Source of the DNA: an uncultured Lachnospiraceae bacterium
GTDB taxonomy: Bacteria; Bacillota; Clostridia; Lachnospirales; Lachnospiraceae
Length of the DNA: 64,000 nt
NCBI GenBank assembly: GCA_947384285.1
Contig: CANDGI010000011.1
Span: 1 to 64,000 of the forward strand
Reading direction: 5' to 3'
The notes below the pieces were generated by a model. It worked only from the letters and a program-made list of their open reading frames with translations, had not been told where the DNA came from and did not search any database. Positions 1-64,000 of the stretch are shown piece by piece. The translations under genes were made by a program, and so were the position numbers. Each line of letters opens with the position of its first letter. The stretch's first letter is position 1.

Positions 1-336
1 AACGCCAGCGAAGACAGCCTGCTGGTGCAAAAGGGATATGAGGGGCGCATCATCCGGGAGGATGAGATTGTCTTCTGTGAGATTATAGACAGGAAAATAT
101 ATCTGAACCTGGCTTCCGGCGAGGTTGTTGATTATTATGAACGGATTGAAAATCTGGAAACAAAGCTGGATAACCGTTTTTATCGGTGCCACAGGAGCTA
201 TCTTATCAATCTGAAACATTTAAAAGGCTATAAAAACGGGACTGCCTGTATGGATAATGGCAAAGAGATTCCCGTATCACGGCTGCGGAGCAAGGAGTTC
301 TCCGGCGTCGTTCTGCAGTATATGAAGAACATCTGA
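1..336 (+). CDS. LytTR-family response regulator, C-terminal part (cut by the window edge)
   Basis: The reading frame is open from base 1 to the stop at 334-336, so this is the 3' end of a longer gene. The visible 111 residues form a LytTR DNA-binding domain: they carry the family's YRCHRSYLINL segment (from about base 180) and the typical charged end of the beta fold. AgrA/LytR-type regulators usually have a receiver domain of about 120 residues before this, which would lie outside the window. A GHKL histidine kinase follows on the same strand, the usual partner. A GTG at 25 is in frame but is very unlikely to be the true start. The domain call is secure. The regulated genes cannot be told. 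Confidence 0.85.
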   Translation, partial: NASEDSLLVQKGYEGRIIREDEIVFCEIIDRKIYLNLASGEVVDYYERIENLETKLDNRFYRCHRSYLINLKHLKGYKNGTACMDNGKEIPVSRLRSKEFSGVVLQYMKNI

Positions 337-505
337 GATTTGTAATTGTTTCAATCAGAATTGCGCATTTACTGCGCAATTCGTGCGAAAGCGTACAGAC
401 TGCAGGAGCAATCCCCATTGCTGGAGGCAATTGTTATGGGATTGCGGAATATCTGTGAAGGGACTGAACAGATATGCAGAGTTTTTACATGCGGGGGCAG
501 GTAAC

Positions 506-1834
506 ATGGTCAAGTATTTAGATTTTTTCAATATATATATGATAGGTCTCATTGAGGGGGTCTTTCAGTTTTATTTCCTGGCAAAAATCCTGAAAAAGAA
601 ACTTTTGCCCCCGTTCTATTTCCTGTTTGGAGTATGTGCGGTGATTGTCACCCGCTTTCTTTCAGTTGGCACGGTGACTGGCTTCGTGGCGATGGTATTT
701 CTTCTTACGGTATGTGGGATTCTGGTCTGCCATGCAGATTTTAAATCTTCCCTTCTGTATGCAGCCTTGACAACTGAAATCATGCTGCTCTGCTATGGGA
801 TTGTGAAATCTCTGATAGGCTTGTTATACGCATGGCTGCCATATTTTTTCTATCATACGGCTGGTATTGCGGCCATGCTGGCCAGTGAGGCTGCGTCACT
901 TTTGCTGACAGGGGTATGTTATTATATGGTGTATCGCTATTTTTCCGACTATACCGCATCGGAAATGCAGCAAATGTTTCTGGTTTTTATTCCGATCCTG
1001 ATGATCTTTATTATGAGTGAGTACATTAATACGCTTTCATTTGATTACCAGTTTGTGGTCTTAGAGGAGGATGGATCTTTCGAGTATCTGCTGAGTCACT
1101 GGCAGCTGCTCGCAATGCATCTTTTGGGACTTTTAAGCCTGTTCTGCATTCTGTTCTCTTATAAGAAGCTGCAGCAGAATTTTCAGCTCAGCACTGAAAT
1201 TTCACTGCTGGAACAGGAAGAACATTCCCTGAACCAGTATGTAGAGGAAGCGAAGACCCGTTACGATGAAACAAAGTCCTTCCGCCATGACATCAGAAAC
1301 CACATCGCAGTGGTGAAAAATCTTCTGCAGAGCGGGAAGCTGGAAGAAGCGGTAAGCTATATGGAAGATATGGACGATATGGCGGAAAAAATGTCATTCC
1401 CCTGCAGTACCAATAACCCGGTAGTGGATATTTTGGTGGGAAACAAGCTGGGGATTGCCAAAAGCATGGGGATCGATGCAGACTGTTCCCTCCTTCTGCC
1501 ATATCCCTGCAGCCTTAAGGACATTGATATCTGCATTATCCTGTCAAATGCATTGGACAATGCGATTCAGGCAGTAAAAAGGCTGGATGCCGGTATGGAA
1601 AAATATATCCATGTGTCCGGGCGTATCCAGGGAGATTTCCTTATGATGGAAATAGAAAACAGTTTCCATAGGAAAGGCGCGTTCAAAAAAGGGACAGGCC
1701 TGTCAAACGTAAAGAAGGTGGCTGAAAAATATGGAGGCGCCATGAGTATAGAGGCACAGGAGAATAAATTTGTCCTCCATGTGCTGCTGATCCTTTCACA
1801 GCACCCAGAAGGTATCCCACAGCAAATGGATTAA
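506..1834 (+). CDS. GHKL-domain sensor histidine kinase (AgrC-like)
   Basis: 442 residues. The N-terminal half is a series of hydrophobic segments, probably six or seven membrane helices, as in AgrC-type peptide sensors. A coiled-coil linker follows, then the phosphoacceptor motif FRHDIRNH (His about residue 261). The ATPase shows the N box (SNALDNAIQAV) and the G box (GTGLSNVKKV). The start at ATG 506 is chosen because a GGGGGCAGG stretch precedes it and the hydrophobic helix begins right after it. An upstream in-frame GTG at 383 would add 41 residues of non-membrane, low-quality sequence. It pairs with the LytTR regulator just upstream. No agrD-like peptide gene is recognisable nearby, so the signal is unknown. 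Confidence 0.85.
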   Translation: MVKYLDFFNIYMIGLIEGVFQFYFLAKILKKKLLPPFYFLFGVCAVIVTRFLSVGTVTGFVAMVFLLTVCGILVCHADFKSSLLYAALTTEIMLLCYGIVKSLIGLLYAWLPYFFYHTAGIAAMLASEAASLLLTGVCYYMVYRYFSDYTASEMQQMFLVFIPILMIFIMSEYINTLSFDYQFVVLEEDGSFEYLLSHWQLLAMHLLGLLSLFCILFSYKKLQQNFQLSTEISLLEQEEHSLNQYVEEAKTRYDETKSFRHDIRNHIAVVKNLLQSGKLEEAVSYMEDMDDMAEKMSFPCSTNNPVVDILVGNKLGIAKSMGIDADCSLLLPYPCSLKDIDICIILSNALDNAIQAVKRLDAGMEKYIHVSGRIQGDFLMMEIENSFHRKGAFKKGTGLSNVKKVAEKYGGAMSIEAQENKFVLHVLLILSQHPEGIPQQMD

Positions 1835-1918
1835 CGCGTTACCTTCTACAGCCGAAAAAAGAAAAAGGAAGCTGTCTGTAAGGGCGGCTGCCTGACAATA
1901 TCAAATTGAAGGGGGAAC

Positions 1919-2211
1919 ATGCTTATTGCAATGCAGGCCCTAAAGGATACCTTTATGCCGTTTGGCAGATCCAAGGAAATGAGTGGAAACTATGAACATT
2001 CCAGAACCGACTACGCAGAAAGGGTGAAAGAAAAACAGGCCGCAGAGAGGGCGGAAAAAGCAAAGGAAGCAGAGGAAGCAGGGGAAGCAGAGAAGGCTGC
2101 AGAGGAGAAAAAATCCGGGAACTGGAGAAAAAGCTGGCGCAGGTAGAAAACGAGTTAAGCCAGAAAGACAATGATGCCTACAGGAGGCAGAATGCTTCTG
2201 TATCAAGATAA
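1919..2211 (+). pseudogene. Small charged helical protein gene with an apparent frameshift
   Basis: A strong GAAGGGGGAAC ribosome site precedes ATG 1919. The frame encodes about 63 residues, ending in a long Ala/Glu/Lys helix. It then meets a run of six A at 2108-2113, after which the frame stops early at 2144-2146. If that run had seven A, reading would continue in frame 1 through RELEKKLAQVENELSQKD to a TAA at 2209-2211, giving a protein of about 98 residues with an unbroken coiled coil. Continuing coiled-coil character in the second frame is the evidence for one gene broken by a single missing A. I do not recognise the family. The next gene shows the same kind of lesion, so a sequencing homopolymer error must be considered. 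Confidence 0.55.
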
Positions 2212-2239
2212 AAGAAATTTGGATTTTTAGTGTAGTATC

Positions 2240-2285
2240 AATACCGGGAGATGGTGGCAAATGCGCACTGTTTTCCGGTATTTTT
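2240..2285 (+). terminator. Rho-independent terminator
   Basis: AATACCGG (2240-2247) pairs with CCGGTATT (2275-2282), followed by a T run to 2285. It sits about 30 bases after the restored stop of the small helical gene. Confidence 0.6.
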
Positions 2286-2300
2286 GAAATGGCAGCATCA

Positions 2301-2346
2301 TTCATGACAATAGAAGACTCGCGAAGCGTGGATTCTATTGTATGAA
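2301..2346. repeat. Inverted repeat (stem-loop)
   Basis: ACAATAGAA (2307-2315) is complementary to TTCTATTGT (2333-2341), and the flanking TTCAT/ATGAA extend the stem with one bulged base. The loop holds a small CGC-GAA-GCG hairpin. There is no T run. It lies just upstream of the second small gene and may be a leader structure or a second terminator remnant. Confidence 0.5.
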
Positions 2347-2390
2347 TTTCTTAAAAAGGGTTGTGGCAGGAAGAATTCAAAGGGACAATT

Positions 2391-2704
2391 ATGCATACGA
2401 AATCAATGGAAGGCCTTGCAGGGGCAAGTATGAATATGAAGTTACTGAATACGCCCTTCCGCGTCTATAAAGACGCAGAGCAAAGAGGCGATACAGCCTT
2501 TATGGAACGGGCAATGGGATATGTCGGTGAATTTGCAGATAAAGCGGAGGATTATCAGAAGAAAGCCGAAAAAGGAATGAAGGAGGATGCAAAGGAGGCA
2601 AGACCGATTCGGTTCAGACTGGTGCAGACAACGGCATCTCTGTGGAAGAGACAGCGGATGCTATTAAGATGGAATCTGGCACAAATATTTCTGTTTCAGT
2701 ATAG
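2391..2704 (+). pseudogene. Small unknown protein gene with an apparent frameshift
   Basis: ATG 2391 follows an AAGGGAC site. The first 70 residues form a helical protein (start MHTKSMEGLAGASMNMKLL, then GYVGEFADKAEDYQKKAEKG). Near 2600 (GAGGCAAGACC) the frame shifts into sequence of unlike character that stops at 2765. Reading two bases further on (equivalent to restoring one A in the AA pair) gives EAKTDSVQTGADNG and then an acidic tail to TAG 2702-2704, about 104 residues in all. The tail is typical of a short Ser/Thr-rich exported or surface-associated protein, but I do not recognise the family. The lesion matches the one in the gene before it. Confidence 0.55.
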
Positions 2705-3064
2705 ATGCCGTCATCGGGTCATAGTGAAGGCATCCCCAGCCAAACGCACATTGACAATTACATAGTCCATCCCGGTACATTCCCTGATGAAGAGCGGCTC
2801 TCCGTCTGCCTGGCAAGCAGAACCACGAGCACTGATATATATGGGATAATCAACGGGATTCTTATGGGCTGGGTGAATCGGGTTTTTCCAGGTGAGGTGC
2901 TTAAAATGTGGGAATAGGGTTACCTTGCCTTTCCGTTCATATCCAATAATATAAAAAGTCCGTTCTGGTACTGGCGCAGCTTTAGGAAAGAGCGCTATAA
3001 TAGAGGCGGCAGGATGGAGCGCAGCAGGAAGAAAAGAAACTTTATCATAGAAAGGATAGATAGC
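2705..3064. other. Gap of about 360 bases without a confident gene
   Basis: No plus-strand gene is supported. On the minus strand a frame running 3085 to 2711 has a C-terminal part (about 2935-2711) with natural-looking protein character (KNPVDYPIYISARGSACQAD), but its start overlaps the MBL gene and no ribosome site precedes it. It may be the remnant of an unknown gene. No terminator or promoter stands out. Confidence 0.3.
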
Positions 3065-4063
3065 ATGATAGAACAGATATTTCATAATCCAGATATTTAT
3101 CGGATTGATGTCCCTTTAATGGGGAATCCGCTGAAAAATCTGAACTCATATGTGATTAAGGACAACGGGGAAAGCCTGGTCATTGATACTGGTTTTCGCA
3201 ATGAGGAGTGCCTGCAGGTCTTGATGGAAGGATTGAAGAAGCTTGGAATTTCAAAAGAACATACCAATCTTTTTGTTACGCATTTACATTCAGACCATCT
3301 GGGGCTGGCACAGTATTTTGATTATCCAGATACCAGGATTTATATGGGACAGAGGGAAAATTATTATTTTCGGAAGCTTTTGCATGGGGAAGTCCGTGAA
3401 GAGCGGACAAGGCTCTATCTGGCTGAGGGCTATCCGCCAAAGAAGTATCATGAGGCAGATAACCGCAACCCTGCCAGGGTTTTTATGCCAAATAAGGACT
3501 TTGCTGTGGCAGAGGTTACCGATGGAGCGCACATCCGGGCAGGGGATGTGGAAGTGACAGCTTTGGAGATGCCGGGGCATACGCCGGGACTAATGTGCTG
3601 TTACCTGGAAAAAGAGAAGGTGATGTTCACCTCCGACCATGTTCTTTTTGACATTACGCCTAACATTACAAACTGGCCGGGCATGGAGAATCCTTTGGGC
3701 TGCTATTTGAAAAATCTGGATCGGATATTGGAATATGAAGTGTTGTATGCATTTCCAGCCCATCGGAATCTTTCGGACAAGACTTTGCAGCAGCGGGTGG
3801 GGGAGATAAAAAGCCATCACGAAAAACGTCTGCAGGAGATTCGCGATATCATAAAAAAGAAGCCGGCCGGGGCTTACGAAATTGCCGCGGGCCTTACATG
3901 GTCTATGCGGGGAGCCCCATGGGAGAAGGCTCCAGAAAAGCAGAAGTGGTTTGCGGTTGGGGAGACGCTGGCTCATTTGGAATATCTTATGGGAGAGGGG
4001 GAGATCCTAAGAGAACAAAGGGAAACTGACAGGGGATGGCGGCATTTTTACATATTGAAATAG
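3065..4063 (+). CDS. Metallo-beta-lactamase fold hydrolase
   Basis: 332 residues. The zinc-binding motif THLHSDH (His73, His75, Asp77, His78) is intact. Later metal ligands are present in GHTPG, SDHVLFD and the AHRN segment near residue 235. A C-terminal winged-helix-like extension of about 90 residues follows, as in the hydroxyacylglutathione-hydrolase-like and LACTB2-like branches of the superfamily. Start ATG 3065 has AAAGGA at a good distance; an upstream in-frame ATG at 3014 lacks one. The cytoplasmic substrate cannot be deduced; thioesters, phosphodiesters and lactones are all known for the fold. It stands alone between a decayed pair and a sulfotransferase. Confidence 0.85.
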   Translation: MIEQIFHNPDIYRIDVPLMGNPLKNLNSYVIKDNGESLVIDTGFRNEECLQVLMEGLKKLGISKEHTNLFVTHLHSDHLGLAQYFDYPDTRIYMGQRENYYFRKLLHGEVREERTRLYLAEGYPPKKYHEADNRNPARVFMPNKDFAVAEVTDGAHIRAGDVEVTALEMPGHTPGLMCCYLEKEKVMFTSDHVLFDITPNITNWPGMENPLGCYLKNLDRILEYEVLYAFPAHRNLSDKTLQQRVGEIKSHHEKRLQEIRDIIKKKPAGAYEIAAGLTWSMRGAPWEKAPEKQKWFAVGETLAHLEYLMGEGEILREQRETDRGWRHFYILK

Positions 4064-4260
4064 CTATTTTCCTTCATGAAAAGACACATATTTACATCAC
4101 ATTTTTATTTTATACTTCTGTTATGCTTTATCTGGAGATGAAAGCATTTTACCCTGGAAGCTCTTTTTCCATTTTTACATATTAACGCGGTATGGAAGTT
4201 TTGAAATTGGAAAGCAAGGGCTATGGGCAGTGAAATAATAATGTTACGGAAGGGAAAATT

Positions 4261-5385
4261 ATGGCAACAGTTTATATTTGTATCGGTACACCAAAGACAG
4301 GAACTACAGTGCTTCAGACGTTTCTGCGTGAGAACGAGGAAGAACTGGCTAGGCAGGGATATTGCTATCCTTTGCTTGAACTGGGCATTATGCCGTATTA
4401 TGATGACAGAAACGGACAGTTCCTGGTATATGAGTCACCTTGTAAAGAGGGGAGGGCGAAGCGTGAAGAGAAAGTCCGCAATATGGCGTACATGCAGCTG
4501 CAGGACTATGCAGAGAAATATCAGAATATTATCCTTTCAGAAGAACAGATTTGGTATCGGAGCAGGTATGATAAGCATTTTTGGCAGAATGTGCAGGATA
4601 GGTTTCAAAAAATAGGATGTGAGGTTAAAGTCGTTGTATATCTTCGGAGGCAGGATTTGTTGATACAGTCTCTTTGGAATCAGAGCATCAAAATGTTTCG
4701 GAAAAATAAGATGACCTTTAAAGATTGCATGGAAAAGAATTACTTTGGCTATCATCCGCTGGATTATTATGAAAGCCTGAAATATATAGAGGAGTTTTTG
4801 GGAAAGGAAAATATTATTGTGCGTCCATATGAACGGGGAAGGTTTGAAGGGGAGGAACATACGCTGTTTTCAGATTTTTTCCAAAGTGTGGGCTTGGTTA
4901 TGACAGACGGGTTTCATAAAACAATAAGTATGAATTACGGTTTGGAAGGAAATTTTATTGAAATAAAACGATGGATCAACAGTATGCCGGGGTACTCTCA
5001 GATACGCGACTTTCTGAGCCGTCCTGTGTTGAACGCCAGTATGCATTTTACGGAGCTGGGGGAAAATGAAAAGCCAAATATGTTCAGCTATGAAGAACAG
5101 AAAGCTTTTCTTGCTCGGTTTGAAGAAAGCAACCAGAAGGTGGCGCAGGAGTATCTGGGAAGGAAAGAGGAACCATTGTTTTACGATGATGTCCGGGAGG
5201 CGCCAGAGTGGACATTCCGGGAGGACAGAATGTTCCGGGACATCATTGCGGTTATGACGGAGGCGCTCAGTGCCCAGGAAGAGCAGATTGCTGAACTAAA
5301 AAACCAGTTGAAAAGACTGGAACGGGAGCAAAATATCCTGCCGCTGCAGATATATCGGAAAATGAGAGGATTTCTTAAGCATTAG
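4261..5385 (+). CDS. Sulfotransferase-like P-loop protein
   Basis: 374 residues. The N-terminus has the 5'-phosphosulfate-binding loop of PAPS sulfotransferases, GTPKTGTT (residues 9-16). A later YLRRQDLLIQSLWNQ segment resembles the 3'-phosphate-binding strand and helix found in bacterial carbohydrate or surface-polymer sulfotransferases. The last 50 residues form a coiled coil with a basic end. Start ATG 4261 follows AAGGGA. It is a single gene with its own upstream gap. The PAPS it would need can be made by the cysD-cysNC products encoded 16 kb downstream, which gives the call some context. The acceptor is unknown. Related P-loop domains also occur in glycan-associated proteins without proven sulfation. 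Confidence 0.75.
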   Translation: MATVYICIGTPKTGTTVLQTFLRENEEELARQGYCYPLLELGIMPYYDDRNGQFLVYESPCKEGRAKREEKVRNMAYMQLQDYAEKYQNIILSEEQIWYRSRYDKHFWQNVQDRFQKIGCEVKVVVYLRRQDLLIQSLWNQSIKMFRKNKMTFKDCMEKNYFGYHPLDYYESLKYIEEFLGKENIIVRPYERGRFEGEEHTLFSDFFQSVGLVMTDGFHKTISMNYGLEGNFIEIKRWINSMPGYSQIRDFLSRPVLNASMHFTELGENEKPNMFSYEEQKAFLARFEESNQKVAQEYLGRKEEPLFYDDVREAPEWTFREDRMFRDIIAVMTEALSAQEEQIAELKNQLKRLEREQNILPLQIYRKMRGFLKH

Positions 5386-5449
5386 CGCTGGTTTCACCAA
5401 TGACCAGAAGATGAAGTATGTTATGAAAGGAGATTTGTCTGTTTTAGGC

Positions 5450-5478
5450 TTTACACTTTCCAGGCCTTTTGCTATAAT
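5450..5478 (+). promoter_or_regulatory. Sigma-A promoter for the 36-residue membrane peptide
   Basis: TTTACA (5450-5455), 17-base spacer, TATAAT (5473-5478). This is near consensus and points at the small gene starting 45 bases downstream. Confidence 0.75.
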
Positions 5479-5522
5479 ACCAATAGCAAAGGAAAATTAT
5501 AGAAGAAATGAGATGATAAGAA

Positions 5523-5633
5523 ATGATGGTTTTTATAATTGGCGGCGTGGTGCTGATTGCAGTGCTGGTTGCCGTAATATCTTCTGTAGCCGGGGCAGTG
5601 GCAGGAGTTGTAGACGAGGAAAGTGAAGATTAG
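5523..5633 (+). CDS. Single-pass membrane micropeptide, 36 residues
   Basis: The frame from ATG 5523 (or 5526) reads MMVFIIGGVVLIAVLVAV and continues as a Gly/Ala/Val membrane helix, ending in an acidic tail (DEESED). It is too short for ordinary gene finders. Three things support it: a near-consensus promoter upstream, a perfect terminator hairpin 27 bases after the stop, and a composition expected only of a real transmembrane peptide. The ribosome site is weak (GATAAG just before the ATG). The function is unknown; small membrane peptides of this sort often act as regulators of larger membrane proteins or as type I toxins. No antisense RNA is evident. Confidence 0.6.
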   Translation: MMVFIIGGVVLIAVLVAVISSVAGAVAGVVDEESED

Positions 5634-5659
5634 ATTTCTGAATACTGCAGGCAGGAATA

Positions 5660-5693
5660 GGAATTATCATTTTTATGATAATTCCTTTCCTTA
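5660..5693 (+). terminator. Rho-independent terminator
   Basis: Perfect 11-bp stem GGAATTATCAT (5660-5670) with ATGATAATTCC (5675-5685), a TTTT loop and a T-rich tail. It closes the micropeptide transcript before the chemoreceptor gene. Confidence 0.8.
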
Positions 5694-5735
5694 TTTAGTG
5701 AAAGATGGTAATGCAGATTGGGAGGGAAGCAAGAG

Positions 5736-7196
5736 ATGAACAGCAGGAAGAGACACAAATTGATTTTGCAGGAACTGGGCAGGATGGAGCCGGTTACAAA
5801 TAATGGCGATACAGAGGCTTTGCAGATACAGGAACGCCTGAATCAGGGCAGGAGGGAGTTTGAGCAGATTTTAAAAGGAATACAAGGGGCGCTGACAAAG
5901 GTAAGCGCGCTGGATCTGTCTGTGGAGGACAATGTGAAGCTGCTGACTAAAATCAGCCAGGAGCTTTTTGTAACTGCTTCCGATATACAGGCGGCAGTTT
6001 ATGTTACGAAGGAGAACACAAAGCAGGTGGTGGCAGCCCACCAGGAGCTGACAGGAACGATGCAGGAGATGTCCTCCAATGCAGAGGAAGTGATGGAGGA
6101 AATCGAAAGCAGCCAGAATCAGTTGGAAGAAGTGAAAAACAGGTCAGACAAGGCTACGGAAAATTCTATGGAAATGAAAAAAGACATGGAAGAGCTGTTG
6201 AATATAATTGCAAATATGAATGAAGTGATTGCAGGCATCAATGGAATTTCGGAACAGACAAACCTGCTGGCATTAAATGCAAGCATTGAGGCAGCCAGGG
6301 CAGGGGAGGCAGGCCGGGGGTTTGCAATTGTTGCAGATGAGATACGAAAGCTTGCGGATGAAACCAAGGGAATGACCGGAAGCATGGATAAGTTTGTGGA
6401 GAGCATCAAGAATGCTTCCACAGAAAGCGCTGGAAGCATTGACCAGACCGTGGGATACCTTAAAGGCATCAACCAGGATTTGCAGTCTGTGGTAAAAAGC
6501 AATGACAAAAACAAAAGCAGCGTCAGCTATATCTCAGACGCTTTAGGCCGCGCCGCATCCTCCAGCCAGGAGGTGTTGAGCGCGGTGATGGAGCTGGAGG
6601 AACAGTTTAATAAAATCCATGACAGCAGTGAAAACTTAAACCGCCAGGCAGATTCCCTGCGGCAGTCTGGAGAGATGATACAGGATGTGGTAAAGCCTAT
6701 CTCCATGATTGAAGAGGATATGGATGAGATGGCAAGGCAGATGGGAAAAATGTCAGAGGATCCCTTCTATATGATAGATAACCAGGTGTTTGCGGATACG
6801 GTAAAAAATGCCATCACAGCCCATGAAAACTGGATTGGAACATTGGCGGGGATTGTAGAGGGGAAACATATGGTTTCCCTGCAGACAGACGCAGCCAAGT
6901 GCGGATTTGGGCATTTCTATTATTCCATGGAGCCCAAAGACCCAAGGATATGTGAAATCTGGAAAGAGATTGAGCCGAAACACAAACAGCTTCACGGGAT
7001 AGGGAAGGCAGCGGTCCAGGCCGTATGGGATGAGGATGCGGAAAAAGCCAAGAAGGAACTGGAGCAGGCACGGAGAATTTCTAAGGAGCTGGTAGGTGAA
7101 TTTGAGAAGATTATAGCCTTAACGGGACAGCTGAGCCAGGAAGGGAAAAAGGTATTTGAGGGAGTAAGGATGGAAGGAATGGAGATTAGATTTTGA
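5736..7196 (+). CDS. Soluble methyl-accepting chemotaxis-type protein with CZB domain
   Basis: 486 residues with no membrane helix. Residues of about 60-360 form the long coiled coil of a chemoreceptor signalling domain, with the conserved tip ([19 protein letters not shown], then [15 protein letters not shown]) that binds CheA and CheW. The C-terminal 120 residues match the chemoreceptor zinc-binding (CZB) domain: HENW, then CGFGHFYY, then a later His. CZB domains sense zinc or hypochlorite-type oxidants in characterised proteins. Start ATG 5736 follows GGGAGGG; the in-frame TTG at 5718 lies before that site. Its stop overlaps the start of the DUF512 gene by four bases. No che or flagellar genes are in the window. 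Confidence 0.88.
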
Positions 7197-8563
7197 AGGA
7201 GCATATTGTAGTTAAGGTCTGGCCAGGCAGTATCGCGGAAGAACTGGAAGTGAAGCCGGGAGACGTGCTGGTATCGGTGGACGGCCATGAAATAGAGGAT
7301 ATCTTTGATTATCATTATTATACGAATGAAGAGTATCTTACGGTTCTTATCCGAAAGGAAAATGGAGAGGAATGGGAGCTGGAAATTGAAAAGGAATACG
7401 AGGAGGATTTGGGCATAGAGTTTGAAAACGGACTGATGGATGATTACAAATCCTGCCAGAATCAATGCATTTTCTGCTTCATTGACCAGATGCCCAAAGG
7501 AATGCGGGAAACACTTTATTTTAAAGATGATGATTCCAGGCTTTCTTTTCTGCAGGGAAATTATGTGACCCTTACCAACATGAAGGATCATGATTTAGAG
7601 AGGATTGTGGAATATAAGCTGGGTTCCATCAATATATCGGTACAGACCACCAATCCCATGCTTCGATGCAAAATGCTGAACAACCGTTTTGCAGGGGAAG
7701 CCTTAAAAAAAATGGATATCCTGTATGAAGCGGGGATTCCCATGAATGGGCAGATTGTCCTTTGCAAAGGCATCAATGATAAGGAAGAGCTGGAACGAAG
7801 CATCCAGGACTTGATCAGGTATCTTCCGGTGATGGAAAGCCTATCAGTGGTTCCGGTGGGGTTAAGCCGGTACCGGGACGGGCTGTACCCCCTGGAGCCT
7901 TTTACCAGGGAGGATGCCATGGAGGTACTGGAAACTATACATCATTATCAAAAAATATGTTTTGAAAAATACGGGCTGCATTTCGTCCATGCCAGCGATG
8001 AGTGGTATCTTCTGGCTGGCATGGGGCTGCCAGAGGAAGAAAGATATGATGGATACCTTCAATTGGAAAACGGGGTAGGAATGCTGCGGCTGCTCCAGGA
8101 GGAATTTGCCCAGGCGATGGCAGAAGCCAGGGATTCTCTGAAGGCGGGAAAAGCTGCTGCGGCAGATTTGGTTTTGCAGGAGACGGCGGAATCCTGCAGC
8201 CCTGTGAAGGCAGGAAAGGTTACGATTGCAACGGGAGTTTTGGCGGCTCCCATTCTTTGGCAGCTGGCAGAAGAATTTTGCAAAATATTTCCTCAGAGAG
8301 AAATCCAGGTCATTCCCATTGTGAATCATTTTTTTGGCCAGCAGATTACGGTTTCCGGCCTGCTGGCCGGACAGGATATTATCGCTCAGTTAAAAGATAG
8401 GGATCTGGGAAGCAGGCTTCTCATGCCCTGCAATCTTCTTAGGAGCGGGGAAGAGGTGTTTTTAGACGATATCACCCTTTCCCAGATGGAAAATGCTTTA
8501 CAAGTGGAGATAGATATTGTAAAATCAAGCGGACAGGATTTGGTGTCGTGTTTGATGAGATAA
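7193..8563 (+). CDS. DUF512 radical SAM protein with N-terminal PDZ domain
   Basis: 456 residues. An N-terminal PDZ-like domain ([16 protein letters not shown], about residues 8-60) is followed by a radical SAM core with the cluster motif CQNQCIFC (Cys-x3-Cys-x2-Cys, about residue 91) and the C-terminal DUF512 domain. This arrangement beside der is common in Clostridia. Its reaction is unknown. The TTG start at 7193 overlaps the previous stop (TTTTGA) and has GGAATGGAG upstream, so the pair is probably translationally coupled. The position next to the ribosome-assembly GTPase has led to guesses of a role in RNA or ribosome modification, but nothing in the sequence proves it. Confidence 0.88.
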
Positions 8564-8577
8564 GTTAGGAGATTAGA

Positions 8578-9900
8578 ATGAGTAAACCAGTAGTTGCAGT
8601 AGTTGGGCGTCCAAATGTAGGAAAATCCACATTGTTTAATGCATTGGCAGGGGAACGTATTTCCATCGTGCAGGATACCCCAGGAGTTACGAGAGACAGG
8701 ATTTATGCCGAGGTTTCCTGGCTGGACCGGACATTTACCCTGATTGACACAGGAGGAATTGAGCCGGAAAGCAAGGACATTATTTTGTCACAGATGCGGG
8801 AACAGGCTCAGATAGCCATTGATACGGCAGACGTCATTATTTTTATGACAGACGTGCGGCAAGGGCTGATGGATGCAGATTCCAAGGTTGCAGATATGCT
8901 CAGGAGTTCCAGGAAGCCAGTGGTATTAGTGGTGAATAAGGTGGACAATTTTGACAAATTTATGCCGGATGTCTATGAGTTCTACAATTTGGGGATTGGT
9001 GATCCCATTCCAATTTCTTCCTCAGCCAAACTGGGAATCGGCGATATGTTAGATGGAGTGCTGAAGCATTTTCCAGAACAGGCAGAGGGAGAAGAGGAGG
9101 ATGACAGGCCAAGGGTTGCCATTGTAGGGAAGCCCAATGTGGGAAAATCTTCCTTGATTAATCATCTGCTTGGGGAAGACCGGGTGATTGTGTCGGATAT
9201 TGCAGGAACCACCAGGGATGCCATTGATACGGAAATTACCTGGCAGGGCCGGGAATATATTTTCATTGATACGGCAGGCCTGCGGCGGAAGAGTAAGATT
9301 AAAGAGGAATTGGAACGGTTCAGCATCATACGTGCAGTGACGGCGGTGGAACGTGCAGATGTGGTGGTGATTATGATTGACGCTGCCGAGGGGGTCACAG
9401 AGCAGGATGCCAAGATTGCCGGAATCGCCCATGAGAGGGGAAAAGGGATTATTGTCGCAGTGAACAAGTGGGATGCCATTGAGAAAGATGACAAAACCAT
9501 GTACAAGCATACTGACCGGATCCGCCAGGTTTTAAGCTTTATGCCCTATGCGGAAATCCTTTTTATTTCAGCAAAGACAGGACAGCGGACGGTGAAGCTG
9601 TTTGATAGGATTGATATGGTATTAGAGAATAATTCCATGCGTGTGGCAACCGGCGTGCTGAACGAAATTATGTCAGAGGCTGTGGCAATGCAGCAGCCGC
9701 CTTCCGATAAAGGAAAACGGCTGAAGCTGTTCTATATCACCCAGGCTGCAGTGAAGCCTCCAACCTTTGTAGTTTTTGTAAACGATAAAAAATTGATGCA
9801 CTTTTCGTACACAAGATATTTGGAAAACCGTATCCGGGATGCTTTCGGATTTCAGGGAACCGCATTAAGATTTATAATTCGGGAAAGAAAGGATGGGTAG
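8578..9900 (+). CDS. der: Ribosome-assembly GTPase Der (EngA)
   Basis: 440 residues, the family's normal length. Two tandem GTPase domains are intact: G1 motifs GRPNVGKST (about residue 10) and GKPNVGKSS (about residue 184), G3 motifs DTGG and DTAG, and G4 motifs NKVD and NKWD. A C-terminal KH-like domain follows. Der acts in late assembly of the 50S ribosomal subunit. The start at ATG 8578 has TTAGGAG upstream. It lies 14 bases after the DUF512 gene and overlaps plsY, so DUF512-der-plsY is one operon. Confidence 0.97.
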
Positions 9901-10567
9901 GATGATTTTAAATAGGGTAATTTGTCTGGCACTTGGGTATGTGTTCGGCCTGTTTCAGACAGGATATATTTATGGGAAGCTCCACCATATTGATATCAGG
10001 GAATATGGGAGCGGAAATGCAGGAACGACGAATACGCTGCGTACACTTGGATGGAAGGCAGGGCTGATTACTTTTCTGGGAGATGCGGGCAAAGCAATTT
10101 TAGCTATGGTGATTGCCTGGTTTATGTTTCATGAAAAATACCCGGGACAGGCGCATCTTCTGGAAATGTATGCAGGGCTTGGAACAGTACTGGGGCACAA
10201 TTTTCCATTCTATATGAAATTTAAAGGGGGAAAGGGTATTGCCTGTACCGCAGGGTTTTTGATTACTTTTTATCCGCCCATGGCAATTCTTTGCCTGGCA
10301 GTATTTGTGGGTGCGGTTGCGGTTACAAGATATGTGTCCCTGGGTTCTATCTTGGTTTCCATCTGTTTTTATATACAGTTGATTGTATTTGGACAGATGG
10401 GGTATTTGTGGGTAGATGCAGAATTGCTGCCGGAAGTCTACGTGGTAGGCGCAGTTTTTACGGTTCTGGCGATTTGGAAGCATCGGGCCAATGTGAAACG
10501 GCTGGTGAGCGGGACGGAGAATAAATTTTCGATTACCAAGTCCGGCAGTTTGAATAAAACGAAATAG
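9893..10567 (+). CDS. plsY: Glycerol-3-phosphate acyltransferase PlsY
   Basis: 224 residues, an integral membrane protein with about five helices. It shows the family's motifs [12 protein letters not shown] (about residues 38-49), [15 protein letters not shown] (about residues 102-116) and a third Gly-rich loop. PlsY transfers the acyl group from acyl-phosphate to glycerol-3-phosphate, the first step of phospholipid synthesis in most Gram-positive bacteria. It overlaps der by eight bases. ATG 9893 and ATG 9902 are both possible starts. The gpsA gene that often follows plsY is absent here. Confidence 0.95.
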
Positions 10568-10579
10568 GATGCTTAAGAT

Positions 10580-10625
10580 AAATGGAGAAAGAGAGTCTCG
10601 AGGGTGGGATTCTCTTTTTCTTTCA
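10580..10625 (+). terminator. Probable terminator after plsY
   Basis: GAGAAAGAGAGTC is nearly complementary to GATTCTCTTTTTC, with a T-rich right arm. The stem is imperfect. Confidence 0.4.
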
Positions 10626-10767
10626 AGAGATGGCAGGTTTTTATATTTGGGGCGCAGGTCAATGGAGGGACAGTTTTCCTCACACAAACAGGGAAGTGTT
10701 CTGGCGGACATTTTATATTTGGTAAGGTGGATTATCTTGATGACGATTGTTTGGAAAAGGTGGATTT

Positions 10768-11547
10768 ATGTTAAGTACGGGAATGGTTTTGGAGAAACGG
10801 TATGAAATACGAAGAATTTTGGGGAGAGGGGGTTCTTCCTGTGTTTATTTTGCTTATGACAGGGAAACAGGCAGGAACCGGGCCGTTAAGGAAATCTGTA
10901 AGTTTCAGAATGGGCAGGCAGAACTTCTGGCGCGTCAGGAGATAGAGCTGATACAAAGGCTGCGGTATCCTTATTTTCCAGAAATCGAAGAGATCATAGA
11001 AAAAGATCAAGTGTTTTACATAATAATGGAGTACCTAGAGGGGGAGACATTGGCGCAGGTTTTAGCGCGGGCAGGCGCAGGGCCTTGGCAGCAGGTGGTC
11101 CGGTGGGCAAGAGATATGTGCCTGGTCTTAGGCTATCTCCATGCGTGCCAGCCCCCGGTTATTTACCGGGATATGAAGCCGGAAAATATTATGCTGCAGC
11201 CGGGTGGGAATCTGCGCCTTATCGACTTTGGCGCAGCATGGACAGGCTTAGGGTGCGGCGGCAAGGCAGAGGCCAGCCTTGGAACCAGAGGCTATGCAGC
11301 GCCAGAACAGCTTACAGGAGAACCCATAGACGCCCGCACAGACATTTACGGTCTTGGCGCAACCATGTATCATTTATTAACCGGAAAAGACCCCAGCAGG
11401 TTTCCATGCGGACAATATTCCATCCGCCATTGGAATCGAAGGCTTCCTCGCAAACTGGCAAAAATCGTGCAGAAGTGTACCAGCCCCCGGCCAGATGGCC
11501 GCTACTCCTCCTGCGAAGAACTCCGCCAAGCCTTGGAACAAATTTGA
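10768..11547 (+). CDS. Hanks-type serine/threonine protein kinase, catalytic domain only
   Basis: 259 residues. Kinase landmarks are present: Gly loop GRGGSS (residues 19-24), Lys41 in AVKE, catalytic loop YRDMKPEN (Asp135; the usual HRD His is Tyr, a common bacterial variant), DFG (153-155) and APE (178-180). The domain ends about 80 residues after APE, with no juxtamembrane segment, membrane helix or PASTA repeats, so it is shorter than PrkC and should be cytoplasmic. Start ATG 10768 follows AAAAGGTGG; a TTG at 10747 is less likely. It stands alone, with a promoter for the next gene downstream. No cognate PP2C phosphatase is in the window. Confidence 0.88.
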   Translation: MLSTGMVLEKRYEIRRILGRGGSSCVYFAYDRETGRNRAVKEICKFQNGQAELLARQEIELIQRLRYPYFPEIEEIIEKDQVFYIIMEYLEGETLAQVLARAGAGPWQQVVRWARDMCLVLGYLHACQPPVIYRDMKPENIMLQPGGNLRLIDFGAAWTGLGCGGKAEASLGTRGYAAPEQLTGEPIDARTDIYGLGATMYHLLTGKDPSRFPCGQYSIRHWNRRLPRKLAKIVQKCTSPRPDGRYSSCEELRQALEQI

Positions 11548-11699
11548 AAACATGGCGCACTTCTTCCAGCGCATTGAAATATAAACCTTTTGCCACAGTA
11601 CGGCAAAATCTTCCAAAAAAGCAACGTTTGGCAGCCCCAGGCTGCCGTCCGTCCCCAAAGCACCCCCTTCTTTGTACTGGAAAGTCCCCCCAAAACCTT

Positions 11700-11728
11700 T
11701 TGCAAATCCCCCAAACTTGTGGTACAAT
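11700..11728 (+). promoter_or_regulatory. Sigma-A promoter for the topoisomerase B-subunit gene
   Basis: TTGCAA (11700-11705), 17 bases, TACAAT (11723-11728), 54 bases before the ATG. The 150 bases upstream hold only a short hairpin, GGCAGCC-CCA-GGCTGCC, near 11628. Confidence 0.7.
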
Positions 11729-11739
11729 AAGCAAGTTGA

Positions 11740-13704
<1,965 letters not shown>

Positions 13705-13799
13705 ACAGGCAGGAGGATTACTGCAAAAGCCTGCGGCTTTTACAGTAAGGATGCCATGCGGCTGGCGAAACAGCAGGCTGAGTAAGATGGAGGATTATT

Positions 13800-16049
13800 A
13801 TGCAGCAAAAGCAGGAAAAGGAACAGATTATCCGAACAGAGTATTCGGAGTTAATGCAGAAATCATATATTGATTATGCCATGAGCGTTATCATTGCAAG
13901 GGCTCTGCCGGATGTGCGGGACGGCTTAAAACCGGTGCAGAGAAGAACCCTTTATGACATGCATGAGCTAGGCATCCGCCATGACAGGCCTTACCGGAAA
14001 TGCGCCCGTATTGTGGGGGATACCATGGGTAAATACCATCCCCATGGGGACAGCTCCATCTATGAGGCTCTGGTGGTGATGGAGCAGGATTTTAAAAAGG
14101 GACTGCCCCTGGTAGACGGGCACGGGAACTTCGGCTCCATTGAAGGGGACGGGGCGGCTGCCATGCGTTACACGGAAGCGCGCTTACAGAAAATCACCCA
14201 GGAAGCCTACCTGGCTGACCTGGATAAAGATGTGGTGGATTTCGTGCCTAATTTTGACGAGACGGAGAAAGAACCCTCCGTGCTTCCGGTAAAGGTGCCG
14301 AACCTGTTAATCAATGGGGCGGAGGGAATTGCGGTAGGCATGGCAACCAGCATTCCGCCCCACAATTTTTCAGAGGTGATTGACGGGGTAAAAGCCTATA
14401 TGAAAAATCCTGACATTACCACGGAAGAAATGATGCAGCATATCAAGGGGCCGGATTTCCCCACCGGCGGAATTGTGGTAAACCAGTCGGATTTGCTGCA
14501 CATTTATGAGACAGGAGCCGGGAAAATAAAAATCCGCGGAAAAGTGGAAATCGAACAGGCAAAGGGCGGCAAGCAGCGGCTGGTTATTACGGAAATCCCA
14601 TATACCATGGTGGGAGCCAATATCGGGAAATTCCTGATGGATGTCTATAACCTGGTTGAAACCCGCAAAACCAACGATATTGTGGACATTTCCAATCAGT
14701 CCTCCAAGGAAGGCATTCGCATCGTGCTGGATTTGAAAAAGGGCACAGACGTGGAAAACCTCTGCAATATGCTTTACAAAAAGACCAGGCTGGAGGACAC
14801 GTTCGGGGTCAACATGCTTGCAGTTGCAGATGGAAGGCCGGAAACCATGGGGATCGTGCCCATCATCCGCCATCATGTGAATTTCCAGTATGAGCTGGCA
14901 ACCAGAAAATACAAGACCCTTCTGGCAAAGGAGCTGGAGAAAAAAGAAATCCAGGAAGGGTTAATCAAGGCCTGCGATGTGATTGATCTGATTATAGAGA
15001 TTCTCCGGGGCTCCAAAAACATCCGGGATGCCAAGGACTGCCTGATGAACGGAAACACGGAGAAGATAGAATTCCGCTACAAAGGCTCCGAAGCAGACGC
15101 CAGACAGCTCTGCTTTACCGAACGGCAGGCAGCGGCGATTTTGGAAATGCGGCTTTATAAGCTGATTGGACTGGAAATCGAAGCGTTGATGAAGGATCAT
15201 GAGACCACCCTTTCCAATATTGCAAAATATGAAGAAATCTTGGGAAGCCGCGCCGCCATGGCAAAGGTTATCATAAAGGAATTAAACCGTTTCCAGAAGG
15301 AATACGGCGCTGCCCGGAAAACTGCCATTGAAAATGCGGCGGAAGCAGTCTATGAGGAAAAGAAAATAGAGGAAATGCCGGTGGTGCTTCTGATGGATCG
15401 TTTCGGATATGTAAAAACCGTAGATGTGCCTGCTTATGAGCGGAACAAAGAGGCGGCGGACGGGGAAAACAAATATGTGATTTCCTGTATGAATACAGAC
15501 AGGCTCTGCATTTTTACAGATAAGGGACAGCTTCACACGGTAAAGGTGTCAGATCTGCCCCATGGAAAATTCCGTGACAAGGGAACGCCCTTGGACAACA
15601 TAAGCAATTATAATAGCAGCGAGGAAGTTATGCTCTGCGTCAGCAGCTTAAGCGCCCTGCTTGGGAAAAACCTGCTTTTTGCAAGCAGCAGCGGCATGTT
15701 AAAGCAGGTAAGGGGAGAAGAATTTGACGTAACAAAGCGCACCGTGGCAGCCACAAAATTAAATGAAGGAGAGACCTTGCTTTTTGTGGAAATTTTGTCG
15801 GAAACCCAAGAGGAAAGCATTGTCATGCAGACAGAAAAAAACATGTTTCTGCGGTTCCCATCTTCCGATGTGCCAGAGAAGAAAAAAGGAGCCATCGGCG
15901 TCCGTGGCATGAAAATAGACGAGAAGGACAGCCTGAAAGCCGTCTATCTGCTGGGGCAGGAGGAAAAAATCATCCAGATAAAAGAAAAAGAAATTGCCCT
16001 CCACAGGCTTCGGATCGCCAACCGGGACGGCAAAGGCGTGAAAAAGTAG
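13800..16049 (+). CDS. Type IIA DNA topoisomerase, A subunit (GyrA/ParC family)
   Basis: 749 residues. The catalytic tyrosine lies in AAMRYTEARL. The quinolone-determining region reads HPHGDSSIYEALVVM, with Ser and Glu at the two key sites, the ParC-like and sensitive-type pattern. The C-terminal beta-pinwheel is present, but the gyrase box is degenerate: near residue 700 only KKKGAIGVRGM is seen instead of the canonical Gln-Arg-Arg-Gly-Gly-Arg-Gly. Loss of that box removes supercoiling activity in studied gyrases, which favours a topoisomerase IV-like decatenase. Start ATG 13800 follows GATGGAGGATT. It is co-oriented with, and probably co-transcribed with, the B subunit. Confidence 0.92.
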   Translation: MQQKQEKEQIIRTEYSELMQKSYIDYAMSVIIARALPDVRDGLKPVQRRTLYDMHELGIRHDRPYRKCARIVGDTMGKYHPHGDSSIYEALVVMEQDFKKGLPLVDGHGNFGSIEGDGAAAMRYTEARLQKITQEAYLADLDKDVVDFVPNFDETEKEPSVLPVKVPNLLINGAEGIAVGMATSIPPHNFSEVIDGVKAYMKNPDITTEEMMQHIKGPDFPTGGIVVNQSDLLHIYETGAGKIKIRGKVEIEQAKGGKQRLVITEIPYTMVGANIGKFLMDVYNLVETRKTNDIVDISNQSSKEGIRIVLDLKKGTDVENLCNMLYKKTRLEDTFGVNMLAVADGRPETMGIVPIIRHHVNFQYELATRKYKTLLAKELEKKEIQEGLIKACDVIDLIIEILRGSKNIRDAKDCLMNGNTEKIEFRYKGSEADARQLCFTERQAAAILEMRLYKLIGLEIEALMKDHETTLSNIAKYEEILGSRAAMAKVIIKELNRFQKEYGAARKTAIENAAEAVYEEKKIEEMPVVLLMDRFGYVKTVDVPAYERNKEAADGENKYVISCMNTDRLCIFTDKGQLHTVKVSDLPHGKFRDKGTPLDNISNYNSSEEVMLCVSSLSALLGKNLLFASSSGMLKQVRGEEFDVTKRTVAATKLNEGETLLFVEILSETQEESIVMQTEKNMFLRFPSSDVPEKKKGAIGVRGMKIDEKDSLKAVYLLGQEEKIIQIKEKEIALHRLRIANRDGKGVKK

Positions 16050-16111
16050 TTTCTGGCCCGGCTCAAAAACGAATAAAATGCAAATGACTATTTTCATAGG
16101 CAGTGTGTGGA

Positions 16112-16133
16112 AAGGCACCTCTCGCCTTGTTTT
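16112..16133 (+). terminator. Weak terminator candidate after the topoisomerase A gene
   Basis: AAGGC (16112-16116) and GCCTT (16124-16128), then TTTT from 16130. The stem is short. Confidence 0.35.
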
Positions 16134-16161
16134 AAAATGCTGGGAAAATCTTGGAAATGGA

Positions 16162-16190
16162 TAGACTTTGCGGTTCTCTTATGGTATGCT
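16162..16190 (+). promoter_or_regulatory. Possible promoter for the nadB leader genes
   Basis: TAGACT (16162-16167), 17 bases, TATGCT (16185-16190). Each hexamer matches the consensus at four of six bases. It precedes the 40-residue ORF. Confidence 0.4.
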
Positions 16191-16233
16191 AAAATAAATA
16201 TGGCGTTTTATTTGGCCAGCAGGAGGTGAGCGT

Positions 16234-16356
16234 ATGCCAAATGCCCTTGAAGTAACAAAAGCGGCGATGGATGATTTTAAAAAAATTCAAAAGTATATGG
16301 AATTGGCAAAGGAAGAGAACGCTGTAAAAACATATGCGGAATTGAAGGAGGAATAG
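16234..16356 (+). CDS. Small hydrophilic protein, 40 residues
   Basis: A textbook ribosome site AGGAGGTGAGCGT precedes ATG 16234. The product starts MPNALEVTKAAMDDFKKIQK and is predicted almost wholly helical, with many Lys and Glu. It ends 110 bases before nadB and lies on the same strand. I do not recognise a family. A leader-peptide role for nadBC is possible, but no attenuator follows, and the quality of the ribosome site suggests a translated product in its own right. Confidence 0.5.
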   Translation: MPNALEVTKAAMDDFKKIQKYMELAKEENAVKTYAELKEE

Positions 16357-16425
16357 CTGTCTTTAAAAACATTATTAAATGCGGCAGGCGTGAATCTGAC
16401 GGAGATTGACAGAATAAAAGAATAG
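16357..16425 (+). CDS. Possible 22-residue ORF starting with CTG
   Basis: Right after the stop of the 40-residue ORF, GGAGG with a 5-base spacer precedes CTG 16357. The frame then reads SLKTLLNAAGVNLTEIDRIK to TAG 16423-16425. An amphipathic helix is plausible. The rare CTG start, or an ATG mutated to CTG, keeps confidence low. Confidence 0.25.
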   Translation: MSLKTLLNAAGVNLTEIDRIKE

Positions 16426-16466
16426 TCCAATAGAAAACAAAAAGAGGAAAATCACAGGTGGGGGAC

Positions 16467-17804
16467 ATGGAGAAAGAGACAGATGTTATAATTGTAGGCA
16501 CAGGGGCAGCGGGTCTGTTCTGTGCGCTGCAGCTGCCAGAAAGTGAGAAAATAACCATCATCACAAAGGATGATGCCCAAAACAGCGATTCCTTTCTGGC
16601 ACAAGGCGGAATCTGTGTCCTGCGGTCCGAAGAAGATTTTGATGGATATTTTGAAGATACCATGAAGGCAGGGCATTACAGGAATAACAGGGATTCCGTG
16701 GAAATGATGATACGCAGTTCCCGTGGAATTATTGATTTGCTGTTGGGATACGGCGTAGAGTTTGAGCGCAGGAACGGAGAACTGGCATATACAAGGGAGG
16801 GCGGCCATTCCAGGCCGAGGATTCTGTTCCACGAGGACATTACCGGGAAGGAGATTACCGGGAAGCTGTTAGAGCAGGCGAAAAAGAGAGGAAATATTGC
16901 CATCTATGAGCACACGGAGATGATAGACCTTCTCTGCCAGGACAATATCTGCTATGGAATTGTGGCGGCAGACCGCTGGGGAAAGGTTTTTCCGGTTCAG
17001 GCGAAGCATACGGTGCTGGCTTGCGGAGGTATTGGGGGCTTGTACCGCCATTCCACCAATTTTGCACATTTGACAGGGGATGGCATTGCTGTGGCGCTGC
17101 GCCATGGGATACAGCTTTTGGATGTGAATTTTGTGCAGATACATCCCACCACCCTGTATTCAAAAAAACCAGGCAGGCGGTTTTTGATTTCCGAATCAGT
17201 CCGGGGAGAAGGCGCGGTTTTGTACAATGCAAAGATGGAGCGGTTTGTGGACGAGCTTCTGCCCAGGGATGTGGTTACGGCGGCAATCGAAAAACAGATG
17301 GAACTAGACGAAAAGCCTTATGTCTGGCTGTCCATGGAGCGGATTGCAAAAGAAGATATTTTGAATCATTTCCCCAATATTTACCAGAGATGCCTGGAAG
17401 AAGGATATGATGTGACAAAGGAATGCATTCCGGTGGTGCCGGGGCAGCATTATTTTATGGGAGGCATCCAGTCAGATTTGGATGGCAGGACGTCTATGGA
17501 ATGCCTTTACGCAGTAGGAGAGACAAGCTGTAACGGTGTCCATGGAGCCAACCGCCTTGCCAGCAATTCTCTGTTGGAAAGCCTGGTATTTGCAAGGCGG
17601 GCGGCCAAGGATATTGCATCAGAGAATATGCCAGCAGAACAAAAGAGCGGCATCCAGGGAAATGCTGCGGAGTTGTTTTTGCCGGAAAATTACACGGACA
17701 AAAAGAAGCTGTGCCAGGAAAACAAAGAGATGGTCCGGCAGGAAATAGAGAGGATGAAAAAGGAATATGAACAACAACATAACCATGACGTTAAATGCGG
17801 ATGA
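16467..17804 (+). CDS. nadB: L-aspartate oxidase NadB
   Basis: 445 residues. The FAD-binding motif GTGAAGLFCALQL is at the N-terminus, followed by the family's SFLAQGGI segment, the catalytic-region GGHSRPRI, and HGANRLASNSLLE near the C-terminus. NadB oxidises L-aspartate to iminoaspartate, the first step of de novo NAD synthesis; NadA then condenses it with dihydroxyacetone phosphate. Length is typical of the short clostridial form. ATG 16467 is preferred because AGGTGG sits just before it; an in-frame GTG at 16458 overlaps that site. It overlaps nadC by 38 bases. nadA is not next to it but at 51.5 kb. Confidence 0.94.
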   Translation: MEKETDVIIVGTGAAGLFCALQLPESEKITIITKDDAQNSDSFLAQGGICVLRSEEDFDGYFEDTMKAGHYRNNRDSVEMMIRSSRGIIDLLLGYGVEFERRNGELAYTREGGHSRPRILFHEDITGKEITGKLLEQAKKRGNIAIYEHTEMIDLLCQDNICYGIVAADRWGKVFPVQAKHTVLACGGIGGLYRHSTNFAHLTGDGIAVALRHGIQLLDVNFVQIHPTTLYSKKPGRRFLISESVRGEGAVLYNAKMERFVDELLPRDVVTAAIEKQMELDEKPYVWLSMERIAKEDILNHFPNIYQRCLEEGYDVTKECIPVVPGQHYFMGGIQSDLDGRTSMECLYAVGETSCNGVHGANRLASNSLLESLVFARRAAKDIASENMPAEQKSGIQGNAAELFLPENYTDKKKLCQENKEMVRQEIERMKKEYEQQHNHDVKCG

Positions 17805-18621
17805 ACTGATTTTACAGGCTTTGAGGGAGGACATTTCCAGTGAGGATGTGAGCACCAATGCAGTGATGCCAAAGGCGCAGAAAGGAGAAGCCCAATTAAT
17901 CTGCAAGCAGGATGGAGTGCTTGCCGGGCTGTCTGTGTTCCAGCGGGTGTTTGAACTGCTGGATGAGACGGTTTCTGTGGAATTTCATTTTTCAGATGGG
18001 GACAAAGTGAAAAAAGGGGATTTGATTGGGACGGTAACAGGCGATATCCGGGCGGTTTTGTCCGGGGAGCGCACAGCCTTGAACTATCTGCAGCGTATGA
18101 GTGGAATCGCCACTTACACCAGCTCTATTGCTGATTTGCTGAAGGGAAGCAAGGTAAAATTGTTAGACACAAGGAAAACCACCCCCAACATGCGTATTTT
18201 TGAAAAATATTCCGTGAAGGTGGGCGGCGGTTACAATCACCGTTATAACCTTTCCGACGGGGTTTTATTAAAGGATAATCATATCGGCGCGGCAGGCGGC
18301 GTAAAGGAAGCAGTCTTGATGGCAAAGGAGTACGCGCCTTTTGTGCGGAAAATTGAAATCGAATGCGAAACCGTAGAGATGGTGCAGGAAGCGGTGGAAG
18401 CAGGAGCCGACATTATCATGCTGGACAATATGACGGTGGAGGAAATGGAGAAAGCCATCGCATACGTGGATGGAAGGGCGGAAATTGAATGCTCCGGCAA
18501 TGTGACAAAGGAAAACATCGAACGCTACATATCCCTGGGAGTAGACTATATTTCCAGCGGCGCATTGACCCATTCAGCGCCGATTATGGATATCTCACTG
18601 AAGAACCTTCATGCTGTGTAA
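17767..18621 (+). CDS. nadC: Quinolinate phosphoribosyltransferase NadC
   Basis: 284 residues, normal for the family. Recognised from LREDISSEDVSTNA at the N-terminus, the active-site DTRKTTPNMR (about residues 135-144), KVGGGYNHRYNL and DNHI, and the C-terminal ISSGALTHSAP. It converts quinolinate and PRPP to nicotinate mononucleotide, CO2 and pyrophosphate. ATG 17767 lies inside the end of nadB, so translation is probably coupled. The operon ends here, where the mobile island begins. Confidence 0.95.
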   Translation: MNNNITMTLNADELILQALREDISSEDVSTNAVMPKAQKGEAQLICKQDGVLAGLSVFQRVFELLDETVSVEFHFSDGDKVKKGDLIGTVTGDIRAVLSGERTALNYLQRMSGIATYTSSIADLLKGSKVKLLDTRKTTPNMRIFEKYSVKVGGGYNHRYNLSDGVLLKDNHIGAAGGVKEAVLMAKEYAPFVRKIEIECETVEMVQEAVEAGADIIMLDNMTVEEMEKAIAYVDGRAEIECSGNVTKENIERYISLGVDYISSGALTHSAPIMDISLKNLHAV

Positions 18622-18692
18622 AATAGAATATTTTTTTAGAACCGCAAGGGAGGGACAGCCTTTGCTGTCGCCAGATAAGGATGTTTTTATGT

Positions 18693-18734
18693 AGGATACA
18701 GTGTAACTCGGCAAAAGGGATTACACCGTATCCT
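18693..18734. terminator. Stem-loop between nadC and the recombinase remnant
   Basis: AGGATACAGTGTAA (18693-18706) pairs with TTACACCGTATCCT (18721-18734) with one mismatch, and TTTTGTT follows on the plus strand. It sits four bases beyond the stop of the minus-strand recombinase fragment, so it can serve both strands. It may also mark the element's end. Confidence 0.6.
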
Positions 18735-18738
18735 TTTG

Positions 18739-19341
18739 TTATGCTACGAATTTGAAATCCTGCGGGTTGTTCCGTATTTCTTCCATCGTGGCGAGGATTT
18801 CTTTTTCGGTGGGAATATCTATCATACCCACCGCCGTAAAATAAATATCTATCTTCACATGGCTGTAACCGCTGGATTTGTCGCTGTTGTGGACTTCGAT
18901 ACGCTCAATCAGCGAATTGACAAGCGTAGGGGTAAGCTCCTTGATGTCGGTCATCTCCCGCAAAGTGCGTAAGACAAGCCTTAAATCCATTACCCGCTGT
19001 TCGGCGTTCTGCAAGGTCTGGCGGTTTTCTTCCACTTCCAGCGTCAATGCTTTCTGCTCCTTTTCATAGCTTTGGAGCATTTTGGCAAACCGTTCGTCGG
19101 AGAGGATGCCGCCTGCGTTCTGTTCAAACACTTTTTCAATCAGCCTGTCGATTTCCGCTATCCGCTTTGTGCCGTCCTCAACCGCCTGCTGAAGTTGTTG
19201 GTATTCCTTCTGCCGCATGGCGTTGTTTTTCTTTGCCAGCAGATACAGGAATACCGGCTCATAACAGCGGACAAAATCGGATAAGTCGCTGACAGCTTCC
19301 AGCACAAGCCTTTCAAGGACAATATCACGGATATAGTGCAT
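18739..19341 (-). pseudogene. Large serine recombinase, C-terminal fragment
   Basis: 200 residues from the ATG at 19341. The start (CTMHYIRD, then VLERLVLEAV) and the long coiled-coil region ending in a DUF4368-like tail (LIERIEVH, then KIDIYFTAVG) match the C-terminal part of TnpX/TndX-type large serine recombinases. The catalytic N-terminal resolvase domain and the zinc-ribbon part, roughly 300 residues, are missing. Family-like residues continue about a dozen codons 5' of the ATG and then stop at about 19375, where the next remnant ends. It is therefore a truncated remnant of a conjugative or mobilisable transposon, and its base composition (GC-rich third positions) differs from the AT-rich genes beside it. 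Confidence 0.8.
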
Positions 19342-19371
19342 GGTGCATTCCCCTCTGCCGGATTTTCTTAA

Positions 19372-19821
19372 TTATGCCATTTGCATTATCTGTTTTTTTA
19401 ATTCCTTAATTATATCAAGGGGTAATTCTGTGTAATCAGCTATATCTTCCAGCGGCATTTTTCCGGCTTTAATCATACGCATGGCCGTCTTTTTTACACC
19501 TTTTAACTCAGCTTCATTTCTCATATCTTCCATGATTTTACACATAGCAGCAACTCCTTTCTCGTCTTCTTTGAAATATCTTGCCCTTTTCGCAAGCGCC
19601 TCATAATTCATATCGTTTGGATTGGTACATGAAAAATCGTGCATTAACTTTCCGATTTCGTCATTGCCCCTATATTTACCATTCACATATACGATATGCG
19701 ATCCGTCATCAAACAATTCTTTTTCCTCGTCGATTTCCACATACCGTTGTATGTGATATACGGCTTTGTTTTTTCCCATAACGTCATTTTCTGTAATAAA
19801 AATAACATAGCTGTCAGTCAT
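19372..19821 (-). pseudogene. Rpn-family PD-(D/E)XK nuclease/transposase, C-terminal fragment
   Basis: 149 residues. The text DSYVIFITENDVMGKNKAVYH, and then HIVYVNGKYRG and IGKLMHDFSCTNP, are hallmarks of the C-terminal half of Rpn (recombination-promoting nuclease) family proteins. The N-terminal nuclease core with its catalytic Asp/Glu-x-Lys is absent. Family-like sequence continues about eight codons upstream of the ATG (AGEDTDIM) and then hits a stop near 19845, so the gene was cut there. It directly abuts the recombinase fragment, which suggests a deletion joined two decayed mobile genes. Confidence 0.75.
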
Positions 19822-19903
19822 TATGTCTGTATCTTCCCCTGCCGATTAAATTTTCCCTCTATAGCTATTATTAGTGTTTCTTATCTGTTTTAGAGAAATA
19901 TTA

Positions 19904-20428
19904 TTACATTGTATGATATAGTCCGTCCGTCTTTCGTACATATTCGTTTCTGGCTGCCGAATACATTATACCATTGTACAGCATGAGAAATTCCGCATCT
20001 TCTATTGGGACTGATATTCCGTCAATAATATTTTTATATATTTGATAAGCCTTTTTTGCATCGCCTGTCATTGTCCCTGTTAAATTTCCGTCATTTTCCG
20101 AATGGTAAGCGTCATATGCTGTTTTATATTCATTGTATTCCTCGCTATAGCTTTTTGCCATTCCCGAATCTCGCATCGCTTTTTTCTTTTTTATCAGAAT
20201 ATCGAGTTTGCCCTGCGCATATTCTTCTGCAATCTTTTCCATATCTTCATCTTTTTTAGAAGCTGTCGGGTCTGCCAGTTGCTTAAGGCGGAACTCCACC
20301 AGCGCCAAACCCTTAAATATCCCATATGGGTCAACGACTGCGTTCCAGTTGATGATAAGGGGCTCGTTCATTGAATTTGCCGCGTTTCTGAATAATTCTA
20401 AATCAGAAGTTATTTTTCCTGATCCCAT
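19904..20428 (-). CDS. Unknown protein, possibly the second half of a split gene
   Basis: 174 residues, AT-rich, mostly helical, ending with a segment of the form IEDAEFLMLYNGIMYSAAR. I do not recognise the family. The ATG at 20428 lies inside the end of the preceding minus-strand gene (19-base overlap), and there is no ribosome site before it. Either it is translated by coupling, or the two frames are one gene broken by a frameshift near 20430. The flanking mobile remnants and unlike base composition suggest transferred DNA. Confidence 0.45.
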   Translation of the reverse strand: MGSGKITSDLELFRNAANSMNEPLIINWNAVVDPYGIFKGLALVEFRLKQLADPTASKKDEDMEKIAEEYAQGKLDILIKKKKAMRDSGMAKSYSEEYNEYKTAYDAYHSENDGNLTGTMTGDAKKAYQIYKNIIDGISVPIEDAEFLMLYNGIMYSAARNEYVRKTDGLYHTM

Positions 20429-20868
20429 CGTTGAATCAGACGGCTGCCGTTATCCTTCGCTATCCCTACCTGATTTCCCTGCATATCATAAACAATCAGG
20501 TCGTAATTACAGCCCTGCGGAATATTTTCCAACCGGATTGTGACTTCCGTTCCTAAGCCCATCTTCTCATAAAACTTCTTCTGGGAATAGAAAAAGGAAT
20601 AGCAGTCTGCATCTTCATTTGTATCCAGTTTTCCTTCCAGATAACTGTCACTGTTCTGCAGCAATATACCTAAATCATATGTACTGTAGCAGCGGTCTTC
20701 CCTGTCATCATATTTTGTTTTCTGACGGTAGCTGTCATTTTTATTTTCCTTGCTGTTTTCTGCCAGAACAGTCTGCTCATTCAGTTCTTTCATGGGGGAG
20801 GCAAAGCAGCCTTTTCCATAATGAGAGTCATTTTTCAAGGAACTGTTGATATAATGGGTATGGTTCAT
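20410..20868 (-). CDS. Protein with a PPC-like beta domain, unknown role
   Basis: 152 residues. The C-terminal 90 residues resemble a bacterial pre-peptidase C-terminal (PPC-like) beta sandwich: YLEGKLDTNEDADCYSFF, then TIRLENIPQGCNYDLIVYD. Such domains usually occur in exported proteins, but no signal peptide is present here. GGAGGG lies 11 bases before the ATG at 20868. It overlaps the next minus-strand gene, and the pair may be one frameshifted gene. Confidence 0.5.
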   Translation of the reverse strand: MNHTHYINSSLKNDSHYGKGCFASPMKELNEQTVLAENSKENKNDSYRQKTKYDDREDRCYSTYDLGILLQNSDSYLEGKLDTNEDADCYSFFYSQKKFYEKMGLGTEVTIRLENIPQGCNYDLIVYDMQGNQVGIAKDNGSRLIQRWDQEK

Positions 20869-21266
20869 TTCTTAAATGCCCTCCATTTCTGCAATAAAAA
20901 ATAGCGGTTTTCTATACATAACTTCCATCCTTAGAAAAAACGCTATCCTTAGCTCAATATTTAGTTCTGTTTTATATATCGGAGTAACCATAAAAAAATT
21001 AACTGTCAAAAAATCATTAGATATCCTGTCACTCCCATATGATTTGGGAAAGCAATATGTTTTAGATGCCTCATCCTATCTTCGGCTCATATCTGCTCAT
21101 TCTGGCTCTCAATCGGTGTCTTTTTCTTGCCTTTAAAAGCCAGCGGGCCTCATGGACATCCTTCCTATGGAGGCTGGGAACTTTCATAGGAACTCAAATT
21201 TCCATCACAATTCAAGTCCATAATCTTAGAGGATAAATAGTAAAAATGATAAAATAGGACTATTTA
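20869..21266. other. Gap between the minus-strand island and cysD
   Basis: AT-rich upstream part with no credible gene. It holds an imperfect inverted repeat (20901-20914 with 20932-20946, ATAGCG and CGCTAT ends) and, nearer cysD, a hairpin TTCCTATG (21162-21169) with CATAGGAA (21185-21192), inside a sequence related to repeats seen elsewhere in the window. No strong promoter for cysD could be fixed. AGGAC at 21256-21260 is its ribosome site. Confidence 0.4.
21156..21192. repeat. Interspersed intergenic repeat, copy upstream of cysD
   Basis: Contains ATCCTTCCTATGGAGGC and then AACTTTCATAG. The same pattern (ATCCTGCTATGGAGGC, AACTTTCAGAG) occurs at 39709-39740 after azlD. It folds into an 8-bp hairpin. 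Confidence 0.45.
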
Positions 21267-22187
21267 ATGAATAAGGATGAAAAGGAGAACAGAATAAACC
21301 ATTTAGATGAACTGGAAGCGGAAGCAATCTATATTATGCGGGAAGTGGCAGCAGAATGTGAGAAGCCAGTTATGCTCTATTCTATTGGAAAGGATTCTTC
21401 TGTTATGCTGCATTTGGCCATGAAAGCATTCTATCCAGAAAAACCGCCTTTTCCATTTTTACATGTGAATACCACATGGAAATTCCGGGAAATGATAGAG
21501 TTCCGTGACGAGACAGCGCGTAAGCTGGGCATTGAAATGCTGGAATACATTAATGAAGAGGGCTTAAGGCAGGGAATCAACCCCTTTGACCATGGCTCTG
21601 CTTATACGGATATTATGAAAACACAGGCATTGAAGCAGGCATTGGATAAGTATGGCTTTACAGCAGCCTTTGGCGGCGGAAGAAGAGATGAGGAGAAATC
21701 AAGAGCCAAGGAAAGGATTTTTTCTTTTCGGAGTGAGAGCCATGCCTGGGATCCCAAAAATCAAAGGCCGGAAATGTGGCAGCTGTTTAACACCAGGATA
21801 AAGCAAGGAGAAAGCATCCGGGTGTTCCCCTTGTCTAATTGGACAGAAAAGGATATCTGGCAGTATATCAAGAGGGAAAATATTCCGATTGTATCTTTGT
21901 ATTTTGCCATGCCAAGGCCGGTGGTTTTGCGGAACGGCCAGTTGATTATGGCAGATGATGACAGGCTCAAGCTGAGAGAAGGGGAGAAGATCGAAATGAA
22001 GAGCGTCCGCTTTCGGACGTTGGGCTGCTATCCTTTGACTGGGGCTATGGAATCGGAAGCTGCTGCCTTGGATGAAATTATTGAGGAGACCTTGTCGTCG
22101 GTAGAGTCCGAGCGGACAAGCCGGATTATCGATTCAGACGGCGGTGCAGCAAGTATGGAGAAAAGGAAACGAGAGGGATATTTTTAA
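21267..22187 (+). CDS. cysD: Sulfate adenylyltransferase subunit CysD
   Basis: 306 residues. The PP-loop motif [14 protein letters not shown] (about residues 38-51) and the [20 protein letters not shown] segment identify the small, catalytic subunit of the heterodimeric ATP sulfurylase. With CysN it makes APS from ATP and sulfate, paid for by GTP hydrolysis. The last base of its TAA stop is the first base of the cysNC ATG, so translation is tightly coupled. It opens a six-gene operon for sulfate activation and import. Confidence 0.95.
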
Positions 22188-24022
22188 TGAAAAATAAATT
22201 ATTGAAATTTATTACCTGCGGAAGCGTGGATGATGGAAAATCCACGCTGATTGGACATATGCTTTATGATGCAAAACTGATTTTTGCAGACCAGAAACGT
22301 GCGCTGGAGCTGGATTCTAAGGTTGGCTCCAGAGATGGAAAAATTGATTATTCCCTGCTGCTGGATGGGTTGATGGCAGAACGGGAGCAAGGGATTACCA
22401 TAGATGTGGCTTACCGTTATTTCAGTACGGAGCGCAGAAGCTTTATTGTGGCAGATACGCCGGGACATGAGGAATATACCAGGAATATGGCAGTGGGCGC
22501 TTCCTTTGCATCCCTGGCAGTAATTTTGACGGATGCAAGCCAGGGAGTGCTGCAGCAGACCAGGCGCCATGCCAGGATTTGTTCTTTGATGGGAATCCGC
22601 CATTTTGTGTTTGCAGTAAATAAGATGGATTTGGTTGATTATGACAGGAAGCGGTTTAAGAAAATTGAAAGAGAGATTAAAGTTCTGATGGCAGAGTTTG
22701 ATTATCAGACATTGCAGATTATTCCGGTGTCAGCAACCGAAGGGGACAATATCACGCGGAAATCCCAAAGAATGATGTGGTATGGGGAGGAGCCGCTGCT
22801 TCGTTACCTGGAAGAGGTTGAGGTAAGTGAAAAGGGAGAGAAAAAGGGATTTTCCATGCCGGTGCAGCGGGTGTGCCGTCCCAATCAGAATTTCCGGGGA
22901 TTCCAGGGACAGATTTCTTCTGGTGAAATTGCAGTGGGAGAGGAAGTAACTGTTATGCCAAGCAGGGAAAAGGCAAAGGTGACGGGGATTCTTCAGGGAG
23001 ATATAGCAGTAGAAAAAAGCAGCTGCGGGCATGCAGTCACAATTCAGCTGGATACAGAAATTGATATTTCCAGAGGATGCGTCCTGGAAAAGGATTACAA
23101 GCTTTCCGTAGGGAATATGTTTGCCGCTTCTATTTTGTGGATGGATGATAAAAGCCTGGTTGCGGGGAAAAATTTTTGGCTGAAAGCAGGAACCCAGCTG
23201 ATTTCTGCTACGGTGATGAATATTAAATATAAAATTGATGTGAATACAGGGGCGGAGGTATATACCGATGCAATTTATAAAAATGAGATTGCATTCTGTG
23301 AGATATCCACGGGAAGCAGCATTGTATTTGACCGCTTTGAAAATAACCGGGATCTGGGTTCTCTGATTTTGATTGACCGTATTACAAATATGACCTCTGC
23401 CTGCGGAACGGTGATTTACCCTCTGGAGCGAGGGGAAAACCTGACCTGGCATAATATGGACATTACCAGGGAAATGAGAGAGGTACGGTTAGGGCAGAAG
23501 GCCATTACCATCTGGATGACCGGACTTTCTGGAGCTGGCAAATCCACCTTGGCAAATGCGTTGGAAAAACGGCTGTTTGCCATGGGGAAACATACCATGC
23601 TGTTAGATGGGGATAATGTACGGATGGGATTGAATAAAAACCTGGGCTTTTCGGAAAAAGACAGGATTGAAAACATCCGCAGGATTGCGGAGGCAAGTAA
23701 GCTGATGAATGATGCGGGGCTGATTGTGCTGACATCTTTTATTTCCCCATACAGAATGGAGCGGAGGAATGCAAAAGAGATTATAGGGGACAGTTTTGTG
23801 GAGGTTTATGTAAGCACGCCTCTGGAGGAATGTGAGAAACGTGATGTGAAGGGGTTATACCGGGAAGCAAGAATGGGCAGGATTGCCAATTTTACGGGGA
23901 TATCCAGCAGGTATGAAGAGCCGGAGCAGCCGGACATTGTGGTAGACACCAGCAAGCACAGCCTGGAGGAATGTGTAGAAATACTTCTGGCAGGGCTTGA
24001 GAAGTATTTAGGAGAATGTTAA
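22187..24022 (+). CDS. cysNC: Fused sulfate adenylyltransferase GTPase / APS kinase (CysN-CysC)
   Basis: 611 residues. Residues 1 to about 420 are the EF-Tu-like GTPase CysN: G1 GSVDDGKST (12-20), G3 DTPGHEEY and G4 NKMD. From about 439 to the end is APS kinase CysC, with Walker A GLSGAGKST (446-454), DGDNVR and the FISPYR loop with its conserved Ser. The fusion makes APS and then PAPS in one polypeptide. An intact CysC domain matters, because bacteria that only reduce APS do not need PAPS. No PAPS reductase, APS reductase or sulfite reductase gene lies in the window. Confidence 0.95.
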   Translation: MKNKLLKFITCGSVDDGKSTLIGHMLYDAKLIFADQKRALELDSKVGSRDGKIDYSLLLDGLMAEREQGITIDVAYRYFSTERRSFIVADTPGHEEYTRNMAVGASFASLAVILTDASQGVLQQTRRHARICSLMGIRHFVFAVNKMDLVDYDRKRFKKIEREIKVLMAEFDYQTLQIIPVSATEGDNITRKSQRMMWYGEEPLLRYLEEVEVSEKGEKKGFSMPVQRVCRPNQNFRGFQGQISSGEIAVGEEVTVMPSREKAKVTGILQGDIAVEKSSCGHAVTIQLDTEIDISRGCVLEKDYKLSVGNMFAASILWMDDKSLVAGKNFWLKAGTQLISATVMNIKYKIDVNTGAEVYTDAIYKNEIAFCEISTGSSIVFDRFENNRDLGSLILIDRITNMTSACGTVIYPLERGENLTWHNMDITREMREVRLGQKAITIWMTGLSGAGKSTLANALEKRLFAMGKHTMLLDGDNVRMGLNKNLGFSEKDRIENIRRIAEASKLMNDAGLIVLTSFISPYRMERRNAKEIIGDSFVEVYVSTPLEECEKRDVKGLYREARMGRIANFTGISSRYEEPEQPDIVVDTSKHSLEECVEILLAGLEKYLGEC

Positions 24023-24164
24023 AATGGAAGCAGCCTATGTATGGAGCGGAGTCTTTTTGCAGATACCCGAAAGGAAAGAAGGTCCTCACATAGAAAGAGC
24101 GTACAGCAGATAATAAAAGTACGGATATGGATGAAAATAAAAATAAGGAGTGAATCGGGCAGTT

Positions 24165-25205
24165 ATGAAAAAAAGAACAATAAGAAGAACATGGGTGAAG
24201 GCTATCCTTTTAGCCGCCATGGCATTTTCTCTTGCAGCAGGATGCGGGGATGATTCCAAATCAGACACAGATGGCGGATCTTCCAATGGGATTTTGAATG
24301 TTTCTTATGATCCTACCCGGGAATTTTATGCGGAATATAATGAAATGTTTTGCGGATATTGGAAACAGGAGAAAGGGGAAGAGGTGGAAGTGACACAATC
24401 CCATGGGGGTTCTGGTTCTCAGGCCCGTTCTGTGATAGAGGGGAATGAGGCGGATGTGGTGACCCTTGCCCTTGCCCATGATATTACAGCCATTGAGAAT
24501 GCAGGATTAATAGAAGCAGGATGGAATGAAAAGCTGGAAGGAAACAGCGCTCCTTACACATCCACGATTGTTTTCCTGGTGCGGAAAGGGAATGAGAAAA
24601 ACATCAAAGACTGGGATGATTTGGTGGAAGATGGTGTGGAAGTGATTACGCCAAATCCTAAGACTTCCGGCGGAGCCTGCTGGAATTTTCTGGCAGCCTG
24701 GGCTTATGGACAGCAGAATGGCATGACAGAAAAGGAAACCCAGGAGTTCTTAAAAAAGCTGTACCAGAATGTGCTGGTTTTAGATTCAGGAGCCAGGGGG
24801 GCAACCAATACTTTTGTGGAAAATAAGCAAGGGGATGTGCTGATTGCCTGGGAAAATGAAGCATTCCTGTCCCTGGAGACCCATCCAGATGATTTTGAGA
24901 TTGTAACGCCCAGTGTCAGCATCCTGGCACAGCCTTCGGTAGCGGTGGTGGATAAGAATGTAGAAGACCATGGCACAAGGGAGATTTCAGAGGCATATCT
25001 TAAATATTTGTATAGTGACGATGCCCAGAGGCTGGTAGGAAAGTATTATTACCGCCCATCCAAGGAAGAGATTCTACAGGAATTTTCAGAACAGTTTGAT
25101 CTGGATATGAATCTGGTTACCATAGATGATTTCGGGGGATGGAACAAAGCCTATGAAACCTATTTTGATGACGGGGCGCTATTTGATGAGATTTATGCGC
25201 AGTAA
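24165..25205 (+). CDS. sbp: Sulfate-binding lipoprotein (Sbp family)
   Basis: 346 residues. A basic start and hydrophobic core are followed by the lipobox LAAGC, so the protein should be anchored to the outer face of the membrane. Family signatures include [11 protein letters not shown] at the mature N-terminus, [13 protein letters not shown] and the later [13 protein letters not shown], the residues that surround bound sulfate in Sbp. It delivers sulfate or thiosulfate to CysTWA. The start is uncertain: ATG 24165 suits the signal peptide but AAGGAG lies 14 bases away, while GTG 24150 overlaps that site. Confidence 0.93.
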
Positions 25206-25250
25206 ATGCTGCATTATGCTTAACCTATCGTGGGAGACAGGCCGCACGGC

Positions 25251-25262
25251 CATCCTGCTATG
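25251..25262. repeat. Short copy of the CCATCCTGCTATG intergenic motif
   Basis: CATCCTGCTATG sits in the sbp-cysT gap. The same core occurs after azlD at 39671 and 39708. Confidence 0.3.
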
Positions 25263-25294
25263 CCCATAATTCCAGCAAGGGAGGTTCTTTTGGT

Positions 25295-26146
25295 TTGGAA
25301 CAGCAGATTGTAAAAGTGAAAAATAAAAAAGGGGTTCGGGTGATTCCTGGATTCGGCCTTTCTATGGGTGTCACGCTGGCTATGCTCAGCTGCATTGTAT
25401 TAATTCCATTGGCCTCCATATTTATCAGCGTCAGCAAGATAAGTTTGCAGGAATTTGTGGAAATTGTTACTTCACGGCAGGTAATGTCGGGCTATATGGT
25501 AAGTTTTACCTGTGCCTTTTTTGCAGCCATAATAAATGGGGCGTTCGGGCTGGTTCTTGCCTGGGTGCTGGTGCGGTATGATTTTCCAGGAAAACGGATT
25601 ATGGATGGGATGATTGAACTGCCCTTTGCCCTTCCTACTGCGGTTGCGGGGATTTCCCTGACCTTTCTTTATTCGGACCAAGGGTGGATCGGCCAGTTAT
25701 TTGATAAAGCGGGCGTGCGGATTGCTTACACCAGAATCGGGATTACGATAGCTATGGTGTTTGTAGGAATTCCTTTTGTGGTGAGATCCGTACAGCCGGT
25801 ATTGGCAAAATTGGACAGGCAATATGAGGAAGCAGCTATGATGCTGGGAGCGGGCCGGTGGCGCACTTTTTTCCGTGTGGTTTTACCGGAGCTGTTTCCA
25901 GCTCTTTTGGCGGGATTTGGCTTGGCTTTTGCCAGGGGGATAGGGGAATACGGAAGTGTGGTTTTCATTGCCGGTAATATTCCCTATGAGACGCAGATTG
26001 CCCCTCTTTTGATTATGTCAAAGTTAGAGCAGTTTAAATATTCTGACGCCACTGCCATTGCCTTGGTGCTTTTGCTGGTATCTTTTTTGCTGATGTTTCT
26101 GATTAATTCTTTGCAGATTTATATGCAGAGATTTGTGAAAAATTAA
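25295..26146 (+). CDS. cysT: Sulfate ABC transporter permease CysT
   Basis: 283 residues with about six membrane helices and the permease EAA loop (EEAAMMLGAGRWRTFFRVVLP), which contacts the ATPase CysA. Also family-typical: LPFALPTAVAGI and the GEYGSVVFIAGN segment. The TTG start at 25295 has AAGGGAGG ten bases before it, and no better start is available. CysT and CysW form the membrane channel of the sulfate importer. Confidence 0.93.
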   Translation: MEQQIVKVKNKKGVRVIPGFGLSMGVTLAMLSCIVLIPLASIFISVSKISLQEFVEIVTSRQVMSGYMVSFTCAFFAAIINGAFGLVLAWVLVRYDFPGKRIMDGMIELPFALPTAVAGISLTFLYSDQGWIGQLFDKAGVRIAYTRIGITIAMVFVGIPFVVRSVQPVLAKLDRQYEEAAMMLGAGRWRTFFRVVLPELFPALLAGFGLAFARGIGEYGSVVFIAGNIPYETQIAPLLIMSKLEQFKYSDATAIALVLLLVSFLLMFLINSLQIYMQRFVKN

Positions 26147-26202
26147 AAGGTGTTTGAAAACTTAGATGTTTCGGTTTTTGGCACATACCAGGGAGAATAG
26201 AT

Positions 26203-27090
26203 ATGTCAAAGAAAAAACAGAGGACTTATCAACAGGATATCGTGGGAGATAGTATTAATTCCCTGCGGAAGGTAGTGGAGCCGCCCAAAGAAAATGGAAG
26301 CCATTTGATGAAATATTTGTTGATTGGCATCAGCGCGGCCTTCCTGTTCCTGATGCTGGCGCTGCCCTTGGCAGTAGTGGTTATGAATGCATGCAAAGAA
26401 GGATGGGATGCCTATCGGGAAGCCGTGATGGACGAATATACCATGAAAGCTTTGCAGCTTACCTTGCTTGCAACTGTAATTACAGTTGCGGTGAATACAA
26501 TTTTTGGGCTCTTTGCATCCTTTTTACTTTCAAAATTTTATTTCCGGGGACGGCAGGTACTGGCTGCGTTGATCGATATTCCCTTTTCCATATCTCCGGT
26601 GATTGCCGGGCTGGTTTTTATTTTGACCTTTGGGAATATGGGGTGGATGGGGGATGTTCTGGACAAATACAATATTAAAATTGTATTTGCCGTTCCGGGA
26701 GTGGTTTTGGTGACTGTGTTTGTTACCTTTCCCTTTGTGTTCCGGGAACTGTTTCCAGTATTAAATGCCCAGGGAAAAGACGAGGAAGAGGCGGCGGCCT
26801 TGATGGGCGCTGGTGGATTTACCATTTTCCGCAGGATTACACTGCCCCATATCAAATGGGCGCTTTTGTACGGAATCATCCTTTGCAGCGCCCGGGCAAT
26901 GGGAGAGTTCGGTGCCGTATCTGTAATTTCTGGCCATCTGCGAGGGAAAACAAATACGCTCCCTCTTCATGTGGAAATTCTTTACAATGAATTCAATACA
27001 ACAGCAGCTTTTGCAGTATCATCGATTCTTGTGCTTTTGGCGGTGTTGATACTGGTTGTGAAAAGCCTGGTAGAATGGAAGAAAGAGTAA
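26203..27090 (+). CDS. cysW: Sulfate ABC transporter permease CysW
   Basis: 295 residues with about six membrane helices. It has an N-terminal cytoplasmic extension of about 40 residues, the EAA loop (EEEAAALMGAGGFTIFRRITLP), and the GEFGAVSVISGHLRGKTNTL motif diagnostic of CysW. It partners with CysT. The ATG at 26203 follows AGGGAGAATAG. The cysA start lies 15 bases after its stop. Confidence 0.94.
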   Translation: MSKKKQRTYQQDIVGDSINSLRKVVEPPKENGSHLMKYLLIGISAAFLFLMLALPLAVVVMNACKEGWDAYREAVMDEYTMKALQLTLLATVITVAVNTIFGLFASFLLSKFYFRGRQVLAALIDIPFSISPVIAGLVFILTFGNMGWMGDVLDKYNIKIVFAVPGVVLVTVFVTFPFVFRELFPVLNAQGKDEEEAAALMGAGGFTIFRRITLPHIKWALLYGIILCSARAMGEFGAVSVISGHLRGKTNTLPLHVEILYNEFNTTAAFAVSSILVLLAVLILVVKSLVEWKKE

Positions 27091-27104
27091 GGAGAGCAGG
27101 GAAT

Positions 27105-27827
27105 ATGTATGTGGAAATGAAAGAGATTTGCAAAACCTTTGACGGGTTCCAGGCTTCAGATCATGTGAGCTTTGGAATTGAAAAAGGCCAGATGGCAGCA
27201 CTGCTAGGCCCCAGCGGAAGCGGGAAAACTACGATTCTGCGGATGCTGGCAGGTTTAGATATGCCGGATTCCGGCGATATTATGATTAATGGGATCTTGG
27301 TCAATGATTTGCCGGGAAATAAACGGGGCATTGGTTTTGTGTTTCAAAATTATGCATTGTTCCGTTATATGACAGTGGCGGATAATATTGCATTTGGTTT
27401 GGAGGTCCAGAAAAAAGGCAAGGCAGAGATTAAAGAGCGGGTGGAGGAGCTTTTGGAGTTGATTTCCATGGAGGATTTGGGTAAGCGCTATCCCCATCAA
27501 TTGTCCGGCGGACAAAAGCAGCGCGTGGCATTTGCCCGGGCGTTAGCCCCAAGGCCGGGACTGCTTTTACTGGATGAGCCTTTTGCGGCAATTGACGCCA
27601 AGGTGCGCCGGGAACTGCGGAACTGGCTGAAAGAGATGATTGGCAGGGTTGGAATTACCAGTATTTTTGTAACCCATGACCAGGAGGAAGCCATGGAAGT
27701 GGCAAATCAGGTGATTATCATAAACCAGGGAAAGATAGAGCAGATTGGGACGCCAAAGGAAATCTGCTTTCACCCTCAGACAGAATTTGTGTCAGATTTT
27801 ATTGAAACAGACCGTTGGATAGTTTAA
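27105..27827 (+). CDS. cysA: Sulfate ABC transporter ATP-binding protein CysA
   Basis: 240 residues. Walker A GPSGSGKTT, Q loop, signature LSGGQKQR, Walker B LLLLDEPFAAID and H-loop FVTHDQ are all intact. The protein lacks the C-terminal regulatory domain of enterobacterial CysA (about 360 residues), so feedback through that domain is not expected. Start ATG 27105 is preferred, with AAGGAG nearby; an in-frame ATG at 27075 would overlap cysW. It is the last transport gene of the operon. Confidence 0.92.
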   Translation: MYVEMKEICKTFDGFQASDHVSFGIEKGQMAALLGPSGSGKTTILRMLAGLDMPDSGDIMINGILVNDLPGNKRGIGFVFQNYALFRYMTVADNIAFGLEVQKKGKAEIKERVEELLELISMEDLGKRYPHQLSGGQKQRVAFARALAPRPGLLLLDEPFAAIDAKVRRELRNWLKEMIGRVGITSIFVTHDQEEAMEVANQVIIINQGKIEQIGTPKEICFHPQTEFVSDFIETDRWIV

Positions 27828-27844
27828 CGAAGGAGAGGAACCAA

Positions 27845-28315
27845 ATGAACTACGAGGAAAGCAAATACGGCCAGATAGCAGAAGAAAATTTTAAAAAAGG
27901 CTATAACTGCACCCAGGCGGTTGTCCTGGCATTTTCAGAATTGTATGGGATGGACGAGAAGACAGCCGCAAGGCTCAGCTCTTCCTTTGGCGGCGGCATG
28001 GGCAGGCTGCGGGAAGTCTGCGGCTCTGTCAGCGGAATGTTTCTGGTAGCAGGCATGCTTTACGGATACGAAGAGCCAAAGGATTTCCAGGGCAAAAAAG
28101 AACACTATGAAAGAATCCAGCAGCTGGCAAAAGCATTTGAAGCGGAAAACGGCTCCATCGTCTGCCGTGAGCTGCTGGGCCTAAACAAGAAAGAAGATGA
28201 GCCGACACCAGAACAGCGGACAGAAACATACTACAAAAAACGCCCCTGCGCAAAATTAGTACGCATGTCCGCCGCAATCCTGGAAGAATACATCAAAGAA
28301 CACCCCTTGCGTTAG
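27845..28315 (+). CDS. C_GCAxxG_C_C family redox-type protein
   Basis: 156 residues. Conserved Cys positions are in NCTQAV (about residue 21), in GGGMGRLREVCGSVSGM (about residue 57), and in two later single-Cys sites, the pattern that defines this family of unknown biochemical role in anaerobes. Cysteine spacing suggests a metal or FeS site, but this is inference. GGAGAGGAACC precedes ATG 27845. It starts 17 bases after cysA, so it may belong to the sulfate operon. Confidence 0.85.
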   Translation: MNYEESKYGQIAEENFKKGYNCTQAVVLAFSELYGMDEKTAARLSSSFGGGMGRLREVCGSVSGMFLVAGMLYGYEEPKDFQGKKEHYERIQQLAKAFEAENGSIVCRELLGLNKKEDEPTPEQRTETYYKKRPCAKLVRMSAAILEEYIKEHPLR

Positions 28316-28333
28316 TCTTACAATCTGCTATAA

Positions 28334-28450
28334 GTATACAGAATATTTTTTTTGATATGCAGGCAATTCAGGGGTCCCCTTCGTTTACGTGAGGAAGGGG
28401 ACCCCTGAATTGCCGTCCGTCTCTAAAAAAACAAAATATTTCTGTAATAC
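28334..28450. repeat. 117-bp imperfect palindrome, possible MITE-like element
   Basis: A perfect 21-bp stem (28362-28382 with 28394-28414, core AGGGGTCCCCTTC) is flanked by outer arms that are also complementary: GTATACAGAATAT at the left and its near-complement ending CTGTAATAC at the right. T-rich and A-rich runs face each other between the two. Total arm length is near 50 bases with an 11-base loop. No target-site duplication is clear. It lies between the C_GCAxxG_C_C gene and the groESL promoter and may also end transcription. Confidence 0.7.
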
Positions 28451-28498
28451 CCAGCATTTCTGAAAATCTAAACTTTTTATAAAATATGAAAATGTATA

Positions 28499-28527
28499 TT
28501 GACAAAGAAAATGGGTAGTGCTAAATT
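28499..28527 (+). promoter_or_regulatory. groESL promoter
   Basis: TTGACA (28499-28504), 17 bases, TAAATT (28522-28527), just upstream of the CIRCE operator. Confidence 0.8.
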
Positions 28528-28541
28528 ATGTACATAAGCAA

Positions 28542-28568
28542 TTAGCACTCGATATAAATGAGTGCTAA
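28542..28568 (+). promoter_or_regulatory. CIRCE operator (HrcA site)
   Basis: TTAGCACTC (28542-28550), nine bases, GAGTGCTAA (28560-28568): a perfect CIRCE inverted repeat. HrcA represses class I heat-shock genes through it. An extra near half-site TAGTGCTAA lies at 28516-28524. Confidence 0.97.
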
Positions 28569-28609
28569 TAACTAAAGGAAGAATCATTGAAATAGAAGAG
28601 ATGACATAA

Positions 28610-30592
<1,983 letters not shown>

Positions 30593-30608
30593 GTCCCCAA
30601 TACAATAA

Positions 30609-30657
30609 GACAAAAAGGAACTGTGGAAGGTTAGAACTTCCTCGGTTCCTTTTTGTC
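30609..30657 (+). terminator. groESL terminator
   Basis: GACAAAAAGGAAC (30609-30621) pairs perfectly with GTTCCTTTTTGTC (30645-30657), with an inner GGAAG/CTTCC stem. Confidence 0.85.
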
Positions 30658-30689
30658 TGAAAAGAATAGCTAGGAAAGAGATTTGTTTA

Positions 30690-30718
30690 TTGACAGTCCG
30701 CGGATTATACAATAGAAT
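30690..30718 (+). promoter_or_regulatory. Promoter of the FapA-like operon
   Basis: TTGACA (30690-30695), 17 bases, TAGAAT (30713-30718), 43 bases before the GTG start. Confidence 0.8.
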
Positions 30719-30760
30719 TAATGAATAGGATTAAGAAAAATCATAGGAGAATAGAGAGAA

Positions 30761-32878
30761 GTGAACAGTCAGCAAATCAGGAAATATGAAGCGATGGGAT
30801 TTGATAAGGGTCAGATGGAGGCAATTCGTCAGGGGCTGGAAAAAGGACTGGATGTATCCTGGTATACTTCAGTGAATTATGACTGGTTTCAAATGGAGGA
30901 AATAAAAAGGGGGCTGGAATGGGGACTAGATGTGTCCGTCTATGCAAAACCTCAGATTTCTTATGACCGAATGCGCCAGATCCGCAAAGCGTTGCGAGAA
31001 GGAATTGATTTATCCAGGCATCAGGAGCTGGAAGCAGGGTATCTGCGCCAAATCCGCAAAGCAGCATTGGGACATGTGGACATCTTTTCTTATATTGAAG
31101 AGGGATATGAGCCAGATCAGTTAGAAGAGATCCGTCTGGGTCTGGAGCATAAGGCAGATATTACACCATATTTAATCAAAGAATTTTTGGGGGAATCTTT
31201 ACGTGAAATCCGCCTGGGAGTGGAAGAAGGGCTGGATGTATCTGTATATGCTAAAATTTATTTTGGCTGGCAGCAAATGCGTGAAATTCGTCTTGGGCTG
31301 GAACAGCGTGTGGATGTATCCGTGTATGCCAGAGAGCTTTACCGCTGGCAGCAGATGCGGGAGATTCGTCTTGGGCTGGAGGAAGGGCTGGATGTATCTG
31401 TGTATCAAAGTATGATGTACTCTGCCAATGAAATGAAGCAGATGCGCATCAAAATGCAAGAGCAGGGGAAAGAGGAAGAAAGTGCAGATTTACAGATAGA
31501 AACCCTGGAAAAGCAGGCAAGGCTGGCATCGGAATGCATGGTAACAGTCAGCCAGGATAAAATGGAAGCATATGTCACCTTAGAAAAAGGGACATCTAAA
31601 ACCAAGAATGAGATTATGCGGCTTTTGGCCAAAGAAAATGTTTTGTTTGGAATACGGCAGGATAATATTGAGAAATATTTAAAGGAAGCAGAGAAGGGAA
31701 CCAAACGGTTTCTTGCGGCTGAGGGTGTCCGGCCGGAACGTGGGAGAGATGGCTATTATGAGTTCTTTTTCCGAACAGGAATTCCTCAGATTCCTGCAAT
31801 TCGCGAGGATGGCTCTATTGATTACCAGAATACCGTATATTTTGAGCAGGTACAGGCAGGGCAAGTCATTGCAGTGTATCATGAAGCCCAGCCAGGAATC
31901 GGTGGAAGAATGGTAGATGGAACGGAGCTGCCAGCCCAGGGCGGGCAAGAAAAGCAAATGTTAAAAGGGAGAGGATTTTTGCTTTCTCAGGATAAGAAGA
32001 CCTATATTGCCCGAGAATCCGGCAAAATTGAATTGAAAAATAATGAAATCACCATTCAGCCTCTTCTGGTAGTTGGAGAAGTGACCATATCCACGGGCAA
32101 TCTGCGTTTTAACGGAAGCATTTGGGTACGTGGAAATGTGGGAAGCGGTGTGGTGATCCAGGCAAAGGATGAATTGATTATAGAAGGAAATGTGGAATCT
32201 GCCCATTTGCAGAGCGGAGGAAAAATTGTTATTAAAAAGGGTGTATCTGGTGGCGGATTGGCTGTGATTGAAGCAGGAGGGGATATCCATGGCAAATTTT
32301 TTGAAGGCGCCGCACTGGTGGCGAATGGAGAAATATGTGCCAATTATGTTATGAATAGCAATCTGGTAGCGGGAAAGCAAATCGTGATCTCTGGAAGCAG
32401 AGGGGCAATTATTGGAGGAAATGCAGCGGCAGTCAATGGAATTTCGGCCCATCATATTGGAAACAGGGCAGGGCTGTTGACCAATCTTACCATCGGCATC
32501 AGTAAGGCTATGATTGAAAAAGAAGAAGAGGCAGAGATTAAGCTGAAAAAATTTCAGTCAGAATTGGAAATATTTGAGGAGGCCTACAAAAAACTTCAGA
32601 AGCAGTATCCGCCGGAGGTTCGGAATGGGATGGATCTGTATCTCAAGGTGGAACAGGCCACCTATATTAAGCGTAAGCAGATGGAACAGCAGGTTGAGCG
32701 AACGAAAGAGCTGGAGGAAAGGCGCAAGAAAGCAAATGAAGCAAAGATGGTTGTATATGGGGTTCTAAATGCTGGGACTGTTGTTCAGATGAATGGCATG
32801 CAGTGGACAGCAGCCAGTTCTGTAAAAAATGTCACTGTGCGCTTATCCAATAAGGAAATAGGCGTATTTCGGAATTAA
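30761..32878 (+). CDS. FapA/DUF342-like polymer-binding protein with N-terminal repeat array
   Basis: 705 residues. Residues of about 14-235 hold eight or nine copies of a 25-26 residue unit with the core MREIRLGLEEGLDVSVYA. Residues of about 260-560 resemble FapA/DUF342: an N-terminal domain, then a right-handed parallel beta-helix rich in Gly and Val (GNVGSGVVIQAKDELIIEG). A coiled coil of about 90 residues and a small C-terminal domain follow. GTG 30761 has AGGAGA upstream and a clear promoter. It is followed by an HD-GYP response regulator and an Hpt protein, so it may act in surface, motility or second-messenger control. The repeat is probably a helical peptide-binding or scaffold module; that is inference. 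Confidence 0.8.
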   Translation: MNSQQIRKYEAMGFDKGQMEAIRQGLEKGLDVSWYTSVNYDWFQMEEIKRGLEWGLDVSVYAKPQISYDRMRQIRKALREGIDLSRHQELEAGYLRQIRKAALGHVDIFSYIEEGYEPDQLEEIRLGLEHKADITPYLIKEFLGESLREIRLGVEEGLDVSVYAKIYFGWQQMREIRLGLEQRVDVSVYARELYRWQQMREIRLGLEEGLDVSVYQSMMYSANEMKQMRIKMQEQGKEEESADLQIETLEKQARLASECMVTVSQDKMEAYVTLEKGTSKTKNEIMRLLAKENVLFGIRQDNIEKYLKEAEKGTKRFLAAEGVRPERGRDGYYEFFFRTGIPQIPAIREDGSIDYQNTVYFEQVQAGQVIAVYHEAQPGIGGRMVDGTELPAQGGQEKQMLKGRGFLLSQDKKTYIARESGKIELKNNEITIQPLLVVGEVTISTGNLRFNGSIWVRGNVGSGVVIQAKDELIIEGNVESAHLQSGGKIVIKKGVSGGGLAVIEAGGDIHGKFFEGAALVANGEICANYVMNSNLVAGKQIVISGSRGAIIGGNAAAVNGISAHHIGNRAGLLTNLTIGISKAMIEKEEEAEIKLKKFQSELEIFEEAYKKLQKQYPPEVRNGMDLYLKVEQATYIKRKQMEQQVERTKELEERRKKANEAKMVVYGVLNAGTVVQMNGMQWTAASSVKNVTVRLSNKEIGVFRN

Positions 32879-32889
32879 GGAGGAAGAAT

Positions 32890-33993
32890 ATGAACCGTCA
32901 TAAAATATTGGTTGTAGACGACCTGGGAAGCAACCGTTTGATTTTGACAGAAATATTTCGCAGTGACTATCAGACTCTTGAGGCGTCAGACACCAAAGAG
33001 GCATTGAAGATAATGGAAAATAATTATTCTGAAATTGCCGCAGTTCTTTTGGACTGGCATCTGTCAGGAGAGGATGGAAGCAAGGTGCTGGAAGTGATGA
33101 GGAAGAAGGGCTGGATGGATCATATTCCCACACTGGTAGTTACAGCAGAGCAGTCAGTAGAAACCGAGAGAATATGTATTGGGCTGGGTGCAGCAGATAT
33201 GATTCGCAAACCCTTTGACCGAGATGTGGTGAAAAAGCGGGTGGATAATAACATCACGTTGTACCAGCATAAAAATCATATGGAGGAAAAGGTACAGGAG
33301 CAGAATCAGCTTTTACGCAAACAGTATGCAGTTCTTAAGGCTCAATCAGAAAAGTTAAAGAAATCCAGTCAGCAGATGATAGATATTGTTTGTAATATTT
33401 TGGAACATTATTATCCCGAATTTGATGGGAATACTAAGACAGTGAGGCAGCTTACCAAGATTATCGGCCAAAAGGTGCAGGTGCATTATCCAGAGTATCG
33501 TCTGAAGGATGAGGATGTGGAGGTGATAGCCGAATTGTCGTCTTTGCGGGATATTGGAAAACTGTTGATTTCAGATCATGTGCTTTTTAAGCCGGCAAAG
33601 CTTACCAAAGAGGAAAATGAATATATGAAATCCCACACCTCCAAAGGCTGTGAGATTATGAAGATGATGAAAGGAATCCAGACGCCGGAGGATTATAAAA
33701 AGAGCATGGAAATTTGCCGATATCATCATGAACGGTATGATGGAAGAGGATATCCAGAAGGGCTGAAAGGAGATGAAATACCGATTTCCGCCCAGATTGT
33801 GTCAGTGGTGGATGCCTATCATGCACTAATCAGCGAACGTATTTATAAGCGTTCTTATTCCAAGGAAGAAGCATATTATATGATTCTGGGTGGCGAATGC
33901 GGGATTTTTTCACCTAAAATCATGGAATGTTTCCGTATGTCCAGAAAAGAAATAGAAACCATAGAGGAAAAAGAAAGTGAGAGGACAGAATGA
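32890..33993 (+). CDS. Response regulator with degenerate HD-GYP domain
   Basis: 367 residues. The receiver domain has Asp10, Asp11, phosphoacceptor Asp55 and Lys107, all intact. A coiled coil (about 125-165) leads to an HD-GYP-type domain. The HD pair is changed to Arg-Asp (SLRDIGK, Arg220-Asp221), and the earlier metal-ligand His of the first helix is also missing (GNTKTVRQLTK). The HH and DGRGYP parts remain. Canonical HD-GYP enzymes cut cyclic-di-GMP with a di- or tri-iron centre that needs those His residues, so this one may bind rather than cut, or use another substrate. AAGGAGG precedes ATG 32890. It overlaps the Hpt gene by four bases. Confidence 0.87.
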   Translation: MNRHKILVVDDLGSNRLILTEIFRSDYQTLEASDTKEALKIMENNYSEIAAVLLDWHLSGEDGSKVLEVMRKKGWMDHIPTLVVTAEQSVETERICIGLGAADMIRKPFDRDVVKKRVDNNITLYQHKNHMEEKVQEQNQLLRKQYAVLKAQSEKLKKSSQQMIDIVCNILEHYYPEFDGNTKTVRQLTKIIGQKVQVHYPEYRLKDEDVEVIAELSSLRDIGKLLISDHVLFKPAKLTKEENEYMKSHTSKGCEIMKMMKGIQTPEDYKKSMEICRYHHERYDGRGYPEGLKGDEIPISAQIVSVVDAYHALISERIYKRSYSKEEAYYMILGGECGIFSPKIMECFRMSRKEIETIEEKESERTE

Positions 33994-34346
33994 ATCAGGA
34001 GATCAAGGCAGCATTGAAAGCTGCAGGAGTGAATATAGAAGAGGCATTATCACGGTTAATGAATAATGAAGTGCTCTTAAAACGGCTTTTATTGAAATTT
34101 AAAGAAGACAAGAATTTTACAGAATTGGAGCAGGCAGTATTAGAGAAAAGGTATGAAGATGCCTTTCACTGTGCCCATACACTAAAAGGCGTGGCCGGCA
34201 ATCTGGGACTCGAAAAGCTGATGAATGCAGATATTGCTGTGGTGGAAAAGCTTCGCTGCCAGAATTTTGAAGGCTTGGAAGAGGAACTGAAAAAGGTCCG
34301 GGAAGCTTATACACAGGTAATGGAAATCATTGAGCGGATAGAATAG
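33990..34346 (+). CDS. Histidine phosphotransfer (Hpt) domain protein
   Basis: 118 residues, all helical. The phosphoacceptor motif is AHTLKGVAGNLG, with the active His around residue 55. It starts within the stop of the HD-GYP regulator (ATGA overlap), so the two proteins are made together and the Hpt most likely passes phosphate to that receiver. No hybrid kinase is in the window; the phosphate donor must be elsewhere. Confidence 0.9.
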   Translation: MNQEIKAALKAAGVNIEEALSRLMNNEVLLKRLLLKFKEDKNFTELEQAVLEKRYEDAFHCAHTLKGVAGNLGLEKLMNADIAVVEKLRCQNFEGLEEELKKVREAYTQVMEIIERIE

Positions 34347-34425
34347 CAGAAAATTATAAGAATAAAAATCAAAGAAAGATTATTTGGAAGCATAGGTTTT
34401 ATCATCGTAAAGGAGGACAATTCAG

Positions 34426-35298
34426 GTGGGAAAAATTGCAGTTGTAACAGACAGTAACAGCGGAATTACCCAAAAAGAGGCAAAAGAATATGGAGTAAAT
34501 GTGTTACCCATGCCGTTTTTTATCAATGGGGAAACGTATTTTGAGGATATTGATTTATCTCAGGAGCAGTTTTATGAAAAGCTGGAGGGGAATGCAGAGA
34601 TTTCCACTTCTATGCCGGCGATAGGCTCTGTAACGGATCTGTGGGACAAATTATTGGAAGAATATGAGGAGATTGTGCATATTCCCATGTCGAGCGGGTT
34701 GAGCAGTTCCTGCGAGACAGCTTTTATGCTGGCGCAGGAGTATGAGGGAAAAGTCCAGGTGGTGGATAATCAGCGTATTTCCGTTACCCAGAAGCAGTCT
34801 GTATTGGATGCGGCAGAACTGGCAGAGCGGGGGAAGAGCGCGGAAGAAATCAAGAACTATCTGGAAGAAACAAAGTTTGATTCCAGTATTTATATTATGG
34901 TAGATACATTGGTTTACCTAAAAAAGGGCGGAAGAATCACCCCGGCGGCGGCAGCCCTTGGGACACTGTTGAAATTAAAGCCTGTGCTCCAAATCCAGGG
35001 AGAAAAGCTGGATGCTTTTGCAAAAGCCAGGACAGTAAAGCAGGCAAAAAATATTATGATAGATGCAATAAAAAATGATTTTACCAAGCGTTTTGGAGAT
35101 GAATCCGGCGAAAGCATGCATCTTTTTATTGCATATACCAAAGACAGGGAGACCGCTCTAGCCTTCAAGGAGCAGGTGCAGGAGGCATTTCCAAAAGCGG
35201 AGATTACTATGGCAGATCCCCTTTCCTTAAGCGTGGCATGCCATATCGGGCCAGGTTCCCTGGCGCTTGCCTGTGCCAAGAAGCTTCCGCCCGCATAA
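34426..35298 (+). CDS. DegV family fatty-acid-binding protein
   Basis: 290 residues. N-terminal VTDSNSGI, then ISTSMPAIGS, IPMSSGLSSSCETA and the C-terminal CHIGPGSLALAC are the family's ligand-contact segments. DegV/FakB-type proteins hold a fatty acid for phosphorylation by the FakA kinase, feeding phospholipid synthesis; no FakA gene is here. GTG 34426 follows AAAGGAGGAC. Its last dozen codons and stop are duplicated downstream. Confidence 0.9.
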   Translation: MGKIAVVTDSNSGITQKEAKEYGVNVLPMPFFINGETYFEDIDLSQEQFYEKLEGNAEISTSMPAIGSVTDLWDKLLEEYEEIVHIPMSSGLSSSCETAFMLAQEYEGKVQVVDNQRISVTQKQSVLDAAELAERGKSAEEIKNYLEETKFDSSIYIMVDTLVYLKKGGRITPAAAALGTLLKLKPVLQIQGEKLDAFAKARTVKQAKNIMIDAIKNDFTKRFGDESGESMHLFIAYTKDRETALAFKEQVQEAFPKAEITMADPLSLSVACHIGPGSLALACAKKLPPA

Positions 35299-35408
35299 CC
35301 TGCTTCCGCCTGTATGAGGCGTTAAAAAGTGTTACTCTGGCGCCTGCCTGTGCCAAGAAGCTTCCGCCCGCATAACCTGCTTCCACCTGTACGGGGTGTT
35401 AAAAACTG
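35260..35408 (+). repeat. Tandem duplication of the degV tail and terminator
   Basis: Copy 1 is 35260-35331 and copy 2 is 35337-35408, a 77-base period with few mismatches. Each copy holds the end of degV (coding in copy 1 only) and a hairpin. Hairpin 1 (35307-35321) is CGCCT-GTATG-AGGCG and hairpin 2 (35384-35398) is CACCT-GTACG-GGGTG, each followed by TTAAAAA. The arms differ by paired changes that keep the stem. They are probably weak terminators, placed before the convergent TRIC gene. Confidence 0.75.
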
Positions 35409-35439
35409 ATTGCGTTTTCGGGACAGCCCCATGAAAAAT

Positions 35440-36090
35440 CTACTGGATACGCGGCAGGTTCCAGTGGTAATGGGCGGCCAGCAGACGGATTACCACCACG
35501 GCTCCAGAGCTGATTAACATGGCTGCAAGGTCTGGCATCAGCGTATATAGAAAGACATAGAGAAATGCCCCGATCAATGCTGCACAGGCATACACATGCT
35601 TGATAAAGACGAAAGGGGTGTTTCCAGCCATGATATCCCGCATCATGCCGCCGCCGATTCCAGTTACCACGCCTACGAAAACCCAGAGGAACAGGTTATG
35701 GAGATGGCTGTTTTCCAGATCCATGGCGGTGCGGATGCCCATGACAGTGAAAATGCCAAGGCCTACAGCGTCCAATGTGCTCATCAGCCGCTCGTACCGC
35801 TCCAGGAAAGTGCTTTCCAGCAATTCTTTTTTCAAATAGAATACGAAAAACAATAGGCAGGAGGTCACAATGGCAGTCCCCACATAGGAGAGGTTTTGGA
35901 ACATCTTAGGGGGATGGATGCCTAACAGGAGATCCCGGATGCATCCGCCGCCTACAGCAGTGGTGATGCCCAATACATTGACGCCGAAAATATCCATGTT
36001 TTTCCGGATGCCTAACATAGCGCCGGAGGAAGCGAAGGCAATGGTACCGATAATTTCCAAAAGGAAAATAAAAAAATCTGAGTGGATCAT
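35440..36090 (-). CDS. TRIC/YicG-type (UPF0126) cation channel family protein
   Basis: 216 residues with about seven membrane helices in two repeats. Each repeat carries a Gly-rich motif: GGGCIRDLLLG and GGGMMRDIMAG, the family's signature. Prokaryotic TRIC proteins form trimeric potassium-permeable channels; in some bacteria they have been linked to glycine or ion transport. AAGGAG precedes the ATG at 36090. It is convergent with degV and divergent from purA. No glycine riboswitch is visible upstream. Confidence 0.9.
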   Translation of the reverse strand: MIHSDFFIFLLEIIGTIAFASSGAMLGIRKNMDIFGVNVLGITTAVGGGCIRDLLLGIHPPKMFQNLSYVGTAIVTSCLLFFVFYLKKELLESTFLERYERLMSTLDAVGLGIFTVMGIRTAMDLENSHLHNLFLWVFVGVVTGIGGGMMRDIMAGNTPFVFIKHVYACAALIGAFLYVFLYTLMPDLAAMLISSGAVVVIRLLAAHYHWNLPRIQ

Positions 36091-36240
36091 AGATGATACT
36101 CCTTTTTAATGTAAGTTATTATATCATATGTAATATGTCCTTTTGCGATATTATACTGTAAAATTAAAGAAATGCAAAGTATTTTCAGAAAAATAAAAAA
36201 GCAGCCGGGAGCATTGATTTTACTTCTGTAAAGCGTTATA

Positions 36241-36279
36241 CTGAAACAGGCTTAAAAAATGTTTCTAAGCCTGTTTCAG
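36241..36279. other. Hairpin in the purA leader
   Basis: CTGAAACAGGCTTA (36241-36254) pairs perfectly with TAAGCCTGTTTCAG (36266-36279), 14 bp, with an 11-base loop. No T run follows on the plus strand, so it is not a simple terminator for purA. It may be an RNA-stability or regulatory element. Confidence 0.55.
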
Positions 36280-36344
36280 GGAAGAAAGAACGAAGAAGCG
36301 AAGGATTCCTTTCAATAGAAGGGAAGATGAAAGGAGAAACTGAA

Positions 36345-37628
36345 ATGGTAAATGCAATTGTTGGTGCAAACTGGGGTGATGAAGGGAAAGGCAAAATCAC
36401 TGATATGATGGCAAAAGAAGCCGATATCATTGTGCGTTTCCAGGGCGGCGCAAATGCAGGCCACACCATCGTCAATGATTATGGTAAATTTGCGTTGCAC
36501 ACCCTTCCAAGCGGCGTGTTTTATGGCCATACCACAAGCATTATTGGAAACGGCGTGGCATTGAATATCCCAGTGCTCTTTCAGGAGATTCAGTCCATTG
36601 TGGACAGAGGGGTGCCCAAGCCGAAAATCCTGGTGTCTGACCGGGCGCAGATAGTGATGTCCTATCATATTTTGTTTGACCAGTATGAGGAGGAGCGGCT
36701 GGCAGGAAAATCATTTGGTTCCACAAAATCAGGAATTGCGCCATTTTATTCGGATAAATATGCAAAAACAGGGTTCCAGGTCAGCGAGCTTTTTGAGGAG
36801 GAAAGGCTGAAAGAAAAGGTAGGGCGCATCTGTGAGACAAAAAATGTAATGCTGGAACATTTGTACCATAAGCCATTGCTGAAACCGGAGGATTTGTTAA
36901 AGGAGCTGAAGGAATACCGGGAAATGGTGGAGCCTTATGTGTGCGATACCTCCGCCTATTTGTGGGAGGCAGTGAAAGCAGGGAAAAATATTTTGCTGGA
37001 AGGCCAGTTAGGTTCTCTAAAGGATCCGGATCACGGCATTTATCCCATGGTAACCTCTTCCTCCACGCTGGCAGCTTACGGGGCAATAGGAGCAGGAATC
37101 CCGCCCTATGAGATTAAAAAGATTATCACCGTGTGCAAGGCATATTCTTCGGCAGTAGGGGCGGGAGCCTTTGTCAGCGAAATTTTCGGAGAGGAAGCAG
37201 ACGAGCTGCGCCGCCGGGGCGGAGACGGCGGAGAGTATGGGGTAACCACAGGCCGGCCCAGAAGGATGGGATGGTTCGATGCTGTGGCCAGCAGATATGG
37301 CTGCCGTATCCAGGGGGCTACCGATGTAGCTTTTACCGTGCTGGATGTGCTGGGGTATTTGGATGAGATTCCAGTGTGCACCGGATACGAGATCGACGGG
37401 GAAGTGACCACTGAGTTCCCTCCAACTGTGAAGCTGGAAAAAGCAAAACCAGTGTTGGAGACCCTTCCCGGCTGGAAATGCGACATCCGGGGAATCAAAA
37501 AATACGAGGATTTGCCAGAAAACTGCCGGAAATATATTGAATTCGTGGAGGAAAAAATTGGATTTCCAATCACCATGATTTCCAACGGCCCAGGCAGGGA
37601 GGATATCATTTACCGCAATGGAAAATAA
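36345..37628 (+). CDS. purA: Adenylosuccinate synthetase PurA
   Basis: 427 residues, normal length. The N-terminal GTP-binding loop GANWGDEGKGK, the NAGHTIV segment, GSTKSGIAPFYSDKYAKTG, and the C-terminal GTP-site sequence (from about residue 415) are present. The enzyme joins IMP and aspartate with GTP on the way to AMP. ATG 36345 has AAGGAG at a good distance, while the upstream ATG 36327 does not. A HAD-hydrolase gene starts ten bases after its stop. Confidence 0.97.
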   Translation: MVNAIVGANWGDEGKGKITDMMAKEADIIVRFQGGANAGHTIVNDYGKFALHTLPSGVFYGHTTSIIGNGVALNIPVLFQEIQSIVDRGVPKPKILVSDRAQIVMSYHILFDQYEEERLAGKSFGSTKSGIAPFYSDKYAKTGFQVSELFEEERLKEKVGRICETKNVMLEHLYHKPLLKPEDLLKELKEYREMVEPYVCDTSAYLWEAVKAGKNILLEGQLGSLKDPDHGIYPMVTSSSTLAAYGAIGAGIPPYEIKKIITVCKAYSSAVGAGAFVSEIFGEEADELRRRGGDGGEYGVTTGRPRRMGWFDAVASRYGCRIQGATDVAFTVLDVLGYLDEIPVCTGYEIDGEVTTEFPPTVKLEKAKPVLETLPGWKCDIRGIKKYEDLPENCRKYIEFVEEKIGFPITMISNGPGREDIIYRNGK

Positions 37629-37638
37629 AGGGAAAAAT

Positions 37639-38253
37639 ATGATAAAGAATATAGTGTTTGACGTAGGCAAAGTGTTGGTGGATTTTGACTGGCAGGGCTT
37701 TATGGACACCCTTGCGTTTCCACCGGAAATTTATGAAAAAGTAGCGAATGCAACCGTATTGTCTGATTTGTGGAATGAGTTTGACCGAAGCAGAATGCCA
37801 GACGAAGAAATTTTACAAGGATTTCTGGAGAAAGAGCCGGATTGTGAAGCGGAAATCATGCGGTTCTGGAATAATATGGGAAATTGTATCAAGCAATATG
37901 ATTACGCCCATTCCTGGATTGGATCCCTCCAGGAGATGGGGTATCGGGTATACCTGCTTTCCAATTATTCCAGGCGGATGTATTTTCAGAGCATTGAGGA
38001 GCTTTCCTTTGTGGAGCAGGTGGACGGCGCCGTCTTTTCCTTTGAAGTCCAGGCAACGAAGCCGGAACGGGAGATTTACGATGCTTTGCTGGAAAAATAC
38101 CAGCTGAATCCTACTGAGTGCGTATTTTTGGATGATAACCGAAGCAATATTATTGCGGCCAACCAGCTTGGCATGGCCACCATCCATTTCCACACCAAAT
38201 CCCAGGCGGAGGAAGAACTGAAAAGCCTGGGTGTGGGAGAACGGAAAGGGTAA
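37639..38253 (+). CDS. HAD-superfamily hydrolase, subfamily IA
   Basis: 204 residues. Motif I is FDVGKVLVDF (nucleophile Asp near residue 7), motif II LLSNYS, motif III Lys in ATKPEREIY, motif IV FLDDNRSNI. The short helical cap sits between motifs I and II. The start at ATG 37639 follows AAAGGG. Substrate unknown; close relatives include small-phosphate phosphatases. It ends at a strong terminator and is probably co-transcribed with purA. Confidence 0.9.
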   Translation: MIKNIVFDVGKVLVDFDWQGFMDTLAFPPEIYEKVANATVLSDLWNEFDRSRMPDEEILQGFLEKEPDCEAEIMRFWNNMGNCIKQYDYAHSWIGSLQEMGYRVYLLSNYSRRMYFQSIEELSFVEQVDGAVFSFEVQATKPEREIYDALLEKYQLNPTECVFLDDNRSNIIAANQLGMATIHFHTKSQAEEELKSLGVGERKG

Positions 38254-38300
38254 GGCATTTACATATTTGAAAGGCGGGGGCAGCCCCAAAGAGGAAATAG

Positions 38301-38353
38301 AATACAAGATATGAAAAATTCCGCGTTTGGAAAAGTCATATCTTGTATTTTTC
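38301..38353 (+). terminator. Rho-independent terminator after purA-HAD
   Basis: AATACAAGATATGA (38301-38314) pairs with TCATATCTTGTATT (38336-38349), then a T run. Confidence 0.85.
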
Positions 38354-38381
38354 AATATAAACGTCCAGAATGGAGGAAATT

Positions 38382-38612
38382 ATGAAAAAGGCACAGCGTA
38401 TTTTGGCAGTCATCGGCATCATTGTGCTGGTAGGCCTGTATTTGTCCACTTTTATTTTTGCTTTGCTGGGAAAAGATTTTTTCCCTATGTTTATGGCATC
38501 TCTTTTTGCCAGCTTTGTACTGCCGGTTCTTATCTGGGCCTACGGTTTTATCTATAAGCTGATTAAGAAAAATTCTTTAACGGACAAAGAGGATGAGAGG
38601 ATAGAAAAATGA
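38382..38612 (+). CDS. Small membrane protein of the azlCD operon
   Basis: 76 residues with two membrane helices (about 7-30 and 36-60) and a charged tail (KKNSLTDKEDERIEK). GGAGGAAATT precedes ATG 38382; an upstream in-frame ATG at 38370 overlaps the ribosome site. It overlaps azlC by four bases, so it is made with the AzlCD exporter. No named family recognised; it could be an accessory subunit. Confidence 0.7.
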   Translation: MKKAQRILAVIGIIVLVGLYLSTFIFALLGKDFFPMFMASLFASFVLPVLIWAYGFIYKLIKKNSLTDKEDERIEK

Positions 38613-39319
38613 AACAATTTTTACAGGGGATAAAGGATGGCAGCGCCATTGGAATCGGATACTTTTCCGTTTCCTTTACCTTTGGGCTTGCGGCAGTATC
38701 CAGCGGACTTTGCTGGTGGCAGGCTCTTTTGGTTTCTATGGTAAATATGACTTCAGCCGGGCAGTTTGCAGGAATCACAGTGATGGCTTCTGTGGGTTCT
38801 TATCTGGAAATGGCGGTATCCCAGTTTGTGATCAACCTAAGGTATGCATTGATGAGCATTTCCCTTTCCCAGAAAGTGGACAGCCGGTTCCGGGCAGGGA
38901 GAAAATTCATACTTGGATTTGCAAATACCGACGAAATCTTTGCAGTAGCCATGAGCCGGGAAGGAGAGGTGGGGAGCCGCTATTTTGCCGGCCTTGCGCT
39001 GCTGCCCTATCTGGGCTGGTCACTGGGGACCTTAGCAGGCGCAGTCTGCGGAAATATCCTGCCCAAACGGCTTGGCGATGCCTTAGGGCTTGCCATATAT
39101 GGCATGTTTACCGCCATTGTGGTTCCAGCCATGAAGAAGGACAGCCGGATTTTAAAAATGGTAATCCTGGCGGTGCTTTTAAGCTGCTGCATCTATTATA
39201 TCCCCATATTCCAGAATATTTCAGAAGGCTTTTCTATTATTATCTGCGCTGTGGCCGCATCTGCAGCCGGAGCCGCTTTTTTTCCCATGGAAGAAAATGA
39301 ACATCAGGAGGAAACGTGA
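38609..39319 (+). CDS. azlC: AzlC-type branched-chain amino acid exporter subunit
   Basis: 236 residues with about seven to eight membrane helices. Family signatures include SVSFTFGLAAVSSGL, MTSAGQFAGITVM and NLRYALMSISLS. AzlC pairs with AzlD to export branched-chain amino acids or azaleucine in studied bacteria. It starts inside the stop of the small membrane protein and its TGA ends at the azlD start. Confidence 0.92.
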   Translation: MKQFLQGIKDGSAIGIGYFSVSFTFGLAAVSSGLCWWQALLVSMVNMTSAGQFAGITVMASVGSYLEMAVSQFVINLRYALMSISLSQKVDSRFRAGRKFILGFANTDEIFAVAMSREGEVGSRYFAGLALLPYLGWSLGTLAGAVCGNILPKRLGDALGLAIYGMFTAIVVPAMKKDSRILKMVILAVLLSCCIYYIPIFQNISEGFSIIICAVAASAAGAAFFPMEENEHQEET

Positions 39320-39627
39320 TGAAACCAGGAAATTTTTGGATCTATCTGCTGGTGATGTTTGGGGTAACCTACCTGATCCGGGTAGTCCCATTTGTAATAT
39401 TCCGCAAAAAAATTGAAAACAAATATGTACGCTCTTTTCTGGCTTACATTCCATACACGGTATTAGGGGCCATGACTTTTCCAGCGGCGCTCTACGCCAC
39501 AGGCTCTCTCGCCACAGCCATTGCCGGCCTGGCAGCAGCTTTCGCGGCAGCCTACCGAGGCAAAGGCCTGTTCACCGTAGCAGTCTGCGCCAGCGCCGCA
39601 GCTTTTATAGCAGGGCTGGCGCTATAG
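39319..39627 (+). CDS. azlD: AzlD-type exporter subunit
   Basis: 102 residues with about four membrane helices; FVIFRKKIENKYVRSFLAY is typical of AzlD. AGGAGG lies seven bases before ATG 39319, whose first base is the last of azlC's stop. The last 30 codons are rich in Ala and Gly codons, of higher GC than elsewhere. Confidence 0.88.
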   Translation: MKPGNFWIYLLVMFGVTYLIRVVPFVIFRKKIENKYVRSFLAYIPYTVLGAMTFPAALYATGSLATAIAGLAAAFAAAYRGKGLFTVAVCASAAAFIAGLAL

Positions 39628-39670
39628 CAGCCTCCCAGTATGCTCCATCTGCCGCCTTGCAGCCGCATGA

Positions 39671-39741
39671 CCATCTTGCTATGGAAGCTTTAGCCTTCAG
39701 AGCAGCTCCATCCTGCTATGGAGGCCGGAAACTTTCAGAGT
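39671..39741. repeat. Two units of an interspersed intergenic repeat
   Basis: CCATCTTGCTATGG (39671-39684) and CCATCCTGCTATGG (39708-39721), 37 bases apart, each followed by a TTCAGAG near 39697 and 39734. Related copies lie upstream of cysD (21156) and cysT (25251). Confidence 0.55.
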
Positions 39742-40005
39742 AATTTTTCATGGATGAAACTGGATAAGGAGAAAACGGAAACAGCGCATCGTGCTATCCA
39801 AACGTTTCTTCTAAAGGACAGATTTCTCTTCCAGTCAGTATTTGTATATTGCAATATGCCGCGGTCCAGATGGTGACAGATTTCTGGAGTGTGCAAAAGA
39901 TTTCTGTGAAAAATATTTACCTGATTAATGCAGAGCGGTCTCGATACATAAGAAAAGCAGCAGCGGCCTTCTCCAAATATAAAAAATTTACAAATCAAAC
40001 TTGTG

Positions 40006-40034
40006 ATGACAAAGCAAAGAAACCATGTTAAAAT
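40006..40034 (+). promoter_or_regulatory. deoD promoter
   Basis: ATGACA (40006-40011), 17 bases, TAAAAT (40029-40034). Each hexamer matches consensus at five of six bases. It lies 33 bases before the ATG. Confidence 0.7.
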
Positions 40035-40067
40035 AAATAAAAAGACACTGGATAAGGAGGGAAAATT

Positions 40068-40787
40068 ATGGCAGATATACCAACACCGCATATCGAAGCA
40101 AAAGCAGGCGATTTTGCAAAAACTGTTTTAATGCCGGGAGACCCCCTGCGGGCAAAATACATTGCTGAGACGTACCTAGAGCAGGCAAGATGCGTGAACC
40201 AGGTACGGGGAATGCTAGGCTACACCGGGACGTACAAAGGGAAAGAGCTCTCCGTCATGGGTTCCGGCATGGGAATGCCTTCCATGGGAATTTATTCCTA
40301 TGAATTATATCATTTTTATGATGTGGACAATATCATCCGGGTAGGCTCTGCCGGGGCGATTTTGGATGATGTGGATGTGATGGATGTGGTCATTGGAATG
40401 GGCGCCTCCATCGTGTCTGATTATGCAGGCCAGTTTGACTGTCCAGGGCATTTGGCTCCCCTGGCGGATTACCATCTGTTAAGCACGGCAGTGGAATGCG
40501 CAAAGGATCTGGGAACGCCGGTAAGGGTAGGGAATATCCTGTCGGAGGATGCCTTTTACACGGACCGCCCGAACAGCAAGGACTGCTTCCGCAAAATGGG
40601 CGTGCTGGCAGTGGAGATGGAAAGTGGGGCTCTCTACTTAAATGCAGCCAGGGCGGGAAAACGAGCGTTGTGCATCCTCACCATTTCAGACCATATTTAT
40701 AAGCCGCAGCAGCTTACCTCTAAGGAGCGGCAGGTTGGTTTTGGAAAAATGATTGAGATTGCGCTGGAGACTGCCCGCCGGGCATAA
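40068..40787 (+). CDS. deoD: Purine nucleoside phosphorylase DeoD
   Basis: 239 residues, the length of the hexameric, trimer-type bacterial enzyme. Signatures: MPGDPLRAKYIAETYL, GSGMGMPSMGIYSYEL, VRVGSAGAI-like (IRVGSAGAI), VEMESGALY and the catalytic Asp in ISDHIY. It cleaves purine nucleosides with phosphate for salvage. GGAGGG precedes ATG 40068 and the gene has its own promoter. Confidence 0.97.
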   Translation: MADIPTPHIEAKAGDFAKTVLMPGDPLRAKYIAETYLEQARCVNQVRGMLGYTGTYKGKELSVMGSGMGMPSMGIYSYELYHFYDVDNIIRVGSAGAILDDVDVMDVVIGMGASIVSDYAGQFDCPGHLAPLADYHLLSTAVECAKDLGTPVRVGNILSEDAFYTDRPNSKDCFRKMGVLAVEMESGALYLNAARAGKRALCILTISDHIYKPQQLTSKERQVGFGKMIEIALETARRA

Positions 40788-40825
40788 TGAGGAAATTGGA
40801 ATGACGGAAAGAGGAGGTTATGGGT

Positions 40826-42250
40826 ATGGTTTACAAATGTAGTGTTTGTGGGTATGTGTTTGATGAAAAGGAGGAGGGCAGGCCTTTTTCAGAGCTGAAA
40901 GAGTGCCCCCTGTGCAAGCAGCCAGTGGAAAAGTTTGAGCAGGTTTTTCCAGAGGGTGCAAAGAACTCCCAGGAAGAACCAGGGCATTCCCCGGGGGAGG
41001 AAGCAGGCAATTCTTCCGAAGGCCTGGATTTAAGCTATCCGAAGGAGACCAGGAGAACAGACAGCAATTACCGTTATATGAAGGAAATCCATGAAATGGC
41101 AGTTACCGGGAAATCTGTCATTGAAGCTATGGGGACCCAGAGAAAAATGCCGGATTGGGATGACATTCTTGTGCTTGGGGCACAGTTAAATCCGCCGCCA
41201 TTGGAAGAACATGCAGAGGTTTCTTTAAAGACAATCATTGGAAAGCATGCCAAAAAGCCAATGGAGCTTGAGATGCCTGTTTATATTTCCCATATGTCTT
41301 TCGGCGCCCTTTCCAAGGAAACAAAGACAGCCCTTGCTAAGGGAAGCGCTATGGCAAGGACAGCAATGTGCAGCGGCGAAGGCGGAATTTTACCGGAGGA
41401 AAAAGCAGCTGCCTGCAAATACATATTTGAGTACGTGCCTAACCGCTACAGCGTTACAGACGAAAATTTAAAGTCCTCCGATGCCATTGAAATCAAAATC
41501 GGCCAGGGTACCAAACCGGGCATGGGCGGACATCTGCCGGGAAGCAAGGTAACCCCGGAGATTGCAAAAATCCGCAATAAACCCCTGGGAGAGGATATTA
41601 TAAGCCCTTCAAAGTTCCCGGGAATTGACACCAAGGAGGATTTAAAGAATCTTGTAGATGAGCTGCGCACCCGAAGCGAAGGCAGGCCCATTGGGATTAA
41701 GATTGCAGCAGGCCGGATCGAAAAAGATTTGGAATACTGTGTATTTGCGGAACCTGATTTTATCACCATAGATGGAAGAGGAGGAGCCACTGGCGCGTCT
41801 CCTGCCATTATCCGTGATTCCACAAGCGTTCCTACAGTTTTTGCCCTCTACCGGGCAAGAAAATACCTGGATGCGGCGGGGTCAGATATTCAGCTGGTGA
41901 TTACCGGAGGATTGAGAGTGTCGTCAGATTTTGCCAAAGCCATTGCGATGGGGGCAGATGCGGTTGCAGTTGCTTCAGCCGCCATGGTGGCAGCAGCCTG
42001 CCAGCAGTACCGCATTTGCGGAACAGGAATGTGCCCGGTGGGCGTGGCAGCCCAGGATCCGGAATTGCGGGGACGCTTGCAGATGGAAGCGGCGGCTCAA
42101 AGGGTAGCCAATTATTTTCAATGTTCCGCAGAGGAATTGCGGACATTTGCAAGAATTACGGGGCATAAGGATATTCATGGATTGACGGTGGAAGATTTGT
42201 GCACCATCAGCCAGGAAATTTCAGAGAACACAAATATCCCTCATGCGTAA
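40826..42250 (+). CDS. Rubredoxin-like domain fused to an FMN-binding glutamate synthase domain
   Basis: 474 residues. The first 40 residues form a rubredoxin-like iron or zinc site (CSVCGYVF, then CPLCKQP). After a Glu/Ser-rich linker comes the glutamate synthase large-subunit synthase domain: PVYISHMSFGALS, GEGG, GQGTKPGMGGHLPG, and GRGGATGASP. The Cys-x5-Cys-x4-Cys cluster for a 3Fe-4S centre is in CQQYRICGTGMCPVG. The amidotransferase and GXGXG domains of full GltB are absent. The rubredoxin end could supply electrons. ATG 40826 fits the AGAGGAGG site better than ATG 40820. Confidence 0.88.
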   Translation: MVYKCSVCGYVFDEKEEGRPFSELKECPLCKQPVEKFEQVFPEGAKNSQEEPGHSPGEEAGNSSEGLDLSYPKETRRTDSNYRYMKEIHEMAVTGKSVIEAMGTQRKMPDWDDILVLGAQLNPPPLEEHAEVSLKTIIGKHAKKPMELEMPVYISHMSFGALSKETKTALAKGSAMARTAMCSGEGGILPEEKAAACKYIFEYVPNRYSVTDENLKSSDAIEIKIGQGTKPGMGGHLPGSKVTPEIAKIRNKPLGEDIISPSKFPGIDTKEDLKNLVDELRTRSEGRPIGIKIAAGRIEKDLEYCVFAEPDFITIDGRGGATGASPAIIRDSTSVPTVFALYRARKYLDAAGSDIQLVITGGLRVSSDFAKAIAMGADAVAVASAAMVAAACQQYRICGTGMCPVGVAAQDPELRGRLQMEAAAQRVANYFQCSAEELRTFARITGHKDIHGLTVEDLCTISQEISENTNIPHA

Positions 42251-42296
42251 GGTAAAGAGATAGGCAGCTGGGAGAGCAGTGGAAAAGGAGAAATTC

Positions 42297-45017
42297 ATGG
42301 GAAAAGGGATCAAAAAGAAATTAAGCATACTGCTGATAGCGGCAATGTTGTTGGGAGGGATGCAGATACCTGTGCTGGCACAGGAGAACGGGGTTACTGT
42401 CTATAACAATGATGAGTTTATGGAGGCTCTTCGTCAGGGGAAAAGCCCCATCACAGTGGGTCCGGCGGTTACTATCACTAACGGGGCAGAAGCAAGTGGG
42501 CGGATGCTGCCTGTGGTGATTCCAGGAGGAACTGTGATACAGGGAACAAAAGGCACCGAAAACGGGCTGATTTGCCGATGCCCCATTCAGCTGGCAGGAG
42601 ATGATGTTGTCTTTAAAGATATGTCATTGCACTTTGAGTCCAGCAATGCTATGGGCAGTGTCCCTCACCGGGAAATTTTTCTGGCAGGCCATAGCCTGAC
42701 GATGGATAATGTGGATACCTGGCTGGAAGGGGCAGGAGAAGGCCTGGGCGGTTTTGGCGGAAGCGAAAAGGAATTGCTGCCTACCGTATATGCCGGCGGA
42801 TATCCGGGAACAACGGTGGGAGACAATGCGTCCCTGACTGTGGTGAATTCCAATAAGGATACTGCTTTTCAGGCAATTTACCTGGGGCATGAAGCAGGAA
42901 CGGATGGAAATGTCCCATACCGGGGTTCTGCAAAATTGCATTTGGATCCTGTGGCGGCAGTACGCAAAGAGGTAGATGCCAGTTTAAACAGCCATGCGGA
43001 AATCAGAATTGCTGGAGGAGAAAATACTCGGGCAAATGCAAAGCAGTTTTGTGGAAATGAAAATACTACCTTAACCGTATCGAAGTGCACAATGGAACAA
43101 ACAAGTGCGGAAAATATTGGGAACCTTGTCATAGAGGATGGGGGATGCCTGTCCCTTGTGACTGGCAGTCTTGGAAATGCCACCTTGAAAAACGGCGGCT
43201 GCCTGGATCTGCATGAAGCTGGGGATGCAGAAATCAAAGGTGATTTTACCGGCGTAAGCGTTTCCGGGGGAAACCGGGGCATTCTTATGTTGAACCAGGA
43301 AGGTTCGTTAACCATTGGCGGAAAGGTTACCGGGACGACCCAGTTCCAGACGGGCAGCAGCCGATTGTTTCCCAGCTGGTTTGTTCCGGGCAAGGCTTAT
43401 ATCTTTGCGGATGCCGCAAAAGCGGAAGCAGGGAATTTTCTATTGCCTGAAATAAGCATTGAGCAAGGGTATGAATTAAAGTACGAGGACGGAGTCTGGA
43501 GCACAAATAGTACGGTTGTCGATGATACGCCAAGAATTGGAAAGGTTGATATTATTTCCGCACCCCTTGAGGTTGATTTGAGCAAAATCAAACAGGGTTC
43601 TAATGAGACAGTGATGCCAGATGAGACGGTCTTTTTCGAGCTTGCCTGGTATGATCGCAGCGGGGAGAAAATCAGTAATGAAGCTGTAGAAGAATATCAG
43701 CTGTATGCAATAGATTATGTTGTGGGCATTAAGACAGAATATTGGGAAAGCGATGATCCTAATGTTTTACAGGAAACAGATTGGTGGAACAGTATTGGGC
43801 TGATTTCAAGCCCAGAGGAGTATCCGGGAAGGTATTATCTGCAGGTATATGGTTCGATTGCAAGTCCAGGGGATTATACATTTTTGTTTTTAACGGAATG
43901 CTATGAAGAAAATCCGGTTACAGTAGAAGATGTGAAAGCGCTGCAGGGAAATGTGGCGGCACAGCAGCGCATCATTTTCTGGGATTCAGCGAATGGGGGA
44001 CAAAGGCCGACCGTAACGCCGACGCCAGCGCCCAGGCCGACGCCAAAGCCCACCCCAACGCCTGCACCGACTGAAACGCCGACCCCCGCGCCAAGCGGAA
44101 CGCCGACGCCGACCCCCGCTCCAGGTGGAACACCGACGCCGACCCCCGCTCCAGGCGGAACGCCGACGCCGACCCCCGCTCCAGGCGGAACGCCGACGCC
44201 GACCCCCGCCCCAAGCGGAACGCCGACGCCGACCCTCGCCCCAAGCGGAACGCCGACGCCGACCCCCGCCCCAGGCGGAACGCCGACGCCGACCCCTGCC
44301 CCAAGCGGAACGCCGACGCCGACCCCCGTCCCAAGCGGAACGCCGACGCCGAAACCAACCCAAACGCCTTCGGAAGGTGGAGGGCATATCCATCAATACC
44401 AGTCAGTATTGGAACGTGCAACCCTTCAAAAGGACGGCGTTAAGATGAAGAAGTGCAGCTGCGGCAGCATCATAGACCGGCAGGTCATTTGCCGGATTCA
44501 GAAAGTGGAGCTTTCCAGTAAGCAGCTGGTGTATAACGGCAGAAGCCGGAAACCCAGCGTGAAGGTTATAGACAGGAAAGGGCAGACCGTTGGCAGACAG
44601 CAATACCAGGTGGTTTATCAGGATAATGTTGATGTAGGGCAAGGCACAGTAAGGATTTATTTTAGCGGCGATTACAGCGGAAGTAAGAAACAAAACTTTA
44701 CGATCCAGCCAAAAGAAACCAGTTTGTCCAGATTGGAAGCAAGGAAAAGAGGATTTTCTATCAAGTGGAAGAAGCAGAGCAGACAAACCACAGGATACCA
44801 GATTCAATATTCCACCAGCAGTAAATTTGCCAAAAAATCAACCAAGAGCGTTTGGGTGAAAAGCAGTAAGACCACTGGGAAAGTAATTTCAAAGCAAAAG
44901 GCAAAGAAGAAATATTATGTCAGGATACGCACTTACAAGACGGTGAAAATAAGTGGAAAATCAACGAAATTATATTCGAAATGGTCAAAAGTAAAATACG
45001 TGAAAACAAAAAAATAA
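42297..45017 (+). CDS. Large secreted repeat protein with Pro/Thr linker
   Basis: 906 residues. A signal peptide ends near the LAQENG segment. Residues of about 30-400 are rich in Gly, Asn and short beta strands, consistent with a beta-helix or pectin-lyase-like fold. A Thr/Pro linker (PTPTPAP units) follows, encoded by nine 30-bp repeats, then a Cys-containing segment (KKCSCGS), an Ig-like repeat ([12 protein letters not shown]) and a Lys-rich fibronectin-like C-terminal domain. No LPXTG or other anchor is visible; the basic tail may bind the wall. Start ATG 42297 has AAAGGAG upstream. It is probably an adhesin or surface-exposed factor. Confidence 0.78.
44091..44360 (+). repeat. Nine tandem 30-bp repeats (PT-rich linker)
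   Basis: The unit CCAAGCGGAACGCCGACGCC plus ten more bases encodes [10 protein letters not shown] or [10 protein letters not shown]. Copies run 44091-44360 with few variants. Copy number is likely to vary between strains. Confidence 0.9.
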
Positions 45018-45039
45018 AGGGGCAGCAATATCCCCTTTT
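45016..45039. terminator. Bidirectional terminator
   Basis: AAAGGGG (45016-45022) pairs with CCCCTTT (45032-45038). T runs follow on both strands. It separates the surface protein from the convergent DtxR-type gene. Confidence 0.7.
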
Positions 45040-45412
45040 AAAAAGAAAAATCGTCTTCTGCCGCCTTTTTGATGGCAGCAAAGCTTTCGCGGCTGATGAC
45101 GTGTTCCATGCGGCAGGCATCCTCTGCCGCAATTTTTTTGTCTACGCCAAGGCTTATGAGCCAGCCAGAGAGAAAATTGTGGCGTTCATAAATCATTTCT
45201 GCAATTTCTTTTCCAGACTCTGTTAAAGTAATATATCCTGCAGGGGAGACCGCAATATGGTTCTTCTCACGCAGGTTTTTCATTGCTACGCTGACGCTGG
45301 ATTTCTTAAACCCCATTTCTGCCGCGATATCAATAGAACGGACGACAGGCAGCCTTTGGCTTAGGATTAGGATTGTTTCTAAATAATTTTCAGCGGATTC
45401 ATTGACTTTCAT
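45038..45412 (-). CDS. DtxR/MntR-family metal-dependent repressor
   Basis: 124 residues. An N-terminal winged helix (ENYLETILIL, then SIDIAAEMGFKKSSVSVAMKNL) and a metal-binding dimerisation domain (ERHNFLSGWLISLG, EDACRMEHVIS). The SH3-like third domain of DtxR is absent, so it is the short MntR/IdeR-like form. AGGAGG precedes the ATG at 45412. It is divergent from the feoA-feoA-feoB genes. The operator motif GTTAGT-N4-ACTAAC upstream of feoA and its perfect version upstream of feoB fit this family, so it most likely represses iron uptake when iron is plentiful. Confidence 0.87.
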   Translation of the reverse strand: MKVNESAENYLETILILSQRLPVVRSIDIAAEMGFKKSSVSVAMKNLREKNHIAVSPAGYITLTESGKEIAEMIYERHNFLSGWLISLGVDKKIAAEDACRMEHVISRESFAAIKKAAEDDFSF

Positions 45413-45542
45413 ATTAACCTCCTATGGCGCGCTATCCTGCCATATGTCATAGATTGCATAGAGTTTTCCAGGCAGGATATTGATATAAAACAAGTATACT
45501 GAATATATGTGGAAATGGCAAATACAAATTTCAAAGTGGTTA

Positions 45543-45571
45543 TTGACATCAAACTAATGTTAGTGTATACT
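45543..45571 (+). promoter_or_regulatory. feoA promoter
   Basis: TTGACA (45543-45548), 17 bases, TATACT (45566-45571). The operator covers the -10 box. Confidence 0.82.
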
Positions 45572-45574
45572 AAC
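45553..45574. promoter_or_regulatory. DtxR-type operator over the feoA promoter
   Basis: ACTAA, TTAGT and ACTAA half-sites overlap within ACTAATGTTAGTGTATACTA plus AC; the central palindrome is GTTAGTGTATACTAAC (45559-45574). It resembles the TTAGG/CCTAA half-sites of DtxR and IdeR boxes. Confidence 0.65.
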
Positions 45575-45628
45575 TATTGTAAGATAAGTAAGGATGATAT
45601 CAAAAAATTTTAATGGAAAGAAGTGATG

Positions 45629-45841
45629 ATGATGCCCTTAACTATGGCGCGGACAGGAGAAATGAACACTATTAGGAAGGTGGGAGGAAAAGAGGAGACC
45701 AGGAAATTCTTGGAAAATTTAGGATTTGTAACGGGAGGAGAGGTGATGGTTGTATCGCAGATAAGCGGCAGCATGATTGTGAATGTAAAAGAATCAAGAG
45801 TTGCGATCAATAAAGAGATGGCAGATAAAATTATGATTTAA
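45629..45841 (+). CDS. feoA: FeoA-family protein (first copy)
   Basis: About 70 residues forming an SH3-like fold: LENLGFVTGGEVMVVSQISG then NVKESRVAINKEMADKIMI. Several start codons (GTG 45623, ATG 45626, 45629, 45632) follow GGAAAG; 45629 gives the best spacing. FeoA proteins support ferrous iron transport by FeoB. The gene is 14 bases before the second feoA. Confidence 0.85.
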   Translation: MMPLTMARTGEMNTIRKVGGKEETRKFLENLGFVTGGEVMVVSQISGSMIVNVKESRVAINKEMADKIMI

Positions 45842-45854
45842 GGAAGGAAAGCGT

Positions 45855-46076
45855 ATGATCACATTAAAACAGATTCCCTGCGGAATGACAGTGAAGGTTA
45901 AAAAGTTACATGGGGAAGGTCCGGTGAAGCGGCGGATTATGGATATGGGAATTACGAAAGGCGTGGAGGTTTTTATAAGGAAGACGGCGCCTCTTGGAGA
46001 CCCTCTGGAGGTTGCCGTGCGAGGATATGAATTATCTTTGCGGAAAGCAGACGCAGAGATGATAGAGGTAGAGTAA
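45855..46076 (+). CDS. feoA: FeoA-family protein (second copy)
   Basis: 73 residues, starting MITLKQIPCGMTVKVKKLHG; RRIMDMGITKGVEVFIRKTAPLGDP is typical of FeoA. GGAAGG lies a few bases before ATG 45855. The two FeoA proteins differ clearly in sequence, as in many Clostridia with feoAAB. A terminator hairpin follows, so feoB probably has its own start of transcription. Confidence 0.92.
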   Translation: MITLKQIPCGMTVKVKKLHGEGPVKRRIMDMGITKGVEVFIRKTAPLGDPLEVAVRGYELSLRKADAEMIEVE

Positions 46077-46077
46077 T

Positions 46078-46110
46078 CTTGGCAGAGAGAAGCTGCCAGG
46101 ATTCTTTTTC
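46078..46110 (+). terminator. Hairpin and T run between feoA and feoB
   Basis: CTTGGCAG (46078-46085) pairs with CTGCCAGG (46093-46100), then ATTCTTTTTC. It is probably a partial terminator. Confidence 0.6.
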
Positions 46111-46119
46111 AAGCATGAG

Positions 46120-46133
46120 TTAGTTATAACTAA
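46120..46133. promoter_or_regulatory. DtxR-type operator upstream of feoB
   Basis: TTAGTTATAACTAA is a perfect 14-bp palindrome. It has the same half-sites as the operator at 45559-45574. Confidence 0.65.
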
Positions 46134-46185
46134 TTAAAGTAAGGAAAACAAAACATAATGCCGAAAGGCGGATAGGAGTTGTGAA

Positions 46186-48369
46186 ATGCCGATAAAAATT
46201 GCATTAGCAGGAAATCCAAACTGTGGAAAAACAACATTATTTAATGCCTTGACTGGCTCCAATCAGTTTGTAGGGAACTGGCCGGGAGTTACGGTTGAGA
46301 AAAAGGAAGGGAAATTGAAAGGCCGCAAGGATGCTGCCATCATAGATTTGCCAGGAATTTATTCCTTGTCCCCTTATACCTTGGAAGAGGTGGCTGCCAG
46401 GAATTATCTGATAACAGAACATCCTGACGTGATTTTAAATGTTGTGGACGGAACCAATCTGGAACGGAACTTGTATCTTTCCACCCAATTGATGGAGCTG
46501 GGCATTCCGGTGGTTATGGCTGTAAATATGATGGATGTGGCTGCAAAGAACGGCGATCAGATACATACTGGGAAGCTCAGTGAGAAATTAGGCTGCCCAG
46601 TGGTGGAAATTTCAGCTTTAAAGGGCATTGGCGTGAAGGAGGCAGCGGAAGCAGCAGTGGGAGCAGCCAGCGGCCAGACGGCAGCAAGGGCAGTGCATAA
46701 ATTTTCCCCGGAGGTGGAAAGCATTCTGCGCGCTGCAGAAGATAAATTGGGAACGGAAGTACCCAGTGGGCAGAGACGTTTTTTTGCCATCAAGCTGTTA
46801 GAGCGGGATGGAAAAATAGCAGAACAGATGAGATATGTGCCTGATGTGGAGGAGGAGATTGCGGTCATTGAGGAGAAGATGGATGATGATGCAGAAAGCA
46901 TCATTACCAATGAGCGGTATGTCTATATCTCGTCGATTATAAAGGATTGTTATACCAGGCAGAAGAAGGAAAAGATTACGGTTTCCGATAAGATTGATAA
47001 AATCGCCACCAACCGGATTCTGGCACTTCCGATTTTTGCAGCGATGATGGCAGTTGTATATTATATATCGGTCACTACCGTGGGAACCTGGGCTGCAGAC
47101 TGGGCGAATGACGGGGTATTCGCAGAAGGCTGGAACTTGTTTGGCATAGAAAGCATACATGTGCCTGGAATCCCGGAATTGTTTTCCGATGGGCTGGAAG
47201 CAATCGGCTGTGCAGAGTGGCTTCAGGGGCTGGTGGTAGACGGCATCGCAGCCGGCGTAGGCGCAGTGCTGGGATTTGTGCCCCAGATGCTGGTATTGTT
47301 TCTTTTCCTGGCATTTTTGGAAGCATGCGGCTATATGGCAAGGGCAGCCTTTATCATGGACAGAATCTTCCGCAGATTCGGCCTTTCCGGGAAATCATTT
47401 ATCCCCATGCTGATAGGGACAGGATGCGGCGTGCCAGGCATTATGGCTTCCCGGACCATTGAAAATGACAGGGACCGGAAAATGACCGTTATGACCACCA
47501 CTTTTATTCCCTGTGGGGCGAAACTGCCGATTATTGCATTGATTGCAGGCGCATTCTTCGGGAATGCATGGTGGGTGTCCTTTAGCGCCTTTTTTGCGGG
47601 GATTGCAGCGGTTATCTGCTCTGGCATTATCTTGAAAAAGACAAAAATCTTTGCAGGGGAGCCGGCAGCTTTTGTATTGGAGCTTCCGGCCTACCACATG
47701 CCTGCGGCTGGCAATGTTTTGAGAAGTATGTGGGAGCGTGGGTGGTCTTTCATCAAAAAAGCAGGGACTATCATCCTCTTATCCACCATTTTTATATGGT
47801 TCACCACCTATTTTGGCTGGGTAGACGGACAATTCCGTATGTTGGACGACATGGAAATTGGCCATAGTATTTTGGCAGCCATTGGAGATGCCTTTGCATG
47901 GATATTCCTTCCGCTTGGCTGGGGCGATTGGAAATCTGCGGTTGCAGCCATCACAGGGCTGGTGGCAAAGGAAAATGTGGTGGGAACCTTTGGAATCCTC
48001 TTTGGCTTTGCGGAGGTGGCAGAGGATGGAGCAGAAATCTGGGGTACGCTGGCAGGACATATGACCCCGGCCGCCGCTTATTCCTTCCTGGTATTCAACC
48101 TGCTGTGCGCCCCCTGTTTTGCAGCCATGGGAGCCATCAAGAGGGAGATGAACAGTGGAAAATGGTTCTGGTTTGCCATTGGGTATCAATGCCTTTTGGC
48201 TTATGTGGCAGCCCTTTGCATTTACCAGATTGGAACCTGGGCGACGGCTGGGACATTTGGGCTGGGAACCGCAGCGGCGCTGGTTCTGATTGCAGGGTTT
48301 CTCTATCTGCTGCTGCGTCCCAGAAAAGAAACCAGCGGCTCTATATACGCTCTGTCTGAAATATCATAG
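46186..48369 (+). CDS. feoB: Ferrous iron transporter FeoB
   Basis: 727 residues. The N-terminal G domain has GNPNCGKTT, the switch region GNWPGVTVEKKEG, DLPGIYSL and NMMD. The membrane domain has two Gate regions (GTGCGVPGIMASRTI, then PFIPCGAKLP-like FIPCGAKLPII) and the C-terminal CAPCFAAMGA. GTP-driven uptake of Fe2+ across the membrane. AGGAGTTGTGAA precedes ATG 46186. Its 3' end overlaps the convergent flavodoxin-type gene by 67 bases, which is unusual. Confidence 0.96.
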   Translation: MPIKIALAGNPNCGKTTLFNALTGSNQFVGNWPGVTVEKKEGKLKGRKDAAIIDLPGIYSLSPYTLEEVAARNYLITEHPDVILNVVDGTNLERNLYLSTQLMELGIPVVMAVNMMDVAAKNGDQIHTGKLSEKLGCPVVEISALKGIGVKEAAEAAVGAASGQTAARAVHKFSPEVESILRAAEDKLGTEVPSGQRRFFAIKLLERDGKIAEQMRYVPDVEEEIAVIEEKMDDDAESIITNERYVYISSIIKDCYTRQKKEKITVSDKIDKIATNRILALPIFAAMMAVVYYISVTTVGTWAADWANDGVFAEGWNLFGIESIHVPGIPELFSDGLEAIGCAEWLQGLVVDGIAAGVGAVLGFVPQMLVLFLFLAFLEACGYMARAAFIMDRIFRRFGLSGKSFIPMLIGTGCGVPGIMASRTIENDRDRKMTVMTTTFIPCGAKLPIIALIAGAFFGNAWWVSFSAFFAGIAAVICSGIILKKTKIFAGEPAAFVLELPAYHMPAAGNVLRSMWERGWSFIKKAGTIILLSTIFIWFTTYFGWVDGQFRMLDDMEIGHSILAAIGDAFAWIFLPLGWGDWKSAVAAITGLVAKENVVGTFGILFGFAEVAEDGAEIWGTLAGHMTPAAAYSFLVFNLLCAPCFAAMGAIKREMNSGKWFWFAIGYQCLLAYVAALCIYQIGTWATAGTFGLGTAAALVLIAGFLYLLLRPRKETSGSIYALSEIS

Positions 48370-48839
48370 GAGCCGGCGATTGCCCGTTCAAACTCCAGAT
48401 CCTCTACAGTTTTATCTTTTTTCTTTTTCATCATTGCCGCCGCCGCTTTCATCATCAATTTATCAGGGAGGGACATTCTTTCATAACATAAGCCGGCTGG
48501 CAGATAAAAATGGGGGATCTTTGATTGCTGCGATCCAAGGTTCTGTGCCCAGAACGCTTTTATGGTATCTTCTGCCTCGGCGGGCATGGCTCCGGTGACA
48601 AACAAGACAAGTGATCGAGCAGCGCTTTTGTGGAACATTTCTTTTATTTTGGAATATCCGTCAATTCTGCCTGCATGTGCCCGGCTTCCAAAGACAACCC
48701 TTTCGTAAGCAGACATTGTTTTGGCGGTGGCGTTTTTAAAATCAACCAGTGGGCAGCCTGTTTCGTCTGAAATCATTTGGGCATATTTTTTGGTGAAGCC
48801 TGTACTGCTTTTGTAGATGATAATGGTGTTATCTTTCAT
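48303..48839 (-). CDS. Flavodoxin-domain protein
   Basis: 178 residues. The FMN phosphate-binding loop is IIYKSSTGFTKKYA at the N-terminus, and VVFGSRAHAGRIDGY and FVTGAMPA follow, like the flavodoxin-like HemG/Spr group. Lachnospiraceae commonly pair such genes with a TetR regulator. Its stop lies 67 bases inside the convergent feoB. Its ATG is inside the end of the TetR gene, with AGGAGAG before it. Confidence 0.82.
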   Translation of the reverse strand: MKDNTIIIYKSSTGFTKKYAQMISDETGCPLVDFKNATAKTMSAYERVVFGSRAHAGRIDGYSKIKEMFHKSAARSLVLFVTGAMPAEAEDTIKAFWAQNLGSQQSKIPHFYLPAGLCYERMSLPDKLMMKAAAAMMKKKKDKTVEDLEFERAIAGSYDISDRAYIEPLVSFLGRSSR

Positions 48840-49413
48840 TCTGGCTCTCCTTCCTGTGATTCAGCGTGTATTCTAAAAATGCCTGGCAGGCCTGCTCCTG
48901 CTTGGCATAAATTTCATCCATGGGAATCCCTGGCGTTGTGACGGAAAAAATAGTGCCAATGCCAATGGTGTAGATCAGCATGTTTAAATGCAGCTGTTCT
49001 GCCTGGGTGATGCTAAGGTTTAGGGTATCTGCAATAAATTCCGCAGTCTGGGGGCTGGCTTGTGTTTGATATAGATCCTTCAGGGAAGAGATGCCCCTTC
49101 TCTGATGCAGGATGAATATTTTAAACAGATGGGGCTCGTCTTCCGCAAATTTAAGATACGCCCTGCCTGTGCTTCGGAATAAATCATTTTTATCAATGCG
49201 GCTTGCAAGATATTCCTGCAAAAAACATTCTGTCCATACAGCTACATCCTGGCGCAGGCTTTCCATGTTGCTGCAATAACTGTAAATAGGCTGGACAGAG
49301 CAGCCGATGTTTCCTGCAATTGTTTTTACCATGACTTGTTCCATTCCGCTGTTTCTTGCTATTTCAAAAGCGGCGTGGATTACCATTTCTTTTGTAATTC
49401 TTTGTTTTGGCAT
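48829..49413 (-). CDS. TetR-family transcriptional regulator
   Basis: 194 residues. The N-terminal helix-turn-helix reads MPKQRITKEMVIHAAFEIA and then MVKTIAGNIGCSVQPIYSYC. The C-terminal ligand domain is poorly conserved, as usual. AAGGAG precedes the ATG at 49413. It overlaps the flavodoxin gene start by 11 bases and is most likely its own repressor and that gene's; a perfect palindrome lies at its promoter. Confidence 0.9.
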   Translation of the reverse strand: MPKQRITKEMVIHAAFEIARNSGMEQVMVKTIAGNIGCSVQPIYSYCSNMESLRQDVAVWTECFLQEYLASRIDKNDLFRSTGRAYLKFAEDEPHLFKIFILHQRRGISSLKDLYQTQASPQTAEFIADTLNLSITQAEQLHLNMLIYTIGIGTIFSVTTPGIPMDEIYAKQEQACQAFLEYTLNHRKESQNER

Positions 49414-49446
49414 GGGGTTCTCCTTATCGCTTACTATATAAAAATG

Positions 49447-49467
49447 TTATATAAATTATTTATATAA
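49447..49467. promoter_or_regulatory. Probable TetR operator
   Basis: TTATATAAAT (49447-49456), one central T, ATTTATATAA (49458-49467): a perfect 10-bp inverted repeat just downstream of the -10 box of the TetR promoter. Confidence 0.6.
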
Positions 49468-49471
49468 ATGG

Positions 49472-49500
49472 ATTATATTATAATGGAACCATATTGTCAA
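49472..49500 (-). promoter_or_regulatory. TetR-flavodoxin promoter, full consensus
   Basis: On the minus strand TTGACA (49500-49495), 17 bases, TATAAT (49477-49472). Confidence 0.85.
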
Positions 49501-49608
49501 GATTAAGAACAATTTGCAAGACCGTTTTGAGCAGTTCCTGAATCTGGGAAAGTGCATAAGTGTTCTGGTTCTGGGCATGCTATTCAAAAATGAAAAGGAG
49601 AACAGACG

Positions 49609-49773
49609 ATGGATAAATATTTATGTGAGCCCTGCGGATATGTGTATGATCCCCAGGAAGGAGATCCAGACAATGGAATTGCACCGGGTACAGCTTTTGA
49701 GGATTTACCGGAGGACTGGGTATGTCCCTGGTGCGGGTTAGGCAAAGAGGTATTTGTAAAAGAGAAGGCATAG
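49609..49773 (+). CDS. Rubredoxin
   Basis: 54 residues. The two iron-binding knuckles are [10 protein letters not shown] (Cys6, Cys9) and CPWCGLGK (Cys39, Cys42), with the canonical [20 protein letters not shown] core. AAAAGGAG precedes ATG 49609. It is a small electron carrier for oxygen and peroxide defence or other redox partners in anaerobes. A terminator overlaps its stop. Confidence 0.96.
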
Positions 49774-49796
49774 CGTAACAGGCTGTGCCTTCTTTC
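49763..49796 (+). terminator. Rubredoxin terminator
   Basis: AGAAGGCATAG (49763-49773) pairs with CTGTGCCTTCT (49783-49793), one G-T pair, followed by TTCC. Confidence 0.65.
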
Positions 49797-50129
49797 CAAT
49801 GGGAAATAGGTTCTGGACATGCTTCGGGCTAGGGGAAAACTTTACCTTAGAACTGTATTTTTATGAAAAAGGACATCCGGGCAAAGCTTGGGATATGGAT
49901 GTGGACATCCGTATGAACGTACCTTAAAAAAGGCAAAAAGAAAGCAGTAATTACTGTAACAGTAAAAAATAAGAATACCTCATAAAGCCCCCTCCTGCCT
50001 TGGCCTTCGTATCCAAAGATAAAAAATCCACTCTATATCTGGCATTACAAAAAAGTAGAAAACTGGCTATAGTAAATCTCCCTTCGAAGGATTATCATAC
50101 CAATAGAATTCAAGAAAGGAAGGAAAAAT
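49774..50129. other. 356-base gap before the class V aminotransferase
   Basis: After the terminator, a stretch with frames cut by stops on both strands. A short plus-strand piece near 49930-49983 reads GKKKAVITVTVKNKNTS, like the end of a bacterial Ig-like domain, so it may be gene debris. A TATAGT at 50068 could be a -10 box. No gene is called. Confidence 0.35.
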
Positions 50130-51260
50130 ATGTATAAGATTATGACGCCAGGGCCTACCCAGGTAAAAGAAAATATCCGTCTGGCACGGGCAAAAGAGTG
50201 CACAAACCCAGATTTGGATGAAACATTTGTGGAATTTTACAAAGAAACCTGTGAACAAATCAGCCGTCTCCTCCACACAGAAAATGAGACGCTTATTTTA
50301 GGAGGGGAAGGCATTCTGGGGCTGGAAGCCGCCTGCGCTTCCCTGACAGAGCCAGGAGATAAAGCGCTTGTGCTGGACAATGGGGTTTTTGGAAAAGGAT
50401 TTGCAGATTTTGTGTCCATGTACGGCGGACAGCCCCAGCTTTATACGGTGGATGATAAACATCCAATCGACCCTAAGGCTTTGGAAGAATTTTTAAAGGA
50501 AAACCACGATTATAAATATGCTACTTTGGTACACTGTGATACGCCAAGCGGCATGTTAAACGATGTCCATGCCCTCTGCCCCCTGCTTGGGAAATACGGG
50601 ATTTTGACGGTGGTGGATTCTGTTTCTGCCATGTTTGGGGAAGAACTGGACGTGGATCGGGCAGGAATTGATATTTTATGCGGCGGATCCCAGAAAGCAG
50701 TTTCGGCGCCTCCAGGACTAACCTTTGTAACCATCAGCGGGAAAGCGAAAAAGGCCATGGCAGAGCGGAAAATACCCATAGCTTCTTTTTATGCCAGCCT
50801 GAAAGCTTTTGAAGGATACTATGAGGCAAAATGGTTCCCCTATACTATGCCAATCAGCGATATCTACGGGCTTCGGGCAGCTTTTGACAATATTGAAAAA
50901 GATACGGATATGCTGGCCCGCCATGCCCGGATTGGAAATGCCTGCAGGCAGGCGCTTGCCGATGCGGGGTTAAAGCTCCACCTGGAACAGGGATTTTCCA
51001 ATACGGTCACCGTATTTGACGTGCCTAAGGAAACCACAGCCCAGGATATTTTAGCGGTGATGCGCAAGGAACATAACATTATGCTGGCAGGCTCCTTTGA
51101 CACCCTGGCAGGGCAGGTCATCCGCATTGGGCACATGGGAAGCAACGCCAATAGGAAGGATATGGAAGAGGCAATGGGGGCTTTGGAGCAGGCCTTAAAG
51201 TCCCTGGGAGTTGGGCTGAAGTGTTCTCTGGGAGAAAGATTTTGTGAATTGATGGATTGA
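50130..51260 (+). CDS. Class V PLP aminotransferase (alanine-glyoxylate / serine-pyruvate type)
   Basis: 376 residues. N-terminal MTPGPTQV, LGGEGILGLEAA in the cofactor cup, DSVSAMFGEELDVD, and the PLP lysine in CGGSQKAVSAPPG (about residue 191). The fold group includes alanine-glyoxylate and serine-pyruvate transaminases and phosphonate transaminases; the precise substrate cannot be fixed from sequence. AAGGAAGG precedes ATG 50130. It is followed by the nadA leader repeats. Confidence 0.86.
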   Translation: MYKIMTPGPTQVKENIRLARAKECTNPDLDETFVEFYKETCEQISRLLHTENETLILGGEGILGLEAACASLTEPGDKALVLDNGVFGKGFADFVSMYGGQPQLYTVDDKHPIDPKALEEFLKENHDYKYATLVHCDTPSGMLNDVHALCPLLGKYGILTVVDSVSAMFGEELDVDRAGIDILCGGSQKAVSAPPGLTFVTISGKAKKAMAERKIPIASFYASLKAFEGYYEAKWFPYTMPISDIYGLRAAFDNIEKDTDMLARHARIGNACRQALADAGLKLHLEQGFSNTVTVFDVPKETTAQDILAVMRKEHNIMLAGSFDTLAGQVIRIGHMGSNANRKDMEEAMGALEQALKSLGVGLKCSLGERFCELMD

Positions 51261-51332
51261 CAGAATGGGAATATTGTGAGATAGTAAGCAGAAAAGAAGG
51301 AATTTGCCATCCAGTTTTATCACAGGACAAAG

Positions 51333-51447
51333 GCAGCCCTCTGGGATGGGAAAGAACCAGGGAAAGAAAGCAGGGTGATACCTGTAACGCTTTCAGACGA
51401 GGGTTGCAGCCCTCTGGGATGGGAAAAGACCAGAGAAAGAAAGCAGG
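51333..51447 (+). repeat. Direct repeat in the nadA leader
   Basis: Copy 1 (51333-51374) and copy 2 (51406-51447) share GCAGCCCTCTGGGATGGGAA and the next 22 bases with few differences, 73 bases apart. Each can form a CTCTGG/CCAGAG-type hairpin; the second is a perfect 6-bp stem. The end of copy 2 (AAGCAGG) leads into nadA's ribosome site AGGAG. Confidence 0.75.
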
Positions 51448-51455
51448 AGCAGATT

Positions 51456-52355
51456 ATGTCAACTTTAGATAAGATTAATCAATTAAAGAAAGAACGCAAT
51501 GCGGTGATTTTAGCCCACTATTATGTGAGGGACGACGTACAGGAAATTGCCGATTATGTAGGAGATTCCTTTTACTTGAGCAAGATTGCCACCCAGGTGC
51601 AGGCAGATGCCATTGTGTTCTGCGGCGTATCCTTTATGGGAGAAAGCGCTAAGATTCTCAATCCAGAAAAGACGGTGATTATGCCGGATATGGCGGCAGA
51701 CTGTCCCATGGCCCATATGGCGGATATTGAGAAAATCAACGAGGCAAGGGCAAAGTATGAGGATTTGGCTGTGGTTTGTTATATTAATTCTACCGCATTG
51801 CTAAAGACGTATTCTGATGTATGCGTAACTTCCTCCAATGCATTGAAGATTGTAAAGGCATTGCCGAACCAGCATATTTATTTTATCCCTGATGAAAATT
51901 TAGGGCGTTATGTGGCTTCCAAGGTGCCAGAGAAGCATTTTATTTTTAATGATGGATACTGCCATGTACATAAAAGCATCACGGCCAAGAACCTGCAGAT
52001 TGTAAAGGATATACATCCCAAGGCGGAGATTTTAGTGCACCCGGAATGCACCATGGATGTGATTGCCATGGCGGATTATGTGGGAAGCACGTCGGGCATC
52101 ATCCATTACGTAACAGAAAGCCCGGTCAAGGAATTTATTGTCTGCACAGAAATGGGTGTGCGGTACGAACTGGAATTGAAAAAGCCGAAAAAGATTTTTC
52201 TGGATGCTGGACAGTGTTATTGTTCCGGCATGAAGCTTGTCACAGTGGAAAAGATAGCGGAGGCGCTGGAGCAGATGACAAATGTGGTGGAGCTGGAGGA
52301 AGAATTGAGAATCCGGGCGAAGAAGCCATTGGAAAGAATGCTGGAGCTGGGCTGA
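51456..52355 (+). CDS. nadA: Quinolinate synthase NadA
   Basis: 299 residues. Signatures: AVILAHYYVRDDVQEIADYVGDS, CGVSFMGESAKILNPEK and MPDMAADCPMA; Cys in the FeS region (HPECTMDV) and the last conserved Cys (GQCYCSGM). It condenses iminoaspartate with dihydroxyacetone phosphate to quinolinate using a 4Fe-4S cluster. ATG 51456 is preferred because CAGGAGCAG precedes it; an in-frame ATG at 51375 would include the repeat-encoded residues. A terminator follows. nadBC are 33 kb upstream. Confidence 0.96.
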   Translation: MSTLDKINQLKKERNAVILAHYYVRDDVQEIADYVGDSFYLSKIATQVQADAIVFCGVSFMGESAKILNPEKTVIMPDMAADCPMAHMADIEKINEARAKYEDLAVVCYINSTALLKTYSDVCVTSSNALKIVKALPNQHIYFIPDENLGRYVASKVPEKHFIFNDGYCHVHKSITAKNLQIVKDIHPKAEILVHPECTMDVIAMADYVGSTSGIIHYVTESPVKEFIVCTEMGVRYELELKKPKKIFLDAGQCYCSGMKLVTVEKIAEALEQMTNVVELEEELRIRAKKPLERMLELG

Positions 52356-52506
52356 GCGGCCATATGATGAGTGTGCTTTGGATGGATATGGCACGCCCTT
52401 GCAGGAGTCTGTTTTTCCCAGAATGGCTGGCTATGGCTCGCAGGACGGCAGGCTGCTTAGATGGACGCTGTGTAATTTGCCAGTTTCTCCAATAGATACA
52501 TCCATA

Positions 52507-52543
52507 CAGGCTCTTCTTACAGAGAAGAGCCTGCGCTTTTTTT
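52507..52543 (+). terminator. nadA terminator
   Basis: CAGGCTCTTCT (52507-52517) pairs with AGAAGAGCCTG (52523-52533), then seven T. It overlaps the 3' end of the convergent transporter gene. Confidence 0.85.
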
Positions 52544-53233
52544 CTTCCGTCCATGCAGATAGCGGGCCAGATAGATAAAAGGCGTGTCCGCGATGCTTGT
52601 CGCAACAAAAATAACATAGCTTGACATAGCAATAGAAATCAGGGTGGAAGTATGATAAGTGCCAAGAAATGCCCCCCAGGTAAATAAAATGGTATTTAAA
52701 AGCTGGGATACCATTGTGGAGCCGTTGTTGCGCAGCCACAAAAATTTTTTCGAGTCTCCGAATTTATTTTTGGTAAATGCCCACCATTTATGGTAAGCCC
52801 AAACATCGAAGAGCTGGACAATCACATACACCCCGATACCCACAGCCATAAGGCGTGGAGTATTGGAAAAAACAGTTCGGATGGCAGGGGAAGCAAAGTC
52901 ATTTTCATTTGGCTGGTACAGCATCCAGGACTGGCTGATAAGAATGAAAAGGACAGAAGTTGCAATCCCAAGGAAAACAGCCGTCTTTGCGGCTTTTTTC
53001 CCATACAGCTCGCTTAAAATATCTGTTACCAGGAAGGTAGAGGCAAATAAAATATTGCCCAGAGTCATTTCCATGCCGAAAGCATTTACGATAATCAGCA
53101 CTTCAATGTTTGCAGCAATGGTGGCCACTACAGTCCAAAGATAAAGCCCCTGTTCCCCGAATAGCCGGAATAAAAGAAGAACAGCGGAAAAAGCCAGAAA
53201 TAAGGATGCCAGCAAAAGAATTTCATTCTGCAT
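52517..53233 (-). CDS. Queuosine precursor transporter (YhhQ/VUT family)
   Basis: 238 residues with about six membrane helices. Family signatures: NILFASTFLVTDILSELYG, YQPNENDF-like loop, and NNGSTMVSQLLNTILF. YhhQ-type proteins import preQ0, preQ1 or queuine. GGAGGTG precedes ATG 53233, nine bases away. It follows a radical SAM gene with an 11-base overlap, and both lie behind a preQ1-I riboswitch, which makes the queuosine role strong. Confidence 0.92.
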   Translation of the reverse strand: MQNEILLLASLFLAFSAVLLLFRLFGEQGLYLWTVVATIAANIEVLIIVNAFGMEMTLGNILFASTFLVTDILSELYGKKAAKTAVFLGIATSVLFILISQSWMLYQPNENDFASPAIRTVFSNTPRLMAVGIGVYVIVQLFDVWAYHKWWAFTKNKFGDSKKFLWLRNNGSTMVSQLLNTILFTWGAFLGTYHTSTLISIAMSSYVIFVATSIADTPFIYLARYLHGRKKKSAGSSL

Positions 53234-53957
53234 GTTCTGCCGCACCTCCTACGCCAAAGGCAGTATTTTCCATCAAAATATCTACCCGGTCATTGTTTAT
53301 GTATTTTGGGTAAAGCTCCCTGGCAAAAATGCCAATGACCCCAGGGTCTGGCTGGATGGGCCGTCTGTTTTTCTGCATAATGTTGATGCAGACCCGTTCA
53401 AAGAAAGCAAGCCCCGTTCGGATGTCTTGTTCCATGCTTTCTGCTGTCTGGCCAGGGAGGCCTTGCAGCAGGCATACCTCATCAAAAAATTGAGCGATTT
53501 CCTCGGGGGAATCGGTATCTATGCCTTTGGATAGATAGCTTTCCCGGAACAGGGAATCAAAGGTTTCCACGCCGGTTTTTATTTTCAGTTCAATTCCATG
53601 AGCAGCAAAACGTCTGCGGAACGGGGCGGTTTCCTTACGGTGGCGCCAATGGCATTCAAAATGTATCTGCCCAATGCCGCGGCTTACGCAGGTCTTTGTA
53701 ATCAGGGCAAGGGTATCTTCATCCAGATCCACGAAGCTGCCGGAGTTGATGACCTCCAGTTTTCCGTGGATTCCAGTGACTTTTTCAAGCTGCTTTTGAT
53801 TCAGGGCAGAATTTGCCTTGCCATCCTGGGAAAAATCCAGATGATAGTCGCAGAAGCGGCAGCGTCTCCAGGAACAGCCGAATCCCCGCAGCATCACAAT
53901 TTCCCGGGGGTTTTTTTCGTTGATTACCGCATAGCGGCATGGGTTGAAATCTTCCAT
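53223..53957 (-). CDS. Radical SAM protein, probable queuine-salvage enzyme (QueL-like)
   Basis: 244 residues. The cluster motif is CSWRRCRFC (Cys-x4-Cys-x2-Cys, Cys28, Cys33, Cys36), a radical SAM variant. The rest is a partial TIM barrel. It is co-transcribed with a YhhQ-type transporter behind a preQ1-I riboswitch. Known work on Clostridioides difficile describes a radical SAM lyase, QueL, that frees queuine from queuosine 5'-phosphate, beside a YhhQ transporter. The match here is by class and context, not by alignment. ATG 53957 is preferred, since AAAGGA abuts the upstream ATG 53963. Confidence 0.75.
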   Translation of the reverse strand: MEDFNPCRYAVINEKNPREIVMLRGFGCSWRRCRFCDYHLDFSQDGKANSALNQKQLEKVTGIHGKLEVINSGSFVDLDEDTLALITKTCVSRGIGQIHFECHWRHRKETAPFRRRFAAHGIELKIKTGVETFDSLFRESYLSKGIDTDSPEEIAQFFDEVCLLQGLPGQTAESMEQDIRTGLAFFERVCINIMQKNRRPIQPDPGVIGIFARELYPKYINNDRVDILMENTAFGVGGAAEHAE

Positions 53958-54010
53958 TTTCATTCCTTTCTATCCATAAAAAATGAGCGCGCCAGAACGT
54001 GCCCACATAG

Positions 54011-54062
54011 AAAAAACGGTATTCTTCTGGCAGAGGAAGCCTGCGCAGAATCTTTCCGTTTT
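54011..54062 (-). terminator. Terminator of the preQ1 leader (expression platform)
   Basis: On the minus strand AACGG and ACCGTT pair at the base, with inner TTCTG/CAGAA and GCAG/CTGC stems; TTTTTT follows (54016-54011). It comes right after the aptamer. Confidence 0.75.
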
Positions 54063-54067
54063 CAAAT

Positions 54068-54107
54068 CCCTAGTTTTGTTTAGAGACAGGATGGTTACGA
54101 ACTGTCT
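54068..54107 (-). promoter_or_regulatory. preQ1-I riboswitch aptamer
   Basis: Minus-strand RNA. P1 is AGACAG (54107-54102) with CTGTCT (54089-54084). The loop is TTCGTAACCATC; the tail is CTAAACAAAACTAGGG (54083-54068), whose GG can pair with the CC of the loop to make the H-type pseudoknot. The A-rich AACAAAACxAGG tail and AACC loop match preQ1-I aptamers of Firmicutes. A terminator, a promoter upstream and a queuosine transporter downstream complete the case. Confidence 0.85.
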
Positions 54108-54128
54108 GATGTAATTGTATGCGTGGAT

Positions 54129-54157
54129 ATTCTAACACACTGGTTTTGGAATTGCAA
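54129..54157 (-). promoter_or_regulatory. Promoter of the queuosine-salvage operon
   Basis: Minus strand: TTGCAA (54157-54152), 17 bases, TAGAAT (54134-54129). It places the start about 15 bases before the aptamer. Confidence 0.75.
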
Positions 54158-54233
54158 GATAAAATATTTTGTTGTGAAATGAAAAGGCTGAGGGTATAAT
54201 CAAATTATAAAAAGTCTGTGGGCAGCTTCCTAG

Positions 54234-54266
54234 GGAACTGTGCAAAAATAATTTATGTACAGTTCC
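54234..54266. repeat. Inverted repeat
   Basis: GGAACTGT (54234-54241) and ACAGTTCC (54259-54266), 17-base AT-rich loop. Confidence 0.5.
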
Positions 54267-54315
54267 TAATATGGAGCAAACATCCGATATAATATGAAAG
54301 GCAGCGTTTTAGAGG

Positions 54316-54372
54316 ATTCTGGCATAAACAACAATGAAACATAATATGTTTCATTGTTGTTTATGCCAGAAT
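54316..54372. repeat. 57-nt near-perfect palindrome
   Basis: A 28-base arm (54316-54343), one central A, and its exact complement (54345-54372). The arms begin ATTCTGGCATAAACAACAAT. It sits 25 bases before the ATG of the unknown gene, after a TATAAT at about 54289. No T run. If transcribed it would form a very stable 28-bp hairpin. Confidence 0.85.
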
Positions 54373-54397
54373 AAAGTGAAAGGAATGAGTGGTTATC

Positions 54398-55192
54398 ATG
54401 GTAGACAGAATCAATAATCAAAAGTATTACGACTATTCCAAAGTAAACCAGCAGAAGCGCCAGACCACGGAATCGGCGGAATTTAATCTGAATACAGGAA
54501 AAGAAGGGGTGATTTACGAAAAGGAGCAGCAGAAAAAGCCGGCAAAATCCAAAGAAGCTTCCCTGGAGTTGGAGGAACAGGCGAAAAAAGAGGTGGGCAG
54601 CTCTGGCGTACAACTGGAAATTTCCCATAAGGGACTTGAAAAATCCGCCAGGGAAAAGCAGAAAATATCTTTGGTGGAAGAGGTGAAAAAGTATGCTTCC
54701 CTGGCAGTGGATTTTTTTAAGTCTGTCTGGGATAAGGTGTGGAATGATAATTCCGGGTCAAAAACAGTGGAATTTCCGGAAATTTTGGAGGATAAGTTAT
54801 CAGAGCAGGGAGTTTCCCAGGAAATGGGGGTTCTGCAGGAGGAAGAAATGGAACTGCCCGGCGAGGGAGCAGTGCCGGAGGCTTCAAGCGGAACCGGATT
54901 CTTGCAGAGGGCGGCTGCAAGGTTTTCAGAAGAGGGGGCAAAGGACGGCTCCCAGATAAGGTTTTCCAGCCAGATTGCAGAATCCATCTATACCCAGGAA
55001 GAGATACGGCAGATATTCCGCCGGGGCAGCCAGAAGGAAATTGAGGATTTCCTTTCGAACCATGGGGAAAAACAGCTTGCCAGGAATACCGATCTTTTGA
55101 CCCAGTATGACCGGAGCGGAAGCATTGTGGGGCTGAATGGTTCAGACAAAGATTTGATTTTGCATGGGGCTAGGAACCAGATTAAACTTTAA
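54398..55192 (+). CDS. Unknown hydrophilic protein
   Basis: 264 residues. A disordered, charged N-terminal half (many Lys, Glu, Gln; KEGVIYEKEQQKKPAKS) is followed by a short amphipathic segment (SLAVDFFKSVWDKVW) and a helical C-terminal part (EEIRQIFRRGSQKEIEDFL, GEKQLARNTDLLTQYD). No membrane helix or signal peptide, no known domain. ATG 54398 is preferred; GTG 54389 would overlap AAAGGA spacing. The long palindrome just upstream would shape its mRNA leader. Proteins of this kind occur in Lachnospiraceae only, so far as I can judge. Confidence 0.7.
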   Translation: MVDRINNQKYYDYSKVNQQKRQTTESAEFNLNTGKEGVIYEKEQQKKPAKSKEASLELEEQAKKEVGSSGVQLEISHKGLEKSAREKQKISLVEEVKKYASLAVDFFKSVWDKVWNDNSGSKTVEFPEILEDKLSEQGVSQEMGVLQEEEMELPGEGAVPEASSGTGFLQRAAARFSEEGAKDGSQIRFSSQIAESIYTQEEIRQIFRRGSQKEIEDFLSNHGEKQLARNTDLLTQYDRSGSIVGLNGSDKDLILHGARNQIKL

Positions 55193-55281
55193 TAAAAAAA
55201 GGCGTCTGCATATTTTTTTGTCATAATTTTGCAAGCTCTATCATATATTGAACTATATGTAAAAATCGGGAGTGAGCTTTT

Positions 55282-57138
55282 ATGTGTGGAATTGCAGGAT
55301 TTTATCATAGAGAAAAGAATTATGGGGAAAATGAGATGCATTATTATCTGCTGCTGGAAAAAATGCATCAGACATTGCAGCGCAGGGGGCCGGATGATGC
55401 AGGCGTTTATCTGGCTGAACACTGTGGGCTTTCTCATAGCCGCCTTTCTATTATAGACATATCTGGCGGCCATCAGCCCATGGTGCGTACCGCGGGAGAA
55501 AAAACATGCGCCATTGTATACAACGGCGAGCTGTACAATGGAGATGAGCTGCGGAGCCTGTTAAAAGAACGGGGATGCGCCTTTGAAACAACCTGCGATA
55601 CAGAAGTTATTTTGCTGGGATTTATGGAATTCGGGCTGGAATTTGTAAAAAAATTAAATGGCATTTTTGCTTTTGCAGTTTTTGATTCCAGAGAAGAAGC
55701 TTTGTATTTGTTCCGGGATCCCATGGGGGTAAAGCCATTGTTTTATACCCAGCAGGAGGGGGAGCTTATCTTTGCTTCCGAGCTGAAAGGGATTTTGGCG
55801 CATCCCTGGGTAAAACCGGAGATTGATCGGAAAGGCTTCAATGAAATATTTGGAATCGGCCCTGCCAGAAGCCCAGGCTGCGGCGTGTTAAAGGGCATCT
55901 GTGAGGTGCGTCCGGGGGAGTGTTTGATCTGCAGGAAAGAGGGGCTTAAGAAACATACATATTGGAGGCTGGAAAGCCATCCCCATACGGACAGTTATGA
56001 GAGAACCATTGAGAAAGTGTCTTTTTTGGTGCAGGATTCCATCCGGCGGCAGATGGTATCGGATGTGCCTATCTGCACGTTTTTGTCTGGGGGCGTGGAC
56101 AGCAGCCTGGTATCTGCAGTTTGTGCAGCCCATCTGGGCAGGCAGGGCAAAAGGCTGGCTACTTTTTCTTTTGATTTTGTAGGAAACCAGAAGAATTTCA
56201 AGGCAAATGCATTCCAGCCCTCCCAGGATAGGCCTTATGTGAAGCAGATGGCGTCTTATATCGGCTCAAAGCATACGTTTTTAGAGTGTGACAACAAACA
56301 CCAGATTGAAATGCTGTATGATTCGGTAAAGGCTCATGATCTGCCTGCTATGGCCGACGTGGATTCCTCTATGCTGTATTTCTGCTCCCAGGTAAGCAAA
56401 ACCTATAAGGTGACGCTGACCGGAGAGTGTGCGGATGAAATTTTCGGCGGATATCCCTGGTTCCACAAGGAAGAATGCATGCAAAGAGATGCGTTTCCCT
56501 GGACGATGGATTTGTCCCCCAGAAAAGAACTGCTGTCCGAAGAATTCCTGGATTATCTAAAGATGGATGACTATGTATCGGAAAGCTACCACCGTTCCAT
56601 TGAGGAGACGCCAAGATGGGAGGAAGACAGTCCGCAGGAAGCAAGGCGGCGGCAGATTGCATATCTGAATCTGCGGTGGTTTATGCAGACCTTGCTGAAC
56701 CGGATGGACAGAACCAGCATGTACAGCGGCCTGGAGGCTCGTGTTCCCTTTGCGGATACCCGGATTGTCCAGTATGTGTGGAATGTACCCTGGCAGATGA
56801 AGGCAAAGGACGGAGTGGTGAAAAACCTGCTTCGGGAATCAGGCAGAGGCCTTTTGCCGGATGAGGTTTTGTTCCGGCGCAAGTCGCCCTATCCAAAGAC
56901 CTATGATCCAGGCTACGAGAATCTTTTGAAAAAGATGGTGCGGGAAATCATTCTGGGCGGGGATTCCCCTATTCTGCAGTTTATAGATAAGAAAAAAACA
57001 GAGCAGTTTTTAAATAAGCCTTCGGACTATGGAAAGCCCTGGTATGGACAGCTGATGGCGGGCCCCCAGATGCTGGCTTACCTGCTCCAGGTGGATGAGT
57101 GGATGAAGCGGTATCAAATCCGGGTGGCAGACAGATAG
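55282..57138 (+). CDS. asnB: Asparagine synthetase (glutamine-hydrolysing)
   Basis: 618 residues. Class II amidotransferase start MCGIAGFYH with nucleophile Cys2, RRGPDDAG and YNGELYN. The synthetase domain has the PP-loop SGGVDSSLVSAVC and the TGECADEIFGGYPWF segment. It makes asparagine from aspartate, ATP and glutamine. ATG 55282 has GGGAGTGAGC upstream. Followed by a broken kinase gene. Confidence 0.95.
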   Translation: MCGIAGFYHREKNYGENEMHYYLLLEKMHQTLQRRGPDDAGVYLAEHCGLSHSRLSIIDISGGHQPMVRTAGEKTCAIVYNGELYNGDELRSLLKERGCAFETTCDTEVILLGFMEFGLEFVKKLNGIFAFAVFDSREEALYLFRDPMGVKPLFYTQQEGELIFASELKGILAHPWVKPEIDRKGFNEIFGIGPARSPGCGVLKGICEVRPGECLICRKEGLKKHTYWRLESHPHTDSYERTIEKVSFLVQDSIRRQMVSDVPICTFLSGGVDSSLVSAVCAAHLGRQGKRLATFSFDFVGNQKNFKANAFQPSQDRPYVKQMASYIGSKHTFLECDNKHQIEMLYDSVKAHDLPAMADVDSSMLYFCSQVSKTYKVTLTGECADEIFGGYPWFHKEECMQRDAFPWTMDLSPRKELLSEEFLDYLKMDDYVSESYHRSIEETPRWEEDSPQEARRRQIAYLNLRWFMQTLLNRMDRTSMYSGLEARVPFADTRIVQYVWNVPWQMKAKDGVVKNLLRESGRGLLPDEVLFRRKSPYPKTYDPGYENLLKKMVREIILGGDSPILQFIDKKKTEQFLNKPSDYGKPWYGQLMAGPQMLAYLLQVDEWMKRYQIRVADR

Positions 57139-57187
57139 CCTTTCCGAGGGTTGCAAAGGAAGCAGTATCAGATCCGGGCGGTGGGCA

Positions 57188-57591
57188 GGGGAACATTCTT
57201 TTATGAAGGTGAACCAGGAGAAAAACCAGCCATTTTTTACTGCGGAAGTGAAGGGGCTTGCGGCAGCTGCAAAGACAGGCGCCATTGGGACGCCTCATGT
57301 GATGGGGAGCGGTTCAGGCCGGGGGAAAGCTTTTCTGCTCATGGGATTTGCAGAAGGAAGGAAACCGGCTGGCGGGTACTGGGAAATCTTTGCCCGCCAA
57401 TTGGCTGGCATGCATCAGGCTCCGGTTTCTGATTTTATTCTAGGAGGAAGGTTTGGCTCTGCACAGGATAATTATATCGGTGCAAGCAGGCAAATCTGCT
57501 GCACGGAGATTTGCGGGCGGGCTTACCTTTCATCGGTGAAGCGTGCTGTCAGGGAATATGCCCTTTGATGGGTTTATCTGAAAGATGGTAA
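57188..57591 (+). pseudogene. Fructosamine kinase family, decayed
   Basis: The frame from about 57188 reads MKVNQEKNQPFFTAEVKGLA (from ATG 57203), then TGAIGTPHVMG and FGSAQDNYIGASRQ, matching the N-lobe of fructosamine/ketosamine kinases. The catalytic motif LLHGDL appears in another frame near 57510, with no room for the roughly 90 residues normally between the two motifs. The N-terminal 30-40 residues and the C-terminal 80 are also gone. It is a deleted, frameshifted remnant after asnB. Confidence 0.75.
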
Positions 57592-57657
57592 AATCGGCAA
57601 AAAGGTGTTATAATCAAAAAATAAACATGCGCTTTGCGAAGAAAGGAATCATTTGAT

Positions 57658-58416
57658 ATGAGGTTTATTTCATGGAACGTAAATGGATTAAGAGCCTGTG
57701 TCCAGAAGGGATTTCTGGATTTTTTCAAGGAGATAGATGCAGACTTTTTCTGTATTCAGGAGACAAAGCTGCAGGAAGGCCAGATTTCCCTGGATTTGCC
57801 ACAAGGGTATGAATCCTACTGGAATTATGCCAGGAAAAAGGGATACTCGGGGACAGCCGTTTTTACAAAACACAAACCGCTGTCGGTATCATATGGGATA
57901 GGCATGGAAGAGCACGATGCGGAAGGCCGGGTCATTACGCTGGAATATGAAAATTTTTACCTGGTAACCTGCTATACGCCAAACTCCCAAAGCGAACTGG
58001 CAAGGCTTGGTTACCGTATGGAATGGGAAGAAGCATTTCTGCAGTATTTAGACAAGTTAAAAGAGCAGAAATCTGTAATTCTCTGCGGAGACTTGAATGT
58101 GGCACATCAGGAAATTGATTTGAAAAATCCGAAAACCAACCGGAAAAATGCAGGGTTTACGGATGAGGAGAGAGAAAAATTTTCCGTTTTGCTAAGCCAT
58201 GGCTATGTGGATACCTTCCGGCATTTTTACCCAGAGCTGGAACAGGTGTATTCCTGGTGGTCTTACCGCTTTAAAGCAAGGGAGAAGAATGCCGGATGGC
58301 GGATTGACTACTTTGTAGCGTCGGAGGAATTGAAGGACAAGCTAACGGATGCAAAGATTCACACGGAAGTATTTGGCTCTGACCACTGCCCGGTAGAGCT
58401 GGATGCAGAGCTGTAA
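57658..58416 (+). CDS. xth: Exodeoxyribonuclease III / AP endonuclease
   Basis: 252 residues. MRFISWNVNGLRA, CIQETKL (catalytic Glu), LCGDLNVAH, TFRHFYP, and the C-terminal GSDHCPVEL are the family's conserved blocks. It cuts abasic sites and trims 3' ends in base-excision repair. ATG 57658 has GAAAGGAATC upstream; a TTG at 57634 is in frame but without support. A TATAAT at 57609-57614 may be its -10 box. Confidence 0.96.
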   Translation: MRFISWNVNGLRACVQKGFLDFFKEIDADFFCIQETKLQEGQISLDLPQGYESYWNYARKKGYSGTAVFTKHKPLSVSYGIGMEEHDAEGRVITLEYENFYLVTCYTPNSQSELARLGYRMEWEEAFLQYLDKLKEQKSVILCGDLNVAHQEIDLKNPKTNRKNAGFTDEEREKFSVLLSHGYVDTFRHFYPELEQVYSWWSYRFKAREKNAGWRIDYFVASEELKDKLTDAKIHTEVFGSDHCPVELDAEL

Positions 58417-58560
58417 TGCTTGGGAGAAATGATATTCCATAAGATTAGGCATTGCTGGCAATCTATATTTCGATACACAGGAAAGGGACATCCTGCCTTG
58501 GCTTTTGTATCCAAATATATGAGGTCTGCTCTGGAACAAAAGATACAGAAGGGAACAGAT

Positions 58561-59595
58561 ATGGAAAAGGGAGAAATCAGGCTTCGGAAGGTAATTGTGC
58601 ATATTTTGGATGCTTCGGCAGGTGTGCCGGTGCTTTCCGATACACTGTTAGATTACGGTTCGGATTTTGGGGATTTCCTGCGGGAGCATATTTACAAAAT
58701 TGAAGCTACAGACGATAAGAAAACCTGTGAATTCCACAAGGAGGAGTCGGAGGTATTTCAGCAGATACAGGATTTTGTGGAAGCTGGGCTGACGGATGAG
58801 GCGTTTATTGCGGCAAGCCAGAATGCGGCCTCTCATCTCTATGGGATTATGAATAAAAATATAGAAATTCCCCAGGCGGATTTTGTGACGGCTTTGTTTG
58901 AAACGGATATGGGAAAATACCTGGCGCTGCTGAAGATGGATTACAAATCATCTTATACCCACAAGACCCAGTCGGATGCTTTTGGCAACAGCAATGAAAT
59001 CATTAAATTCCGGGCAATTCTGCCTACGGAAACCCAGAAGCTGTCCGAGGCCGCCATTATAAATCTTGGGGATTTTGCAATTTCCATGATAGAGAAAAAG
59101 TATGAGGTCAATGGGGCAAAAACCAATTATTTTTCAAAGCTGTTCCTAAAATGCAGCGGGGCTCTCTCACCCAAATCCCAGCTGTCCATTGTGACCCGTG
59201 CCATTGATACAGTGCAGAAAAAATATTTTAATGATGGGGAACAATTTGAAGCCCAGATGGAGACCAAGCAGATTATCCATGAGCAATTGGCGGAAACGGG
59301 AGCTGTGGATGTGCCTTTCGTTTTGGATAAAGTATTTAAGGAAAAAGAAGCGTACAAGGAAGAGGTTCAGGAAAAGCTGGAAAAATATAAGATGGGAACG
59401 GATGTGAGGATTGAACCCCAGGCGGAGAGCACCACACGGAAATTTGAAAAGCAGCACCTGACCACCGATACAGGGGTGGAAATCAAGATTCCCATGGAAC
59501 AGTACCAGGATGGGGAGCACATTGAATTTCTTACGGAGCCAGACGGGAGCATTTCGATTCTGATTAAAAAAGTGGGGCACATTACTTCGAAATAG
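58561..59595 (+). CDS. Nucleoid-associated protein (NdpA/YejK-like)
   Basis: 344 residues with the N-terminal RKVIVHILDASAGVPVLSD and the helical middle part typical of the 37-kDa nucleoid-associated protein family. ATG 58561 has AAGGGAACAG upstream; an earlier in-frame ATG at 58420 lacks support. Role: chromosome binding in proteobacterial relatives; the job in Firmicutes is unproven. It may be co-transcribed with the response regulator just after it. Confidence 0.8.
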   Translation: MEKGEIRLRKVIVHILDASAGVPVLSDTLLDYGSDFGDFLREHIYKIEATDDKKTCEFHKEESEVFQQIQDFVEAGLTDEAFIAASQNAASHLYGIMNKNIEIPQADFVTALFETDMGKYLALLKMDYKSSYTHKTQSDAFGNSNEIIKFRAILPTETQKLSEAAIINLGDFAISMIEKKYEVNGAKTNYFSKLFLKCSGALSPKSQLSIVTRAIDTVQKKYFNDGEQFEAQMETKQIIHEQLAETGAVDVPFVLDKVFKEKEAYKEEVQEKLEKYKMGTDVRIEPQAESTTRKFEKQHLTTDTGVEIKIPMEQYQDGEHIEFLTEPDGSISILIKKVGHITSK

Positions 59596-60279
59596 GTGAG
59601 GGCATTGAACGGTAAAATATTGATTGTGGAAGATGAGCCTGTCATAAGCCGGGAGCTTCAGGCGCTTTTGGAGCAGGCAGGGTATCAGGCTGCGGAAGTA
59701 AAAGAATTTCAGAATATCCTGCCACAGGTTCAAAAAGAACAGCCGGACTTGGTTCTTCTGGATGTGAACCTTCCTGGCTGCAGCGGCTTTGATATCTGTA
59801 TGCAGATTCGGGAGCAGATGGAAGTCCCGGTGATTTTTTTGACGGGCCGCACAGACTCCATGGATGAGCTGACAGGCATTTTAAAAGGCGGGGACGACTA
59901 TATCACCAAGCCCTACCAGGCGCCTGTCCTGCTGGCAAGGATTGGGGCGGTGCTGAAACGGACAAAAGGGATTTCTAAGAAAGAGCGGACGCGTTTTACC
60001 TGGAAAGGGGTGGAACTAGACATTGGAGGCTGTTCCCTTTCCAGCCAGGGCAGGCTGGCAGAGCTTACGAAAAATGAGATGAAGATTATGCATCTGCTGT
60101 TTCTCCATCCAGGGGAATATGTTTCACGGATGGATTTGGTGGAATACCTTTGGGAAAATCAGGTCTTCATTGATGACAACGCCTTGAGCGTGCATATAAC
60201 GAGAATCCGTGAAAAGCTTAGAGCCATTGGCGTCCATGATTTTATCGAAACTAAAAGAGGGATGGGATACCGGATATGA
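59596..60279 (+). CDS. OmpR-family response regulator (BceR-type)
   Basis: 227 residues. Receiver with acidic pocket EDE, phosphoacceptor Asp in LLDVNLPG, Thr in LTGR and Lys in ITKPY; then an OmpR-type winged helix (TKNEMKIMHLLFLHPGEYVSR, ending KRGMGYRI). The GTG at 59596 follows the previous stop directly; TTG 59605, with AGGTGAG before it, is an alternative start. It overlaps the kinase by four bases and probably controls the transporter downstream through the palindrome at 61512. Confidence 0.92.
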   Translation: MRALNGKILIVEDEPVISRELQALLEQAGYQAAEVKEFQNILPQVQKEQPDLVLLDVNLPGCSGFDICMQIREQMEVPVIFLTGRTDSMDELTGILKGGDDYITKPYQAPVLLARIGAVLKRTKGISKKERTRFTWKGVELDIGGCSLSSQGRLAELTKNEMKIMHLLFLHPGEYVSRMDLVEYLWENQVFIDDNALSVHITRIREKLRAIGVHDFIETKRGMGYRI

Positions 60280-61433
60280 AGCTCCAGGCATTTTTAAAAG
60301 ATAAATTTTTGCTTTTGCTGCTGCAGGTTTCCTGCATGGGCGCATTGATGGTATTTCTGCGTTTTACCGGATACAGCAAGGCGGGCGCAGCGCTGATTTT
60401 GGTTTTCTGGCTTTTGATTCTGTGTATCTGGCTGTCTGCCGCATATTTTTCCAGAAAAAAGCATTTTGACGAAATAGAAAAGATTTTGGAGCAGGTGGAC
60501 CAGAGATATCTCTTAGGGGAATTGCTGCCGCCCTCCTTCCGGCTGGAGGACAAGCTGTACCAAGGATATTTCCGGCGATCTAATAAGGCGGTGATTGAGC
60601 GGATACACAGGATGGAAGAAGAGCAGCAGGAGTACCGGGAATATATCGAACGCTGGGTTCACGAGATAAAAGCGCCCATAACGGGAATTGATGCAATCTG
60701 CGGCAATGCAGGAAGGGCAAGGATGTGGGAAATCTGTGCCACGGGAACAGAAGTGGAAGGAGATTTGGGACACAGCAGGCCAGAAGTGGAAGGAGATTTA
60801 GGACACAGCAGGCCAGAAGTGGAAGGAAAATTGAAGCATAGCGGGACAGACGTGAAAGAAAACCTGCGCGCTATCCGCATGGAGAACCGGAAAATTGAGA
60901 ATTATGTGGACATGGTTCTCTACTATGCAAGGTCAGGGGCAGTCTATAAAGATTATTTTATCCAGGAGACAAACCTGCAGGAGGTTGCAGAGGAGGTTCT
61001 GTTAAAGAACCGGCTGCTGCTGATTCGGAACCATGTCAGCGCAGATGTGCAGTGTGAAGATGCCGTCTATACGGACCGGAAGTGGATTGGATTTATCTTG
61101 GAGCAGATGATTTTGAACAGTGTGAAATACTGTTCCAAGTCCCCGTTGTTTCGCATGTACACGAAAGAGAAGCAAAATGGGGTTGTTTTTGTATTGGAGG
61201 ACAATGGAGAGGGGATTCCCCCGGAGGAGCTTTCCCGTATTTTTGAAAAAGGATTTACAGGCAGCAACGGGAGGAACCATGAAAGAGCTACGGGAATGGG
61301 GCTTTATCTTTGCAAAAAGCTTTGCGGCAGGCTGGGCGTAGGGCTGTCTGCGGAGTCCGTGCCAGGGGAAGGCACAAGGATGCTGCTGGTGTTTCCAGTC
61401 AGCAGCTATATTATCCGGGAATTGGAGCATTGA
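60276..61433 (+). CDS. Intramembrane-sensing histidine kinase (BceS-type) with DHp repeat insert
   Basis: 385 residues. Two membrane helices with a very short outside loop (about 10-58), no sensor domain: the intramembrane-sensing pattern. DHp motif WVHEIKAPI has phosphoacceptor His129. Between DHp helix 1 and helix 2 lies an insert of three 11-residue repeats (RPEVEGDLGHS type, about 158-192). The ATPase has N box (QMILNSVKYC), DNGEGIPPEE and GMGLYLCKKL. Such kinases answer to peptide antibiotics through a BceAB transporter, here encoded just downstream. Confidence 0.93.
   Translation: MKLQAFLKDKFLLLLLQVSCMGALMVFLRFTGYSKAGAALILVFWLLILCIWLSAAYFSRKKHFDEIEKILEQVDQRYLLGELLPPSFRLEDKLYQGYFRRSNKAVIERIHRMEEEQQEYREYIERWVHEIKAPITGIDAICGNAGRARMWEICATGTEVEGDLGHSRPEVEGDLGHSRPEVEGKLKHSGTDVKENLRAIRMENRKIENYVDMVLYYARSGAVYKDYFIQETNLQEVAEEVLLKNRLLLIRNHVSADVQCEDAVYTDRKWIGFILEQMILNSVKYCSKSPLFRMYTKEKQNGVVFVLEDNGEGIPPEELSRIFEKGFTGSNGRNHERATGMGLYLCKKLCGRLGVGLSAESVPGEGTRMLLVFPVSSYIIRELEH
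60750..60848 (+). repeat. Three tandem 33-bp repeats inside the BceS-type gene
   Basis: Copies at 60750-60782, 60783-60815 and 60816-60848 start GAAGTGGAAGGAGATTT (third copy diverged), with a fourth, weak copy after. They are in frame and keep the reading frame. Confidence 0.85.
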
Positions 61434-61511
61434 GAAGGAGGGTTTACAGGCTTTTCATTTTGAGTCAAAAAGAAATTTTTCATTGCATATTAAGATATAA
61501 ATGCCCCCAGC

Positions 61512-61527
61512 CTTACGAAACTGTAAG
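61512..61527. promoter_or_regulatory. Probable BceR-type operator
   Basis: CTTACGAAACTGTAAG: arms CTTAC and GTAAG, six-base centre. It lies 44 bases before the -10 box TATAAT (61571-61576) of the ABC transporter genes. The -35 region is poor, as expected for an activated promoter. Confidence 0.6.
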
Positions 61528-61602
61528 ATAATTGCAATAGAATCCCATACCGGAGAACACATAACTCTGATATAATCGAAAAAGATTAGAGGAGGAAGAA
61601 AT

Positions 61603-62367
61603 ATGAGTGATGATATCAGAGTATGCGATGTGGAAAAATATTACGGAAACGCATCCAATGTGACAAAGGCGGTGGACCGTGTCACCTTTCGGGTAGGGCA
61701 GGGGGAATTTGTGGGGATTATGGGCGCCTCCGGTTCCGGCAAGACCACACTGCTGAATATGCTTGCCACCATTGACCAGGTAACTTCCGGGCATATTTAT
61801 TATGGGGATACGGATATTACGGAGCTGTCGGAGGAGGGGCTGTCAGAATTCCGCAGGAAAAACCTTGGCTTTGTCTTTCAGGAGTATAATCTTTTGGACA
61901 CCTTAACCATAGAGGAAAATATTATTCTGGCGCTGGCCTTGCAGGAGCGGAAAAAACAGGAAATCCAGGAAACCTGCAGCCAGGTGATGGAATTGATGGG
62001 AATTGCAGATATCAGGGAAAAATTTCCCTACCAGGTTTCCGGCGGGCAGAAACAGCGGTGCGCCTGTGCCCGGGCAATGGTGAACCATCCCAGGCTGCTT
62101 TTGGCAGATGAGCCTACCGGGGCGCTGGATTCCCGTTCTGCCCAGACCTTATTGGAGACATTTACGGGTTTGAACCAAAGGATGGGAGCCACGATTCTTA
62201 TGGTGACCCACGATGCTTTTTCCGCAAGCTATTGCAGCAGGATTTTGTTTTTGAAGGATGGGCGGATATTTCATGAGCTGGTGCGGGGCGCAAAGGCCAG
62301 GAATGTATTTTTACAGGAAATTTTAGAGGTATTATCCCTGACGGGAGGTGTGAATCCTGATGATTGA
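61603..62367 (+). CDS. BceA-type ABC transporter ATP-binding protein
   Basis: 254 residues. Walker A GASGSGKTT, signature VSGGQKQR, Walker B LLLADEPTGALD and H-loop VTHD. MacB/BceA-type with the ADEPTGALD form. AGGAGGAAG precedes ATG 61603. Its stop overlaps the permease start by eight bases (ATG 62360). Works with BceB to protect against cell-wall peptide antibiotics such as bacitracin. Confidence 0.93.
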   Translation: MSDDIRVCDVEKYYGNASNVTKAVDRVTFRVGQGEFVGIMGASGSGKTTLLNMLATIDQVTSGHIYYGDTDITELSEEGLSEFRRKNLGFVFQEYNLLDTLTIEENIILALALQERKKQEIQETCSQVMELMGIADIREKFPYQVSGGQKQRCACARAMVNHPRLLLADEPTGALDSRSAQTLLETFTGLNQRMGATILMVTHDAFSASYCSRILFLKDGRIFHELVRGAKARNVFLQEILEVLSLTGGVNPDD

Positions 62368-64000
62368 TGGAGTTTCGCCACATGGGCATCGTTACCGGAG
62401 AAATTTAAAGGTTAAGAATGTACTGGCCTATCGGAATATGAAGCGTTCTGCCAGGGACTATCTTGTTTACCTGCTGACCATGACAATTATAAATGCATTG
62501 ATGTATGCCTTTAACAGCCTGATTTTCCAGAATGGCCTGCGGGAATATTTTGGAATGGAAGGGGTCATGGAGGTAATGATTGGCCTGGCAACGGTATTTA
62601 TTGTGCTGATTGCGGCATGGCTGATTCATTACATGGTAAGGTTTATGCTGGAAAAACGGAGTGATGAGTTTGGGATTTACCTTCTGCTTGGGATGAAAAA
62701 GAAAACCGTTGCCAGCTTGTATATGCGGGAGAACCTGCTGTTGGGAGGGATTTCTTTTCTGCTAGGAATTCTGTTTGGGATATTATTGCAGCAGGTTTTG
62801 GCTATGGTAATGTTTTCCATGGTGCGGATGGAATACCACCTTAAGATTTCCTTCCATCTGCCTACCATGCTTACAACCTTGCTCTGTTATGCCGGGTGCT
62901 ATCTGCTGGCATTGTTCCGGTGCCGGCGGAAGTTTCGGAAAATGAACATCAAAAGCCTGATGAATGCCAGGCGCCAGAACGAGGAAATCAAAGAAAAGCA
63001 TGAGGGGGCAAGGCGTGTGCTTTTTCCCATATCTATTTTATTCATCCTGATGTTCTGGGCCTTGTTTGGAAGATTGGGCAGTACGTTTCAGGTTATGGTT
63101 TTTCTGGTTGGGCTGGTGCTTACGATTTATCTTTTTTACCTGGGGATGTCTGCATGGGTCATCTGCTATGTGAGGAGACGGGGAGCCTTGGTTTACCAGG
63201 GGCAGAACCTGTTTCTGCTGCGGCAGTTTGCTTCGAAGGTGCGGACGATGCAGTTTACCATGGGAACGCTGACGGCTTTGTTCACCCTTGCATTGCTGGG
63301 AGCTTCCATTGCCTTATTGTTTAGTGATTATGAAAATACAGTGCTGGAAGGGAAGTTTCCCTTTGACGTCCAGGCATACAGCAACGACATTCAGTATGGT
63401 TTTGAGGATGAACTGCGGATACTTCGTAAAAATACAGAAGTTTCTGGGCACTATATTTACCATATCTATACGGATAAAGAGAATCAGGTAAATACCTGGA
63501 TGCTGACCCATTTGAAGGTATGGGGAACCATGTATTGCAAAGGGGATGGCAGCCCCGACGCTGGGAAAATCAAAAAGATGCTGGAGAAGGACGGGGTTTA
63601 CTATGCCTATGATACCTATATGGGCATTTCTGATTACAATTATCTGCGCGGCATGCTGGGGTATGCCCAGGCAGAGCTGGGAGAAGGGGAATACCTGGTG
63701 CAGGTAAAGCCCCGCCTTTTGGAAGAAATGCAGGGGATCGGGAAGGATTTGAAGATAAGAGATGCGGCAGGAAATGGTTTCCTCTCCTGTCGGGAAGTCT
63801 GTGGGGAGCCTTTCTCCCAGGACGGGCATAACGGTGCAGATTATATTGTCGTTGTACCGGATGAGGTTTTAAGGCGCATGGAGCCTTTTTATTCTGAACT
63901 GGTGGCGGATTTGGCAGAAACGGCTCCCCTTGGCCTGGAAGATAAGCTGGATGATTTGAGGACGGTTGAGAGTTCTACGTCCCAATGGTATCAGGAGAAC
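62360..64000 (+). CDS. BceB-type FtsX-like permease, C-terminus beyond the window
   Basis: 547 codons are visible from ATG 62360 and the frame is still open at the right edge. N-terminal helices (about 50, 80 and 125 residues in), LEKRSDEFGIYLLLGM (the family's short cytoplasmic loop), then three to four more helices and, from about residue 325, the start of the large extracellular domain between helices 7 and 8. Full BceB proteins are about 650-680 residues. GGGAGGTG precedes the start. It completes a BceRSAB module. Confidence 0.9.
   Translation, partial: MIDGVSPHGHRYRRNLKVKNVLAYRNMKRSARDYLVYLLTMTIINALMYAFNSLIFQNGLREYFGMEGVMEVMIGLATVFIVLIAAWLIHYMVRFMLEKRSDEFGIYLLLGMKKKTVASLYMRENLLLGGISFLLGILFGILLQQVLAMVMFSMVRMEYHLKISFHLPTMLTTLLCYAGCYLLALFRCRRKFRKMNIKSLMNARRQNEEIKEKHEGARRVLFPISILFILMFWALFGRLGSTFQVMVFLVGLVLTIYLFYLGMSAWVICYVRRRGALVYQGQNLFLLRQFASKVRTMQFTMGTLTALFTLALLGASIALLFSDYENTVLEGKFPFDVQAYSNDIQYGFEDELRILRKNTEVSGHYIYHIYTDKENQVNTWMLTHLKVWGTMYCKGDGSPDAGKIKKMLEKDGVYYAYDTYMGISDYNYLRGMLGYAQAELGEGEYLVQVKPRLLEEMQGIGKDLKIRDAAGNGFLSCREVCGEPFSQDGHNGADYIVVVPDEVLRRMEPFYSELVADLAETAPLGLEDKLDDLRTVESSTSQWYQEN

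Follow-up and report, generated by a model that had tools for sequence, protein, structure and literature searches.

A predicted queuine-salvage operon joining a QueL homologue and a QPTR-family transporter behind a preQ1-I riboswitch in an uncultured Lachnospiraceae bacterium

In a 64,000-nucleotide stretch of the genome of an uncultured Lachnospiraceae bacterium (assembly GCA_947384285.1, contig CANDGI010000011.1, positions 1 to 64,000; hereafter the window), we have identified a two-gene operon preceded by a preQ1-I aptamer that very probably serves the salvage of queuine: a transporter of the QPTR family would import queuine, the radical SAM enzyme QueL would make preQ1 from it, and preQ1 would stop transcription of the operon. 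Eukaryotes are unable to make the micronutrient queuine and depend on the diet and on bacteria for it. A queuine-consuming enzyme combined with a dedicated importer marks a lineage of likely competitors for it. The host is a gut-type bacterium in which the operon probably makes a building block for tRNA modification out of imported queuine. Our reading draws on homology, gene order, conserved linkage, covariation in the P1 helix of the aptamer, terminator-like hairpins and the presence of TGT, QueA and QueH in the host genome, from which we infer that QueL acts on queuine, that the transporter carries it, and that the leader RNA binds preQ1 and thereby shuts off the operon. The features of the locus are the following:

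54129..54157, minus strand: promoter-like site TTGCAA-17-TAGAAT with TG ahead of the -10 element (extended -10), from a consensus scan
54064..54110, minus strand: preQ1-I aptamer with a type I pocket, long-P1 form (RF00522, our own model R1, covariation)
54107-54102 and 54089-54084, minus strand: the two P1 strands of the aptamer
54016..54059, minus strand: first terminator-like hairpin, then a U-run (-15.8 kcal/mol)
53983..54006, minus strand: second terminator-like hairpin, then a U-run (-9.9 kcal/mol)
53223..53957, minus strand: queL, homologue of a radical SAM queuine lyase, 244 aa (match to 6p78)
52517..53233, minus strand: QPTR/YhhQ-family queuosine precursor transporter, 238 aa (PF02592, TIGR00697)

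The start of the QPTR gene overlaps the end of queL by 11 bases. The open reading frame of the radical SAM protein extends over 53223-53963 and an in-frame ATG at 53963 is also a possible start; the ATG at 53957 is the likelier one, favoured by a Shine-Dalgarno-like GAAAGGA and by the starts of related genes. An earlier note on this DNA had placed the operon at 53223..54157, an interval that does contain the leader and queL but leaves most of the QPTR gene outside. The promoter proposed there, TTGCAA and TAGAAT separated by 17 bases, is present at 54157-54129 on the minus strand and has in addition the TG before the -10; since the 701-base region, counting both strands, has five promoter-like sites where shuffles average 1.4, the site by itself is weak evidence. 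Further upstream, in the interval between the promoter and a divergent ORF, positions 54316-54372 form a perfect inverted repeat whose two 28-base arms are separated by a single base and which is either a terminator or a small mobile palindrome.

Sequence comparison identifies the radical SAM protein as a homologue of QueL. Pfam returned no family for it at E 0.001, and its sole significant match in a phmmer search of the PDB sequences was 6p78, entitled "Queuine lyase" (E 3.2e-47, residues 8-237), to which it is identical at 94 of 230 aligned positions (41%). The fit to QueL that had been suggested from the sequence thus holds over nearly the full length. Less fortunate was the suggestion that its Cys-x4-Cys-x2-Cys motif is non-canonical and the reaction might differ: the motif (C28, C33, C36) is found in 6p78 and in all 39 sequences aligned with it, being invariant in 40 of 40 (26 clade-A proteins of the window type, nine of clade B, four further homologues and 6p78), and, as it is common to the crystallised protein, gives no reason to expect another reaction. 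Across the 40 sequences 28 positions are invariant, the three Cys included; clade A, clade B and 6p78 share 41 identical positions, all three cluster Cys among them, and six positions are fixed one way in clade A and another way in clade B and 6p78. In a maximum-likelihood tree 6p78 groups with nine proteins of the queK-operon type (99/97) and the 26 window-type proteins lie across a branch of moderate support (91/90); QueL group C is not a single clade in that tree. The chemistry of the window protein is most likely the known queuine lyase reaction. QueL was earlier described as a queuine-releasing lyase, which should be amended, as the enzyme turns queuine into preQ1 (PMC11477304, PMC11130926). 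In one relative QueL and a metallo-beta-lactamase fold (PF13483, E 2.1e-7) are encoded in a single 462-aa frame (L012:805-2190, the same as L120:2730-4115), and QPTR is the neighbouring gene; the fused part is perhaps a hydrolase that frees queuine and replaces QueK.

The second gene lies above the curated cut-offs of PF02592 (E 2.9e-43; 148.3 bits against 27.2) and TIGR00697 (161.6 bits against 50.95), in agreement with its earlier assignment to the YhhQ-type transporters; the E. coli-type model PRK11212, a preQ0/preQ1 equivalog, gave 26.4 bits, below its cut-off of 252. The E. coli QPTR carries preQ0/preQ1 and not queuine, and queuine is the substrate of the Chlamydia trachomatis QPTR (PMC11130926). 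In C. trachomatis the queuine transporter is accompanied by a TGT that uses queuine (PMC11130926, PMC11570991), whereas the TGT of our host is of the preQ1 type: its pocket reads GGLAVG, as does that of the preQ1-using E. coli TGT, queuine-using TGTs typically having GG[LS][AS]G (PMC11570991). With such a TGT, imported queuine should be useless unless converted by QueL. The transporter would accordingly bring in queuine, and perhaps also preQ1, QueL would cut queuine to preQ1, the preQ1-type TGT would put preQ1 into tRNA, and QueA and QueH would complete queuosine. A QPTR that imports queuine beside a preQ1-type TGT is a predicted role and the part of this scheme worth testing, and it provides, for anaerobes that have a TGT of this type, a queuine transporter candidate that can be tested.

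The host genome contains a single match each for TGT, QueA and QueH, all on other contigs, which accords with the earlier statement that neither tgt nor queA is in the window. Its assembly is 83% complete, so that absences, such as that of any PF01156 match for a QueK-type hydrolase, are provisional. Two apparent pathway members were discarded, namely a QueC match that is MnmA (22.4 bits against a QueC cut-off of 22; 445 bits for MnmA) and a QueF match that is FolE (27.1 bits, or 27.4 with neighbours, against 27.3; 288 bits for FolE).

QueL matches were found in 13 of 150 genomes of the family and in 63 of 392 genomes of the order. By identity to the window QueL, the order sample divides into a high group of 28 genomes, its own included, at 51% or more, and a low group of 34 genomes at 35-44%, plus one genome (G309) with broken pieces. 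In all 28 high-group genomes the coordinates place QPTR as the next same-strand match within about 150 bases of queL. At the level of loci, QPTR is next downstream on the same strand in 36 of 37 high-identity queL loci, the window included, and the same leader element precedes queL in 29 of the 37, one of the 29 being interrupted; these are counts of loci and not of independent lineages, and species may repeat. In one locus (L003) the QPTR gene runs off the contig. The only window-type queL locus of the 37 with no adjoining QPTR (L011 / L119:4485-5288) is also one in which no leader was found. A window-type queL-QPTR pair is carried by a metagenome-assembled genome labelled Treponema (L006:5995-7438), with no leader detected by Rfam or R1, and represents either horizontal transfer or a binning error.

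Of ten loci with lower-identity queL genes, nine hold upstream sequence, and all nine contain, like the C. difficile operon (PMC11477304), a QueK-like nucleoside hydrolase gene and a QrtT-type gene, the queries having come from one of the nine (L014) and the QrtT label resting on gene order and the published description, as Pfam has no family for the protein. In the clade nearest 6p78, queK operons were present in nine of the nine loci read. QueK-like matches better than 1e-21 occur in none of the 28 high-group genomes, although four of these do show weaker matches to nucleoside hydrolases; among the 34 other genomes with intact QueL, 18 have a QueK-like match at 5.2e-37 or better and 16 have no strong one. 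Within the low group QPTR precedes queL in four loci (L112, L113, L114 and L115; in L113 queT follows the pair), and coordinates put queL before QPTR in G153 and G237. The QPTR-queL pairing extends beyond a single clade.

The leader had been read as a preQ1-I riboswitch, with comparison to the Rfam model proposed as a check. RF00522 matches it over the complete model, positions 1-45, at 27.9 bits, with E 0.00069 when 301 bases were searched; the score is below the gathering score of 39 bits, which is a library cut-off and no structural definition, and a scan of the whole window at that cut-off returned no entry. Our own model R1 gave 69.7 bits at 54112-54063, the window sequence itself being among those from which R1 was built. 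Low RF00522 scores are usual among relatives: six of ten relatives' leaders scored 24.7-27.3 bits, those of G457, G466 and G501 scored 28.0-29.0 bits, all under 39, and the element is present in the leaders of L004 and L007 though RF00522 did not list them at E 3. Over the control genomes RF00522 matched only in Bacillus subtilis, although a type III preQ1 switch has been published for E. coli (PMC11625349). Compared with the Rfam consensus, the P1 of the window aptamer has one pair more and its L3 is longer by at least two bases, features that we associate with the low score. There is, then, a group of preQ1 switches that the Rfam threshold passes over.

The aptamer has the expected form, a P1 helix closing a 12-base loop, with an A-rich L3 and tail. 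It also carries the marks of type I (PMC11625349, PMC8752633), with UU after the P1 5' strand, UC before the P1 3' strand and CUA in the tail, and shares with the type I preQ1-I riboswitch all the pocket residues named in PMC8752633: by our own mapping onto its numbering, G5, U6, U7, C8, A12, U16, C17, C18, A30, C31 and U32 are all present. As every pocket residue of the type I crystal structure is there, two stacked preQ1 molecules are the ligand to be expected.

What settles the identity of the aptamer is covariation in P1 across the aligned leaders. The alignment, not fitted to structure, comprises 38 sequences (36 distinct): 28 before queL-QPTR, three before QPTR in genomes with no QueL match, and seven before queT, which was assigned by PF06177 in all seven; L025, whose aptamer is interrupted, was left out. 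In the 216 base-pair cells of the 6-bp P1, 99.1% are standard pairs, and pairing falls to 35-57% when the partner is shifted by 1-3 columns. Both-sided changes number 22 cells against 3.2 in shuffles, none of 500 shuffles being as high. Of the five covariation measures, one did not exceed chance: the number of P1 pairs with a double-sided change (four) was equalled in 52 of 500 shuffles. Nearly all of the variation comes from the seven queT leaders and from the outermost pair, and two of the six pairs are invariant.

Ahead of QPTR genes the helix hardly varies. The first leader search kept GACAG fixed with at most one mismatch, and one other search was looser. In a second scan four of the five P1 pairs were unconstrained, the loop-adjacent pair, the loop core and the tail being still fixed, and the result was the same, GACAG/CUGUC in 31 of 31 QPTR-linked leaders. 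R1 found this helix also in the leaders of three distant QPTR-queL operons, where the loop has 15 bases, and it is kept even where the QueL of the operon is only 35% identical to that of the window. Among the seven queT leaders, L079 has GACAG/CUGUC and the other six carry four different helices. The simplest reading of the fixed P1 is slow evolution of the switches of salvage operons, though the helix may have some function besides pairing. Leaders before queK-like genes have a fixed P1 too (ACUGG/CCAGU in six of six), so that invariance of P1 is no peculiarity of the window form.

As to how the switch might work, plentiful preQ1 would bind the type I pseudoknot of the leader, and transcription of the preQ1-bound leader would stop at a terminator ahead of queL. 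The terminator reported behind the aptamer was located, as a prediction, in the form of two hairpins (54059-54016 and 54006-53983), each with a U-run after it; a simple scan for unbroken stems with loops of 3-8 bases returned none on the minus strand of the 701-base region. In 28 of 29 queL leaders a U-run directly follows a hairpin whose energy is -6 kcal/mol or lower, and 28 of the 29 beat all ten of their mononucleotide shuffles. In six of the seven queT leaders, L079 being the exception, the aptamer tail runs into AAGGAG and a start codon. Taken together, the hairpins with U-runs and the AAGGAG tails suggest two switching modes, and one aptamer form seems to be used for termination before queL-QPTR and for masking of the ribosome site before queT. 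A shared antiterminator was sought through the energies of duplexes between aptamer and downstream sequence in 29 leaders and was rejected, the energies being hardly better than those of shuffles (mean z -0.54; 3 of 29 beyond -1.64). A predicted fold of the window leader that ignores pseudoknots lacks P1 and pairs part of its 3' strand with the tail; we give it no weight (z -1.89; 4 of 200 shuffles as good). Of the eight high-identity loci with no leader, two hold fewer than 150 bases upstream and six hold enough; in these six, no other preQ1-type aptamer was found at E up to 5 or by R1, which suggests loss or replacement of the switch. In the genome of L025, a stretch with no exact 8-base inverted repeat (L091:3216-3006, minus strand) has an insert of about 160 bases that splits the aptamer between P1 and the A-rich tail and should break the switch.

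Several other explanations bear on the function of the operon. It might mainly salvage preQ1 through a QPTR of little or no queuine activity, QueL being a side route for occasional queuine. We regard this as unlikely. In its favour, preQ1 is the ligand expected from the pocket residues, and in the order sample four genomes (G501, G368, G233 and G323) have a QPTR of this type (53% identity or more) but no QueL match; in three of them the QPTR follows the same leader (L087, L089 and L108). The transporter can therefore stand alone under the switch and may serve preQ1 uptake in those genomes. However, all 28 high-identity QueL genes adjoin QPTR and distant QueL genes are paired with it as well, a pattern which suggests that QueL receives its substrate from the transporter, and the window QPTR is not matched by the E. 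coli-type PRK11212. A shift of clade-A QueL to a different cleavage of some related substrate, for example the nucleoside queuosine or an epoxy or glycosylated form, appears improbable. The separate group of clade A in the tree, the six fixed residue differences, the lack of strong QueK-like matches in the high group (none of 28, against 18 of 34 other genomes) and the metallo-beta-lactamase fusion of one relative would all suit such a shift, but 41 residues remain fixed in both clades and 6p78, and import of the free base explains the missing QueK equally well. Hardly credible is an origin of the radical SAM protein in a family unrelated to queuosine, such as RaSEA: this was its only NCBIfam match, at 26.3 bits against a cut-off of 212, and RaSEA was rejected as its identity on this score; the match to 6p78 as well as the operon and riboswitch context also oppose it.

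A bolder form of the queuine-salvage reading holds that the operon belongs to a second branch of queuine scavenging, composed of a QueL clade and a queuine QPTR, with no nucleosidase and with its own aptamer subtype, in which the fixed P1 and longer L3 would have a role besides holding the pocket, for instance in letting one stacked site take queuine. We consider it very improbable as a whole; if one stacked site did take queuine, the switch would read substrate and product together.

Returning to queuine salvage as such, the locus looks distinct from the characterised operon in its lineage and in its pairing of enzyme, transporter and sensor, though its parts are of known kinds. The C. difficile queK-qrtT-queL operon likewise has a preQ1-I riboswitch in front and includes QueL (PMC11477304). 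In contrast, the window operon lacks a nucleosidase gene, and its transporter belongs to another family than the one described for C. difficile, neither queK nor qrtT being found beside its queL. C. difficile QueL is represented here by its description in the papers, and the sequence comparison was made with 6p78, which resembles the window protein over residues 8-237 and in the same CX4CX2C motif and differs from it in a sister-group position, at 41% identity, and in the QPTR partner gene. The window transporter is a member of the QPTR/YhhQ family by curated cut-offs and differs in its coupling to QueL. No description of a queL-QPTR operon was found in the open literature that we searched; the architecture may already be in print. 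The six queK-type leaders read are of the short form and pass the Rfam cut-off, whereas the window leader has a 6-bp P1 and a longer A-rich L3 and scores below it. Finally, the three leaders with 15-base loops from distant QPTR-queL operons (L112:3954-4006, L113:6468-6520 and L115:6317-6369) have ACCAGG in place of ACUAGG, and possibly form a further preQ1-I subtype.
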